Source: Nitrospiraceae bacterium
GTDB lineage: Bacteria; Nitrospirota; Nitrospiria; Nitrospirales; Nitrospiraceae
Length of the DNA: 41,678 bases
Direction of reading: 5' to 3'
NCBI GenBank assembly: GCA_919902665.1
Contig: CAKKRK010000074.1
Location: 1 to 41,678, forward strand
Shown here: positions 1 through 41,678 of the stretch, piece after piece
Layout of the letters: each line of letters starts with the position of its first letter
Position numbering within the stretch: the first letter of the stretch is position 1
Made by a program: the position numbers and the translations under genes
The notes under the pieces: model-generated
The model's database searches: none
What the model was told of the DNA's origin: nothing
The model's input: only the letters and a program-made list of their open reading frames with translations

Positions 1-407
1 ATGCCGACAAACTTTCCGGGCTTGTCAAAGGTATAGGCAAAGTCGATAGAACCATTGGGATACACTTTGGGCGGAAGGTTAAACACGGTGTTGGCCTCAA
101 GATTCTCTTCTGTGCCGGTGTCTTTGATGATCCGAACTTCGGCAGGGAGGGTGCGAAGATCTTGCTCGATGTAATCCAACACGACAATTGTTTGGCCGAC
201 CGCTGGGATATCCTCACAGAATTGTTTTTGTTGAGTATTTTCAGGCTGATATCCACTGAAGTGCATCGTGTAGGGGCCGATCGTGAGCTTGCACATGTCC
301 TCGGCCATAGAGAGCCCACCGTGAGCATAGACCTGCGTGGACAAGAGAGCACTCAGAATAACTACTGCACAGCCAACTGTCAGTTTCAGCGATACGAAAG
401 ACTTCAT
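1..407 (-). CDS. Secreted protein with putative N-terminal histidine, 3' end outside window
   Basis: The reading frame starts at the ATG at 407, preceded by AGAGGA at a suitable distance, and stays open to the window edge, so about 135 residues are visible. A signal peptide (MKSFVSLKLTVG... ending STQVYA) is followed by His-Gly, so signal peptidase I cleavage after VYA would leave His as residue 1. The mature part is clearly paralogous to the next gene upstream (474-1061): both have HG-x-x-SM-x-ED, one Cys soon after, a (V/M)HFS-x-YQP block, a second Cys and LP-x-x-V-x-II. The two Cys may form a disulfide. I do not recognise a named family. The exposed N-terminal His recalls the histidine-brace copper proteins (CopC, PmoB/AmoB, LPMO), which is an inference from position only. 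Confidence 0.75.
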   Translation of the reverse strand, partial: MKSFVSLKLTVGCAVVILSALLSTQVYAHGGLSMAEDMCKLTIGPYTMHFSGYQPENTQQKQFCEDIPAVGQTIVVLDYIEQDLRTLPAEVRIIKDTGTEENLEANTVFNLPPKVYPNGSIDFAYTFDKPGKFVG

Positions 408-473
408 GAACGTGTCCTCTTTTTTGCAATGGTGAAGAGAATGCTCAGATACTGACATGCGTCGTCCGGTTGC

Positions 474-1061
474 TCATGAGCGACGGCGTGATGCAAACCA
501 TCCCCGCACTCGACCCGATTTCGAGAGCTCATATCCGACAACCCCGAGTACCAGCAGCAATGCCAATGGTCCAAGAGCTGCGCGTCCAAGCTTTGAATAG
601 TCAGCCTGCTGCACTCGCAGCAGGTAGGTGGAAGGGCTGAGCCCTTCCGCTGTGATGATCAATTTGTAGAGCCCCTTTTCTAGCGTGGCTTCACCCCGCA
701 CGATCCCATCAGGGTGAGAAACCGGCTTCCAATAGGCCACGGTCTTGGCCTCGTCCTGCTCGTTTTCATTGACCCCTTGAATGATCTTGACCCCTACCGG
801 CAGATTGCGCAGGCTTGGGTCGACAAGGTCCAGGACAAGGAATGTATCCCCCACATCCGGGATCTCTGTGCAGTACTGAGCTTTCGGTTCAATTTGGGGC
901 TGGTAGGCACTGAAATGCACCATATTCCCACCGATTTTGCGCACACAAATGTCCTCTTCCATCGACACATTCCCATGTGCGATGGCGGCAGTAGGGCCGA
1001 TTACGGTTACGAGGACCAAGGTCAGGAGGGGAAGGCTTATTCGGATCGCACACTTAATCAT
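474..1061 (-). CDS. Membrane-anchored secreted protein with putative N-terminal histidine
   Basis: This 195-residue protein has a signal peptide ending GPTAAIA, then mature HGNVSMEEDIC. It has two Cys in the same places as its downstream paralogue, a beta-rich middle, and a C-terminal hydrophobic segment (about residues 162-180) followed by a basic tail (GRVRGWFASRRRS), so it should sit on the periplasmic face with a cytoplasmic tail. The region around YWKPVSHPDG...GLYKLIITAEG looks like an immunoglobulin-type beta domain of the sort seen in CopC/YtkA-like proteins, but I cannot assign a family. It lies 66 nt upstream of its paralogue on the same strand, so the two are probably one operon that arose by tandem duplication. 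Function is unknown; periplasmic copper or redox-partner binding is possible. Confidence 0.75.
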   Translation of the reverse strand: MIKCAIRISLPLLTLVLVTVIGPTAAIAHGNVSMEEDICVRKIGGNMVHFSAYQPQIEPKAQYCTEIPDVGDTFLVLDLVDPSLRNLPVGVKIIQGVNENEQDEAKTVAYWKPVSHPDGIVRGEATLEKGLYKLIITAEGLSPSTYLLRVQQADYSKLGRAALGPLALLLVLGVVGYELSKSGRVRGWFASRRRS

Positions 1062-1266
1062 GACGTCATCCGCTGAATGAATTGTCTAGGTAGCCTAGAT
1101 TCCGAGGAATTTACCATCCCGCAGACTGTTGTTTCAAGTGCTCGAACCATGCGCCTCGATTGGTCTCGATGGTCTATCACCTCGTGCATGGATGTGGCTC
1201 GAACAATATTGAGAATCCATTTCACCGAATTTGAGAGACGAATTCAGAATACATCTATTTATCGAG

Positions 1267-1296
1267 TTGACGACGAGCGCGATACGTGATGATAAT
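1267..1296 (+). promoter_or_regulatory. Sigma70-type promoter of the bacterioferritin gene, possible Fur site
   Basis: TTGACG at 1267-1272 and GATAAT at 1291-1296 are separated by 18 nt and lie 40 nt before the bacterioferritin ATG. The -10 region is embedded in TGATGATAATGAGA, which resembles half of a Fur box, so iron control is possible but not certain. Confidence 0.45.
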
Positions 1297-1335
1297 GAGA
1301 CGGACGGCGATGACTTATTCGGAAGGAGGCCAAAG

Positions 1336-1812
1336 ATGAAAGCGAAAGAAGGGGTAATCAACATTCTTAACAAGATCCTGACGGCTGATTTGACTGCCAT
1401 CAACCAGTATTTTGTCCATGCCAAGATGTGTGAGAACTGGGGGTATGACCGGCTCTATCATAAGGTGCGGGAGCGGAGCATCGATGAGATGAAGGATGCC
1501 GACGAACTGATCGGCCATATTCTCTATTTGGAAGGGGTGCCCAATGTGCAGCGAATGAACGCCGTTCAGGTAGGGGAGACCGTACCGGAACAGTTCACAT
1601 TGGACCTGAAAGCGGAGCACGAGATGCTGACCTTGCTGAATGAGGGCATTGTCCATTGTACGAAGGTCACGGATTTTACGACTCGGCACATGCTGGAAGA
1701 TATGGCGAAGGATGTCGACGAGCATATTGATTGGATCGAAACTCAATTGGAAACCATCAAGCAAGTTGGCCTGGAGAATTACCTGGCCGAGCAGATCAAA
1801 AAAGAATCCTGA
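1336..1812 (+). CDS. bfr: Bacterioferritin, heme-binding type with degenerate ferroxidase site
   Basis: This 158-residue protein matches bacterioferritin over its whole length (LTAINQYF near the N-terminus, DEHIDWIETQLE near the C-terminus). The ATG at 1336 was chosen over the upstream frame because GGAAGGAGG precedes it and the family normally starts here. In E. coli numbering the axial heme ligand Met52 is kept (IDEM). Of the ferroxidase ligands, Glu51, Glu94 and His130 remain, while Glu18 is Asp, His54 is Asp and Glu127 is Val. In bacteria with two Bfr types, one subunit carries heme Met52 and a poor ferroxidase site and pairs with a catalytic partner; this gene looks like the heme-type subunit. 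No partner gene is present in the window. Confidence 0.93.
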   Translation: MKAKEGVINILNKILTADLTAINQYFVHAKMCENWGYDRLYHKVRERSIDEMKDADELIGHILYLEGVPNVQRMNAVQVGETVPEQFTLDLKAEHEMLTLLNEGIVHCTKVTDFTTRHMLEDMAKDVDEHIDWIETQLETIKQVGLENYLAEQIKKES

Positions 1813-1966
1813 GGGAAATTGCGAAACCCAAAGGAGCATCCTGTACGAACACTTCGTGAAAAGGGCCACGATGCGTGACGGGTTGCAGTGGATGACTCAG
1901 CTTCTATAGGTCGCTGCGTTCTGCGTCCTGTAGCTCGGTACCGTTAAGCAATAAGGGCCACACCGT

Positions 1967-2006
1967 TAAAAAAAGAGCCCATGGTTGTTCACCAACCATG
2001 GGCTCT
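1967..2006 (-). terminator. Rho-independent terminator (minus strand)
   Basis: A 14-bp perfect stem (AGAGCCCATGGTTG at 1974-1987 and its complement at 1993-2006) with a 5-nt loop is followed on the minus strand by a run of seven T. It would end minus-strand transcription from the 2.3-2.5 kb gene and, as a hairpin, may also act on the bacterioferritin transcript. Confidence 0.85.
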
Positions 2007-2314
2007 GGACTTCAAGTCCTTTGGCCGAATCTATGCCGGTTGTGGGCTCAACCGATTACCCTGACTTATAGTAGCAAGCGAGGTCCTCCCGAGGTTGCGA
2101 TCGCTTGGCTCGTCATGCGGGAGCCTGCAGGTTCTCTTCGTGAAACTTGACCATGAGCTCCATGCGTTTGATGGAAGATTTCTGACATCGCGTCCGTCGT
2201 ATCGGTTTCCACTCCGTTCGACACGGCCGGAATCTCCCATTTCCAATCATGAACAGCTGGGTTGAGTCATCAAATTCTTTCCCCGCACGCTGCACACTAT
2301 GAAACACGACTTAC
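2007..2314. other. Non-coding stretch or untranslated 3' region
   Basis: No reading frame here has recognisable family motifs or a convincing ribosome binding site. It lies between the end of the small zinc-ribbon gene and the minus-strand terminator, so it may be the 3' part of that transcript. Confidence 0.4.
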
Positions 2315-2512
2315 TCACGAGCAGGAAAAAGTTTTGAGCCATGCTTTCAGCCGTCGCGTCTTGAGCGATCGTGCCAGCCCTCTGGCCTGTCCCTGTTGAC
2401 GCTGGGAACATCGGCACTTGATGCACCATAGCTGCGGATTGCGATGGCAGATCGGTTCGTGACAGCGCAGGCAGGTCGTGATGAGTGCACATGCATGTGG
2501 GGCTGATCGCAT
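2315..2512 (-). CDS. Small zinc-ribbon-like protein
   Basis: A 65-residue frame begins with ATG preceded by AGAGGTAG at a good distance. Its N-terminal half carries TTCLRCHEPIC and WCIKCRC, that is Cys-x2-Cys and Cys-x2-Cys knuckles spaced like a zinc ribbon, followed by a basic tail (QGQARGLARSLKTRRLKAW). The basic tail would suit nucleic acid binding. I do not recognise a named family. It is the only frame in this region with ordered Cys pairs, and a strong minus-strand terminator lies about 310 nt downstream. It could still be a chance frame. Confidence 0.45.
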   Translation of the reverse strand: MRSAPHACALITTCLRCHEPICHRNPQLWCIKCRCSQRQQGQARGLARSLKTRRLKAWLKTFSCS

Positions 2513-2571
2513 GGGTTCTACCTCTTTTTTCTAGTGATGGTGTCTGGGCTGTGGACGGTAGCCAAGGCTGT

Positions 2572-4254
2572 TTATTGATAGTCCTCGTTCAGTGCCTTCA
2601 AGAACGCCGTGAGTGGAACGATGTCTTGGACTGTGAGGGCAATCCCTCCCAGCTCACGATCGCCGTTCCGTAAACCACCTGTACGTTGGAGATCCGATAC
2701 CTCACGGTAGAAATCCACAATCTGGTCAAGTGTGTCGAATTGACCGTTGTGCATGAAGGGCTCGGAATGTCCAAGGTCTCGAAGACCGGGTGTCTTGAAT
2801 CGCGCAATGGCACGATCGAGTAGGGTTGCATCCGGTAGTGGACAGGGCTGTTGATCGTCGCAGAGAATCGCACGGATCTTTGGCTGAGGTGCCGGCATGT
2901 CCGGATTGGCGAAGACGTTCCACAGGCCCAGGTCGGTCAATGTTGTGCCGGCAGCGGGAACGGCTCGGAATCGTTCGCTGGCCTGCGGGTGTTGTTTGGT
3001 AGCCGGCAGATCAGCGGCAGTTCGTGCCATGAGTGTGGGAATAGTCAAATTCCTGAAGGCCCCAACACCATGACCAGGAATCTCATCATATTCCCTCTGT
3101 GTCGTCCCCGTATTGTGGGCCTTGAAATCGGTGAAGTTCGGCGCGGCATGGCAGGCGACGCAGTTCCCAATTTTTCCGGCTGTTAGTTCAGCCGGTGAGG
3201 CAGCGAGCGCCGCCGGTTCCGTCAAGAACATCTTCAATCCAGCCAATTCCTGCGCCCCAAACGAGAATGGCTGGGTATGAAATTGGAACTGACCGTCTGT
3301 TCTGTTGGGGTTCGAGGTGACAAACTGAAGTGTCCCGGCCGACTCACGTGATTTCACGAGTTGCAGAAGACGTCTGCTGTAATCGATCGGAGATTCGTTG
3401 GCATTGGGCGCTTGCGGGAGCCTGTTGGTCTCCAGAAACACATCGAACGGAGAGCGGATTGGTGCTCCACTATCTTCGGTCTGTGAAAAGAGGAGGCTGT
3501 TGACGTAGGCGGTAACGACTTTGACGACGGCATCGAACACCTCCTGGTCGGTCGCGGAGTCGATCGTCTTGCGGAATTCCGAGGTGAGCTGGAATTCTTC
3601 TGGTATGGACGCATCAGTTCCGCCGAAAAGCACTCGGAAGGGGGTTCCGTCGAACTCCTTCGCCAGATCTCCGGTGCCGTTGTCGGACCTGACGATCCTG
3701 GCGATATGGGTGATGGCCTGGGTTCGTTCTCCAGGCAGCCAGCCGAAGTTTCTACCTGTGAAGGTGGCCGCGATCAGTTCTTCCATGGAGTTAAATTCGG
3801 CATCGAAATGGAATAAGACACCGTCTGGTCGATCGAGTGCTGAATTGACGAGAGGAGGTGAATTGCGGACGGCAACAGTTTTGCCGTCCGCTCGGACCGG
3901 GAGGGGGCTACGGCGCGCAAAATCAGCATAGGTCCGCATGCCGCCTCTCGGCGCATCCAGAATATCGTCAACCAAATGACAAGTCCGGCAATTCATTGAG
4001 AGCCCCTTGAATGGTCCCGGAGTGATCGGCGCACCCAAGGTTTCGACCGTATCGACGACGTTGTCACCGATCGTTGGATCATTCACGTCACCGCCGGTAT
4101 TCACGAACACCTTGAAGGCCTGGGCAAATCGTGTTTCCAGAAACAGCCGTTCGCCGACGGCTTCTTCAGCCCCTGGCGTACCGGTGGCGGTGAGAGGAGG
4201 TGGAGTACTCTCACTTCCTGAACAGGCGACGAGTCCAGTGAGGAATAGAAGCAA
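2572..4254 (-). CDS. Di-heme cytochrome c peroxidase/MauG-like lipoprotein
   Basis: About 560 residues. Two CxxCH heme c sites are visible, CRTCH at about 89-93 and CVACH at about 365-369, and the C-terminal part has the family pattern TPGLRDLGHSEPFMHNG...IVDFY. A hydrophobic stretch ending LTGLVAC is a lipoprotein signal, so the protein should be anchored in the periplasm. The family reduces hydrogen peroxide with electrons from c-type cytochromes, or oxidises protein or small substrates; which applies here cannot be told. It is longer than classical CcpA (about 330 residues). The start is problematic: the only usable in-frame start after a stop codon is TTG at 4254, without a ribosome site. 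The other frame just upstream offers ATG with MNQRSLVSSLL, which would complete a normal signal peptide if one base were shifted. Confidence 0.85.
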   Translation of the reverse strand: MLLFLTGLVACSGSESTPPPLTATGTPGAEEAVGERLFLETRFAQAFKVFVNTGGDVNDPTIGDNVVDTVETLGAPITPGPFKGLSMNCRTCHLVDDILDAPRGGMRTYADFARRSPLPVRADGKTVAVRNSPPLVNSALDRPDGVLFHFDAEFNSMEELIAATFTGRNFGWLPGERTQAITHIARIVRSDNGTGDLAKEFDGTPFRVLFGGTDASIPEEFQLTSEFRKTIDSATDQEVFDAVVKVVTAYVNSLLFSQTEDSGAPIRSPFDVFLETNRLPQAPNANESPIDYSRRLLQLVKSRESAGTLQFVTSNPNRTDGQFQFHTQPFSFGAQELAGLKMFLTEPAALAASPAELTAGKIGNCVACHAAPNFTDFKAHNTGTTQREYDEIPGHGVGAFRNLTIPTLMARTAADLPATKQHPQASERFRAVPAAGTTLTDLGLWNVFANPDMPAPQPKIRAILCDDQQPCPLPDATLLDRAIARFKTPGLRDLGHSEPFMHNGQFDTLDQIVDFYREVSDLQRTGGLRNGDRELGGIALTVQDIVPLTAFLKALNEDYQ

Positions 4255-4399
4255 GGAGGGAAGACACGAGCGATCTTTGATTCATGTGTAATCAAGGTTA
4301 GATTCATGGCGTCGTGGTTCCTTTCAATAGAATCAGTTTGACCCTTCATGGCAAGACCCCTCATCTAAGATCAATGGGCATCCCTCGTTCTGTAGGGGA

Positions 4400-4461
4400 G
4401 GTACGGGCCCTCGGGAGGTGAGAGCCCGTACCTAGCAAAGTGGGAGAGGTAGGGCTCCCAC
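4400..4461. terminator. Two tandem hairpins after the HD-GYP gene
   Basis: GGTACGGGC (4400-4408) pairs with 4424-4432, and GTGGGAG (4440-4446) pairs with 4455-4461. The hairpins sit directly downstream of the minus-strand HD-GYP gene and upstream of the peroxidase-like gene. There is no T-run, so a factor-dependent terminator or a transcript-stabilising structure is as likely as intrinsic termination. Confidence 0.4.
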
Positions 4462-4494
4462 TTCGCAGTCAGCGTAGGTCGTACGGCGACTGCG

Positions 4495-5187
4495 CTACCA
4501 GTGAGGCCTGTCCCTTCCATACATCGTTTCCGGCTCTCTCATGAGTTCATCCAGGAGACCGACGACCGAAGGGTCAAATTGTGTTCCTGCCGCCACCTGG
4601 AGAATTCGCAGTGTAATGCGATCTCGAAGGGGTCGATCGTAAACTGCGGGGACGTGAATGGCCTCGAATGCATCGGCGACTCCAAGAATTCTTGCTCCCA
4701 ACGGGATGAACGTTCCCCTGAGTCCATAGGGATATCCCGATCCGTCCCATCGCTCGTGGTGATGGGCGATCATGACGGTGGCTTCACGAAGGAATGCAAA
4801 AGGTTCGAGCAACGTGGCTCCCAGCCGCGGGTGGTTTTGAATCGCCACATAGGAGTCTGGTTCAACCCATTCTCGTTTGGTTTGTAAATAGTGTGGAAGC
4901 ATGAGAACGCCGATATCGTGAAGCAGGGAGGCCAGTTTGAGCTGGTGCAACTCCTCGTCTGTGAGAGATGCGGCCCGTCCGATGTGGAGTGCAATCGCCG
5001 CTGTTCCCTGTCCATGACCGGCTTGCCACGGTAGAAGCCGGTCCAGTTCTTTCGCCACTTGCCGAATGAGAATACTCTCCAGATCGCGCCGCGAGGCGGA
5101 TGGCAGATGGAGACGATCGATCTTTGTGAGCATGCCCTGAATGGTCAAGACGGCCGGCTCGATCCGATCTGTACTGTCGACATGCAT
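4495..5187 (-). CDS. HD-GYP domain phosphohydrolase
   Basis: A 230-residue protein with the full HD-GYP signature: HDIGVLMLP, then HP-x2-GA, HHERWDGSGYP, GLRG and ARILGVADAFEA. HD-GYP enzymes hydrolyse cyclic di-GMP (some cyclic GMP-AMP) with a di- or tri-iron centre. The metal-binding HD and HH residues and the GYP loop are intact, so activity is expected. There is no receiver or transmembrane domain, only about 50 N-terminal residues of unclear role, so the input signal is not evident. The ATG at 5187 has GAGG eight bases before it. A terminator lies just upstream (5203-5243), so the gene probably has its own promoter or depends on read-through. Confidence 0.88.
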   Translation of the reverse strand: MHVDSTDRIEPAVLTIQGMLTKIDRLHLPSASRRDLESILIRQVAKELDRLLPWQAGHGQGTAAIALHIGRAASLTDEELHQLKLASLLHDIGVLMLPHYLQTKREWVEPDSYVAIQNHPRLGATLLEPFAFLREATVMIAHHHERWDGSGYPYGLRGTFIPLGARILGVADAFEAIHVPAVYDRPLRDRITLRILQVAAGTQFDPSVVGLLDELMREPETMYGRDRPHW

Positions 5188-5202
5188 GACGCTGCCTCCT
5201 CA

Positions 5203-5243
5203 AAAACGAAGAGCCCAGAATCACTCGGGTGATCCTGGGCTCT
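5203..5243 (-). terminator. Rho-independent terminator of the porin-flavoprotein operon
   Basis: AGAGCCCAGAATCAC at 5210-5224 pairs with 5229-5243 with one mismatch around a 4-nt loop. On the minus strand it is followed by TCGTTTTTG. It lies 49 nt past the stop of the four-helix membrane protein and marks the end of that operon. Confidence 0.8.
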
Positions 5244-5291
5244 GGGCGAATAGCCGCTGGCCGCTAGATGGTAGACCGCCAACTGAGATGG

Positions 5292-5810
5292 TTAGGACCC
5301 TGGTGGGTGCTTCCCTCCCATTAAAGGCTGTTCCAGTATCCACATTTCATACAGTGGGACCACCATCATGACTAAGAAACTGATCGTCATAAGGGTATCT
5401 CCGGTCAACATGGAGATCACAAACATCGGAGACACGTAGCTAATCAGCCAGGGCGATACCAGATCGAGCATCACGCCCCCGAAGCCAGCCCATGTGGTGA
5501 CGGCCTTGAGGGTATGGCTTGCACTGGTCAAATACATCACGTGGATCAAAATCATGAAGACGACTGGCATCGTGAAGAGATGAAAGTGGGTAATTTCCGC
5601 CAGCTCGCGAAACGACATCGGTTCCCCGAACGTCGCGTCCGATCCTCGATAATGCTCAGCGATGCCTTGCGGTGACAATCCCGTCATGCTATGTGCCCAA
5701 AAAAACGAAAATGTAAATCCAGCCAGCATCAAGAGCAAAAATAATGTGTAGAGCAACCGAATATGGCGATCTGAATCACGGAGCCTGAATTTTTGATTAA
5801 AGTTTCGCAT
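5292..5810 (-). CDS. His-rich four-helix inner-membrane protein
   Basis: From the ATG at 5810 the protein has 172 residues with about four hydrophobic helices (near residues 19-38, 73-95, 108-133 and 138-157). The second helix contains His75, His77 and His90. The 13-residue spacing between His77 and His90 is like the heme-ligand spacing of b-type cytochromes, and further His lie at 16, 40, 53 and 99. I do not recognise a named family. It follows the FMN-binding protein gene by 25 nt and ends the operon, so a role as the quinol- or heme-linked membrane partner that passes electrons to the periplasmic flavoprotein is plausible but inferred. A longer frame from 5894 overlaps the upstream gene and looks less likely. 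Confidence 0.75.
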   Translation of the reverse strand: MRNFNQKFRLRDSDRHIRLLYTLFLLLMLAGFTFSFFWAHSMTGLSPQGIAEHYRGSDATFGEPMSFRELAEITHFHLFTMPVVFMILIHVMYLTSASHTLKAVTTWAGFGGVMLDLVSPWLISYVSPMFVISMLTGDTLMTISFLVMMVVPLYEMWILEQPLMGGKHPPGS

Positions 5811-5835
5811 GTTTGGGACGCTGGGTCCGCTTTCG

Positions 5836-6525
5836 CTAGTTCCCGAAAATTGAAGGTAAAAACCCTTTATCTTTTTTTGCGGCCAGCGTATCACTGCCGA
5901 GCCCGGCAGGCTTCAGGTAGAACTCGTCAATCAACACGAGTACCCGCTTCACACCAGCGCTGATGGAACGGACGGACATTGTGGCGCCTGTGATATTGAT
6001 AATATCTTTGTTGATACGGATTGGGTCCAGGACTGACTTGCCTTCATATTGCACATTGAATCGTTTCCGTCCTACTTCGCTTCCTCTGGCTTCGCGAAAC
6101 ACCAACAGTTCGACGTCGGAGCAGACCCCTTTTGCATCGACACCGACCATGTAGGTCATATGCTTATGCTTGCCGATGGTATTGTGGACCATGGCGTAGC
6201 CGTCGATTGTATCACCCGTTTCACCAATATAGACTTCGAAAGCGTGTTCCGGGAATTTCCATCCGATGCGTTGTTCGATCAGATCTTTCTTATCTTGGGT
6301 GAGCTGGATCACTTCCTTTCGCACGCGTTGCGATTTGGGGAGGACGATCTTCACGGCCTCATCTTCTGACATGAAGACTTCAGCGTGATTCAACTCGGCC
6401 TCAGTGAGATAGCGCTTCAGATCGTTGTCCCACACCTTTTCGGCACGAGCCGAGAGGGGAATGGTGAGACAGAGTGCCGTCCCAATCGCGAAGCATGTGA
6501 AAATTGTTCTTAGGTGGCTGAACAT
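5836..6525 (-). CDS. Secreted FMN-binding domain protein
   Basis: A 229-residue protein with a signal peptide ending LSARA. The C-terminal half has the FMN-binding domain of the RnfG/NqrC type, including NITGATMSVRS, in which the Thr of TGAT is the residue that ApbE links covalently to FMN through a phosphoester bond. It is therefore expected to be a periplasmic flavoprotein carrying covalent FMN. Its start overlaps the upstream lipoprotein gene by 16 nt and has AGGA before it, showing translational coupling. Transferase ApbE is encoded about 2.5 kb away on the other strand. The N-terminal part (KRYLTEAELNHAEVF...) has no motif I can name. Acceptor and donor are unknown; ferric iron is one candidate given the Fur-box-like promoter. 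Confidence 0.9.
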   Translation of the reverse strand: MFSHLRTIFTCFAIGTALCLTIPLSARAEKVWDNDLKRYLTEAELNHAEVFMSEDEAVKIVLPKSQRVRKEVIQLTQDKKDLIEQRIGWKFPEHAFEVYIGETGDTIDGYAMVHNTIGKHKHMTYMVGVDAKGVCSDVELLVFREARGSEVGRKRFNVQYEGKSVLDPIRINKDIINITGATMSVRSISAGVKRVLVLIDEFYLKPAGLGSDTLAAKKDKGFLPSIFGN

Positions 6526-6986
6526 CCGTGTTCCTGCAACTTGGCATCGAGACGATCTTGCATGTCCCGCATGGCTTCTATGGAGGGATCAGTCGGGGCC
6601 CAGCCAAAGAGACGTGATCCTCCTCGAAAGACCCAGCTGTGCCGTTCTTCGATGAAAAATATTCTTGTCCCGTCGTCCGTCCGCTTCACTCGGAGCGTGA
6701 AGCGAGATCGGTCTCTGCTGTCTGGGATTTCCCGTCGAAACGCACCATACTTTCGACCTGGCATTGGAATGTCGAGCCAGTGTGTAACGATCAATCCAGC
6801 CTCTTTATCGTTCGTATCGGCCGACCGATCCTTTACGGCATCGATGGCTGCATCCCAGGCTTGGTCATAAGTACAGGTGGTCGTCCGTTGGTGCATGCCG
6901 CTGGTCAGCAAGGCGCAACCTCCCACACTTCCAATCAGAAGGAGCGGGAGGATGTTCAAGTTCATTCGCTGCAGAAGCTTTGTCAT
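6510..6986 (-). CDS. Lipoprotein of unknown function
   Basis: A 158-residue protein whose N-terminus (MTKLLQRMNLNILPLLLIG) ends in a lipobox SVGGC, so it should be lipid-anchored, probably to the outer membrane. The mature part begins with a Thr/Cys-rich stretch, then an alpha/beta region (TYDQAWDAAIDAVKDR, FTLRVKRTDDGTRIFF) reminiscent of small periplasmic domains of the BamC/DUF type, but I cannot name it. It sits between the porin and the FMN-binding protein genes and overlaps the latter by 16 nt. Its ribosome binding site GGGGAG lies inside the strong hairpin at 6994-7018, so translation may be limited unless the hairpin is opened. Confidence 0.8.
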   Translation of the reverse strand: MTKLLQRMNLNILPLLLIGSVGGCALLTSGMHQRTTTCTYDQAWDAAIDAVKDRSADTNDKEAGLIVTHWLDIPMPGRKYGAFRREIPDSRDRSRFTLRVKRTDDGTRIFFIEERHSWVFRGGSRLFGWAPTDPSIEAMRDMQDRLDAKLQEHGCSAT

Positions 6987-6993
6987 GTCATGA

Positions 6994-7018
6994 GCTCCCC
7001 GCCGATCCGGCGGGGAGC
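6994..7018 (-). promoter_or_regulatory. Hairpin sequestering the lipoprotein ribosome binding site
   Basis: An 11-bp perfect GC-rich stem (6994-7004 with 7008-7018, 3-nt loop) lies between the porin stop and the lipoprotein ATG. On the minus-strand transcript its 3' arm contains GGGGAG, eight bases before the ATG. It could reduce downstream translation, protect the porin mRNA from 3' decay, or both. Confidence 0.65.
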
Positions 7019-7034
7019 CTCCCTAGCTGTACGG

Positions 7035-8465
7035 TTAGAAGTAGGTCGCTGCCTGGAACAGAAATCCATCCCCGTCCATTGGACTACTGGCGGTTCCCAA
7101 ATCTCCTGCAGGGATTAATCCCACTGCACCGTTCTGGGCGTTATGCTGCCAGTTGATTTTAAACACCATGTCTTCGACGGGTCTGAAATTTAGACCGACT
7201 GTCAACCGGTCGAGTTCTCGCCGATTGCCAAGGGTGTTGGCCCCACCCACCGTGCGATTATCTGTGTCAGTATCGATTTGCTCCCAGCGCACCGTTGCCG
7301 TGAAGGTGGATGCATCAGAGAAGTGGCTGGGTGCCAGTCTCTTTAGGAGTTCCGGCATAAAGTGATAGTTCCCCTGAACATAGTAGCCAAACATGCCGGC
7401 AGGGCCTATTGCGTTGCCGGCCACGCCGGTGGCGTTGTTGTTGCTGATTCTGGTCCAGGCCGCTTCGCCGATCAACTCGAATGGACCTCGCTGCAAGGTC
7501 CAATCCACCGCGAAGATGTCGATGTTCCCTGAACCAACTGTAGCAGTGGAGGGCTTATATTGCCCATGGTATCCAGAGCCGGCGATCTCAATACCCAGCA
7601 TAGGACTAAAGGCCAGGCGACCAACGATGGCTTTACTGTCATCGCGATCTCGGGACACACTTCCGCGTGCACCCCGGATGCCCAAGTCCGTGACCGCACC
7701 AGCGGTTTGAGTCATGCCGTTGACCGCATAGAGTTCATAGTCGATTTTGGAGAGAGCCGATGGATAGAAGGTGCCATAGATACCAGCGCCGGCTTCGAAC
7801 CAGGTGCTCGGAACGATGAGTCTGGATACCATCGGCCGATCGACAAGGTCGTTCAAGGGTGAGTCGTGAAGCAAGTTAAATTTGCCGACGGGCATCAGAA
7901 GAATGCCGCCACGGAGATTGATTCTCTCATCAATCAGATAGTCTAGTTGAGCGAATTCGACCTGTATCGAACCATCCCCCTGCGGTGAGTTAGTCCCCCC
8001 ACGTTCGATTTCAATTTCCGTCGCGAATTTTACGCGATCGGTGATATCGGCAAAAATGAAGGGCACCAATCGCTGCTGGCCGAAACTATTGCGGCTGGGA
8101 TTGTCCAAATTTTGGCGAGAGAGGATGTTGTACATCACGTCCGCATAACCGCCGAGCGTGGCTTTGGGCATGCTTAAAAACGGTTTCGCGTAGATCAGCT
8201 TCCCCGATCCCGTAGATCCGAAACCGAGAGAGGTTTTTTCCTCGCCAGGGCGTCCCACCCGAATATCGGTCATAGGCCCGGTCGGCACTGGGTATTGCTT
8301 AGGCTGCGAACTTTCCGCAGGAACCCCTCGAGATTCACGTTCCTGTGCTTTTTGTAACGCCTCTTCGAGTCTTTTCACTCGTTCCTCAAGGCTCTCTTCT
8401 GCGAAGACCGGAGTGACCGACAGCGCAAGAATTGAAAGAGCCCCGAGGAGTAACCGCATCTTCAT
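7035..8465 (-). CDS. Outer-membrane porin (phosphate-selective porin-like)
   Basis: A 476-residue protein with a signal peptide ending TPVFA, a short coiled coil right after it (LEERVKRLEEALQKAQERES), a Pro-rich linker, then a long alternating hydrophobic/aromatic region typical of a beta-barrel, ending in Phe as outer-membrane proteins do. The coiled coil plus barrel resembles the OprO/OprP or carbohydrate-porin type, in which the coil forms trimers. The start ATG at 8465 has GGGAGG before it. It leads the lipoprotein, FMN-binding and membrane protein genes, and the Com-like gene with its Fur-box-like promoter lies 123 nt upstream on the same strand. The solute is unknown; a route for iron complexes or flavins is an inference. 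Confidence 0.85.
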   Translation of the reverse strand: MKMRLLLGALSILALSVTPVFAEESLEERVKRLEEALQKAQERESRGVPAESSQPKQYPVPTGPMTDIRVGRPGEEKTSLGFGSTGSGKLIYAKPFLSMPKATLGGYADVMYNILSRQNLDNPSRNSFGQQRLVPFIFADITDRVKFATEIEIERGGTNSPQGDGSIQVEFAQLDYLIDERINLRGGILLMPVGKFNLLHDSPLNDLVDRPMVSRLIVPSTWFEAGAGIYGTFYPSALSKIDYELYAVNGMTQTAGAVTDLGIRGARGSVSRDRDDSKAIVGRLAFSPMLGIEIAGSGYHGQYKPSTATVGSGNIDIFAVDWTLQRGPFELIGEAAWTRISNNNATGVAGNAIGPAGMFGYYVQGNYHFMPELLKRLAPSHFSDASTFTATVRWEQIDTDTDNRTVGGANTLGNRRELDRLTVGLNFRPVEDMVFKINWQHNAQNGAVGLIPAGDLGTASSPMDGDGFLFQAATYF

Positions 8466-8588
8466 CGGTATCCTCCCTGATTAAGTAATGGTTGTAGACT
8501 GACTCGGGACTCAATGGTCTCTGGCCTTCGGGTACATAGGAAACAGGACGACTGCATGACGGTCGTTTCTCCTCTTGGAACCGGATTA

Positions 8589-8765
8589 TCAGATTGCCGT
8601 TCCCCAGCCTTCGATTGAAGAAAAGGGGATCACGACAATACGCTTGCACCGCTTGCACTTCAGTTCCAAGCCTTGCCCGCTCACCTTGGCGATGAGCTGG
8701 CCGCACTCACAGCGGGTCTCATGAGTCTGGTCATGTTCCAATAAAGGAGCTTTCTCGATAGCCAT
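8589..8765 (-). CDS. Com-like zinc-ribbon protein
   Basis: A 58-residue protein that starts MAIEKAPLLEHD and contains RCECGQLIAKVSGQG followed by LELKCKRCKRI, that is two Cys-x2-Cys knuckles with the G-LIAK and LE-KC-RCK pattern of the Com family (phage Mu Com activates translation of mom by binding its mRNA). Length agrees with that family. It is the first gene after a strong promoter with an overlapping Fur-box-like site, 33 nt or so from the expected transcription start. A nucleic-acid-binding role in iron-responsive control of the following porin operon is plausible but inferred. Confidence 0.8.
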   Translation of the reverse strand: MAIEKAPLLEHDQTHETRCECGQLIAKVSGQGLELKCKRCKRIVVIPFSSIEGWGTAI

Positions 8766-8785
8766 GATGCCAGATTTCCCGCGTA

Positions 8786-8812
8786 ATGAAATTGAGAACG
8801 ATTATTAATATC
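8786..8812 (-). promoter_or_regulatory. Fur-box-like operator
   Basis: The + strand reads AATTGAGAACGATTATTAAT in this interval. It closely follows the common Fur-box form TGAGAATGATTATCA and overlaps the -10 element and start region of the minus-strand promoter. fur itself is encoded in the window. Confidence 0.65.
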
Positions 8813-8834
8813 CTGATCAGTGTCCCACTGTCAA
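8805..8834 (-). promoter_or_regulatory. Strong sigma70 promoter of the Com-like/porin operon
   Basis: On the minus strand, a perfect -35 TTGACA (8834-8829) and -10 TATTAA (8810-8805) are separated by 18 nt. It points at the Com-like gene and then the porin operon. The Fur-box-like site covers the -10 region, the usual geometry for repression. Confidence 0.7.
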
Positions 8835-9081
8835 GTGGGAAGTTATCACTGGCAAGGTGGATGTCGTGTGCGTTTCTGGGGGCGCTTGTCTTATAATTTC
8901 CACATGAGAATATGCTCTGTTGCCAAGAGCTTCTGTTAGTAAACATCCGACCCTTGGTGGGTGCTCGATGGTTGAGATCCTTCCTTATCCGGTGCAGAGA
9001 GGAGAATGGTTTACGAAGTGATGCGTATTCTGCGATGTCCCGGAATAGTTCATCGGCATTGGGGAGGAGAATAATCTAGCG
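8813..9081. other. Divergent intergenic region before apbE
   Basis: This spacer lies between the minus-strand porin operon promoter and apbE. Apart from the promoter's -35 element and the GGGGAGGAGA ribosome site of apbE, I see no convincing motif. A frame on the minus strand (8731-8946) lacks any family resemblance. Confidence 0.5.
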
Positions 9082-10107
9082 ATGAAGGCTCTCCTTCTAA
9101 ATACTAGGTCCATAGCGATAGCCGGCCTTGCGCTGGCATCCTTCGCGAGTTGCGCCGAAGTGTCACCCTCCCCTCTGCCCATCGTCCTAAAGCGTACTCA
9201 AATGCATATGGGGACTCTGGTTACGATCACGGCTGTGTCGCCCGACCAAGATGTGGGCAACCGGGCGATGCAGGTCGCATTCGATGAGATTAAGCGACTC
9301 GAACAGTTACTGAGTACCTGGCGTTCCGACAGCGAACTGTCACGGGTAAATCAAGAGGCCGGCCGTCGGCCTGTCCAGGTAAGTTCTGAGACGCTTGAGC
9401 TGGTTACTCGATCTCTGGAGTTAGGGCGCCTGACTATGGGTGGGTTCAATATTGCACTTGGTCCTGCCATCGAAGCTTGGAGTGTAATCGAACGGCAGCG
9501 CATCCCTGATGAGAGGGAGTTGCAACGATTGAAGCCTCTGGTCGATTGGACACGCATTCAAGTCAATCAAGAAGCGCGGACTATTTATCTGCCTCATACG
9601 GGAATGCGTATTGATGTTGGTGGGATTGGGAAGGGATACGCAGCCGATCGGGCGGTGGAGGAGATGAAGCGGGTGGGAGCGAGAGGGGGCGTCGTCGCCT
9701 TATCGGGAGATATCAAAACATTCGGCGTCCTTCCAAATCGAAACAGGTTTCCCGTCGGTATCAGGCACCCACGTGAGGAAGGGGCATTGATTGCCATAAT
9801 CGACCTGAACGATGAAGCGATTTCAACGGCGGGTGATTACGAACGGTTTTTCGAACGAGATGGCATCCGGTATCACCACATCTTGGATCCCCAAACATTG
9901 CAGCCGGCACGAGCTTGTCAGAGCGTCACGGTGATTGCCAAAGAAGGCACGATGGCTGACGGATTGGATACTGGGATTTTCGCGTTAGGACCAGAACAGG
10001 GGATGGCGTTGGTCGAGCGTTTGCCGGGGGTTGAAGCGATCATCATCGACCAGGCGGGCAAGATCACGGTCTCGTCCGGACTCCGTGGTCGGCTGCACGC
10101 ACCATGA
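9082..10107 (+). CDS. apbE: FAD:protein FMN transferase
   Basis: A 341-residue ApbE. It covalently attaches FMN, cleaved from FAD, to a Ser/Thr of target proteins in the periplasm, with Mg. Family motifs are all visible: HMGTLVTIT, IDVGGIGKGYAADRAVEEM, ALSGDIKTFG, ISTAGDYERFF, HHILDPQT and MADGLDTGIFALG, the last holding the metal-binding Asp. The N-terminus is a lipoprotein signal ending ASFASC. GGGGAGGAGA precedes the ATG. It is divergent from the operon that carries the FMN-binding protein with the TGAT motif, the obvious substrate, and convergent with tonB (14-nt gap). Regulation in parallel with the porin operon is possible because both read from the same intergenic region. Confidence 0.95.
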   Translation: MKALLLNTRSIAIAGLALASFASCAEVSPSPLPIVLKRTQMHMGTLVTITAVSPDQDVGNRAMQVAFDEIKRLEQLLSTWRSDSELSRVNQEAGRRPVQVSSETLELVTRSLELGRLTMGGFNIALGPAIEAWSVIERQRIPDERELQRLKPLVDWTRIQVNQEARTIYLPHTGMRIDVGGIGKGYAADRAVEEMKRVGARGGVVALSGDIKTFGVLPNRNRFPVGIRHPREEGALIAIIDLNDEAISTAGDYERFFERDGIRYHHILDPQTLQPARACQSVTVIAKEGTMADGLDTGIFALGPEQGMALVERLPGVEAIIIDQAGKITVSSGLRGRLHAP

Positions 10108-10121
10108 GGTGCCGAGGAGGA

Positions 10122-10976
10122 CTATCGGGCCATCTTGAGATCGTAACTAATCGAAAACTTTACTGGCATTTGGTGCCGTTCCAGTGGGCGAGAGAGCGTG
10201 ATCGGAGGGCCGCTTCTCACATCCTCCAAGGCAACTTGATCAAGCGCAGGATTGCCTGAGCTCTTCGCAATACGCACATCGCTCAAGAGTCCGTCTTCAT
10301 GCAGCATCGCGGTCAGCGTCACTTTCCCCTGAACACCCTCCGTTCGTAGCGTTGCCGGGTATCGTTTGTTGAGATCTTCAATCCACCGTGCCATGAGCTC
10401 CGTCAGCCATCCGTAGTCGGCTTTGGTGGGCGTGAGTTGGTTGGGAGGTGCCGAAGACACAATCATTGTAGACGAAGAGTCGACGGGAGAATCCTTAGCC
10501 ACCTGGGATTCAGGTAGAACGGTCGAATGCTCCTGTGCAGACATGATGAGGTCAGCAGATGGACCCGCTAGGTCCTGCCGAGCAACTTGAGGTGATGGGA
10601 CAGAAGGTACCGAATCAGGTGGAGCCTGTTCCTGATGAAGCTCTGGACTGATTGCATCGATAGGTACTGGCGCAGGTGGTGTGACCGGTCTCGTTCTTTC
10701 TTGAACCTGCTTCCCCGCTGGAGAAGCAGGTTGCTGAAGTGCCGGACTTGGCGGCGCCATTGCCCCAGACCTCGACGTGGCTCCCGATAAGGATGAGAGC
10801 GGAGCAACCATAGCCACATCCCACTGGAACGGGTCAGCCTGCGGCGCCAGCTGCATACGCTGGACGAACAAAATGGCTGCCACGGCTAGGCCTCCGTGTA
10901 GTAGGCAGGATACCAGCCAACTAGCCGCCAGAGGGCCAGTCTGACCGCGTGAACGCGTCATGGATTTCCCCATCAC
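10122..10976 (-). CDS. tonB: Energy transducer TonB
   Basis: A 284-residue protein with a basic N-terminus, one transmembrane helix (about residues 18-40), a long Pro-rich periplasmic linker (residues 65-180) and a C-terminal TonB domain (from about RYPATLRTEGVQGKVTL to the end), with the typical SSGNPALDQ motif. It transmits proton-motive energy from ExbBD to outer-membrane receptors. It overlaps exbD by 4 nt (ATGA) and is the last gene of the exbB-exbD-tonB set. No TonB-dependent receptor is in the window, so the receptor must be encoded elsewhere. Confidence 0.92.
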   Translation of the reverse strand: MMGKSMTRSRGQTGPLAASWLVSCLLHGGLAVAAILFVQRMQLAPQADPFQWDVAMVAPLSSLSGATSRSGAMAPPSPALQQPASPAGKQVQERTRPVTPPAPVPIDAISPELHQEQAPPDSVPSVPSPQVARQDLAGPSADLIMSAQEHSTVLPESQVAKDSPVDSSSTMIVSSAPPNQLTPTKADYGWLTELMARWIEDLNKRYPATLRTEGVQGKVTLTAMLHEDGLLSDVRIAKSSGNPALDQVALEDVRSGPPITLSRPLERHQMPVKFSISYDLKMAR

Positions 10977-11347
10977 AGGCGGATGACCTCCAGACTGACT
11001 TGCTGAAATCCTAAGCCGCGAATCTCGTCGACGAGGGCCACGAATTTCTCGAGCAGCGTGACTTTGTCGGCTCGCACGACCACCGCCGATTCACGCGGCT
11101 GCGCGTTGAGAACAGAGGGAAGGCCTCCATCGGGGACCGGAGAGTCATTGAAGAAGAGACTTCCATCAGCCGTCAAGGAAATCACGATGGGAACATCCTT
11201 CCGATCGCTCACCTCCTTGGCCTTGGCCAGGTTGACGGGAATTTGTCCCGTGCTGATGAAGGTGGCGGTCGTCAAGACAATGACGAGCAAGACCAACATC
11301 ACGTCCACGAGCGGGATCACGTTGATCTGATCAATGTTCCGTTCCAT
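10973..11347 (-). CDS. exbD: Biopolymer transport protein ExbD
   Basis: A 124-residue ExbD/TolR protein. The single transmembrane helix near the N-terminus contains INVIPLVDVMLVLLVIV, with the membrane Asp (about residue 15) that carries protons. The periplasmic domain follows (IVISLTADGSLFFND...VVVRADK). It overlaps exbB by 17 nt at its start and tonB by 4 nt at its end, so the three are translated from one mRNA. Length is normal for the family. Confidence 0.92.
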   Translation of the reverse strand: MERNIDQINVIPLVDVMLVLLVIVLTTATFISTGQIPVNLAKAKEVSDRKDVPIVISLTADGSLFFNDSPVPDGGLPSVLNAQPRESAVVVRADKVTLLEKFVALVDEIRGLGFQQVSLEVIRL

Positions 11348-11762
11348 GTTGTGTCCTATACTCGGTCAGGATCTCACTCACACGACGACGCAGCACGTTA
11401 TTCATCACGACACAGGGTATAGCGACCAGAAGACCGATGGCGGTCGCTTTCAATGCCAAGCTCAAGCCGATCATGATGGTACTCACGGCCATCGTCCCCG
11501 ACGTTCCCATCGTATGGAATGTCAACATTATACCAAGGACGGTTCCCAGGAGGCCGATATAGGGGGCGTTAGCAGCCACCGTACCAATAATCACGAGGCG
11601 TTTAGTCAGAGTGATTTCCAGTAGTTGCATGTTCGAAAACTGAGAGAGATTGATGCGTCGGTAAAAGAGCCAGCGCTCGATGGCGATAGCCACAGACCAC
11701 ACGCTCAGGGCCAGTAACAGGCCGATAACTCCGAAATCAATGATGTCTTTCAACGCATCCAT
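11331..11762 (-). CDS. exbB: ExbB/TolQ-type proton channel, short form
   Basis: A 143-residue MotA/TolQ/ExbB protein with three hydrophobic helices. The core APYIGLLGTVLGIMLTF and GLSLALKATAIGLLVAIPCVVMNN stretches are diagnostic. It is shorter than E. coli ExbB (about 240 residues), like the compact ExbB of several non-enteric phyla. AAGGAG stands five bases before the ATG. It begins the exbB-exbD-tonB set, 123 nt downstream of fbpC on the same strand. Confidence 0.9.
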   Translation of the reverse strand: MDALKDIIDFGVIGLLLALSVWSVAIAIERWLFYRRINLSQFSNMQLLEITLTKRLVIIGTVAANAPYIGLLGTVLGIMLTFHTMGTSGTMAVSTIMIGLSLALKATAIGLLVAIPCVVMNNVLRRRVSEILTEYRTQHGTEH

Positions 11763-11885
11763 CGAGGCTCCTTACATGGGAGACGTGGGTAGAGTCCGGG
11801 GGTTGGAAGCCAGAGTATCGGTCCATCCATGCCAGATCGCTGAGCAGCTGTCAATTTGCACATACATGAGGCGGTTTCTATTTCT

Positions 11886-13013
11886 CTAGGAGTGAGGAGA
11901 TGGTTTGGCAGGAAAGAGAACCGTGTGCGTGGCAGAGACACGGAGTTCGACGGCGGTCCCTTCTTGGTAGACGCAGGTTGAGCTTTCACTGCTGTGGATG
12001 ATCTGCCCGGATGGGAGCTGGATCGTGTAGAGATTTTCAGACCCTCTGAACTGGCGGGCCACAACCCGAGGTTCGGCTGATTTATTGGGCATGAGCTGGA
12101 TGTCGTCCGGGCGGATCATGACGACGACCGTGCTTCCCTCAGGACTGTTGAGCGTATCAGGGAACTCTCCCAGTTCGGTATGCACTCTGCCTTGTCGAAT
12201 CTGTCCGGTGACAAAGTCGGCTTGGCCCACAAAATCGGCCACGAACCGCGTGGCGGGGAGATGATAAATCACCTCCGGGGAATCCATTTGCTCGAGTACG
12301 CCCTGATTTAGGACGGCGATGCGGTCGGCCATGGCGAAGGCTTCATCATGATCGTGGGTCACAAGAATGGTCGTAGTTTTCATTCGGCGTAACAAGGCAT
12401 GGACTTCCTGCCGCATACGGCCCGCCATATCGGGGTCAAGGTTGCTGAACGGCTCATCAAGGAGGAGCAAGACTGGATTTTGCACCAGCGCTCGGGAGAG
12501 TGCCACTCGCTGCTGCTGTCCTCCTGACAATTCATGCGGGTAGCGTCGGTCGAGCCCTTCGAGGCCGGTCAGCCGCAGCATTTCTTGAACCCGACATGTC
12601 CGTTCCGCCCGTGACAGATGATGAAGCCCGAAGGCAATGTTCTCGGCGACGCGCAGGTGTGGAAAGAGGGCGTACTCCTGAAAGACCATGCCGACACGGC
12701 GGTCCTCCGTCGGAATCGTTTCCAAGGACGAGGAGACCAACCGGTCCGATAAAAAGATTTGTCCGGACCGAACTGGTTCAAAGCCGGCGATGGCTCGTAG
12801 GACGGTGGTCTTGCCACAGCCGGACGGTCCAAGCAAACAGAGGATTTCGCCTTCTCGTGCAGAAAATGAAATATCGCGGATTGCCGGTCTGCTGGGATCG
12901 TAGGCACAGGACACAGAACGGAGGTCCAAGATGGAGGAGGCCGGCGTGGAGAGGTGGAGGTGACCTTCATGCCGGTCGGCATCCACCTGTGTCATGTGCA
13001 ACGGTGTGTTCAT
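11886..13013 (-). CDS. fbpC: Ferric iron ABC transporter ATPase
   Basis: The ATG at 13013 gives 375 residues, just after the permease stop at 13021; a longer in-frame start would overlap the permease. Walker A GPSGCGKTT, Q-loop FQEYALFPHL, signature LSGGQQQR, Walker B LLLLDEPFSNLD and H-loop VTHDHDEA are all intact. A C-terminal TOBE-type region follows (VVVMIRPDDIQLMP). With the neighbouring permease and binding protein it forms an FbpABC-type importer of ferric iron through the inner membrane. Confidence 0.92.
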   Translation of the reverse strand: MNTPLHMTQVDADRHEGHLHLSTPASSILDLRSVSCAYDPSRPAIRDISFSAREGEILCLLGPSGCGKTTVLRAIAGFEPVRSGQIFLSDRLVSSSLETIPTEDRRVGMVFQEYALFPHLRVAENIAFGLHHLSRAERTCRVQEMLRLTGLEGLDRRYPHELSGGQQQRVALSRALVQNPVLLLLDEPFSNLDPDMAGRMRQEVHALLRRMKTTTILVTHDHDEAFAMADRIAVLNQGVLEQMDSPEVIYHLPATRFVADFVGQADFVTGQIRQGRVHTELGEFPDTLNSPEGSTVVVMIRPDDIQLMPNKSAEPRVVARQFRGSENLYTIQLPSGQIIHSSESSTCVYQEGTAVELRVSATHTVLFPAKPSPHS

Positions 13014-13020
13014 AGCGATG

Positions 13021-14604
13021 TTATGCGGCCCGCCAATCACGGGATAGCAACAAGGCGAGCGCCGGTAGGCCAACGAGCACGATCAATAAGGCGGATGGGG
13101 CCGCAAGTTGGTAATACTCTTCACTTGCTTCCAGCCAGACACGGATGGCCAAGGTGTCAAACCCCACCGGTCGCAACAACAATGTCGCGGGGAGCTCCTT
13201 CATCGTCTGCAAAAAGATCAAGACCCACGCCACGATAACCCCGTTACGAATGAGCGGCAGCGTCACGCGACGCCAGGTCTCTCGGACGGTCAGACCCAGG
13301 GTGCGGGCGACTTCTTCAAGATTCGGCGTGATCTGTTGAATCGAGGGTTCAAGCGACTGGAGCCCGGCTGGGAGATAATGCAGGACATAGGCGACGATCA
13401 ACACGAAGACCGTACCATAAAAGAACGGCAGGACGTTGAGAAAGAGGACCAAAACCGCGAGTGCGGCGACCGGTCCTGGGAGGACATAGCCGGCGTACGC
13501 GGCTTGCAGACAACCAGTATTGAGCCAGGTTGGTTTTCGGCTGGCGAGGTAGGCGAGAGGCAGCCCAACCAATACGCCGGCCGTGGCCGCTAGGGTCGAC
13601 AGCAGGGCGCTGTTCCAGACGAAGCTGAAGAAGCGGGTATCGAGAATCGCTTGGGCTTCAGGGGATAGACTCCATGTCACCAGGAGAGAAACGGGGATTC
13701 CGAAGGCCAAGCCGATCACGGTGCTCAGGCATGTCGTGAGCGCTGCCGTGTGCCACCATCCGCACTGGATGCGTTGAGGCGCTCGAAAGCGCCCGCTGGT
13801 CTGGTAAAACCGGCTCTTTCGACGAGACCATCGTTCAGTCAATAAGAATAGGAGCGCCAGGATGACTAATAGGATGCTCAGGATACTTGCGGCCTGGTTG
13901 TCAGACCGTCCGGTCATTTGCTGAAAGACGGCGTAGGTCAAGGTTTGATAACGCAGCAGAGAGACGGCACCAAAGTCGGACACGACGTACAGGATAACAA
14001 GGGCGACGCCGGCGACGATTGACGGGCGTAGCAACGGAAGGGTGACGAACAGCATTCTCCGAAGTGGTGACGCGCCACATGTGCGGGCGACTTCTTCAAA
14101 CGACACGTTAAAGCTGAGGAGTGCACTGCGCGTGAGCAAGTAGACGAAGGGGAACGTATCGAGCGCCATCACAAAGGTGACGCCCCAGAAACTTTGGGGT
14201 GAGAAGATTCTGGCTTGAGGTCCGGCGATCATCTGCCAGAGCTGTTCTACTGGGCCGCCGAATCCCAAGAGATAGTTGTACACATAGGCCAGGACGTAGG
14301 TCGGCATGGCGAGTGGCAACACAAGCCCGACTTCCCACAGTCGGCGGCCGGGGAACTCAAATCGTGTGACCATCCAGGCGGTCGTGACGCCGAGCCCGAG
14401 CGTCAGCAATGCCACGGCGCCCGCCAAGGAAATCGTATTCCACAACAGTTCCGGGACTCGAGTGGTCCAGAGCCGATACCACACCGAGAGATCGGCTGAC
14501 AAGGCGAGGGTGGTGACATAGCCGAGAGGTAACAGGATCAACGTCGCGCTGGCTAGGGCGGCGAGTTGGAGCGGTGAAACAGCTGATCGGCGTGCGACAG
14601 TCAC
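13021..14604 (-). CDS. fbpB: Ferric iron ABC transporter permease, fused two-domain type
   Basis: A 527-residue inner-membrane protein with about twelve helices, made of two tandem permease units. Each carries an EAA loop: EEVARTCGASPLRRMLFVTLP in the first half and EEVARTLGLTVRETWRRVTLP in the second. The internal duplication is typical of FbpB/SfuB. It lies between fbpA (15-nt gap) and fbpC (7-nt gap) in one operon. Confidence 0.93.
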   Translation of the reverse strand: MTVARRSAVSPLQLAALASATLILLPLGYVTTLALSADLSVWYRLWTTRVPELLWNTISLAGAVALLTLGLGVTTAWMVTRFEFPGRRLWEVGLVLPLAMPTYVLAYVYNYLLGFGGPVEQLWQMIAGPQARIFSPQSFWGVTFVMALDTFPFVYLLTRSALLSFNVSFEEVARTCGASPLRRMLFVTLPLLRPSIVAGVALVILYVVSDFGAVSLLRYQTLTYAVFQQMTGRSDNQAASILSILLVILALLFLLTERWSRRKSRFYQTSGRFRAPQRIQCGWWHTAALTTCLSTVIGLAFGIPVSLLVTWSLSPEAQAILDTRFFSFVWNSALLSTLAATAGVLVGLPLAYLASRKPTWLNTGCLQAAYAGYVLPGPVAALAVLVLFLNVLPFFYGTVFVLIVAYVLHYLPAGLQSLEPSIQQITPNLEEVARTLGLTVRETWRRVTLPLIRNGVIVAWVLIFLQTMKELPATLLLRPVGFDTLAIRVWLEASEEYYQLAAPSALLIVLVGLPALALLLSRDWRAA

Positions 14605-14619
14605 GAGGCGCTCGCGCGG

Positions 14620-15687
14620 TTACCGCATCCCGACTTGTTCGATGAGCAGTAATGTCGGCTCTCGGAGTTCGGCGAGCTTGGTCAATGGGACTAAGGCTGC
14701 CCGGAAGCTCTTCCGTTCGAGCAACGCGGGGTCTGCTTTCACCTCTGGATGGAGCGGGTACTCCTTGTCGAGGTCGGCGAACATCTTCTGGCCGGCCTGC
14801 GCCACGAGAAATTCCACGAGCAATTTGGCGTTCTCCACGCGGGGTGTGTGTTTCAGGATGCCGATGCCCGCCACGTTCATGATGGCGCCCATGCCCCCCT
14901 CCTGTTGATCGGGCATCACAACCGCCAGCGGTGCAGCCGGTTGTGCGGCGAGATGCCGGTAGACGTAATAGTGATTCACGATGCCCATGGCGACCTGACC
15001 CTTGGCGACGGCATCAACGATCTGCGAGCTTTTTTGGTAGACCTGTGTGCCGGCGTTATCCCGAAGCCCTTCGAGGAATTTTTTGGTGTGATCGTCACCG
15101 AGACTCGCGCGAATGACCGACACTCCTGCCTGCAAATATTCGCTGCCGGCGTTAGGAATGGCGATTTTGTCCTTCCACGTAGGATCGGCTAGATCCACCA
15201 AGGACTTGATCTGATCGGGCTTCACCAGTGTCGTGTTGTACACAACAATCCAAAACCGGCCTGACAAGCCGATCCAGCTGTTGTCTGCTGCGCGGAATTG
15301 AGGAGGAATGGCCCGTTCGACTTCCCGCATGTTCAAGGGGCGGAAGAGTCCCGCCGTGCGTGCCAGTTCCAAGCTGCCGGCATCATTGGTGATGAAGAGA
15401 TCGGCGGGGCTGCGGTCTCCTTCGGCCTTCATCCGGTTCACCAACTCAGTGGTACCGGATGAGAGTAACTCGATGTGAATCCCAGTCTTTGCCGTGAAGG
15501 CATCCAAGACCGGCTTGATCAATCGTTCGGCCCGTCCAGAATAGATGGTCAACGTGTCGGCAGCAGAGGTGATGGCCGGCATGACCAGCCAGAAGAGCAT
15601 CAGGAAACAGGTGGCTGAAATGCCTAAGGCCCTCCGTTGATGGGCAAGGGCTGTGATACGAGAGGAAGGTTGAAGGACCATGCGCAT
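14620..15687 (-). CDS. fbpA: Ferric iron-binding periplasmic protein
   Basis: A 355-residue protein with a signal peptide ending ITSAA, then DTLTIYSGRAERLIKPVLDAF, the start of FbpA/FutA-like proteins. NHYYVYRH near residues 239-245 supplies the paired Tyr that bind Fe(III). It delivers iron to FbpBC. Two close ATG codons (15687 and 15681) could start it. It is the first gene of fbpABC, with its own promoter in the gap after fur. Confidence 0.93.
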   Translation of the reverse strand: MRMVLQPSSRITALAHQRRALGISATCFLMLFWLVMPAITSAADTLTIYSGRAERLIKPVLDAFTAKTGIHIELLSSGTTELVNRMKAEGDRSPADLFITNDAGSLELARTAGLFRPLNMREVERAIPPQFRAADNSWIGLSGRFWIVVYNTTLVKPDQIKSLVDLADPTWKDKIAIPNAGSEYLQAGVSVIRASLGDDHTKKFLEGLRDNAGTQVYQKSSQIVDAVAKGQVAMGIVNHYYVYRHLAAQPAAPLAVVMPDQQEGGMGAIMNVAGIGILKHTPRVENAKLLVEFLVAQAGQKMFADLDKEYPLHPEVKADPALLERKSFRAALVPLTKLAELREPTLLLIEQVGMR

Positions 15688-15750
15688 GATTGAACCTGCT
15701 ATTTCAATGTGAAGTATGGGCTGAGTTGAAATTGATAAACCGTCTCAAGA

Positions 15751-15779
15751 AGGATAGCAGAAATATCCCCAGAGGTCAA
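15751..15779 (-). promoter_or_regulatory. Sigma70-type promoter of fbpABC
   Basis: On the minus strand TTGACC (15779-15774) and TATCCT (15756-15751) are 17 nt apart, 64 nt before the fbpA ATG. The AT-rich stretch downstream (TTTATCAATTTCAACT) only weakly resembles a Fur box. Confidence 0.6.
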
Positions 15780-15788
15780 CGTGTGATC

Positions 15789-15808
15789 CCCCGCAACAAG
15801 CTGCGGGG
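15789..15808 (-). terminator. Hairpin after fur
   Basis: CCCCGCA (15789-15795) pairs with TGCGGGG (15802-15808) just past the fur stop. There is no T-run, so it may attenuate rather than end transcription into fbpABC. Confidence 0.4.
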
Positions 15809-15812
15809 AGCG

Positions 15813-16244
15813 TCATTGGCGGCAGGGGGAGCAGAGACCGTAGAGCTCAAGGCGGTGGGTTTGGATTGTGAAGCCGTTCCGTGAGGCCACCTCTTCCTGG
15901 AGGCGCTCGATGTCGCAGTTCTCGAACTCCACAATCTTTCCGCAGCCGGTGCAAATGAGGTGATCGTGGTGGCCCTTGTGCGAGATGTTGTCGTACTGCG
16001 TTTGAGTGCCGAAGTGGCGGGCTTGAGCCAGACCGGCTTCGCAGAAGAGGTTCAGCGTGCGGTAAATGGTTGCCAAGCCCAGGTGAGGATCCTTTCTGGC
16101 CAGTTGGTGGTACATCTCTTCGGCTGTAATATGTTCTTGCTTGAGAAATGCGTCGAGGATCAGTTCACGTTGGCGCGTGAATTTCAGCTGGTGCTTCCCG
16201 AGGTGCTCCTTCAGGACACCCATTTCTTTGACATGTTTGGACAT
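15813..16244 (-). CDS. fur: Ferric uptake regulator Fur
   Basis: A 143-residue Fur protein. The winged-helix part holds KFTRQRELILDAFL and LATIYRTLNLF. The metal-binding part holds KGHHDHLICTGCGKIVEF and a C-terminal CSPC, which together give the regulatory His site and a Cys4 structural zinc site. It represses iron genes when Fe(II) is abundant. It lies directly upstream of fbpABC on the same strand and divergent from the 16.4 kb gene. Other Fur-superfamily members (Zur, PerR) cannot be fully excluded, but the iron-gene context favours Fur. Confidence 0.9.
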   Translation of the reverse strand: MSKHVKEMGVLKEHLGKHQLKFTRQRELILDAFLKQEHITAEEMYHQLARKDPHLGLATIYRTLNLFCEAGLAQARHFGTQTQYDNISHKGHHDHLICTGCGKIVEFENCDIERLQEEVASRNGFTIQTHRLELYGLCSPCRQ

Positions 16245-16273
16245 GGTGATGAGACCGATCCTCCTGGAGCCGG

Positions 16274-16302
16274 GATTAAAGACGAAATCACGCGGCGGGT
16301 CA
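16274..16302 (-). promoter_or_regulatory. Sigma70-type promoter of fur
   Basis: TTGACC (16302-16297) and TTTAAT (16279-16274) on the minus strand are 17 nt apart, 30 nt before the fur ATG. Confidence 0.6.
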
Positions 16303-16341
16303 AGAGTGATTCTGCAAACCGATCTGAAAATCTCTCCGCCT

Positions 16342-16371
16342 TTGACGGTTGCGTTTCCGGCTGGTTATAGT
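16342..16371 (+). promoter_or_regulatory. Sigma70-type promoter of the Panacea-like gene
   Basis: TTGACG (16342-16347) and TTATAG/TATAGT (16365-16371) are 17-18 nt apart, divergent from the fur promoter, and lie 31 nt before the GTG start. Confidence 0.6.
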
Positions 16372-16401
16372 GAAACCTTCACGATATAGAGCGAGGAGAC
16401 T

Positions 16402-16998
16402 GTGAGAACGCCCAACCAGATTGCCGTCGACCGTGCCCTGCTCTTGTACGTCCTGCAACTCGCTGAGCCACTTGGTCAGCTGAGCGATGTCAAACTGCAG
16501 CAGCTGTGTTTTTTGTGTGAGCTTCAAACCTTTGCCAAAGGCCTGAAAGCGTTTCATTTCGAATTCTTTCGTTTTGCATATGGAGCGTTCAGCAAGGATC
16601 TCGATAATGACCTGACCTCCCTCCGCCGAAAAGGCCGGATCGAAAATTTTACGGTATCGGATCAGGCAAAGGAGGAAGCGATTCCCTTACTCCTGCGTGC
16701 CATCGAAGGGGAAGAGGCCAATGAAAAGGTCAAGGACATCATTGATGCCGTCGTCGCGGCCTATGGACCACAAGACAGCGGGACCATCACGAACTCCGTC
16801 GAGTCGGTTCAGCTGAGCACACCTCAGGACCCTGAGCTGAAGATTCCCATTCGCGATATTGTGTTCCACACCACGCTGCTCGTGCCGCATCGGATCGAGG
16901 TGCAGGCTGAATTTACGTTGCCTCCGGTCATCGTCACACAGCTCAACACCGTGCTGGGGTATGACAGCCGACCGGTCATCGATGCTCAGAGCTGGTAG
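16402..16998 (+). CDS. Panacea (DUF4065/SocA-like) domain protein
   Basis: 198 residues from a GTG start preceded by GCGAGGAG. The N-terminal half (KLQQLCFLCELQTF...KAFHFEFFRFAYGAFSKDL...LRRKGRIE) follows the pattern of Panacea domains, in which a helix of the KL-x-YF type precedes a short (Y/F)-G-x-(F/V) motif. Such domains occur in SocA-like antitoxins, YwgA-like proteins and phage-associated proteins. No toxin gene is adjacent. The C-terminal 80 residues are not recognised. It overlaps the convergent carboxypeptidase gene by 13 nt. Function here is unclear. Confidence 0.7.
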   Translation: MRTPNQIAVDRALLLYVLQLAEPLGQLSDVKLQQLCFLCELQTFAKGLKAFHFEFFRFAYGAFSKDLDNDLTSLRRKGRIENFTVSDQAKEEAIPLLLRAIEGEEANEKVKDIIDAVVAAYGPQDSGTITNSVESVQLSTPQDPELKIPIRDIVFHTTLLVPHRIEVQAEFTLPPVIVTQLNTVLGYDSRPVIDAQSW

Positions 16999-18518
16999 AT
17001 CTCGCCGTACTTCTTTTCCACGTAATTGAGAAAAGGTTCGGGACTCACTGTTGCCCCCGTCACGCGCTGGGAGAGGTGAGCCGGCGTGAACATGCGACCC
17101 CAGCGGTGAATCTTCTGTTCGAGCCACCGGCGCAAACTTAACAATTGGCCTGCCGCAATCTCATGCTCCAGATTCGGAATCTCCAACTTGGCCTGCTCGA
17201 AAAATTGGACGGAGTAGAGGTTGCCTAAGGTATACGTGGGGAAATAGCCGAACGCCCCGAATGACCAGTGGACATCCTGTAACACTCCGTCCGCGTCAGA
17301 GGGTGGAACGATACCCAAGTACTCCTCCATCTTCTGATTCCAGATGGCGGGTAAGTCTTCTGGCTGAATCTTGTCTTCCAGCAGATCCTGCTCGATTTCG
17401 AATCGCAGCATGATATGGAGATTGTAGGTCAGCTCATCGGCTTCCACGCGGATCAACGACGGTTTTACGCAATTGATTGCGGCATAGAACTGGTCGATCC
17501 CCACGCCGCGCAACTGGTCATGAAAGGTCTGTTGTAAAACCGGATAAAAGAAGCGCCAAAAAGGCTGCGAACGACCCACGCAGTTTTCCCACAGACGAGA
17601 CTGACTCTCATGAATACCGAGAGAAACCGAATCACCCAACGGCGTCCCGAAATATCGTTGATCCAACCCTTGATCGTACAGCCCGTGCCCGCCTTCATGG
17701 ATACAGCTGAAGAGGCAGGATTGCAGTTCATGGTCATGGACTCGGGTGGTGACGCGCACATCGGTTGGATGAAACGACGTGGTGAAGGGATGGGCTGACA
17801 GATCCAGACGGCCACGCTCAAAATCATAGCCCATCGCCGTCAAGACTAGCCGTCCGAACTCCAGTTGTCGAGCCTGGTCATACGAGTGGTGCAACACGCT
17901 ATCGTCGATCTTCACCCGGCTCTGTGCGATCTTTTTCAGCAACGGCACCAGCCGTGCCTTGAGTGCAGCAAACACCGGTTGGAGATTCGCAATGGTTGCG
18001 CCTGGTTCATAGACATCCAACAGGGCGTTATAGGGTGAGTCCTGATAGCCGAGATACTGCGCTTCTTCACGCTTGAGCCGGAGCACCGTTCGAAGGTTTG
18101 GGAGGAACATGGAAAATTTGTTTTTCGTTCTGGCCTCAGCCCACACTTGCTGGGCAAGCGAACATTCTCGGCTCAGTGCCACCACGAAATCCGACGGCAG
18201 TTTCTTCGCGCGGCTGAAATCCCGCCATGTTTCGCGCAAGAGCGAGCGCGCCGGTTCGTCCCAGCTGTCTCCGGGTTGTTCGGTCGTCTGACCAGTTGCT
18301 GGATCCACCCATTGTGACAAGAGCGTCTGCATGTCCGGCGAGACGAGCTTCTCATGGGCCAAACCTTGGAGCACGGCGATCTGCTCAGCCCGAGCTTCTC
18401 CACCACCGACCGGCATGTAAGTTTCCTGGTCCCAGGAGAGGACTGAGGCCGCGCTATTGATCCGCTGAATTTCCAAGAGCTTGGTCGTGAGGGGTTCTAA
18501 CGTGGCGAAGGTTTTCAA
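16986..18518 (-). CDS. M32 family metallocarboxypeptidase
   Basis: A 510-residue protein with HEGGH at about 274-278 and the second metal-ligand region GIHESQSRLWEN about 25 residues on, plus HPFTTSF and DVRVTTR, all typical of thermostable carboxypeptidase M32. It removes C-terminal residues from peptides with a divalent metal, in the cytoplasm (no signal peptide). The start is TTG with GGAGG six bases before it. The length of about 500 residues is normal for the family. The gene overlaps its convergent neighbour slightly. Confidence 0.95.
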   Translation of the reverse strand: MKTFATLEPLTTKLLEIQRINSAASVLSWDQETYMPVGGGEARAEQIAVLQGLAHEKLVSPDMQTLLSQWVDPATGQTTEQPGDSWDEPARSLLRETWRDFSRAKKLPSDFVVALSRECSLAQQVWAEARTKNKFSMFLPNLRTVLRLKREEAQYLGYQDSPYNALLDVYEPGATIANLQPVFAALKARLVPLLKKIAQSRVKIDDSVLHHSYDQARQLEFGRLVLTAMGYDFERGRLDLSAHPFTTSFHPTDVRVTTRVHDHELQSCLFSCIHEGGHGLYDQGLDQRYFGTPLGDSVSLGIHESQSRLWENCVGRSQPFWRFFYPVLQQTFHDQLRGVGIDQFYAAINCVKPSLIRVEADELTYNLHIMLRFEIEQDLLEDKIQPEDLPAIWNQKMEEYLGIVPPSDADGVLQDVHWSFGAFGYFPTYTLGNLYSVQFFEQAKLEIPNLEHEIAAGQLLSLRRWLEQKIHRWGRMFTPAHLSQRVTGATVSPEPFLNYVEKKYGEIYQL

Positions 18519-18619
18519 TTCGGCCTCCAGGTCACTGTGCTAAGATTCGTGTCCGTGATTCGGTCGTCGCAGTGTACGCAACGGGCGGCGCATTTTTCAA
18601 ACCATCGAAGAGAATTCCA

Positions 18620-19264
18620 ATGAATAGGTTGGTTCCAGCCGAGATCGAAGCCTATGCCGAAGCCCATTCCATACCGGAGTCGTCGGTCTGTCGAGCGCTG
18701 CGCGAGGAGACCCAGCGGACCATGGAGTATCCCCAAATGCTGGTCGGCCCCCTGGAAGGGGCGTTTCTCAAAATGATGACGCAGTTGGTGGGTGCCAAGC
18801 GGGTACTCGAAATCGGGATGTTTACCGGCTATAGCGCCCTTTGCTTTGCTGAAGCTCTACCAGAAGATGGAACAGTCATCACCTGTGAGATCAACGAGCC
18901 ATCAGCGGCGGTGGCTCGACGGTATTTTGCGCAGGCACAATGCGGGAGCAAGGTCAGCATCCGAATGGGCCCGGCCCTCGACACCATGCGGACGCTCTCC
19001 GGACCATTCGATCTCATCTTTATCGATGCCGACAAGGTCAATTATCTCAATTACTATCGACGTGCGCTCGATCTGCTTGCCCCGAATGGGGTGATCTTGA
19101 TCGACAATGTCCTGTGGAGCGGCGAGGTGTTGAAACAACCACCGCCGGACGAATCCACTGCGGCTATTCAAGAGCTCAACCGGACCGTCTCAGCTGATCC
19201 GCGCGTATCTGCCGTCTTGGTCACAATCCGGGATGGGATTTTGGTAGTGCGACGAGTAGGGTAG
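18620..19264 (+). CDS. Class I SAM-dependent O-methyltransferase
   Basis: The ATG at 18620 gives 214 residues, the normal length of the caffeoyl-CoA O-methyltransferase-like family. SAM-binding motif VLEIGMFTGYSALCFAEAL, then FDLIFIDADKVNYLNYY and LIDNVLWSGEV (metal-binding Asp and Asn) are all intact. The enzyme methylates catechol-type hydroxyls with Mg or Ca. The substrate is not suggested by the neighbours. It stands alone, divergent from the carboxypeptidase. Confidence 0.92.
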   Translation: MNRLVPAEIEAYAEAHSIPESSVCRALREETQRTMEYPQMLVGPLEGAFLKMMTQLVGAKRVLEIGMFTGYSALCFAEALPEDGTVITCEINEPSAAVARRYFAQAQCGSKVSIRMGPALDTMRTLSGPFDLIFIDADKVNYLNYYRRALDLLAPNGVILIDNVLWSGEVLKQPPPDESTAAIQELNRTVSADPRVSAVLVTIRDGILVVRRVG

Positions 19265-19507
19265 AACACGATAATTCCAGGTTCCGTAACCCCTTCTACT
19301 TGTGCTATCTGTATCGATACACATGATCTAGATGAATTCCTCGTTATGGCGACCACCGGTCATCTCCACTTCCTCTCCTTCATCCAGCGCAGCTCCATTT
19401 CTCTGTCAATGCATGGGCTTGTGCAATGGTAAGAATGAAGAACGGCGTTGTGTTAGGTGGGCAAGCAGGTGAAGCCGGAGCATTTTTCTCAGTTTGTGTG
19501 AGATCTT

Positions 19508-19540
19508 CCTCGTGCGAGGCGGTGACCGCCCCGCACGAGG
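19508..19540 (-). terminator. Strong hairpin after the FKBP gene
   Basis: A 15-bp stem (19508-19522 with 19526-19540, one mismatch, 3-nt loop) lies seven bases past the FKBP stop. There is no clear T-run. The rest of the gap to the methyltransferase gene (19265-19507) shows no gene. Confidence 0.65.
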
Positions 19541-19546
19541 ATTGAA

Positions 19547-20098
19547 TTATTTCGCCGCTGGGGCTTGGGCTATCTCCAGCACTTTGACCTCGACGTAGAG
19601 TGTCTTGCCGGCCAGCGGATGGTTGAAGTCGAGCACGACGGTCTCATTCTTCACTTCGGAGATTCTGGAAAAGACCTTCCGTCCATCGGTGGTTGTTCCT
19701 TCCAATTGCATCCCCACCTTCTGTGCCTCCGCCGGCACCATCTTCCTTTCCACCTCCTGAAACGCCTTGCGGTCAACCGTGCCGTAAGCATCCGGCGGAG
19801 CGACGGTGACGTTCTTTCTCTCTCCTGCCGCCATGCCCTCAAGCGCCTTCTCCAGGCCAGGAACCAGCTCATGTTTCCCCTGAGTCACCTTCAATGGCTC
19901 TCCGCCGACGTTTGAATCGACGACCGACTGATCGTCCAGCTTCATGGTGTATTCCAGCGACACTTGTTTGCCGTTCGAGACTGTCATGGCCGATGCTCCT
20001 TTCTTTGGTCCTTCTGCTGAGACACAAGCCGCAGACAGGAACAGAATGGCGCTCCAACCGCAGAGTGCAGAAAATATAGATACGCGTCTCATAGGCAC
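19547..20098 (-). CDS. Secreted FKBP-type peptidyl-prolyl isomerase, SlyD-like
   Basis: A 183-residue protein with an N-terminal signal region (ILFLSAACVSA), possibly a lipoprotein since SAAC fits a lipobox. The FKBP domain has the split SlyD-like arrangement: VSLEYTMKLDDQSVVDSN, then GLEKALEGMAAGERKNVTV, PPDAYG and a C-terminal VVLDFNHPLAGKTL. It assists proline isomerisation and folding of exported proteins. The His-rich metal-binding tail of E. coli SlyD is missing. Confidence 0.92.
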   Translation of the reverse strand: MPMRRVSIFSALCGWSAILFLSAACVSAEGPKKGASAMTVSNGKQVSLEYTMKLDDQSVVDSNVGGEPLKVTQGKHELVPGLEKALEGMAAGERKNVTVAPPDAYGTVDRKAFQEVERKMVPAEAQKVGMQLEGTTTDGRKVFSRISEVKNETVVLDFNHPLAGKTLYVEVKVLEIAQAPAAK

Positions 20099-20450
20099 CT
20101 CCTGTGAGAAGTAGTTGGTGAATAGACTGGAACGGGTCGCAGGCAGATGCGAGTGGTGAGCGATCAGTTCCAGACTTTGTTGTGGGGTTACTTGTCACGC
20201 TACCACATCAACTCATGTGATGCTACCCACAATGTTGCCACTATTCTCACTTGAAACAGTATGGGGAATGGCACGTACAACATGGTCGTTGATTGGAGCA
20301 GCGCTTGCGGTGTATGGGCCAGATTCTGAAATCTCCGAAGAATGTTGTATCGCTGACTGATCTGGGTACAATGCGAACGATGAGGTGTCGAGGGGGCAGT
20401 CCCCTTGGCGAGGGCAGGATGTGAGAGGACGTTACACGTGGAGGAGGAGT
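20099..20450. other. Gap without recognised gene
   Basis: A 352-nt spacer between the FKBP gene and the DUF2934 gene. Short frames are present but lack ribosome sites or family motifs. It probably contains the two divergent promoters, which I cannot place with confidence. Confidence 0.4.
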
Positions 20451-20723
20451 ATGGCGCGTCGCATGAGAGGTGAAAACAGGGGACTGAGAGTCATTGGGCC
20501 TAGTGTACCGGGATCCAAGGCTGGTCAACGGGAATCGTCTTCCGACGGATCAACCAACGGCAGGTCGGAGGATTGGGCGGAAGGATGTGAGCCTCTGGAT
20601 CAACGAATCGCTGAGCTTGCCTATATTCTGTATGAACGAAGCGGGTTCCAGGATGGAAAAGATTTGGAGCATTGGCTGGAAGCCGAACGGCAAGTGAAGG
20701 CGGTGCGTGACCAGGCTGCGTAA
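20451..20723 (+). CDS. DUF2934 protein
   Basis: From the ATG at 20451, preceded by GGAGGAG, the protein has 90 residues. The C-terminal part (RIAELAYILYERSGFQDG...LEHWLEAERQV) is the DUF2934 pattern, a short helical domain common in Nitrospirota and proteobacteria. The N-terminus is basic (MARRMRGENRGLRV). Function is unknown. The longer frame from 20385 has no ribosome site. Confidence 0.85.
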   Translation: MARRMRGENRGLRVIGPSVPGSKAGQRESSSDGSTNGRSEDWAEGCEPLDQRIAELAYILYERSGFQDGKDLEHWLEAERQVKAVRDQAA

Positions 20724-20771
20724 TACGAATAGAGGCAATCCGGGTCTCCTCTCTCAATTGCGTCTGGGCTG

Positions 20772-20863
20772 TCGATGATCCGATGTCAGATCGAGATGCC
20801 TCCTGTTCAATGGACAGCATGTCTATGGATTAAGGGGCGTCCTCGCTGACGCCGGATCATCGA
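20772..20863. terminator. Nested inverted repeat between convergent genes
   Basis: TCGATGATCCG (20772-20782) pairs with CGGATCATCGA (20853-20863), and within it GGCGTC (20836-20841) pairs with GACGCC (20848-20853). The structure lies between the ends of the convergent DUF2934 and DUF1579 genes and may act as a two-way terminator. Confidence 0.45.
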
Positions 20864-20879
20864 TTCCTTGCGAAAATGG

Positions 20880-21479
20880 CTATTCTTTCCGCGTATACAC
20901 GATCTCCATCATCTTCGTTTCTTTATGTCCGTGGTGCGCACCATACATATCGAACTGCTGGGTATTGTGGTCGATCATCTTCCAGATCGCACGATGCGAC
21001 ATCTTTCCGCCCCCTGGCTCAGGGTGTGAGCCTCGCAACGTGATGGTCTTGCCGTCTGAGCTGGCCGTGCCTTCCATGTAGAAAATGCCCGTGCCCATGG
21101 TATCGAACCAGGCGGTGACATACTTCTTGGTGATGTTATCGTATCCATCCATACCGATGCCATGATACGGCTGACCCATCATCTGGCCGTTGAATTCCTG
21201 ATAGAGAAATCGTCCGTCCAGCACCATCTTCGTCTCCGCCGTGCCGGCGGACTCCATCGGCGGCTTCCCTGGCTCGATCCACTCCTTGGTCTGAGTCGTC
21301 CAGCTTCCAGCTAGAGCAGCGAATTGCTTGTGCGGTTCACCAGGGGTGGCGGCCTGCTTCCAGAGTTCCATCATGGCTTGGGGGTCCATTGGCTTGTCTG
21401 CTTTTTTCTCATTGGCCAGAGCGGGTGAGACGGTCAGCGCGATGCAGAACGTACTGATTGCCAGAGATACGGCGCGCAT
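20880..21479 (-). CDS. Secreted DUF1579 protein
   Basis: The ATG at 21479, preceded by AAGGAGG, gives 199 residues with a signal peptide ending SPALA. The mature part (LAGSWTTQTKEW...GRFLYQEFNGQMMGQPYHGIGMDGYD...WFDTMGTG) matches DUF1579, a lipocalin-like beta-barrel family of unknown function. It ends FDMYGAHHGHKETKMMEIVYTR. A periplasmic location is likely. Confidence 0.9.
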   Translation of the reverse strand: MRAVSLAISTFCIALTVSPALANEKKADKPMDPQAMMELWKQAATPGEPHKQFAALAGSWTTQTKEWIEPGKPPMESAGTAETKMVLDGRFLYQEFNGQMMGQPYHGIGMDGYDNITKKYVTAWFDTMGTGIFYMEGTASSDGKTITLRGSHPEPGGGKMSHRAIWKMIDHNTQQFDMYGAHHGHKETKMMEIVYTRKE

Positions 21480-21735
21480 GGTGCCCTCCTTATTTAAGCT
21501 ATGAAGATTCAACCGTTGGCTTGTATGGCGGTTGCTACAAGATAGTCGTTTAGGAGGGGAGAAAGCGACAGCCACGTTCACTGACCGTCCGAGCAAGAGC
21601 CTCGCGAAAACGAGGAGATTTGAATGGTGGAAGCTCCTGGGGCAAGCTATTTTGCCACATGGCTGTCGTGGCCGATCCGGACGGCAGTTCCAGAACGATT
21701 CATCGATGAAACGCTGGTGAGAGCCGTCTCAGATG

Positions 21736-21850
21736 TCACCCGGCGGCCTTCGTGAAAATCTGGAAGTGCTGGCTGTCGACGACATTGCAATCGTTCAGAA
21801 GCCGATAGGTGGCGGTCTCCATTTCGTGCCGGACCTCTCGCAACGCGCCG
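21736..21850 (-). pseudogene. C-terminal remnant of a methyltransferase
   Basis: Read on the minus strand this gives EVRHEMETATYRLLNDCNVV followed by DSQHFQIFTKAAG and a stop. It aligns with the last 35 residues of the intact lipoprotein methyltransferase at 24560-25189 (EVRREMEAAGYQLLNDYDVV, then DRQHFQIFAKVER). The DNA is also clearly related. The similarity stops near 21850, so the rest of the gene is missing. Confidence 0.85.
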
Positions 21851-21949
21851 GGGAATACACGTTGGCTAGAACATCAGTTGACCGCAGTTTCGGGTGGGCG
21901 TAACATCAAAGCGTGACCGTTCCGATCACGTTGCGCTGGAGGATTCAGG

Positions 21950-22195
21950 GTGGACGATCAAGTCGAAGATCAGCCGGTCCTCAATCATATTCAACGCCTT
22001 GTCGCAGAAGAACATCGTTTGCACGAGCAAAGGGCACATCCCAAAGCCGATCGCAAGCGGCTCGAGCAAGTCCAGGTTGAGCTCGATCAGTGCTGGGACC
22101 TCTTGCGCCAGCGACGCGCCCTTCGTGAGGTCGGCCTTGACCCGGACGACGCGGAAGTTCGCCCGCCACAGGTTGTTGAGAATTATGAGCAGTAG
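21950..22195 (+). CDS. DUF2630 protein
   Basis: An 81-residue protein from a GTG start at 21950 with GGAGG eight bases before it. The sequence MDDQ...VLNHIQRLVAEEHRLHEQ and LDQCWDLLRQRRALRE followed by VRPPQVVENYEQ matches DUF2630 from end to end. It is predicted to be a helical, cytoplasmic, charged protein of unknown function. It lies about 100 nt before glutamine synthetase on the same strand. Confidence 0.9.
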   Translation: MDDQVEDQPVLNHIQRLVAEEHRLHEQRAHPKADRKRLEQVQVELDQCWDLLRQRRALREVGLDPDDAEVRPPQVVENYEQ

Positions 22196-22299
22196 GGATA
22201 GAGATGGGGTGAGCACGAACCAAGCAAGCTCGACCGACATGCGCTACGAAATGGGTTTCGGCGCTGGTCTATTTCCAGAAATTCAGAAAGTGCGTCTTC

Positions 22300-23745
22300 A
22301 TGATGACCATGGCTAAACTTAAATCGGATGACCTAAAGAGTTTCCTCGAAATTCCGTATGACGAGCTCGAGGAAATGAATCTCAAGGCGGCGGAGCGCGC
22401 CAAGACGGACAGCGCAAAGAGTCTCGAGCGGGAATATACGACCTGGTTAAAAAAGGAGAAGCACATCAAGGCCGTGACGTTGTGTTTCTCAGACATCGAG
22501 GGCCGTCTTCACATGCTCGACTACGACAAGAAGTACCTGCTGGAGTCGTTGGGCAATCTGACCTTTGATGGGTCGTCCATCCGTGGGTTCACACCACAAC
22601 ATGAGTCGGACCTGCGTCTTGCCGTCGACTGGTCCTCCATCCGATATCTTCCGGCCGATGTGATTGGCGCAGGGAAGGTGATTTTCTTTGCGTCGGTGTT
22701 GAACAGCGATCGGACGCCGTATCACAGCGACTTCCGCGGGATGTTGAAATCCTATACGGAGGGCCTCAGGAAGAAGGGTATTACAGCGAACGCAGCCAGT
22801 GAAATTGAAGGCTTTCTTGTGGAAGGGCAGAATGCCGAGCAACGGTACGGTGAGAACGGGTTTACGCTCATCTCAACGGGTGGGTACTATCACTCACTCC
22901 CGCTGGACACGCTCCGTCAGTTTATTGATAAGTCGGCGGAGGCACAGCGGGCTCTGGGCTTCAAGAACGAAAAAGATCATCCAGAGGTCGCGCCGTCACA
23001 GTTCGAAATGAACTTTTCCTATGCCGATGTGGTCCGCGCGGCAGATCACGTGCAGCTGTACAAGTTGATCTGCCGCCAGGTGGCCCGATCCATGGGGCAC
23101 ACGGCCACGTTCCTTCCGAAGCCTTTCGTCGGAATCAATGGATCCGGCATGCACACCAACTTTTCTCTGAGCAAGAATGGCAAGAATATTTTCTACGACG
23201 TGAAGGGGAAAGATGGGCTTTCTGATGTGGCCTGGGACTTCATTCTCAAACTCTTGAATCATGCGCCAGAGATCTGCCTGGTGTTTAACCCGTCGGTGAA
23301 TGCGTACCGCCGCCTCGATCCGCACTTTGAAGCACCGAACCAGATCAAGGTCTCAGCGATCGATCGCGGCTCCATGATCCGTATTCCGATGGCTAATGAA
23401 AAGACGGCCCGTATCGAACTGCGTTCAGTCGCTCCCGATGCGAACCCCTACCTCGTCCTGTACACGATGCTCAAGACTGGTTTTGAAGGGGAACGCTTGG
23501 AAAAAAAAGAGACGACGGGCGACCGCGCACGGTTTCTCCCGACTAGTATCAACGACGCGATCTCGCTATTTAATGAATCGAAGTTTATCGCCGATATCCT
23601 TGGCGAGGACAGCAAGCAGAAATATTCTAGCTTCAAGCAGTTAGTGGCAGATCGATCTCCGAAAGAACTTGGCACGATAGTGAAGGCTTCGGAAGTTCTC
23701 TTTCACCACGAAGTCACGAATCAACTGCTCTGGAATCAGTTCTAG
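22300..23745 (+). CDS. glnA: Class I glutamine synthetase lacking the adenylylation motif
   Basis: A 481-residue protein with the glutamine synthetase signatures: FDGSSIRGF (ammonium-site Asp), SEIEGFLVEG, GINGSGMHTNFSL, NPSVNAYRRL and ARIELRSVAPDANPYL. It makes glutamine from glutamate, ammonia and ATP. The NLY-x-LPPE loop holding the Tyr that is adenylylated in GSI-beta enzymes is absent, so covalent control of that type is not expected. There is an N-terminal extension of about 50 residues rich in charged helices. Codons for several Met near the start (22300, 22303, 22309) leave the exact start open, and no strong ribosome site is visible. Confidence 0.93.
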   Translation: MMTMAKLKSDDLKSFLEIPYDELEEMNLKAAERAKTDSAKSLEREYTTWLKKEKHIKAVTLCFSDIEGRLHMLDYDKKYLLESLGNLTFDGSSIRGFTPQHESDLRLAVDWSSIRYLPADVIGAGKVIFFASVLNSDRTPYHSDFRGMLKSYTEGLRKKGITANAASEIEGFLVEGQNAEQRYGENGFTLISTGGYYHSLPLDTLRQFIDKSAEAQRALGFKNEKDHPEVAPSQFEMNFSYADVVRAADHVQLYKLICRQVARSMGHTATFLPKPFVGINGSGMHTNFSLSKNGKNIFYDVKGKDGLSDVAWDFILKLLNHAPEICLVFNPSVNAYRRLDPHFEAPNQIKVSAIDRGSMIRIPMANEKTARIELRSVAPDANPYLVLYTMLKTGFEGERLEKKETTGDRARFLPTSINDAISLFNESKFIADILGEDSKQKYSSFKQLVADRSPKELGTIVKASEVLFHHEVTNQLLWNQF

Positions 23746-23812
23746 ACAATGTGGGATTCACTTTAGCGATCAACTCGTTTTTCTTCAGGTCACGCCGGGC
23801 GACTCCCAAATC

Positions 23813-23959
23813 TCAGTCCTCAAGCTCGCGTAGCCCCTTCTCCAAGAACCACCGTTCCGGTTTCTACAGCGTGAAGCCCACTGGCTGGAAGGAGGCGCAG
23901 GCCTCCGTCGTTCGTCGCAGCCGCTGGAATAGCTGTGTCGGCTCTGCGATACGATGTGC
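23813..23959 (-). pseudogene. Decayed C-terminal remnant of an ECF sigma factor (copy A)
   Basis: On the minus strand the frame reads LFQRLRRTTEACASFQP...TL-stop-KPERWFLEKGLREL and LED-stop. It aligns with the sigma remnant at 29756-30067 (CRRLGKKTDAHASYQRA and EPERRFLEKRLNELLD). An internal TAG and the absence of any N-terminal part show it is dead. It lies just after glutamine synthetase on the other strand. Confidence 0.8.
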
Positions 23960-24033
23960 GAATCGAACAGGCTTGCCTCGCTCATTCTGACGGAGGTATT
24001 ATTCAGCTATTCCTGCCTTATTGAGGAGGTGCC

Positions 24034-24144
24034 ATGGCCACGACGCGCACCCTTCCCAAATCGACACGAGTTTCCCTCGACCGCAGCATTGAACGGATGC
24101 GGAATCAGTTGACCAGATTCACGTCAATCAGGGAGGTGAGATGA
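24034..24144 (+). CDS. 36-residue protein coupled to the next gene
   Basis: The ATG at 24034 has an excellent ribosome site (GAGGAGGT, four bases before it). The product is basic (starts MATTRTLPKSTRVSLDRSIE) and ends REVR. Its TGA overlaps the ATG of the next gene (ATGA), the usual sign of translational coupling. The pattern STRVSLDRSIERMR could be a short ribbon-type or leader peptide; no family is recognised. Confidence 0.55.
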   Translation: MATTRTLPKSTRVSLDRSIERMRNQLTRFTSIREVR

Positions 24145-24503
24145 TGGGACCAACCAAAGTGATCGTGAACGGCAGTGGCTTGTACGAGGCAGTGTCCGGC
24201 AAACTGATCAAAGACGGTTTCGCGAGTCGTGGTGAGCTAGAGGACTACGTGAACCATCATTACCTCCTCTTGCCCGTGATCGACAAGGCAGGCAAACCAT
24301 GGCTGCTTTACGGAAAACCGGTGTACTGCCTACACAGAGTGCAATATGAAACGGTGAATGATCAGAAAGTTCACCTCACCCGGTGTCTGGATTGTGGCGG
24401 TATGGGGATTCGTTCTGACGAGTTCACGGTGGAGTCGGATTGCATCCAGTGCACGGCTTGCGGACACGAGTTTGATCCTCGGTTGGAAATGATGGAGACG
24501 TAG
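24141..24503 (+). CDS. Zinc-ribbon-ended protein of unknown function
   Basis: A 120-residue protein. The C-terminal third has CLDCGG and CIQCTACGHEFD, a likely zinc site of four or more Cys. The N-terminal part (VIVNGSGLYEAVSGKLI and YLLLPVIDKAGKPWLLYGK) is not recognised. It has the GGGAGGTGAG ribosome site inside the end of the 36-residue gene and overlaps it by 4 nt. The start may be the second ATG at 24144. Confidence 0.75.
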   Translation: MMGPTKVIVNGSGLYEAVSGKLIKDGFASRGELEDYVNHHYLLLPVIDKAGKPWLLYGKPVYCLHRVQYETVNDQKVHLTRCLDCGGMGIRSDEFTVESDCIQCTACGHEFDPRLEMMET

Positions 24504-24559
24504 GACGGTTTGGGTGGTCAAAATCTCTGTCCCTGCCGTTCGCAGAGAATAACTGTGTC

Positions 24560-25189
24560 TCAGCGCTCTACCTTCGCGAAAATCTGGAAGTGCTGGCGGT
24601 CGACGACATCGTAATCGTTCAGCAGCTGATAGCCGGCAGCTTCCATTTCGCGTCGGACCTCTTCTTTCGCGGTCCTGTGACCGAACATATCGGACAAGAA
24701 TCCACGAGGATGATAATCGAGAATCGCGACGCGGCCGCCTGGCCGCAGCGATGAGGCCAGGGAGCGAAAATAGTCTATTCGATTTTTCATGTCGTGATAG
24801 ACATTGCAACTGAATACCAGGTCGACGGGCTCCGGGAGTTTCGAATCGTGCGGCTCGGCGCGAACCGGTCGGACATTGGGGGTTCCTCTGGCGACCATCT
24901 CCTTGAAGATCATGTTAATCGCATTTTCCTCGATATCAACGGCATAGACCGTTCCTCTTGAGCCGACCGCTTTGGATAGGTGCCAGGTAAAGTAGCCTCC
25001 GCCGGAACCCAAATCTGCCACCCTCGCTCCCCGATTGATCGACAGCTTCTCAACCACGCCCTGTGGTTTCTGCCACACATCGCGCGAGGGATCGGCCATG
25101 TCCCGGTAATTCCACTCGGCACAACCAGTGACAAGGAGAACGAGAGATAACAACAGAGCAAAGCGTGTGTCAGAGAACGTGTGGTACAT
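24560..25189 (-). CDS. Lipoprotein-signal class I SAM-dependent methyltransferase
   Basis: A 209-residue protein with SAM motif I ARVADLGSGGGYFTWHLSKA, an acidic motif II (VYAVDIEENAI), then VDLVFSCNVYHDMKNR and a post-I region LRPGGRVAILDYHPRG. The first 23 residues form a signal ending LLVTGC, a clear lipobox, so the enzyme appears to be exported and lipidated, which is strange because SAM is cytoplasmic. It starts 23 nt after the RND permease stop and so is probably part of the efflux operon. A decayed C-terminal copy lies at 21736-21850. Substrate unknown. Confidence 0.88.
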   Translation of the reverse strand: MYHTFSDTRFALLLSLVLLVTGCAEWNYRDMADPSRDVWQKPQGVVEKLSINRGARVADLGSGGGYFTWHLSKAVGSRGTVYAVDIEENAINMIFKEMVARGTPNVRPVRAEPHDSKLPEPVDLVFSCNVYHDMKNRIDYFRSLASSLRPGGRVAILDYHPRGFLSDMFGHRTAKEEVRREMEAAGYQLLNDYDVVDRQHFQIFAKVER

Positions 25190-25212
25190 GGCCTCTTCCT
25201 TCTCAGCCTAGT

Positions 25213-28200
25213 TTACGCTCTCGCTCCTGCCAAAGTCAGCTCTTCGGGTTCCACTTCATTCGGAGCCGCATGTGGTTCCAGAGGCTGATGCTCTGCGGCG
25301 ATCAGTGAGTAGAACACCGGCACGACGAAGAGCGTGAATACAGTCCCGACGGTCATGCCGGTGACCAACACCATGCCGATACTGTTGCGGGCTGCTGCAC
25401 CGGGACCCGTCGCCAAGACCAGGGGGAGGTGACCGAAGACGGTGGCGGCGGAGGTCATCAGCACCGGCCGTAGTCTCGTCAGTGAGGCCTCGCGCACCGC
25501 CGTCAGCCGAGAATATCCGCGAGCCTGCAGTTGATTGGCGAACTCCACGATGAGGATGCCGTTTTTGGCGATCAATCCCACCAGCGTGATCAGCCCGACC
25601 TGGGAGTAAATATTGATCGTGGTGAGGTCGAGAAAACTCACCACCAGGGCGCCGGACATTGCAAGTGGGACTGAGCCAAGCAAGACGATCAAGGGATCGC
25701 GGAAGCTTTTGAACTGAGCAGCGAGTACCAAATAGATCAGGACCACCGCGAAGCCAAGCGTGACGGTGAGCGCCGCTCCCTCCTGGCGGAGTTGCCGTGA
25801 CTCGCCGGCATAGTCCATGACCACGCGCGGGCCACTTGAGGCTGCTGCGGTTTCAAGCACACGGAGCCCCTCTTCCTTGGTGAAGCCTGGTTTCAGACCT
25901 CCGAAGATGCGGACGGCGTTGCGTTGCTGGAAGCGATTCAATGCGCGCGGCGCAGTGCTTGTTTCGATATGGGTGAATGTCGACACCGGGACCAATTGGC
26001 CGTTCGGTGTCTTGATTTTGAGATCGAGCAGTGGATCAACCGTTGCACGATCCTTGTCGCCGAGTTGAGGAATGACCTTGTAGCTGCGGTCGAAATAGTT
26101 GAACCGGTTGACGTACCCGCCGCCGAGCATGGTGCCCAGCTCACGACCGACTCCGGCCAGGTCGAATCCCAAATCCGCGAGCCGCTCACGATCTAACACG
26201 ACGCGGGCTTGGGGGAGGTCAATTTTAAGGTCGGTGTCCACATACAAGAACTTTCCGCTCTGCCAGCCTGCACCCAGAACGGACCCGACTGCTTCAAGCA
26301 TCTGTTCGGCCGGTGCATCGCTCTGTAAGATTAACTCCACGTCGTACTGACCAGGGGTGGGGAGCGGCGGGTCTAGTCTGGGGAATACACGGAGTCCTGG
26401 CACTTGCGACACGGCACCAAATACGTCGTCGTACATCTCCTCGGTTGAGCGAGCGCGATCGTGCCAATCTTTCGCGACCACGCCGCCGAAGCCTCCCCAT
26501 GCCGTGGTGAGCGACCAGGTGTAGTCCGCCCCAGGGATGGCCGTGATGGCGTTGACGATCCGGAAGTGTTGCCGGTTGGTGGCCTGAACTGTGGAGTCCG
26601 GCGACGCTTCGAAGAAGAGGCTGATGTGGTTCTGATCTTCTACAGGAGCCAACTCCTGACGGGAGAAGTGATAGAGCGGCCAGGCTGCGAGCACGATCAG
26701 GAGTGCGGCCACCACAACTCCCCACCGCATGGTGAGAGTGCCGTCGAGCAGCCTGGCGTAGATCCCTCGCGCTTCTTCGAAGCGTCGGTTGACGAACGCG
26801 GTCAAGCGACCTTCCTTGCCTCGCGGATGGACAAATCGCGAGCTCATCACCGGCGACAGCGTGATCGCGACGACACCAGAGAGCACGACGGCCACGGCCA
26901 GTGTGATCGCAAACTCTAGGAACAAGGAACCGGTCAGCCCGCCTTGGAAGCCGATGGGGGCATAGACAGTCGCGAGCGTGATCGTCATCGCAATGATCGG
27001 GCCCAGCAGCTCCCGTGCAGCGGCTTGCGCGGCCTCGATTCGAGATTGACCCAGGCGCACATGCCGTTCCACGTTCTCAACGACCACGATGGCATCGTCT
27101 ACCACCAGACCGACGGACAGCACGATGGCGAGCAGGGTGAGGAGATTCAGGCTGAATCCGAACGCGGCCATGAAGAGGGCGGTTCCGATCAACGACACCG
27201 GTATGGCCACGAGCGGCACAATGGCCGTACGAACCGATCCCATGAACAGGAACACCACGAGGGCGACGATCAGGATCGTTTCGGATAACGTCTTGGTGAT
27301 TTCCGTCAGCGCATTCCGGATGAACATCGTGCCGTCCCAGACGAGTTTCATGTCGATATCGCTCGGGAGGGTCGGCCGGATCCGTTCGATCTCGTCGCGT
27401 AGCCGGTGCCCGACGTCGATTTCGTTTGCGCCGGGTACCGACCAGATGCCGAGATACACGCCTTCCGTCTCATCGTACTTCGCAATGATCGTGGCTTCTT
27501 CGGCTTCCCGTTCGATCCGCGCAACGTCCTTGAGCCGCACGATGGCCCCGTTCCGATCGGCGACGATCAGCTCCTCAAATTCAGCCGTGGAACGAAGATC
27601 GGTGTTGGCAAGCAGGTTGACCTGGACCTGATTGCCTTTTGTGCGGCCGACCGCCGCCAAATAGTTGTTTCGACGAAGCGCACCCTGGACGTCGCCGGGC
27701 GAGAGGTTGAGGGCCGCGAGTCGGTCAGGGTCGATCCAAATACGCATGGCGACCTGTCGCTCACCTTCGAACGTGACTCGTTGGACGCCGGGTAACGTTG
27801 CGAGCTGGGGTTGTAACGTGCGTAGTAGCCAATCGGTGACGGCGGGGACCGGACGCTCCGTCGAACTGAAACTCAAGTAGAACGACGCGTAAGGTCGATC
27901 GGCTCGCTGGATCTCGATCGCCGATGGCTCGGCTTCCGGAGGCAGTTCCGATCGTACCTGCTGGAGTCGTGCGGTGACCTCTGCCAGTGCTGCCGTACTG
28001 CTGTGGTTTAATTTCAGATGGACGGTCACGGTGCTGACTCCGGCGCGGCTGGTCGATTCGACATAGTCGACGCCGCTGATCGCGGAGACGACCCGTTCGA
28101 TCGGCGTACTGATGAACCCACGAATAGTTTCGGCGCCGGCGCCGTAGTAGAGGGTGGTGATGACGACCAACGAGTTTTCGATCGTGGGGTACTGCTGGAC

Positions 28201-28320
28201 CGGGAGTGATGTCATCGCGCGCCAGCCGGCGAGGAGGATGACCAGGTTGACGACGATGGCCAACACTGGATGTTTGATGAAGACGTCGGTGAACGATGTT
28301 CGGGTCGTGTCTTGCGGCAT
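25213..28320 (-). CDS. RND efflux permease (HAE1-like)
   Basis: The ATG at 28320 gives 1035 residues, the usual length, and begins MPQDTTRTSFTDVFIKHPVL. Twelve helices in two halves with large periplasmic loops are evident. The proton-relay pair is in VGLVVDDAIVVVENVERH (helix 4), and the second half repeats the fold (LIYLVLAAQFKSFRDPLIVL and GLIAKNGILIVEFANQL). It exports small molecules with an MFP adaptor and an outer-membrane channel. The MFP gene ends 10 nt upstream. No outer-membrane factor gene belongs to this operon. Confidence 0.95.
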   Translation of the reverse strand: MPQDTTRTSFTDVFIKHPVLAIVVNLVILLAGWRAMTSLPVQQYPTIENSLVVITTLYYGAGAETIRGFISTPIERVVSAISGVDYVESTSRAGVSTVTVHLKLNHSSTAALAEVTARLQQVRSELPPEAEPSAIEIQRADRPYASFYLSFSSTERPVPAVTDWLLRTLQPQLATLPGVQRVTFEGERQVAMRIWIDPDRLAALNLSPGDVQGALRRNNYLAAVGRTKGNQVQVNLLANTDLRSTAEFEELIVADRNGAIVRLKDVARIEREAEEATIIAKYDETEGVYLGIWSVPGANEIDVGHRLRDEIERIRPTLPSDIDMKLVWDGTMFIRNALTEITKTLSETILIVALVVFLFMGSVRTAIVPLVAIPVSLIGTALFMAAFGFSLNLLTLLAIVLSVGLVVDDAIVVVENVERHVRLGQSRIEAAQAAARELLGPIIAMTITLATVYAPIGFQGGLTGSLFLEFAITLAVAVVLSGVVAITLSPVMSSRFVHPRGKEGRLTAFVNRRFEEARGIYARLLDGTLTMRWGVVVAALLIVLAAWPLYHFSRQELAPVEDQNHISLFFEASPDSTVQATNRQHFRIVNAITAIPGADYTWSLTTAWGGFGGVVAKDWHDRARSTEEMYDDVFGAVSQVPGLRVFPRLDPPLPTPGQYDVELILQSDAPAEQMLEAVGSVLGAGWQSGKFLYVDTDLKIDLPQARVVLDRERLADLGFDLAGVGRELGTMLGGGYVNRFNYFDRSYKVIPQLGDKDRATVDPLLDLKIKTPNGQLVPVSTFTHIETSTAPRALNRFQQRNAVRIFGGLKPGFTKEEGLRVLETAAASSGPRVVMDYAGESRQLRQEGAALTVTLGFAVVLIYLVLAAQFKSFRDPLIVLLGSVPLAMSGALVVSFLDLTTINIYSQVGLITLVGLIAKNGILIVEFANQLQARGYSRLTAVREASLTRLRPVLMTSAATVFGHLPLVLATGPGAAARNSIGMVLVTGMTVGTVFTLFVVPVFYSLIAAEHQPLEPHAAPNEVEPEELTLAGARA

Positions 28321-28330
28321 GATAATCGGT

Positions 28331-29458
28331 TTAGGGGGTCCCGGCCTCGTGATTTTCTTTCGAGTTATTTTCGACAGATTCAGCGACTGCAACGAGGATT
28401 CCGTCACGAAGCTTAAAGGAGCCCACGGCGGCGATGTGCTCGCCTGCCATCAGGCCGGCATGGATGATGATCTCATCGCCGAACATGGGGCCGCTTTCAA
28501 CCTGGCGGGTATGGACTCGGTTGCGGCCATCCTTGTCCGGCGCGATGACGAACACTTGGTCGCCTCCTGGCCCCTTGCGCAACGCACTGACCGGGATGGC
28601 GACGACTGTTCGCTGGGGACCGACCGGAACCCGGACGCGTACCGAAGCTCCTGGTGCCGGGAGATTGCGGGTGCCTTCGATTCTGGCACGGATCATGGCG
28701 TTCCGAGTCGTCGGGTCGACGCGTGCGTCGAGCGCGACAATCTTGGCCACGATAGCGGGAGACTCACTGGCTGCAAGTATCTCGACGGATTCGCCGACCC
28801 GTAATCCGGCCGCGACCTGCTGGGCGACGGCAAAATCCACATGCACAGCCTCGCTCACGCCCTGAAGCGTTGTCAGCAGTGTTCCTTCATCTAAGTACTG
28901 ACCGGGATGGACATCCGCAATGCCCACTTTTACACGGAAGGGGGCGCGGATCGTTTTCTTGGCAATGATGGCTTTCGTCCGGGCGATCTGAGCCTGCGCC
29001 ATATCCAGGTCTGCGCGCGCTCGATCGACTTCTTCTTGAGTGGTCGCGAACTCCTGACTGAGGTTTTGTCGGCGATTGAGGACCGTCTTGGCGAGCGCGA
29101 CCTGGGCCTCTTGTGCCCGAAGTTCAGCTTCTTCGACCGAGACGTCGAGTGCGACCAACAGTGTCCCTGCTTCAACAATGTGTCCAGGAGTGAGCCGGAC
29201 TTCGCGGACAGTTCCTGCCAGTTCGTTCTTCAGCGTAATTGAACGGAGGGCGAGGACCGTTCCGATCGAGGTCGTGGTCTGGCGATGGTCGATCGCTCGT
29301 GCAACGGCGATAGTGACCGATTCCATCGGCTCCGGCTGATTCGCCGAGGCGGCCTGCTCGCTCTGAATGGATTCGTATTTCCACGCGCCCAGACCGATAC
29401 CGATCAGCAGCACAAGCGAAACAAGTAAGACCGACCCGAGCCAATTCTGACGATTCAT
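28331..29458 (-). CDS. RND efflux periplasmic adaptor (MFP)
   Basis: From the ATG at 29458 the protein has about 375 residues. A membrane helix (LGSVLLVSLVLLIGIGLGAW) is followed by the barrel-sandwich halves (TVREVRLTPGHIVEAGTLLV and IRAPFRVKVGIADVHPGQYL) separated by a coiled-coil hairpin, then the beta-barrel region. It links the RND permease to an outer-membrane channel. The gene starts the MFP-RND-methyltransferase operon. An in-frame TTG at 29473 is an alternative start; neither has a strong ribosome site. Confidence 0.92.
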   Translation of the reverse strand: MNRQNWLGSVLLVSLVLLIGIGLGAWKYESIQSEQAASANQPEPMESVTIAVARAIDHRQTTTSIGTVLALRSITLKNELAGTVREVRLTPGHIVEAGTLLVALDVSVEEAELRAQEAQVALAKTVLNRRQNLSQEFATTQEEVDRARADLDMAQAQIARTKAIIAKKTIRAPFRVKVGIADVHPGQYLDEGTLLTTLQGVSEAVHVDFAVAQQVAAGLRVGESVEILAASESPAIVAKIVALDARVDPTTRNAMIRARIEGTRNLPAPGASVRVRVPVGPQRTVVAIPVSALRKGPGGDQVFVIAPDKDGRNRVHTRQVESGPMFGDEIIIHAGLMAGEHIAAVGSFKLRDGILVAVAESVENNSKENHEAGTP

Positions 29459-29473
29459 GAGAAATATGCTCAA

Positions 29474-29755
29474 ACCCTTAACAACGAAGACTTTGGTTGT
29501 GACAACATCAATTGTGAAGGATGCATTCGAAAACTCCCTTTACCCCCAGCCCTCCCTGGAAAGGGACAGAACCAATAGCAGCTGGGTGCTGAGGGAGTCG
29601 CTTCAGGTTATGTTATCAAATTTTGGTCTCCATAGCGCTAGCCCCTGTTCGTCAACGCTACGCGGTGTTGCGCTATGCAAGATTGAATAGGCGAAGAGTT
29701 GTAGGAAAGAATAGCCATCGGTATGGTCGGCAAGGATCGCTGATCATACCGATCG
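29474..29755. other. Gap without recognised gene
   Basis: A spacer between the MFP gene and the sigma-factor remnant. No frame has family motifs. It probably includes the MFP-RND promoter, which I cannot place. Confidence 0.4.
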
Positions 29756-30067
29756 TCAAGGCTCGGCGCGGTCCAGCAACTCGTTCAACCTCTTTTCTAG
29801 AAATCGCCGCTCCGGTTCTTGTTTCGCCAGTCCCAACGCACGTTGGTAGGAGGCATGGGCGTCAGTTTTCTTGCCAAGTCTTCGGCAGAAGTCAGCCCGT
29901 GTGGCGTGCGCCAGATGATACTGTGCTAACTCACCGCGCTTCAGGAGCGCATCGACCAACTCCAATCCTTTGGCCGGTCCGTCACGCATGGCAACCTCCA
30001 CTGCTCGATTGAGCTCGACGATCGGCGAGGGGGCGGGATCCGAAAGGAGGACAACTGCTTGGAAATT
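29756..30067 (-). pseudogene. C-terminal remnant of an ECF sigma factor with TPR-like tail (copy B)
   Basis: The minus-strand frame, open for 103 codons after an in-frame stop, reads PSPIVELNRAVEVAMRDGP then GLELVDALLKRGELAQYHLA, RADFCRRLGKKTDAHASYQ and EPERRFLEKRLNELLD. This is the conserved C-terminal tail (DUF6596-like, TPR-type) of one group of ECF sigma factors. The sigma2 and sigma4 DNA-binding regions are absent, so it cannot act as a sigma factor. It could be expressed as an 81-residue protein from a GTG at 30001, but a dead fragment is more likely. A second, more decayed copy is at 23813-23959. Confidence 0.8.
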
Positions 30068-30192
30068 TCATTCAGAATAAGGTGGAATAGGCACATATGG
30101 GATTTAAGCGGGAGCAGAACATTCACGAAGCTATCTACAAATTAAGTGGGCAGTACACTTTTGACCCACTTTTCTCTCGCGCAAATTTTGTC

Positions 30193-30221
30193 TTGACGCT
30201 ATATATTTGCATATGCAATAT
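30193..30221 (+). promoter_or_regulatory. Promoter of the marR-efflux operon
   Basis: TTGACG (30193-30198) is followed after 17 nt by CAATAT (30216-30221) in a very AT-rich stretch. The operator palindrome lies between and over these elements. Confidence 0.5.
30207..30218. promoter_or_regulatory. MarR operator palindrome
   Basis: TTGCATATGCAA is a perfect 12-bp palindrome placed between the -35 and -10 elements before marR. A near-identical copy occurs before the MFP gene, so the adjacent MarR regulator is the likely ligand. Confidence 0.65.
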
Positions 30222-30250
30222 TATGCTCAATGGGGCTGGAGTATCCGGAA

Positions 30251-30685
30251 ATGAAACAAAACAAAGCTCTTGAACCGATGGGGTATGAGTGTCTGTTGAG
30301 TTGTACACGCTTACTCACTCGTGTTCTCACGGGCATCTACGATAATGAATTACGCGCATTTGGTTTGAAAGCCACACAACTCAATCTCCTGGCGGTTGTG
30401 GCGAGGATCGGACCTGTTCGGCGTATCGACATTGGCAAACGCCTTCACCTCGACCCATCCACGCTGACCCGTAATCTCAAAATAATGCTGACCAATGGTT
30501 GGATTAAGGAAATTACAGATGGAGAAGACGGTCGAGGCTCGCCATTGCAGGTTACGACCAAAGGTCGTGATCTTCTGCATCAAATCGTTCCTTCATGGCA
30601 AAAGGCGCAGGATCGCACCCAACGGCTTATAGGGGATAATGGAGCGACACTTTTGCGAAAGCTTGCGGGAAACATGCATGAGTGA
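30251..30685 (+). CDS. MarR family transcriptional regulator
   Basis: From the ATG at 30251 (GGAG ten bases before it) the protein has 144 residues; an ATG at 30230 would add seven. The winged helix is seen in LKATQLNLLAVVARIGP, RIDIGKRLHLDPSTLTRNL (recognition helix) and a wing with DGEDGRGSPLQVTTKGRDLL. MarR proteins are dimeric repressors released by small aromatic ligands or oxidants. It heads the efflux operon (MFP, RND-OMF fusion) and its probable operator occurs twice, suggesting autoregulation and efflux control. Confidence 0.92.
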   Translation: MKQNKALEPMGYECLLSCTRLLTRVLTGIYDNELRAFGLKATQLNLLAVVARIGPVRRIDIGKRLHLDPSTLTRNLKIMLTNGWIKEITDGEDGRGSPLQVTTKGRDLLHQIVPSWQKAQDRTQRLIGDNGATLLRKLAGNMHE

Positions 30686-30720
30686 GCCTCCGTCAGAGTA
30701 GTATTTTTTTGATTATGTAC

Positions 30721-30740
30721 TTGCATATACAAATATATGC
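30721..30740. promoter_or_regulatory. Second MarR operator-like site
   Basis: TTGCATATACAA (30721-30732) differs from the marR palindrome by one base, and GCATATA/TATATGC (30723-30729 and 30734-30740) forms a further inverted repeat. It lies 35 nt before the MFP ATG. Confidence 0.6.
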
Positions 30741-30774
30741 CATTCGGGCACAAGAAACCGAGAGAGGAGACAAA

Positions 30775-31944
30775 ATGGAAAAACCAAACATGGTGACATG
30801 TTCCCTCGCGGCAGTGCGGGGAAAATTCCTAGCTTGCCTGCTGTTGCCACTCACGATGTTCCTTGGGTGCACCCCTCAAGACAAACCATCCCAGCAGGTC
30901 TCACGGCCCGTGAAGGTCGCCCGAATCGGGGTCGAGGCCGCAGCAGGAATGACGAGTTTCGCAGGGGAAGTGAAGGCGCGGCATGAGACGATCTTATCTT
31001 TCCGTGTAGGCGGCAAGTTGCTGGCGCGCCCCGTCGATGTAGGCGACCGGGTGCGCAAAGGGACCTTACTGGCACGGCTGGACCAGTCCGATTATCGCCT
31101 CGTTGTCAGGAACCTCGAAGCCCAGCACGTATCGGCGATCGCTGATCAGAGTTTCCTAGGGGACGAGCTGACGAGATATCGTGAACTGTTGGCTCAGCGT
31201 GTGATTAGCCCACCAGAGTTCGATCGGCACGAAACTGCTTATATCACAGCGCGGGAACGGGTGGCGGGGCTCGAATCCCAATTAGGCCAAGCATCCAATC
31301 AGCTGGCGTATACGGATTTACTAGCTGACCGGGACGGGGTGGTCACGGCGCTGGAAGTTGAGACAGGGCAAGTCATCAGTGCCGGGCAGGCCATCGCTAA
31401 GCTGGCCCCACTTGACACAAAGGAAATCCATTTTGACATCCCCGAGCACCGGCTACCAGAACTCAAGCGTCAGCAAGAAATCAGTGTGACCCTGTGGGCC
31501 AGCGGCGAGCGGCGATTCAAGGCACGTGTCCGCGAAATCGCCGCCACAGCCGATCCTGCCAGCCGCACGTATCGTGTGAAGGCCACGCTCCTTGATGGTC
31601 AGAAAGCCGCGGAACTCGGTATGACAGCTACGGTATGGATTGCTTCTGATCTACCCGCTCGTATCGCCATTCCCCTCTCTAGTGTGTTTACTACTCAGGA
31701 CGAACCAGGACAGCCGCGCGTGTGGCTGGTGAACGAACAGGCCAGTACGGTTCACTCCGTGCCGGTTCAGATAGGTGAAACGCTGGACGGAGAGCTCACG
31801 GTTGTCTCTGGGCTCGGGTCCGGACAGTTGGTGGTCAGCGCTGGCGTACAGCGCCTCTTGGAGGGACAGGTCGTCAGGGTGCCAGAGGAGATCTTCTCAG
31901 CGGTGCGAGAAAGAGATGAGCGCAGGAGCGTCAGTCATGAGTGA
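30775..31944 (+). CDS. RND efflux adaptor lipoprotein (MFP)
   Basis: The ATG at 30775 with GAGAGGAGA before it gives 389 residues. A lipobox FLGC ends the signal (LACLLLPLTMFLGC). Adaptor motifs follow: LSFRVGGKLLARPVDVGDRVRKG (first lipoyl half), a short coiled coil, and LLADRDGVVTALEVETGQVI (second half), then beta-barrel and membrane-proximal parts. It bridges the RND pump to the outer-membrane channel. It follows marR by 89 nt and overlaps the fusion gene by 8 nt, so expression is coupled. Confidence 0.93.
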   Translation: MEKPNMVTCSLAAVRGKFLACLLLPLTMFLGCTPQDKPSQQVSRPVKVARIGVEAAAGMTSFAGEVKARHETILSFRVGGKLLARPVDVGDRVRKGTLLARLDQSDYRLVVRNLEAQHVSAIADQSFLGDELTRYRELLAQRVISPPEFDRHETAYITARERVAGLESQLGQASNQLAYTDLLADRDGVVTALEVETGQVISAGQAIAKLAPLDTKEIHFDIPEHRLPELKRQQEISVTLWASGERRFKARVREIAATADPASRTYRVKATLLDGQKAAELGMTATVWIASDLPARIAIPLSSVFTTQDEPGQPRVWLVNEQASTVHSVPVQIGETLDGELTVVSGLGSGQLVVSAGVQRLLEGQVVRVPEEIFSAVRERDERRSVSHE

Positions 31945-34900
31945 CTTCAATCTAAGCGAATGGGTTCTCAAACATCGCTCCATCACCGGTTTTCTCATGG
32001 CGCTGGTGATGATAGGCGGGATTTTTGCCTATATCCAGCTGGGACAGCGAGAAGACCCGCCTTACACGTTTCGAGTGATGGTCGTCAAGACAATTTATCC
32101 GGGCGCCACCGCTCTGGAAGTTGAACAGCAAGTGACCGATCGGCTCGAGAAGAAAATCCAAGAGTTGCCCAATCTGGATACGCTACAAAGCTACTCGAAA
32201 CCCGGTGAATCAGTCATTTTTGTGGCACCCCGAGAAGATACTCCGCCCAAAGAGATTCCCGATCTCTGGTATCAAGTGCGCAAAAAGGTCGGTGACATTC
32301 ATATGATGCTGCCACCGGGCATCGTCGGACCCTTCTTCAATGACGAGTTCGGCGATACCTACAGCCTTCTTTATGCCTTTTCCGGGGAAGGCTTCAGCTA
32401 CGCCGAATTGAAAACGACGGTCGATTCGGCGCGTCAGCAAATTCTACGCGTGAAAGATGTCGAGAAAGTCGATCTCATCGGCGTCCAGGACGAAAAGATT
32501 TACGTCGAGTTTTCCGACAAGAAGCTGGCCGAACTGGGTCTGGACCCCGCTGCGGTCGCTCAAGTACTCCAGGCGCAGAATGGCATGGTGCCGGCGGGAA
32601 CGGTATTTTCTTCACAGCGCAATCTCCCCATACGACTCACCGGCCCTTTTGATTCGGTACATAGCATCGCGAATCTTGCCGTGCGTGTCAGTAATCGAAC
32701 CTTCCGCGTCGGCGATTTCGCCAAGGTCTCTCGTGGGTATACCGATCCGCCGGAATTCAGGATGCGCTTCAACGGCAAGAATGTCATTGGTCTTGGGGTT
32801 ACTCTGAACAAAAGAGCCGACATACTGGAAGTAGGCAAGGCCCTTGATACCACCGTGGCGCACATTGAGGGGGAACTCCCTGTCGGCATCGAGGTTGAGC
32901 AGGTTGCCAATCAGTCCCGCGTGGTGAGAACCCAAATGCGGGAGTTTATGACTACCTTTCTCGAGGCACTAGCCGCGGTACTTGCCGTTGGATTCCTCAG
33001 TCTTGGATTCCGCACTGGCACTGTCGTCGCGCTCACCGTGCCCCTGGTTCTGGCTGGCACGTTGCTCTGTATGCTGGTGTGGGGTATCGATCTGCATCGG
33101 ATGTCACTTGGTGCGCTGATCCTTGCGCTGGGACTCTTGGTGGACGACGCTATGATTGCCATCGAAATGATGGCGCGTAAGCTGGAAGAAGGTTGGGATC
33201 GTATGCGGGCCGCGACCCATGCTTATCGGGCCACAGCGATTCCCATGTTGACCGGAACGTTGATCACCATCGCGGGCTTTCTGCCGGTGAGCCTGGCTAA
33301 ATCGCAAGCCGGGGAATATACCCTGACGATTTGTCTGGTGGTGGGTATCTCACTACTACTGTCGTGGATCGGCGCGGTTGCCTTTACACCCTATTTTGGA
33401 TTTCTAATCCTTAGAATGCGATCACCCAGCGGCAAGACCGGCCACGACACATTCAATACGCCTTTCTACAACCGCTTGCGCTTCTGGGTGGATCGTTGCG
33501 TGGAACATCGCACGAAGGTCATCATTAGCACCGCGGCCCTGTTCGGCATCGGTCTTGCCACGCTAACCCAAGTTCCACAACAGTTTTTCCCGCTGTCCAA
33601 TCGGCCGGAAGTCATCGTGGATCTCTGGTTGCCGGAAGGTAGTTCCTTCGCGCAAACCGAAGTGGTTGCCAAGCGCTTAGAGACTCTGCTTGCCAAGGAT
33701 GAGGATGTGGTGAATTACGCGGCTTATATTGGCGGTGGCAGTCCTCGGTTTTTTCTTCTCTTCGTACAACAATTGGCCAACACGAACCTCGCCGAATTCG
33801 TGGTGGTGACTCGTGACAACACGGCCCGTGAACGGGTCATGCAACGACTTCGACTCACCTTCGCTACGGACTTCCCAGAAGTGCGCGGACGCACCATGCG
33901 CCTGAACGTCGGACCGCCGATGGATTATCCGCTCCTGTTCAGGGTGTTCGGTGAAGATCCCAAGATCGTTCGCAGCATCGCCGACCAGGTGGCTGAGGTC
34001 GTGCGCGCCAACCCCAATACGGTGGATGTGAACGACGACTGGCACGATCGCATTCCATCGTTTCGCCTCGTACTCGATCAAGACAAGGCGCGTGCACTCG
34101 GTGTCTCGACCTCAAGCTTGTCGCAAGCCTTGCAAGCTCACTACACGGGAATCTCCGTTGGGCAGTTCCGTGAGGACGACAAGCTCATCGACATCATTTG
34201 GAGAGCGCAAAAGAACTTGCGAGCCGCCGCCAACGAATTACCCGATGTCACTGTTCGGACGGCCAACGGGACACCGGCGTCACTGGCGCAGTTTGTCAAG
34301 TTCGAAACTATCTTCGAGGATGGCGTCCGCTGGCGCCGCAACCGTTTCCCGTCGATTTCCATTCGAGCCGACGTGGTGGACGGCATGATGGCACCCGACG
34401 TGGCAGCTCAGATCATTCCGAAGCTCAAATCCATTGAGCACCATGCCCCGGCCGGCTATTTCATCGAAACCGGCGCCGCCAAGGAAAACGCCTGGATCGC
34501 CCAGAAGTCGATCCTGATCTGGATTCCACTAGTCGTGATCGTCACGCTCATTCTGTTGATGATGCAATTACAAAATCTATCCAGAACTCTCCTGGTTTTT
34601 ATCACGGGACCCCTAGGGGTGATAGGCGCGGCGTTTGCCCTGTTTCTGTTTCAAGCGCCTTTCGGTTTCATGTCCCTATTCGGCATCATCGCCCTACTAG
34701 GCATCATCATGCGCAATTCATTGATCTTAGTGGATCAGATCGTTCAGGACGAAAAGGCTGGCCAGGATGCCTGGACCGCTATCGTGGAATCCACGGTCCG
34801 ACGTTTCCGCCCCATTCTGTTGACTGCAGCAGCTGCGGTGCTTGCCATGATTCCGCTCTCGCGCAACGACTTCTTTGGACCACAGGCCATCGCCATCATG

Positions 34901-36538
34901 GGGGGACTCACGATCGCGACCATACTGACCGTGTTCTTCCTGCCCGCATTGTATGCAGTCTGGTTTCATGTCAAACGGGAGCACTCTCCCGTAGATGCGC
35001 CGCGGGGAGGCTCCAAGGAAGTTCCTTTGCCCAGAGATTCGGTAGCTTTTGATGGAGTTCCCGTGACAATGCGCCAGGTGATTCCGAGCATCGTCATGAT
35101 GATCGTTGTTGTAGGGGGCTGGGGGTGTACACCGACGCGTGTGAGCGATCGGGTACTATTATCGACTCCGACGGAGTGGAATCATGCCCCAGTTGTTCAA
35201 GGCAATTCCCATCAGGCCGATCTCAAAGAATGGTGGCGAGGATTTCACGATCCCCTTCTGAACGAGTTGATCAGCCAGGCATTGGCCGCGAACCACGATC
35301 TCAGAATCGCAACGGCTCGCGTGCGCGAGGCCAACGCGATCATCACTGTCGCGGAGTCAGCACTCTATCCCAGTGTTGATTTCTTTTCCTCGGGCGGCCG
35401 GGAAAAGCGGATTGACCGGATCATCGCAGTACCAGGTAACGAGGGGGTAAAGCTGGTCACACCTACCACGAATGTCATTACCGGTGGTCTTGCTGCACGG
35501 TGGGAGGTAGATGTTTTCGGTGCCAGGCATCTTGAAGCTGAGGCAGCGGGTGCTCAGGCCGCTGGAACCGAAGAGGAGCGGCATGGAGTACAGGTGGGAT
35601 TGCTAGCTCAGGTGGCGACGAACTATCTGGAACTACGCGGCGCACAGGAACGGACTGCGATCCTGCGCGAAAATATCGACATCCAGCGGGAAAGGCTCAG
35701 AACTCTGCAGGCCTTTTATCGTGTGGGTTTAACGAACGATGCCGAGGTCTCTCGTCAGGAAACCTTGCTGCATAGTACTGAGAGTGCCTTTCCGGGATTG
35801 AAGGCAGCAGAGGTCACTCTGATCCATCGCCTCAGCGTGTTGCTGGGCGAATCTCCGGCGAAACTTGAACACCGGCTTATTGCTGCAACAGCTCATCCTT
35901 CCGACCTGCCCGGTATCCCAAACATTTTACCTTCAAGCTTGCTACTACAACGGCCTGATCTGCGCCTCGCGCAAACCGAAGTGAGTGCAGCAGCGGCCAG
36001 CCTTGGTGCAGCGCGGGCCGATTTGTTCCCGAAGGTGGTACTGTCGGCGAGCGGTGGGATCGGCGCACTGGCCATCGGCGGATTTCCGACTCTGGTGGAG
36101 AGTGTGTATGCGCTGGGGGCGGGCCTCACGGCTCCGATATTCAACGCGGGACGCATTCGGGCTCACATCGCTGCCGCAGACGCGCGGCTGGATCAAGTCG
36201 CGGCAAAGTACGAAAAAACCTTCCTCCTCGCCTTGGAAGACGTGGAAAATGCCTTTGTTGCCCATGCCTCGTCGAAGGAGCGCCGCGAACAATTATTGAA
36301 GGCCGAAACAGCAGCAGAGAAAACGTATCGCTCCTCCGAAGCCTTATATCAGAGGGGAGCGAGTGATTATTTATCCGTGCTGGATGCTCAACGCACCAAA
36401 CTTTCAATCAACGACGAGCGTGTCAAAGCTGAAACCGCAGTTCGTGTCTCATTGGTTTCGCTTTCTAGGGCATTTGGTGGTGGTTGGCCCGTGGACAACT
36501 CAGTAAGCCGGGGAAGCGATAATGATTCAGGGAAATAA
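31937..36538 (+). CDS. RND efflux permease fused in frame to an outer-membrane factor
   Basis: A single uninterrupted frame of 1533 residues from the ATG at 31937 (GGAG nine bases before). Residues 1-1015 are a complete RND permease (starts MSDFNLSEWVLKHRSITGF, proton-relay LGLLVDDAMIAIEMMARKLE, second half LLGIIMRNSLILVDQIVQDE, twelfth helix ending FLPALYAVWFHVK). After a 30-residue linker, residues 1045-1533 are a complete NodT-type outer-membrane factor (MRQVIPSIVMMIVVVGGWGC lipoprotein signal, then WWRGFHDPLLNELISQAL, two TolC-like coiled-coil repeats, LLQRPDLRLAQTE). No stop separates them. GGAG at 35054-35057 with GTG at 35063 or ATG at 35069 could also start the channel alone. Signal peptidase II cleavage at the Cys would separate the two parts after export. 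Confidence 0.9.
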   Translation: MSDFNLSEWVLKHRSITGFLMALVMIGGIFAYIQLGQREDPPYTFRVMVVKTIYPGATALEVEQQVTDRLEKKIQELPNLDTLQSYSKPGESVIFVAPREDTPPKEIPDLWYQVRKKVGDIHMMLPPGIVGPFFNDEFGDTYSLLYAFSGEGFSYAELKTTVDSARQQILRVKDVEKVDLIGVQDEKIYVEFSDKKLAELGLDPAAVAQVLQAQNGMVPAGTVFSSQRNLPIRLTGPFDSVHSIANLAVRVSNRTFRVGDFAKVSRGYTDPPEFRMRFNGKNVIGLGVTLNKRADILEVGKALDTTVAHIEGELPVGIEVEQVANQSRVVRTQMREFMTTFLEALAAVLAVGFLSLGFRTGTVVALTVPLVLAGTLLCMLVWGIDLHRMSLGALILALGLLVDDAMIAIEMMARKLEEGWDRMRAATHAYRATAIPMLTGTLITIAGFLPVSLAKSQAGEYTLTICLVVGISLLLSWIGAVAFTPYFGFLILRMRSPSGKTGHDTFNTPFYNRLRFWVDRCVEHRTKVIISTAALFGIGLATLTQVPQQFFPLSNRPEVIVDLWLPEGSSFAQTEVVAKRLETLLAKDEDVVNYAAYIGGGSPRFFLLFVQQLANTNLAEFVVVTRDNTARERVMQRLRLTFATDFPEVRGRTMRLNVGPPMDYPLLFRVFGEDPKIVRSIADQVAEVVRANPNTVDVNDDWHDRIPSFRLVLDQDKARALGVSTSSLSQALQAHYTGISVGQFREDDKLIDIIWRAQKNLRAAANELPDVTVRTANGTPASLAQFVKFETIFEDGVRWRRNRFPSISIRADVVDGMMAPDVAAQIIPKLKSIEHHAPAGYFIETGAAKENAWIAQKSILIWIPLVVIVTLILLMMQLQNLSRTLLVFITGPLGVIGAAFALFLFQAPFGFMSLFGIIALLGIIMRNSLILVDQIVQDEKAGQDAWTAIVESTVRRFRPILLTAAAAVLAMIPLSRNDFFGPQAIAIMGGLTIATILTVFFLPALYAVWFHVKREHSPVDAPRGGSKEVPLPRDSVAFDGVPVTMRQVIPSIVMMIVVVGGWGCTPTRVSDRVLLSTPTEWNHAPVVQGNSHQADLKEWWRGFHDPLLNELISQALAANHDLRIATARVREANAIITVAESALYPSVDFFSSGGREKRIDRIIAVPGNEGVKLVTPTTNVITGGLAARWEVDVFGARHLEAEAAGAQAAGTEEERHGVQVGLLAQVATNYLELRGAQERTAILRENIDIQRERLRTLQAFYRVGLTNDAEVSRQETLLHSTESAFPGLKAAEVTLIHRLSVLLGESPAKLEHRLIAATAHPSDLPGIPNILPSSLLLQRPDLRLAQTEVSAAAASLGAARADLFPKVVLSASGGIGALAIGGFPTLVESVYALGAGLTAPIFNAGRIRAHIAAADARLDQVAAKYEKTFLLALEDVENAFVAHASSKERREQLLKAETAAEKTYRSSEALYQRGASDYLSVLDAQRTKLSINDERVKAETAVRVSLVSLSRAFGGGWPVDNSVSRGSDNDSGK
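35054..35071 (+). promoter_or_regulatory. Possible internal ribosome site for the outer-membrane factor part
   Basis: GGAG at 35054-35057 is followed after five bases by GTG (35063) and then ATG (35069), both in frame with the RND gene and directly before the lipoprotein signal. It could allow independent translation of the channel. Confidence 0.45.
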
Positions 36539-36637
36539 CAGAGAATGACTAAGTCGTGGGATGCCGAAACGTAAATCGGTGAACCCAGATGTGCCGAGAA
36601 CGCGCGCACAGCTCGAAACCGACTATGCGCTTCTGGG

Positions 36638-37030
36638 TTAAGACGCTTTTACATCCGCTTCCCACGAGATGCTGGCCGGGCACCATTGCCAGATTCCGAG
36701 GGTGATGATGCGAGTCAATCCTGCCGGGATACAGGCGGTGCGGGTGACCTCGACCTTTCGGTTGATCAATTTTGTGGGATCACCGCAACGCTTGAGATAG
36801 TCATCGGCCTTGATATCGTGGAGATTGGCATGGGGCACGACAAAGGCGACCACCGGGACAGGCAACACGGCGATGGAGGAGTCATCGACCCCCTGAGAGC
36901 CTGAGCAATGGGCTTCGGTTTTCGGATATCTGACATCATCTCGGATAAGCGCCGTCGTACAGCCTGCGAGAAGAAGAGACGTACTGACAAACAGTGCGCC
37001 CCACCCGTGTATACCATGCTTCCAGATCAT
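36638..37030 (-). CDS. Small lipoprotein of unknown function
   Basis: From the ATG at 37030, preceded by GGGAGG, the protein has 130 residues. A signal ends STSLLLAGC, a good lipobox. Four further Cys occur in the mature part (EAHC, KRC, TAC, WQWC), perhaps two disulfides. No family recognised. Single gene, convergent with the fusion gene across a 100-nt gap. Confidence 0.8.
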   Translation of the reverse strand: MIWKHGIHGWGALFVSTSLLLAGCTTALIRDDVRYPKTEAHCSGSQGVDDSSIAVLPVPVVAFVVPHANLHDIKADDYLKRCGDPTKLINRKVEVTRTACIPAGLTRIITLGIWQWCPASISWEADVKAS

Positions 37031-37161
37031 GAACAACCTCCCTGTTGATCGGCCATGTTCATTGGACGCAGGCTACGCACAAACGTAAACGCCGTCAAGT
37101 CAATGACCAGCCGGTAGAATACCGCTTGACGGCGAGGCGGAACGACGGTATCCCAGTGGCT

Positions 37162-38064
37162 ATGAATCAACCTTCAACTACTGTGGCCTATGGGTCGATC
37201 GTGCTGGCGGCGGTCCTCTGGGGTGGCTCGATCGTGGCGCAGAAGATGGCTCTTGGGTCGTTCTCCGCCGTCGAAGCCTCGGTTCTTCGTGATATCGGAG
37301 GACTGGCAATCTTGTTGTCGATCTGGTGGTCGAAGGAGGGTGGTGCACTCACGATAAGCCGCGCCGACATGGGGTTGCTGGGGCTTCTGGGGCTTGGCGT
37401 CTTGGGGAACCATCTGCTCATTCTCATGGGGCTCAACTATGTCAGTGGGGCGGTCGGCGGTGTGATCATCGGGGCAAGCCCTGTCGTGACATCTCTGCTT
37501 TCAGCCCTGTTGATTCGGGATGTGCCGTTGCGTGCCGTGTGGGCTGGCGCGCTGCTGTCGTTCTCAGGTGTCGGGCTGGTCTCCGTCGCAGGCTTTCAAG
37601 CGGCTGGCGAGCATCCGCTACTGGGGAGCACGTTGGTCTTTCTCGGGGTCGTGAGTTGGGCGCTCTATAGTATCGGCAGCCGCGCGATCATGGAGCGGGT
37701 GTCGGCCCTCACAGTCAACTGGACGACGCTGCTCGTGGCAACCGTTCTTCAAATTCCACTGCTCTGGACAGATCACAAGGTGATGAATGCCGGGATCGGA
37801 TCGGTGACGACATCCGATTGGCTGGCGCTCGGCTACCTTATCGTCTTCGCGACGGCGGTTGCGCAACAGGCTTGGCTGTTCGGCGTCAAGGGGGTTGGCC
37901 CTTCACGGGCGTCGGTCCTGGGCAATCTGACGCCGGTTGCCGCCATCGGGCTATCAGCCTTGATCCTGGGAGAATCCATCGGACTGATTGAAATGATCGG
38001 TATCGGCCTCATCCTGGCCGGTGTGTGGGTCGTGAACCGGCAAACGGCTGAGAGAAATAACTAA
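37162..38064 (+). CDS. EamA/DMT family transporter
   Basis: The ATG at 37162 gives 300 residues with about ten helices in two EamA repeats (ILAAVLWGGSIVAQKMALG in the first; LGVVSWALYSIGSRAIMERV in the second) and a Gly-rich end (LIEMIGIGLILAGVWVVNRQ). The family exports or exchanges metabolites, often amino acids or nucleotide sugars; substrate not evident. Divergent from the lipoprotein gene. Confidence 0.92.
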   Translation: MNQPSTTVAYGSIVLAAVLWGGSIVAQKMALGSFSAVEASVLRDIGGLAILLSIWWSKEGGALTISRADMGLLGLLGLGVLGNHLLILMGLNYVSGAVGGVIIGASPVVTSLLSALLIRDVPLRAVWAGALLSFSGVGLVSVAGFQAAGEHPLLGSTLVFLGVVSWALYSIGSRAIMERVSALTVNWTTLLVATVLQIPLLWTDHKVMNAGIGSVTTSDWLALGYLIVFATAVAQQAWLFGVKGVGPSRASVLGNLTPVAAIGLSALILGESIGLIEMIGIGLILAGVWVVNRQTAERNN

Positions 38065-38208
38065 GATTGTAGTTCCACCAATCCGTTCTCGATCCCGATC
38101 TTTGCTTTAGAGTATCATGCAAGACCTGGAGGCAGAGGCAGTTGTTGCTCCGGCGTGCAGCCGTCGTCGAGCGACAGGCGGTCATCTTGTCTTGGATCGT
38201 GGACTATC

Positions 38209-39666
38209 ATGAACAGTAACTATGCCCGAGCACTGATTCCGCTGATTCTGGCTGGGACGTTCTTTCTCGATGTGTTCATGCCGTGGGGGTATGCGGTCTG
38301 GGTCGTTGGGGATGTCTTCGGCGCCTTCTTGACCCTCTGGATTGAGTGGCCGATGGCGCCGTATCTTGTTGCGACCATCGGGACGGTTCTCGCGTACCTG
38401 GGGCACACACTGTCTCCTCCTTTCATTCCGGTAGACATTGCCGGCTTCAATCGCGTTGTGGGCATCGCCCTCCTGTGGATTACGGCGTGGCTCGTGGCGC
38501 GAGCGAGAAGGGCCAAACTCGACGATGCCACCAGGCGACTGGGTGCGATCGTGGAGAGCAGCAGCGACGCCATTCTGAGCGTGACTCCAGATGGATTCGT
38601 GACCACGTGGAATGGAGGCGCGGAGCGTCTCTTCGGCTATACCGCCAACGAGATGATTGGCCGTTCGATCCTCACGATTATCCCAGCCCATCTCTCTCGG
38701 GACAGAGCCTGGGAGCTGGCTACGCTGCGGGGAACGCATGATATTCAAAGCTATGATGCCGTACGGTTGACCAAGGACGGCCGATATATCGATGTGTCGG
38801 TCACATTGTCACCGCTCAAGGACGCCTTGGGTCAGTTTGTGGGGGTCTCGAAAGTCATCCGGGATATCAGCGAACGGAAGAGGGCGGAGGTCCTCCTGAG
38901 GCAAGCGCACGAGGCATTAGAAATACGAGTTCAAGAGAGAACTGCCGAATTGAGTGCCGCCAACCATTCCTTACGGATACTGTCTAACCGACTGATGCAA
39001 GTACAGGAGGAGGAGCGAAGCCGGCTTGCGCGCGATCTGCACGACGAAGTCGGACAGTTGCTGACAGCGCTGAAGATTGACTTGCAAGACATCCAGCATG
39101 GTGAGGTTGGGGAGGCCCGGCTCGGCTCACTCACGGATAGCCTTGAGCTGGTGGATCGCCTGCTGACTCAAGTGCGGAGCCTGGCGTTGGATCTCCGGCC
39201 GTCGCTTCTCGACGATTTAGGTTTGGTACCCGCGCTCCGGTGGTATGTGAATCGGCAGGCAGAGCGGAATGGGTGGATCCTGTCACTGTCTGTCGAGAGA
39301 ATAACAGGGCGAATCCCGGCTCCTATCGAGGTCAGCTGCTTTCGGGTTGTGCAAGAAGCGCTGACCAATATCGCGAAGTATGCGAAGGCGAAGACCGTCG
39401 ATCTGACATTGTGCCGGCAAGATCAGGACGTCACACTTATTATTCAGGATGACGGTGTTGGGTTTGATGTCATGTTGGCAAAACAGCGCGCACTGGGCGG
39501 ACAAAGTATCGGATTGCTCGGTCTGGAAGAGCGTGTGCGGCTGGCCGGCGGCAGCTTCGCCATCTCATCAGTGCTGGGTGAAGGGACCAGGCTCGAGCTG
39601 TGCTTCCCGCTCACAGAGCAAGAGCAGACCAAGTTGCATGCGACGGTTGAGGTGATATCGCCATGA
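38209..39666 (+). CDS. PAS-containing sensor histidine kinase (HisKA_3 type)
   Basis: The ATG at 38209 gives 485 residues: three or four N-terminal helices (about residues 5-95), a PAS domain (IVESSSDAILSVTPDGFVTTWNG and a DISERKRAE tail), a coiled coil, the HisKA_3 dimerisation and phosphoacceptor box EERSRLARDLHDEVGQLL, and an HATPase_c domain (QEALTNIAKYAKA N-box, IIQDDGVGFD, GLLGLEERVRLAGG). It phosphorylates the next gene's product, the NarL-type regulator, which it overlaps by 4 nt. The sensed signal is unknown. Confidence 0.93.
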   Translation: MNSNYARALIPLILAGTFFLDVFMPWGYAVWVVGDVFGAFLTLWIEWPMAPYLVATIGTVLAYLGHTLSPPFIPVDIAGFNRVVGIALLWITAWLVARARRAKLDDATRRLGAIVESSSDAILSVTPDGFVTTWNGGAERLFGYTANEMIGRSILTIIPAHLSRDRAWELATLRGTHDIQSYDAVRLTKDGRYIDVSVTLSPLKDALGQFVGVSKVIRDISERKRAEVLLRQAHEALEIRVQERTAELSAANHSLRILSNRLMQVQEEERSRLARDLHDEVGQLLTALKIDLQDIQHGEVGEARLGSLTDSLELVDRLLTQVRSLALDLRPSLLDDLGLVPALRWYVNRQAERNGWILSLSVERITGRIPAPIEVSCFRVVQEALTNIAKYAKAKTVDLTLCRQDQDVTLIIQDDGVGFDVMLAKQRALGGQSIGLLGLEERVRLAGGSFAISSVLGEGTRLELCFPLTEQEQTKLHATVEVISP

Positions 39667-40316
39667 GCCACCTCCGGATTCTTCTCGTGGAAGACCATGC
39701 GTTGGTCAGGGCCGGCATGCGGGCCCTCCTGCAAAAAATCGAAGGGATCGAAGTTATCGCGGATGTCGGTGATGGGTGGGAAGCCATCAAGTCTGTACAA
39801 GCGGATCCTCCTGATCTGGTGCTGATGGATATTGCGATGCCAGGACTGAACGGACTCGATGCGACTGCCAGGATCGTCAAGGAATCGCCGACTACGCGCG
39901 TGATTTTGCTGTCGATGTATGCCAATGAAGAATACCTCCAACAAGCATTGCAGGTGGGTGCTTCAGGCTATCTGTTGAAAGGTGCAGAATTGGCTGAACT
40001 AGAGTTGGCCCTCAAGACGGTCGCCAGGGGGGAGAGGTACCTGACCCCGGCGGTTGTGAAGTATGCCATCGAAGCTTACCGCGAAAAGTCTGAAGGGCAG
40101 ACCGGTCCGCTGGCCAAACTGAGCATGCGCCAACGCGAAATCCTGCAGCTCGTCGCAGAAGGGCAAACGACGAAAGATATCGCCCAACGTCTGAGCTTGA
40201 GTGTCAAAACCGTGGAAACCCACCGGAGTCAATTGATGGAGCGGCTCGACATTCACGATGTGCCGGGGCTTGTCCGTTTCGCGATGCGAGTTGGAGTGAT
40301 CCAGCCCGATTCCTAG
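39663..40316 (+). CDS. NarL/LuxR family response regulator
   Basis: A 217-residue protein with a receiver domain (LLVEDHALVRAGM, phosphoacceptor Asp56 in LVLMDIAMPG, switch Ser/Thr in ILLSMYA, Lys in YLLKGA) and a LuxR helix-turn-helix (LSMRQREILQLVAEGQTTKD and LSLSVKTVETHRSQLMERL). It starts inside the kinase stop (ATGA overlap), so the two form one two-component system. Target genes unknown. Confidence 0.94.
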   Translation: MSHLRILLVEDHALVRAGMRALLQKIEGIEVIADVGDGWEAIKSVQADPPDLVLMDIAMPGLNGLDATARIVKESPTTRVILLSMYANEEYLQQALQVGASGYLLKGAELAELELALKTVARGERYLTPAVVKYAIEAYREKSEGQTGPLAKLSMRQREILQLVAEGQTTKDIAQRLSLSVKTVETHRSQLMERLDIHDVPGLVRFAMRVGVIQPDS

Positions 40317-40559
40317 TTCTTCGCCGATTCATCTGCATTCCCACGTTCTTTCAGTCCACTCAACGGCCCCTCGCGAGAATCGTCCTCCACTCTTTCAGGA
40401 TGTTCCCGATAGGGCTACTGGCGGTTTCCTGAGACCAAGCGGTTTGTGATTGCTCTGACCTCGAACGAACCTATTGACGATCTACGACTCCCGATTTGGC
40501 GAGGCGGTAGGATATGAGTCTCGTCAGCACTAAGTTTGTCCCGTGAGCGCCTCTGAGAA

Positions 40560-41015
40560 ATGTTCTCGCCGTGCCTGGCTCGCTTGCAGTATGATGTGGC
40601 TCCGCTGACTGAGGGTCGCAGCTTGTTAAAACAGCGCATCGAAGCCGTCACGAAAGCCAACCAGACATTCTACGAGGCTTTTGAGAGTCTCGACATCGCC
40701 AAGATGGACGAGCTCTGGGCTCATCAAGAATACGTCACCTGTATTCACCCGGGCTGGACGATTCGTTCTGGGTGGCCTGCCGTCCGCGATTCCTGGGTGC
40801 TGATCTTCAACAACACTTTCTCGATGAAGTTCGAACTCACCGACGTGATAGTTCAGGTGGCCGGCGATATGGCCTGGGTCATCTGCGTGGAAAATCTCAT
40901 CACTCAACAATCCGACGAACCGCAGCAAGCCAAGGTCCTGGCAACGAACCTGTTCGAACTTATCGGCGATGAGTGGCTGATGATCCATCACCACGGGTCG
41001 CCGGTAATGGGGTGA
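40560..41015 (+). CDS. NTF2-like (SnoaL/DUF4440) protein
   Basis: Up to 151 residues. The fold is recognised from NQTFYEAFESLDIAKMDELW, then CIHPGWTIRSGWPAVRDSW and a C-terminal WLMIHHHGSPV, a cone-shaped domain common to small hydrolases or ligand-binding proteins of the SnoaL_3 type. The first 20 residues (MFSPCLARLQYDV) look weak; an in-frame TTG near 40623 may be the real start. Function unknown. Confidence 0.8.
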   Translation: MFSPCLARLQYDVAPLTEGRSLLKQRIEAVTKANQTFYEAFESLDIAKMDELWAHQEYVTCIHPGWTIRSGWPAVRDSWVLIFNNTFSMKFELTDVIVQVAGDMAWVICVENLITQQSDEPQQAKVLATNLFELIGDEWLMIHHHGSPVMG

Positions 41016-41024
41016 GGGGGAGGC

Positions 41025-41119
41025 AGGCCGCCTGGTTATCTCCTCTGCTCGCGCACCGCGCGGCCCCAGAAGGCCCTCGGTGCATGCGCGCAATCAGGAG
41101 ACAACCAGGCGGCCTGCTT
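41025..41119. repeat. Long imperfect inverted repeat
   Basis: About 22 bases (GCAGGCCGCCTGGTT and a few more) near 41025 pair with their complement (AACCAGGCGGCCTGC end) near 41117, with only one mismatch in 22. The 50-nt loop itself can pair (GCGCACCG with CGGTGC). It lies directly after the NTF2-like gene stop, so it may act as terminator or as a structured repeat. Confidence 0.75.
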
Positions 41120-41243
41120 GAGAAAGGAAGTAAAAGAGGAATGGCGATGCTCGGTGAACGCGCGCTGGAGAAAGCCACACAACACCCCACCTGATTGAGA
41201 GGGAGGGGAGAAAGAGTGTTCGCCCAACGCGCAGTCTCAGAAG
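41046..41243. repeat. Three diverged copies of a GC-rich intergenic repeat
   Basis: TGCTCGCGCACCGCGCGG with CCCAGAAG (41046-41073), ATGCTCGGTGAACGCGCG with TGGAGAAAG (41146-41174) and GTGTTCGCCCAACGCGCAG with TCTCAGAAG (41215-41243) are versions of one 28-nt unit. The first and third copies also share a following block (CCCT-x-G, then ATG-x-GCGCA and AGGAGAC). The rest of the gap to 41312 is without a gene. Confidence 0.65.
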
Positions 41244-41312
41244 ACCCTGGATTGGATGTGCGCAGTGAGGAGACTACAAGGACGCCGTTTCAAGTGAGAA
41301 GGGGAAAGGCGA

Positions 41313-41549
41313 TTAAAGCTTTGGCGCAGCAGTGGGTTCGTCATCTGTCCTGATGGTTTTCACCCATTCGGCGGCGATGGTATTGCGTTCCTCCATCGAC
41401 ATGCCGGCGTAGGTGTGGAACATCTGAGTGCCACGGCGACGGCGCCAGGTGAGAAAACTGAGGAAATGGTCTTTGCAGACGGAACGCGTACCGGCCGGAG
41501 CATAGGGTCTCTCTAGGCAATTGGGCACGCAGCAACTGGTATCCAACAT
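41313..41549 (-). CDS. Small Cys-rich protein
   Basis: A 78-residue protein from the ATG at 41549 with TAGGAG before it. The N-terminus (MLDTSCCVPNCLERPYAP) and VCKDHFLSFLTWRRRRG give four Cys and one His that could bind a metal. The tail is acidic. No family is recognised. Confidence 0.7.
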   Translation of the reverse strand: MLDTSCCVPNCLERPYAPAGTRSVCKDHFLSFLTWRRRRGTQMFHTYAGMSMEERNTIAAEWVKTIRTDDEPTAAPKL

Positions 41550-41634
41550 CGTGGGCTCCTATAGAACCCCTTCAGTATGCCGGTCGGCTGTGCCGATTTT
41601 CAAGCCTGGGTCTCGCTCCGCTGCTGTAATCCCA

Positions 41635-41678
41635 AAATGATAATGTCCGGTTTGGACAAAGTAGAAATGTCCTCTTCG
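41635..41678. mobile_element. Possible insertion-sequence end at window edge
   Basis: The last 44 bases hold AATGTCC twice (TGATAATGTCCGG and TAGAAATGTCC) and a TGTCC/GGACA inverted pair. Repeated AATGTCC blocks of this style flank some transposons of the IS21/IS481 kind. No transposase is in the window, so this is a suspicion only. Confidence 0.25.

Follow-up and report, generated by a model that had tools for sequence, protein, structure and literature searches.

Flavinylated iron reductases are a known kind of system: flavinylated systems, and PepSY reductases as well, serve iron in other bacteria (PMC8238504 and PMC13001220, respectively). Among the closest described systems, the PepSY-like iron systems with DUF2271 occur in Gram-negative bacteria, combine ApbE, a periplasmic flavin substrate and a membrane carrier, are linked to TonB receptors and are Fur-repressed in some bacteria (PMC8238504). 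The predicted make-up of a gene block in the window analysed here shares these features; the window is a 41,678-nt stretch of contig CAKKRK010000074.1 of a Nitrospiraceae bacterium. However, the substrate of the block is an FMN_bind and not a DUF2271 protein, its small four-helix membrane protein (5292..5810), named TM4 here, has no PepSY match, and the block also contains a porin, a lipoprotein and a Com-like gene. DUF4405/FezC proteins are likewise small membrane proteins with conserved histidines, tied to flavinylation or iron, and FezC was modelled as a heme-b homodimer (PMC11334425). DUF4405, however, is a six-helix family with four central histidines, TM4 is a four-helix protein that does not match it, and the profile comparison of the two was not significant. 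HiuABC of Caulobacter and FoxB of Pseudomonas carry out Fur-regulated ferrisiderophore reduction at the inner membrane and include a small extra membrane protein, but the reductase is of the PepSY type and the abstract names no flavoprotein (PMC13001220). In P19-associated iron assimilation an FMN_bind gene lies inside an iron-uptake cluster (PMC8238504), but FTR1 is absent from the Nitrospira-like genome here. Lastly, the FMN_bind protein of the block resembles RnfG, and thus the RnfG/NqrC systems, but no Rnf or Nqr membrane subunit was seen in the block, and elsewhere the genome has an nqr-like operon that comes with an ApbE of its own.

Nitrospira are major nitrite oxidisers, and going by titles and the openings of abstracts, their iron acquisition is little covered in the papers retrieved. 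If the reading favoured below is true, a flavin-based iron reductase would be identified for many Nitrospira.

RESULTS

A conserved gene block divergent from apbE

An earlier note on this DNA had described a one-strand operon opposite its own flavin transferase, and its gene content, strands and gene order were confirmed by the open reading frames, Pfam matches and coordinates. The minus strand encodes a 58-aa Com-like CxC...CxxC protein (8589..8765), an outer-membrane Porin_O_P-like porin (7035..8465, Pfam E 1.7e-7), a lipoprotein (6510..6986, no Pfam family above the cut-off), a secreted RnfG-like FMN_bind protein (5836..6525) and TM4, with apbE (9082..10107) divergent on the plus strand. 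The label 'Com' is weak (14.1 bits versus the Pfam cut-off of 22.9). The Com-like protein was found in 69 and the porin in 76 of 81 loci, and the lipobox Cys of the lipoprotein is invariant among 74 sequences; the Com-like protein and the lipoprotein would be accessory parts.

For linkage, 80 of 133 confirmed loci (L002–L081) were retained, each test being limited to the loci with enough sequence. Of the 76 Nitrospira loci that could be tested, 75 have the FMN_bind gene immediately 5′ of TM4; in 55/56, apbE is divergent and lies upstream of the block. The Com-like, porin, lipoprotein and FMN_bind genes are found on the same strand within 4.5 kb upstream of TM4 in 59 of 65 loci, and in exactly this order in 57 of the 65. 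The linkage with apbE that the earlier note had proposed, and whose lack in related genomes it had named as counterevidence, is therefore conserved, and a chance neighbourhood was rejected, since the gene linkage recurs across the Nitrospira loci and the class-level loci.

A terminator-like hairpin of 15 pairs with a T-rich tail closes the block on the minus strand (5210..5243), and such a hairpin was detected 3′ of TM4 in 57 of 79 loci versus 34 of 400 random windows. Promoter-like patterns (3 in the region versus 5.2 in shuffles) and terminator-like ones (8 versus 6.2) were not enriched, so that the weight rests on conservation.

A Fur-box-like promoter in an iron-like setting

Upstream of the block, a promoter-like TTGACA-16-GATATT is present on the minus strand (8807..8834) with 10 of 12 consensus bases, and its TTGACA is retained in an alignment of 67 upstream regions. 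Its −10 is overlapped by a Fur-box-like 19-mer, GATATTAATAATCGTTCTC (8794..8812, minus strand), which agrees at 15 of 19 positions with the Fur-box consensus, has a single exact copy in the whole genome and is unchanged in 55 of the 67 upstream regions, so the predicted Fur-box-like promoter proposed earlier holds up as a conserved site. At deeper loci a Fur-type site, differently worded, was identified in 14/21, and a good Fur-like site is missing from the other 7/21, which counts against an iron reductase. Judged by this conserved site, the operon looks like one under an iron-starvation switch.

The surroundings are iron-like too, in line with the iron connection suggested earlier. By Pfam, tonB-exbD-exbB (10122..11762, minus strand) adjoins the block; of 51 loci, 48 have ExbB and 45 have TonB upstream. 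A Fur-family regulator (15813..16244, minus strand; Pfam FUR E 1.5e-35) follows further out and scores highest with the Fur model of NCBIfam (104.6 bits versus a cut-off of 146); a ferritin-like protein is also among the neighbourhood genes. Between tonB-exbD-exbB and the regulator lies an ABC transporter (11886..15687, minus strand, Pfam) that is Fbp-like by reading. No NCBIfam model reaches its cut-off for this transporter, and an outright ferric assignment was rejected as the 2-aminoethylphosphonate models score highest, a point against the iron-reductase reading. A further such point is that none of FeoB_C, Nramp and FTR1 was found in the genome for Fe(II) import. FeoB_C occurs in 193 of 395 genomes, and within the class of the window only in G390 (E 6e-4); being near-absent from that class with or without TM4, it marks a clade trait, and the absence of FeoB was rejected as support for the system. 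Overall, an iron link of the system is likely.

An ApbE/FMN_bind pair with a predicted flavin-attachment site

The FMN_bind protein matches PF04205 above the cut-off (E 1e-6), the rnfG model of NCBIfam below it (E 1.7e-5) and an RnfG chain of the PDB at E 5e-7. It has both the domain and the [ST]GA[ST] motif that mark a flavinylation substrate: TGAT, with the predicted flavin-attachment Thr, is located at residues 179–182 (5980..5991, minus strand), and [ST]GAT is present in 75/81 loci. The divergent apbE encodes a flavin transferase (PF02424, E 4e-82, 276 bits) with a lipoprotein-like signal. A second ApbE/FMN_bind pair of the genome sits in the nqr-like operon, so the pair of the block looks dedicated; service of its ApbE to the nqr-like operon was rejected, since that operon has its own. 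No NqrB/RnfD-like membrane subunit was matched among the five operon proteins and ApbE. The ApbE/FMN_bind pairing of the earlier note is borne out, including by gene fusions (see below), and from motif, pairing and fusions flavinylation of the FMN_bind protein is very likely.

TM4 is a predicted heme-b carrier

TM4 is a 172-aa protein with four long helices in the structure model, encoded on the minus strand. It was searched for in Nitrospirota genomes and in plasmids: its profile matches 135 of 395 Nitrospirota genomes, and tblastn of TM4 and of one long relative against plasmids returned no match. Within the genus it is present in 38 of 54 sampled genomes and so is not universal, which counts against the iron-reductase reading. 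Among 43 aligned sequences, Y54, G56, E72, H75, H77, H90 and W121 are invariant, which substantiates the description of a His-rich membrane protein, and H75, H77 and H90 share one helix. Long TM4 relatives carry CxxCH in the first loop, which fits an electron carrier with a cytosolic N terminus; judged by eye, they keep HxH and have neither E72 nor H90, and the missing H90 counts against a heme carrier.

TM4 belongs to no Pfam or NCBIfam family. As its sequence contains no Cys, a thiol or Fe-S carrier was rejected, and the cysteines for Fe-S clusters or disulfides of a NapH-like or DsbD carrier are lacking. Likewise, no PF01794 match was found, and the model has four helices versus six for an MsrQ-like carrier; neither a PepSY_TM domain by Pfam nor PF14358 (DUF4405) at E up to 1 was matched. 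With alignment A2, which leaves out the long relatives and L126, L127 and L129, a rough profile comparison against three DUF4405 ORFs yielded a probability of 1.5% (unrelated controls, 0.1–0.4%). Against seven weaker matches of the DUF4405 model, several of which resemble cytochrome b and one of which is probably an ORF in the wrong frame, it yielded 2.8% (same controls, 0.1–0.4%). In assembling these ORFs, two of at least 300 aa were dropped, and no ORF was chosen for the remaining L161–L180 loci.

A PDB profile search with A2 gave a single match, a plant NDH subunit at E 0.05, and of the 68 Foldseek matches with E up to 10, not one had an E of 0.001 or less. In VIA-align, cytochrome c oxidase chains ranked first at Z 8.0 or less, a value that may be chance for helical bundles, so kinship with cytochrome c oxidase is not claimed. 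The structure matches listed were weak and included no solved relative; that PepSY, MsrQ and DUF4405 structures were not among them carries no weight either way. The structure searches gave no cytochrome match above the chance level of helical bundles, which counts against a heme carrier as well. Given the conserved histidines, heme in TM4 is plausible, and TM4 is possibly a new class of membrane electron carrier.

A TM4-driven iron reductase and its alternatives

We lean towards reading the block, from its sequence features, as a TM4-driven, iron-repressed, flavinylated periplasmic reductase serving iron assimilation, which we hold to be somewhat probable. Under iron scarcity, Fur would leave the conserved operator and the operon would be transcribed; ApbE, an exported lipoprotein, would place FMN on the TGAT Thr of the secreted FMN_bind protein. 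TM4, probably dimeric and with its N terminus in the cytosol, would bind b-type hemes through H75/H77 on the periplasmic side and H90 on the cytosolic side of its second helix, and would pass electrons, most likely quinol-derived, to the FMN domain. The flavoprotein may then reduce ferric iron or ferric chelates admitted by the porin or a TonB receptor, and iron would be released and imported. That neither a quinone site nor an NAD site was identified counts against this explanation. It makes two testable predictions, heme bound by the 172-aa membrane protein and FMN attached to a single Thr.

The same electron route could instead serve copper reduction, periplasmic protein protection or low-iron respiration, which we consider unlikely. 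The substrate of the route is itself a prediction, a diheme peroxidase-like gene lies downstream of the block in 33 of 64 loci, and a precedent exists in CrpH, a PepSY_TM protein that reportedly supports heme-copper oxidoreductases (PMC13038864); against such roles stand the Fur-type site, the fur gene within the cluster and the adjoining TonB/ExbB/ExbD genes. Still more doubtful is that TM4 is a small Fe(II) permease, with E72, H53, Y54, H75, H77 and H90 lining a metal path and a flavoprotein that another donor reduces supplying Fe(II). The invariant Glu and His within one helix and the missing FeoB_C, Nramp and FTR1 would suit a permease; however, the CxxCH and HxH of the long relatives, together with their lack of E72 and H90, do not, FeoB_C is present in 8/8 TM4-positive genomes outside the class, and the flavoprotein would be left with no electron donor in the cluster. 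That porin and flavoprotein form an outer-membrane conduit for the reduction of iron outside the cell, as a flavin-based equivalent of porin-cytochrome complexes, is highly improbable: a porin precedes FMN_bind outside the class as well (L121, L122, L125, L129), but at ∼380–490 aa these porins have the size of ordinary solute pores, protein-enclosing barrels being larger, Pfam groups the porin of the window with diffusion porins, and a single flavin domain makes no multi-step wire.

For the favoured iron reductase, the compact extracytoplasmic electron route of the earlier note is thus kept in part: linkage, ApbE/FMN_bind pairing, Fur-type site, iron setting and invariant histidines speak for it, while for the porin as a part of the route gene order is the one argument, and an ordinary solute pore suffices.

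ApbE-FMN_bind fusions in other orders of the class

Nine loci in further orders of the class encode a fusion protein in which FMN_bind follows ApbE and a twin-arginine stretch separates the two domains; the fusions adjoin TM4. In these sister-order proteins, a cytosolic ApbE domain may flavinylate its own C-terminal FMN domain, which would then leave folded through Tat. The argument for this localisation rests on the start position of the ApbE domain; a hydropathy scan was rejected as proof of a signal-less fused ApbE, being insensitive, as it finds no signal in the ApbE of the window either. Combining both ideas, TM4 as a new carrier class that drives a flavinylated periplasmic iron reductase and cytosolic flavinylation before Tat export in the fusions, is a tentative proposal that we regard as possible rather than probable. 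TM4 would here be a four-helix b cytochrome, probably dimeric, with its heme ligands on a single helix, and, if so, a membrane electron carrier class absent so far from Pfam and NCBIfam. The fusions, if flavinylated in the cytosol, would acquire their flavin before export and not, as is usual, after it, and they offer a natural test of FMN attachment in the cytosol before folded export. A fur gene lies near the fusion and TM4 in seven of the nine loci, despite their differing gene order.

A conserved operon around FMN_bind and TM4

On the minus strand of the window, contig C74 of a 3.56 Mb genome of 99.86% completeness, a Com-like gene encoding a 58-aa CxC...CxxC protein (8589-8765) comes first in transcription order, followed by a Porin_O_P-type porin, a 158-aa lipoprotein, a 229-aa secreted FMN_bind protein bearing TGAT and, as the last gene, a 172-aa membrane protein named TM4 (5292-5810); a terminator-like hairpin of 15 pairs lies 3′ of TM4, and apbE, whose product has a lipoprotein-like signal by eye, is divergently encoded. 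The one-strand gene order ending at a terminator-like hairpin opposite apbE, as the earlier note had described, is thus all seen in the window, and there is a 16-base overlap between the genes for the lipoprotein and FMN_bind. Past apbE are tonB-exbD-exbB, an Fbp-like ABC transporter and fur, and a ferritin-like gene is found on the opposite flank of the block. Downstream on the minus strand are a diheme peroxidase-like gene (2572-4254, CCP_MauG just below cut-off) and an HD-domain gene (4495-5187).

The closest public relatives of TM4 (98-99% identity) are in Nitrospira MAGs, and 80 of 133 confirmed related stretches were taken as a conservation set; adding the window brings this to 81 loci. 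TM4 and FMN_bind were present in all 81, the porin and the lipoprotein in 76 each, Com-like in 69 and apbE in 64, with many loci ending at contig ends. When such truncation was allowed for among the 80 loci, FMN_bind lay directly upstream of TM4 in 75/76, the four upstream genes lay on the same strand within 4.5 kb in 59/65 (exact order in 57/65), apbE was divergent in 55/56, and ExbB and TonB were found upstream in 48/51 and 45/51, respectively; the co-occurrence with apbE that the earlier note proposed to check is therefore a conserved linkage. Beyond the terminator, the HD-domain gene was kept in 62/74 loci and the diheme peroxidase-like gene in 33/64. An [ST]GAT motif was present in 75 of the 81 FMN_bind genes, and the remaining six may be partial.

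The exceptions were as follows: in L081 the FMN_bind match stops 212 bases before TM4; L005 and L035 have no Com match, L035 also lacking an apbE match; the top Com match of L043 is downstream; L018 is without porin and lipoprotein, with Com downstream only and a partial FMN_bind; and in L008 and L044 the top porin match is farther upstream than its usual place, which suggests either a rearrangement or that the porin is present twice. An extra lipoprotein-like gene without a Pfam family was observed just upstream of apbE, on the apbE strand, in 27/81 loci (e.g. L004:5302-5913, minus strand) and is absent from the window.

A Fur-type site upstream of the operon

A Fur-box-like promoter had been proposed to drive the operon, and a Fur-box-like 19-mer (8812-8794, minus strand) does overlap the -10 of a promoter-like TTGACA-16-GATATT element (8834-8807, minus strand). 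The exact 19-mer was found in 55 of 67 upstream regions; eight more differ from it at one position and two at two positions, and it is lost in 2. TTGACA was kept amid mostly variable surrounding sequence in their alignment. Scored by the best match of 19 positions to the Fur consensus, 57 of these regions reached 15/19, seven 14, two 13 and one 10, versus at least 14 in 28/1340 random windows from the same loci, some of which are possibly the site itself. No second exact copy was found elsewhere in the genome, and two sites with three mismatches were detected, one within an ORF and one spanning the start of a nuoJ-like ORF, while a control pattern gave none. Among 21 deeper Nitrospirota loci with a Com-like gene, 14 scored at least 13 (versus 32/420 random windows) and seven reached only 10-12; the Fur-like sites in deeper loci were worded differently from the 19-mer, such as GATTATGATAATGATTCTC in L113.

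Distribution across Nitrospirota and ApbE-FMN_bind fusions

The TM4 profile matched in 135/395 Nitrospirota genomes and 38/169 genera, a few with only long or diverged relatives; within the window's genus TM4 is common, not universal (38/54 sampled genomes). Forty loci were chosen across this range, and their genes were marked with profiles built from the Nitrospira set. FMN_bind adjoined TM4 in all 19 order-level loci (L132-L149 and L151). Outside the class, it did so in five of eight genomes (L121, L122, L124, L125 and L129; weak Pfam match in L121, E 0.073), with the porin in front in four, and the other three (L126; L127 and L130; L150) have long or diverged TM4 relatives in different settings. 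Among nine loci from other orders of the class (L112-L120), fur was found in seven, porin and Com-like in six each and Fbp-like in four; the Com-like gene, first in the operon in Nitrospira, lies within the cluster in those six.

In these nine class-level loci, the gene adjoining TM4 is an ApbE-FMN_bind fusion. Both domains were recognized by Pfam in all eight complete fusions (L113, L114 and six more), and in L119, cut by the contig start, the FMN_bind half is preceded by an ApbE end by eye. In 7/8 the ApbE domain begins within residues 9-19, leaving no room for a signal in these seven; in L113 it begins at residue 100, with some doubt about where the protein truly starts. Between the fused domains, a twin-arginine stretch (RRxF[LM] in 8/9, SRRRVL in L117) precedes a hydrophobic run. 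In the window, ApbE and FMN_bind each carry their own signal, neither with twin arginine. Most simply, the fused ApbE would remain in the cytosol and attach FMN there, with the flavin domain then being exported folded via Tat. Cytosolic ApbE is already known, and in trypanosomatid fumarate reductase ApbE and its substrate form a single fused protein (PMC12052999). Titles and abstract openings of the papers retrieved on ApbE, flavinylation, Tat and FMN_bind contain no description of an ApbE-twin-arginine-FMN_bind fusion.

TM4, a predicted four-helix membrane protein with invariant His

TM4 fell in no NCBIfam family, and no Pfam match rose above cut-off. Its structure model (mean pLDDT 86) has long helices at 15-43, 67-92, 99-125 and 128-157, the A1 model being concordant, and Y54, G56, E72, H75, H77, H90 and W121 are invariant in 43 aligned sequences (22-92% identity to the window's), in keeping with the earlier description of a four-helix, His-rich membrane protein. 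The basic N terminus suggests an N-in topology, under which a single helix would have H75/H77 close to the periplasm and H90 close to the cytosol. A similar His spacing is found in b-type cytochromes. Structure searches with TM4 gave weak matches only and did not fix its fold. In long relatives of about 220-270 aa (L123, L128, L130, L131 and L150) the first loop contains CxxCH, in agreement with the N-in topology because attachment of heme c takes place outside the cytosol; by eye, these relatives conserve an HxHLFG helix, keeping HxH and lacking E72 and H90, and no FMN_bind neighbour was found in these five loci. In L127 (3928-5849), an FMN_bind-like protein with neither [ST]GA[ST] nor a Pfam match was observed between two TM4 relatives, one short and one long and CxxCH-bearing. 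With its predicted heme ligands all on one helix, TM4 would have to be a dimer, and FezC has been modelled as a dimer (PMC11334425).

A possible electron route to ferric iron

FMN is attached by ApbE at [ST]GA[ST] motifs (PMC8238504), and electrons could pass from quinol through TM4 hemes and FMN to Fe(III). A serious rival is that TM4 is a permease. A role of the predicted electron carrier in iron is argued for by the Fur-type site, by the fur, TonB/ExbBD and ferritin-like neighbours, and by flavinylated carriers (PMC8238504) and the PepSY-type HiuABC (PMC13001220) serving iron elsewhere. The setting is what points to iron as the substrate of the ABC transporter, since the transporter reached the cut-off of no NCBIfam model and 2-aminoethylphosphonate models scored highest. 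FeoB_C was found in 193/395 Nitrospirota genomes, with one genome only in the window's class (E 6e-4). The window's genome has no match to FeoB_C, Nramp or FTR1 and has six TonB-receptor plug domains, all on contigs other than C74, so we favour a route in which ferric chelates would be reduced in the periplasm and the released iron then imported by an ABC transporter.

Two flavinylation surveys (PMC8238504, PMC11334425) cover NapH-, MsrQ-, PepSY-, DsbD-, NQR/RNF-like, P19 and DUF4405/FezC systems, and their main texts contain neither 'Nitrospir' nor 'porin'. TM4 is possibly a new carrier class, because it has no Pfam match to any membrane family of the surveyed systems. No description of this cluster appears in titles and abstract openings of the papers retrieved on Nitrospira with ApbE, FMN-binding or iron uptake. 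The window's genome also holds, on contig C189 (L160), an nqr-like operon recognized by eye from gene order and lengths, whose own FMN_bind gene and apbE form the sole other ApbE/FMN_bind pair in this genome.

Follow-up and report, generated by a model that had tools for sequence, protein, structure and literature searches.

A continuous RND permease and outer-membrane factor reading frame in Nitrospira with a putative internal processing signal

RND pumps and outer-membrane factors (OMFs) are, as a rule, separate proteins. In a 41,678-nucleotide stretch of Nitrospira DNA (the window, meaning the whole stretch that was analysed), a preliminary description had reported a single 1533-codon frame that encodes both, which raises the question of whether the two genes are truly fused and how a channel encoded behind a permease might be set free.

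The fused reading frame and its operon

The single frame is borne out: it runs uninterrupted from the ATG at 31937 to a stop ending at 36538 on the + strand (31937..36538, 1533 aa, zero internal stops), and both of its domains are matched by profiles. The permease half (residues 1-1010, 31937..34966, +) is covered by Pfam ACR_tran over residues 8-1008 (E 9e-153, 510.8 bits against a cut-off of 28) and is of the MexK/TriC type, its closest relatives among solved structures being MexK (9xwg, ~1052 bits) and TriC (6vej, ~882 bits), with AcrB-like chains at ~190-214 bits. Several NCBIfam RND models also match this half, all below their curated cut-offs (RND_permease_1/2 at 431 and 357 bits, with a cut-off of 1250). 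RND permeases have 12 membrane helices and a cytoplasmic C-terminus, and the permease half, for which a hydropathy profile was computed, would be expected to have the same topology. The channel half (residues 1064-1533, 35126..36535, +) is of the NodT/OprN family: Pfam OEP matches the C-terminal part in two stretches up to residue 1514 (E 1e-43), and TIGR01845 (outer_NodT) matches residues 1078-1516 with 280.6 bits, over its cut-off of 210.05. OprN is the nearest solved structure by sequence and also gives the best PDB matches (5azp, 5azo and 5iuy, TMq 0.63) to an AlphaFold model of this half (mean pLDDT 72.7, pTM 0.68), which is of low confidence over the signal and the first ~50 residues.

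Between the two halves lies a hydrophilic tail of 32 residues (1011-1042, 34967..35062, +), which, from the DNA alignment with split relatives, appears to be the leftover of an RND C-terminal tail that in those relatives ends at a stop. It is followed by a signal-peptide-like segment (residues 1043-1063, 35063..35125, +), which lies within a hydropathy peak at 1041-1066 and corresponds in alignment to the lipoprotein signals at the N-termini of split OMFs. The predicted first residue of the mature OMF is Cys1064 (35126..35128, +), in a CTPTR-type motif common to fused and split relatives; the preliminary description had placed the cysteine at about this position, and it is exactly residue 1064. 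The internal GGAG-GTG/ATG that it had described is likewise present, with a GGAG (35054..35057, +) that is a candidate ribosome-binding site, vestigial or active, and two candidate starts, the GTG of codon 1043 (35063..35065, +) and the ATG of codon 1045 (35069..35071, +).

Upstream on the same strand are a MarR-family regulator, the first gene of the operon (30230..30685, +; Pfam MarR, E 4e-9), and a periplasmic adaptor, or membrane fusion protein (30682..31944, +; TIGR01730 RND_mfp, 238.9 bits, over the cut-off). The MarR stop and the adaptor start overlap as GTGA, and the final 8 nt of the adaptor gene overlap the RND start (ATGAGTGA), so that the operon is tightly packed throughout. Rfam gave no match in the operon, and the RND/OMF junction had no site resembling a promoter or a terminator. 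A 12-bp perfect palindrome (TTGCATATGCAA, 30207-30218) ends 11 bp before the MarR start codon and is a candidate operator. Directly adjoining the fused operon, on the opposite strand, there is a second RND permease (25213-28407, -), with an ORF of adaptor size (28331-29473, -) just upstream of it; in genome G007, too, a further RND gene lies within a few kb of the fused one and on the opposite strand.

Relatives and origin of the fusion

Close relatives that were always split would have spoken against a fusion. Eleven distinct Nitrospira sequences, the window included, have a continuous fused junction with a homologous linker, and the split loci form their sister group and outgroups. Since the ten other sequences come from separate assemblies and have the same junction, the fusion is a property of the clade rather than an assembly error. 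In a survey of 79 genomes of the genus, in which a close homologue was defined by E <= 1e-300, nine were fused and five split, one (G064) had a scaffold gap and the remainder were without a close homologue. The RND tree places the 11 distinct fused sequences in one clade (SH-aLRT 99), with a split Nitrospira clade as its sister (99), and fused and split Nitrospira together lie nested within split loci of Methylococcales and Nitrosomonadaceae. In public genomes, every Methylococcales or Nitrosomonadaceae relative that was found with both halves is split. With split outgroups and all fused sequences in one clade, the fusion is derived and has a single origin. Nitrospira lies within the Methylococcales sequences on this tree, as do members of Nitrosomonas and Nitrosovibrio. 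The phylogeny suggests that the pump may have been transferred horizontally among methane and nitrogen oxidisers.

The junctions point to how the two genes could have merged. In split Nitrospira (...GGGAGGTGTCGCATGAAAGC...) the RND gene ends in GCATGA, with its TGA stop inside the OMF start ATGA; at the same site in the fused clade (...GGAGCGATTGCCGTGACGACG...), the tail upstream is shorter by ~8 nt, and in place of the ATG there is GTG or nothing. The two translationally coupled genes thus came to share a frame in a single event: the 3′ tail of the RND gene would have undergone a small deletion, with a net change not divisible by three, which brought both genes into one frame and removed the stop. 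With sequences this divergent, the individual indels are uncertain; what fuses the genes is the net change of frame.

The tail between the halves is weakly constrained (dN/dS 0.66, bootstrap 0.42-1.04), against a dN/dS of 0.12 in the RND half and 0.14-0.27 in the OMF half over the fused clade, so that selection is seen on both halves. The absence of stops in the tail was rejected as proof of selection, as the tail stays free of stops in 19% of neutral simulations. The case for a functional fusion therefore builds on the internal start that one lineage has lost (see below) and on the conservation of both halves, rather than on the missing stop.

The OMF tree departs from the RND tree at one point. 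L024, whose genome is a single contig, combines the split junction of its sisters with an OMF body of the fused type: from some 50-85 codons inside the gene, it is mostly 84-99% identical to the fused clade and 57-77% identical to the split sisters. The OMF tree accordingly places L024 inside the fused clade, and a topology with one fused clade is rejected (p-AU 0.013) owing to L024, a conflict that we attribute to recombination in this locus. L024 is best read as a natural mosaic in which the channel body has been swapped, the breakpoint falling some 50-85 codons after the OMF start.

Among 246 Nitrospirota and 369 Gammaproteobacteria, surveyed as samples, this RND family showed no further fusion, and in 20 near relatives the frames of more than 1400 codons, among the RND matches listed, hold only orthologues of the fused protein. 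One candidate for a second fusion, in a distant gammaproteobacterium (G442, locus L126) that matched along both halves, proved to be two abutting genes in the same frame with a single TAG directly before the OMF ATG. Long frames in G435, G668 and G306 end after the RND part; in G299 the RND tail stops at once (locus L079), which places the extra length upstream. The one plasmid match inspected (H3, among 40 listed of 4113 matching records) has three separate genes in a different order. In the open-access literature we found no paper on a natural RND-OMF fusion, which does not prove absence.

Release of the channel half and competing explanations

We consider it fairly probable (about 0.62) that the locus encodes a natural fusion of the RND and OMF components of a MexK/TriC-type pump, which is read through and then separated at the internal signal by signal peptidase. 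The ribosome would read through the old gene border, from the RND half straight into the OMF. The permease would insert with its C-terminus in the cytoplasm, as expected from the family topology, and the 32-residue tail would stay inside. The old lipoprotein signal would then serve as membrane segment thirteen and initiate the export of the channel half by Sec, and signal peptidase (II in most members) would cut before the cysteine, freeing a lipidated channel to the outer membrane. Membrane insertion, cleavage, lipidation, release and trimer assembly are steps that we infer from the encoded proteins. To a more far-reaching version we give even odds: motor and channel would be made as one polyprotein, with the central lipoprotein signal as an obligatory processing site that replaced stop-start coupling and became fixed in a Nitrospira lineage.

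The internal signal, the cytoplasmic RND C-terminus and release by signal peptidase, all proposed in the preliminary description, fit the sequence; the part that fits less well is the lipobox of the window, GWGC, which is atypical for signal peptidase II. The fused members have signal-like segments; all ten others pass a strict PS51257-like PROSITE pattern, and the window fails it, a 6-nt insertion having put Trp at -2 with the cysteine motif left intact. This failure is weak evidence, because 16 of 39 split OMFs fail the same pattern. Signal peptidase II itself is represented by two Peptidase_A8 matches over the cut-off in G000, and LspA is also encoded in G041 and G007. In the window, a cut by signal peptidase I after GWG is conceivable.

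A different account would have the channel made mainly by initiation at GTG1043 or ATG1045, with the read-through fusion as a minor or useless by-product of the lost stop. It draws on the GGAG and the 5-nt spacer before the GTG of the window, on a start codon (GTG or ATG) that lies 18-21 codons before the cysteine in 9 of the 11 fused members, the window included, where split relatives start their OMF at the corresponding site, and on the weak constraint on the tail. Against it, L016 and L020/L037 (L016 and L020 being sisters on the RND tree) have lost this start; in L016 and L020 no start lies nearer than the hydrophobic core, except for an ATG at 1019 in L020 that has no clear ribosome site. 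The OMF of L016 and L020/L037 is nevertheless under purifying selection (dN/dS 0.17-0.27), like that of the other members. Since the internal start is gone and the OMF is still selected, the OMF of this lineage very probably comes from the fusion, although ATT, CTG or another rare start codon may serve there. Moreover, without a stop, all ribosomes that finish the RND half should enter the OMF, so that the fusion would be made regardless. We therefore regard internal initiation as the main source of the channel as unlikely. As a supplement it is plausible in the nine members with a start, where it would add free channel to the 1:1 synthesis that the preliminary description proposed, and in the window itself the channel may come through the fusion or through the internal start. 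The presence of a fused-lineage channel body as a separate gene in L024 also fits release of the body from the fusion, and this swap, together with the start loss in L016/L020, favours a polyprotein that would be separated at its internal signal.

The remaining explanations fare worse. The atypical lipobox of the window could be taken to mean that the full-length protein stays uncleaved and works as one chain, with the OMF tethered to the inner membrane; yet the ~34 residues from Cys1064 to the OMF core at 1098 would, on geometric grounds, be too few to span the periplasm, and the good lipoboxes of the ten other members also make this very unlikely. That the OMF half is a decaying remnant, the pump being served by another OMF of the cell, would agree with the several further OEP-family proteins encoded in the Nitrospira genome of the window, and with L039, whose junction is fused but whose OMF half is broken, by sequencing error or decay, at a stop ~110 codons past RND residue 1010. 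The low dN/dS of the OMF over the clade speaks against such decay, as do its invariant core residues and the complete OMF fold, and we hold it to be highly improbable. An artefact of assembly or sequencing in a metagenome bin deserves next to no credence. The window does come from a 240-contig draft, and CG24D/G064 (L040 / L116) has its RND gene at 99-100% nucleotide identity, up to a scaffold gap at RND residue ~854, but an adaptor only ~70% identical. The window RND is 81-85% identical in protein to the rest of the clade, and its OMF mostly 86-93%. The mismatch with CG24D/G064 may reflect recent recombination or a chimera in one of the two bins, and a local chimera of the RND half with its flanks is thus possible; the ten separately assembled junctions with a homologous linker refute an artefact for the clade, and a chimera in one bin would leave the clade-wide fusion unaffected.

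Comparison with known systems

Coupling of neighbouring genes by termination-reinitiation has been described (PMC10666635). In these sister genomes an ATGA-coupled pair is visible both before and after fusion, along with a third state that lacks the start and, in L024, a channel body naturally exchanged between the two arrangements. The locus thereby makes it testable whether continuous translation with signal-peptidase cleavage can substitute for termination-reinitiation, and whether a signal placed behind a protein of 12 helices can still bring about lipidation and sorting to the outer membrane.

Among the closest known counterparts are loci of Methylococcales, Nitrosomonadaceae and the sister Nitrospira clade in which adaptor, RND and OMF are split. 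These are orthologous and have the RND gene followed by the OMF gene, with 68-82% identity in the permease and 52-72% in the OMF (87% in L024), but as separate genes, often overlapping (ATGA or similar), in which each OMF has its own N-terminal signal. The MexJK and TriABC systems of Pseudomonas aeruginosa contribute the nearest solved RND subunits, MexK and TriC (9xwg, 20yy and 6vej). Their RND gene ends separately, and they borrow an OMF encoded elsewhere (OprM/OpmH), whereas the Nitrospira fusion has the OMF in the same frame. OMFs of the OprN/NodT family share profile and fold with the channel half, with the difference that their signal is N-terminal and that of the fusion internal.

Joining of the two components in the order RND-OMF within one chain is known from CzcA/CusA-type RND proteins of Bacteroidota that have a C-terminal OEP domain; belonging to the heavy-metal subfamily and to another phylum, these would be an independent fusion. 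As for the proposed processing, the cytochrome b-c1 polyprotein of Bradyrhizobium (fbcH) joins a polytopic membrane protein to an exported partner and is split at an internal signal peptide. It differs from the RND-OMF fusion in the proteins concerned, and it involves neither a lipoprotein signal nor outer-membrane sorting.
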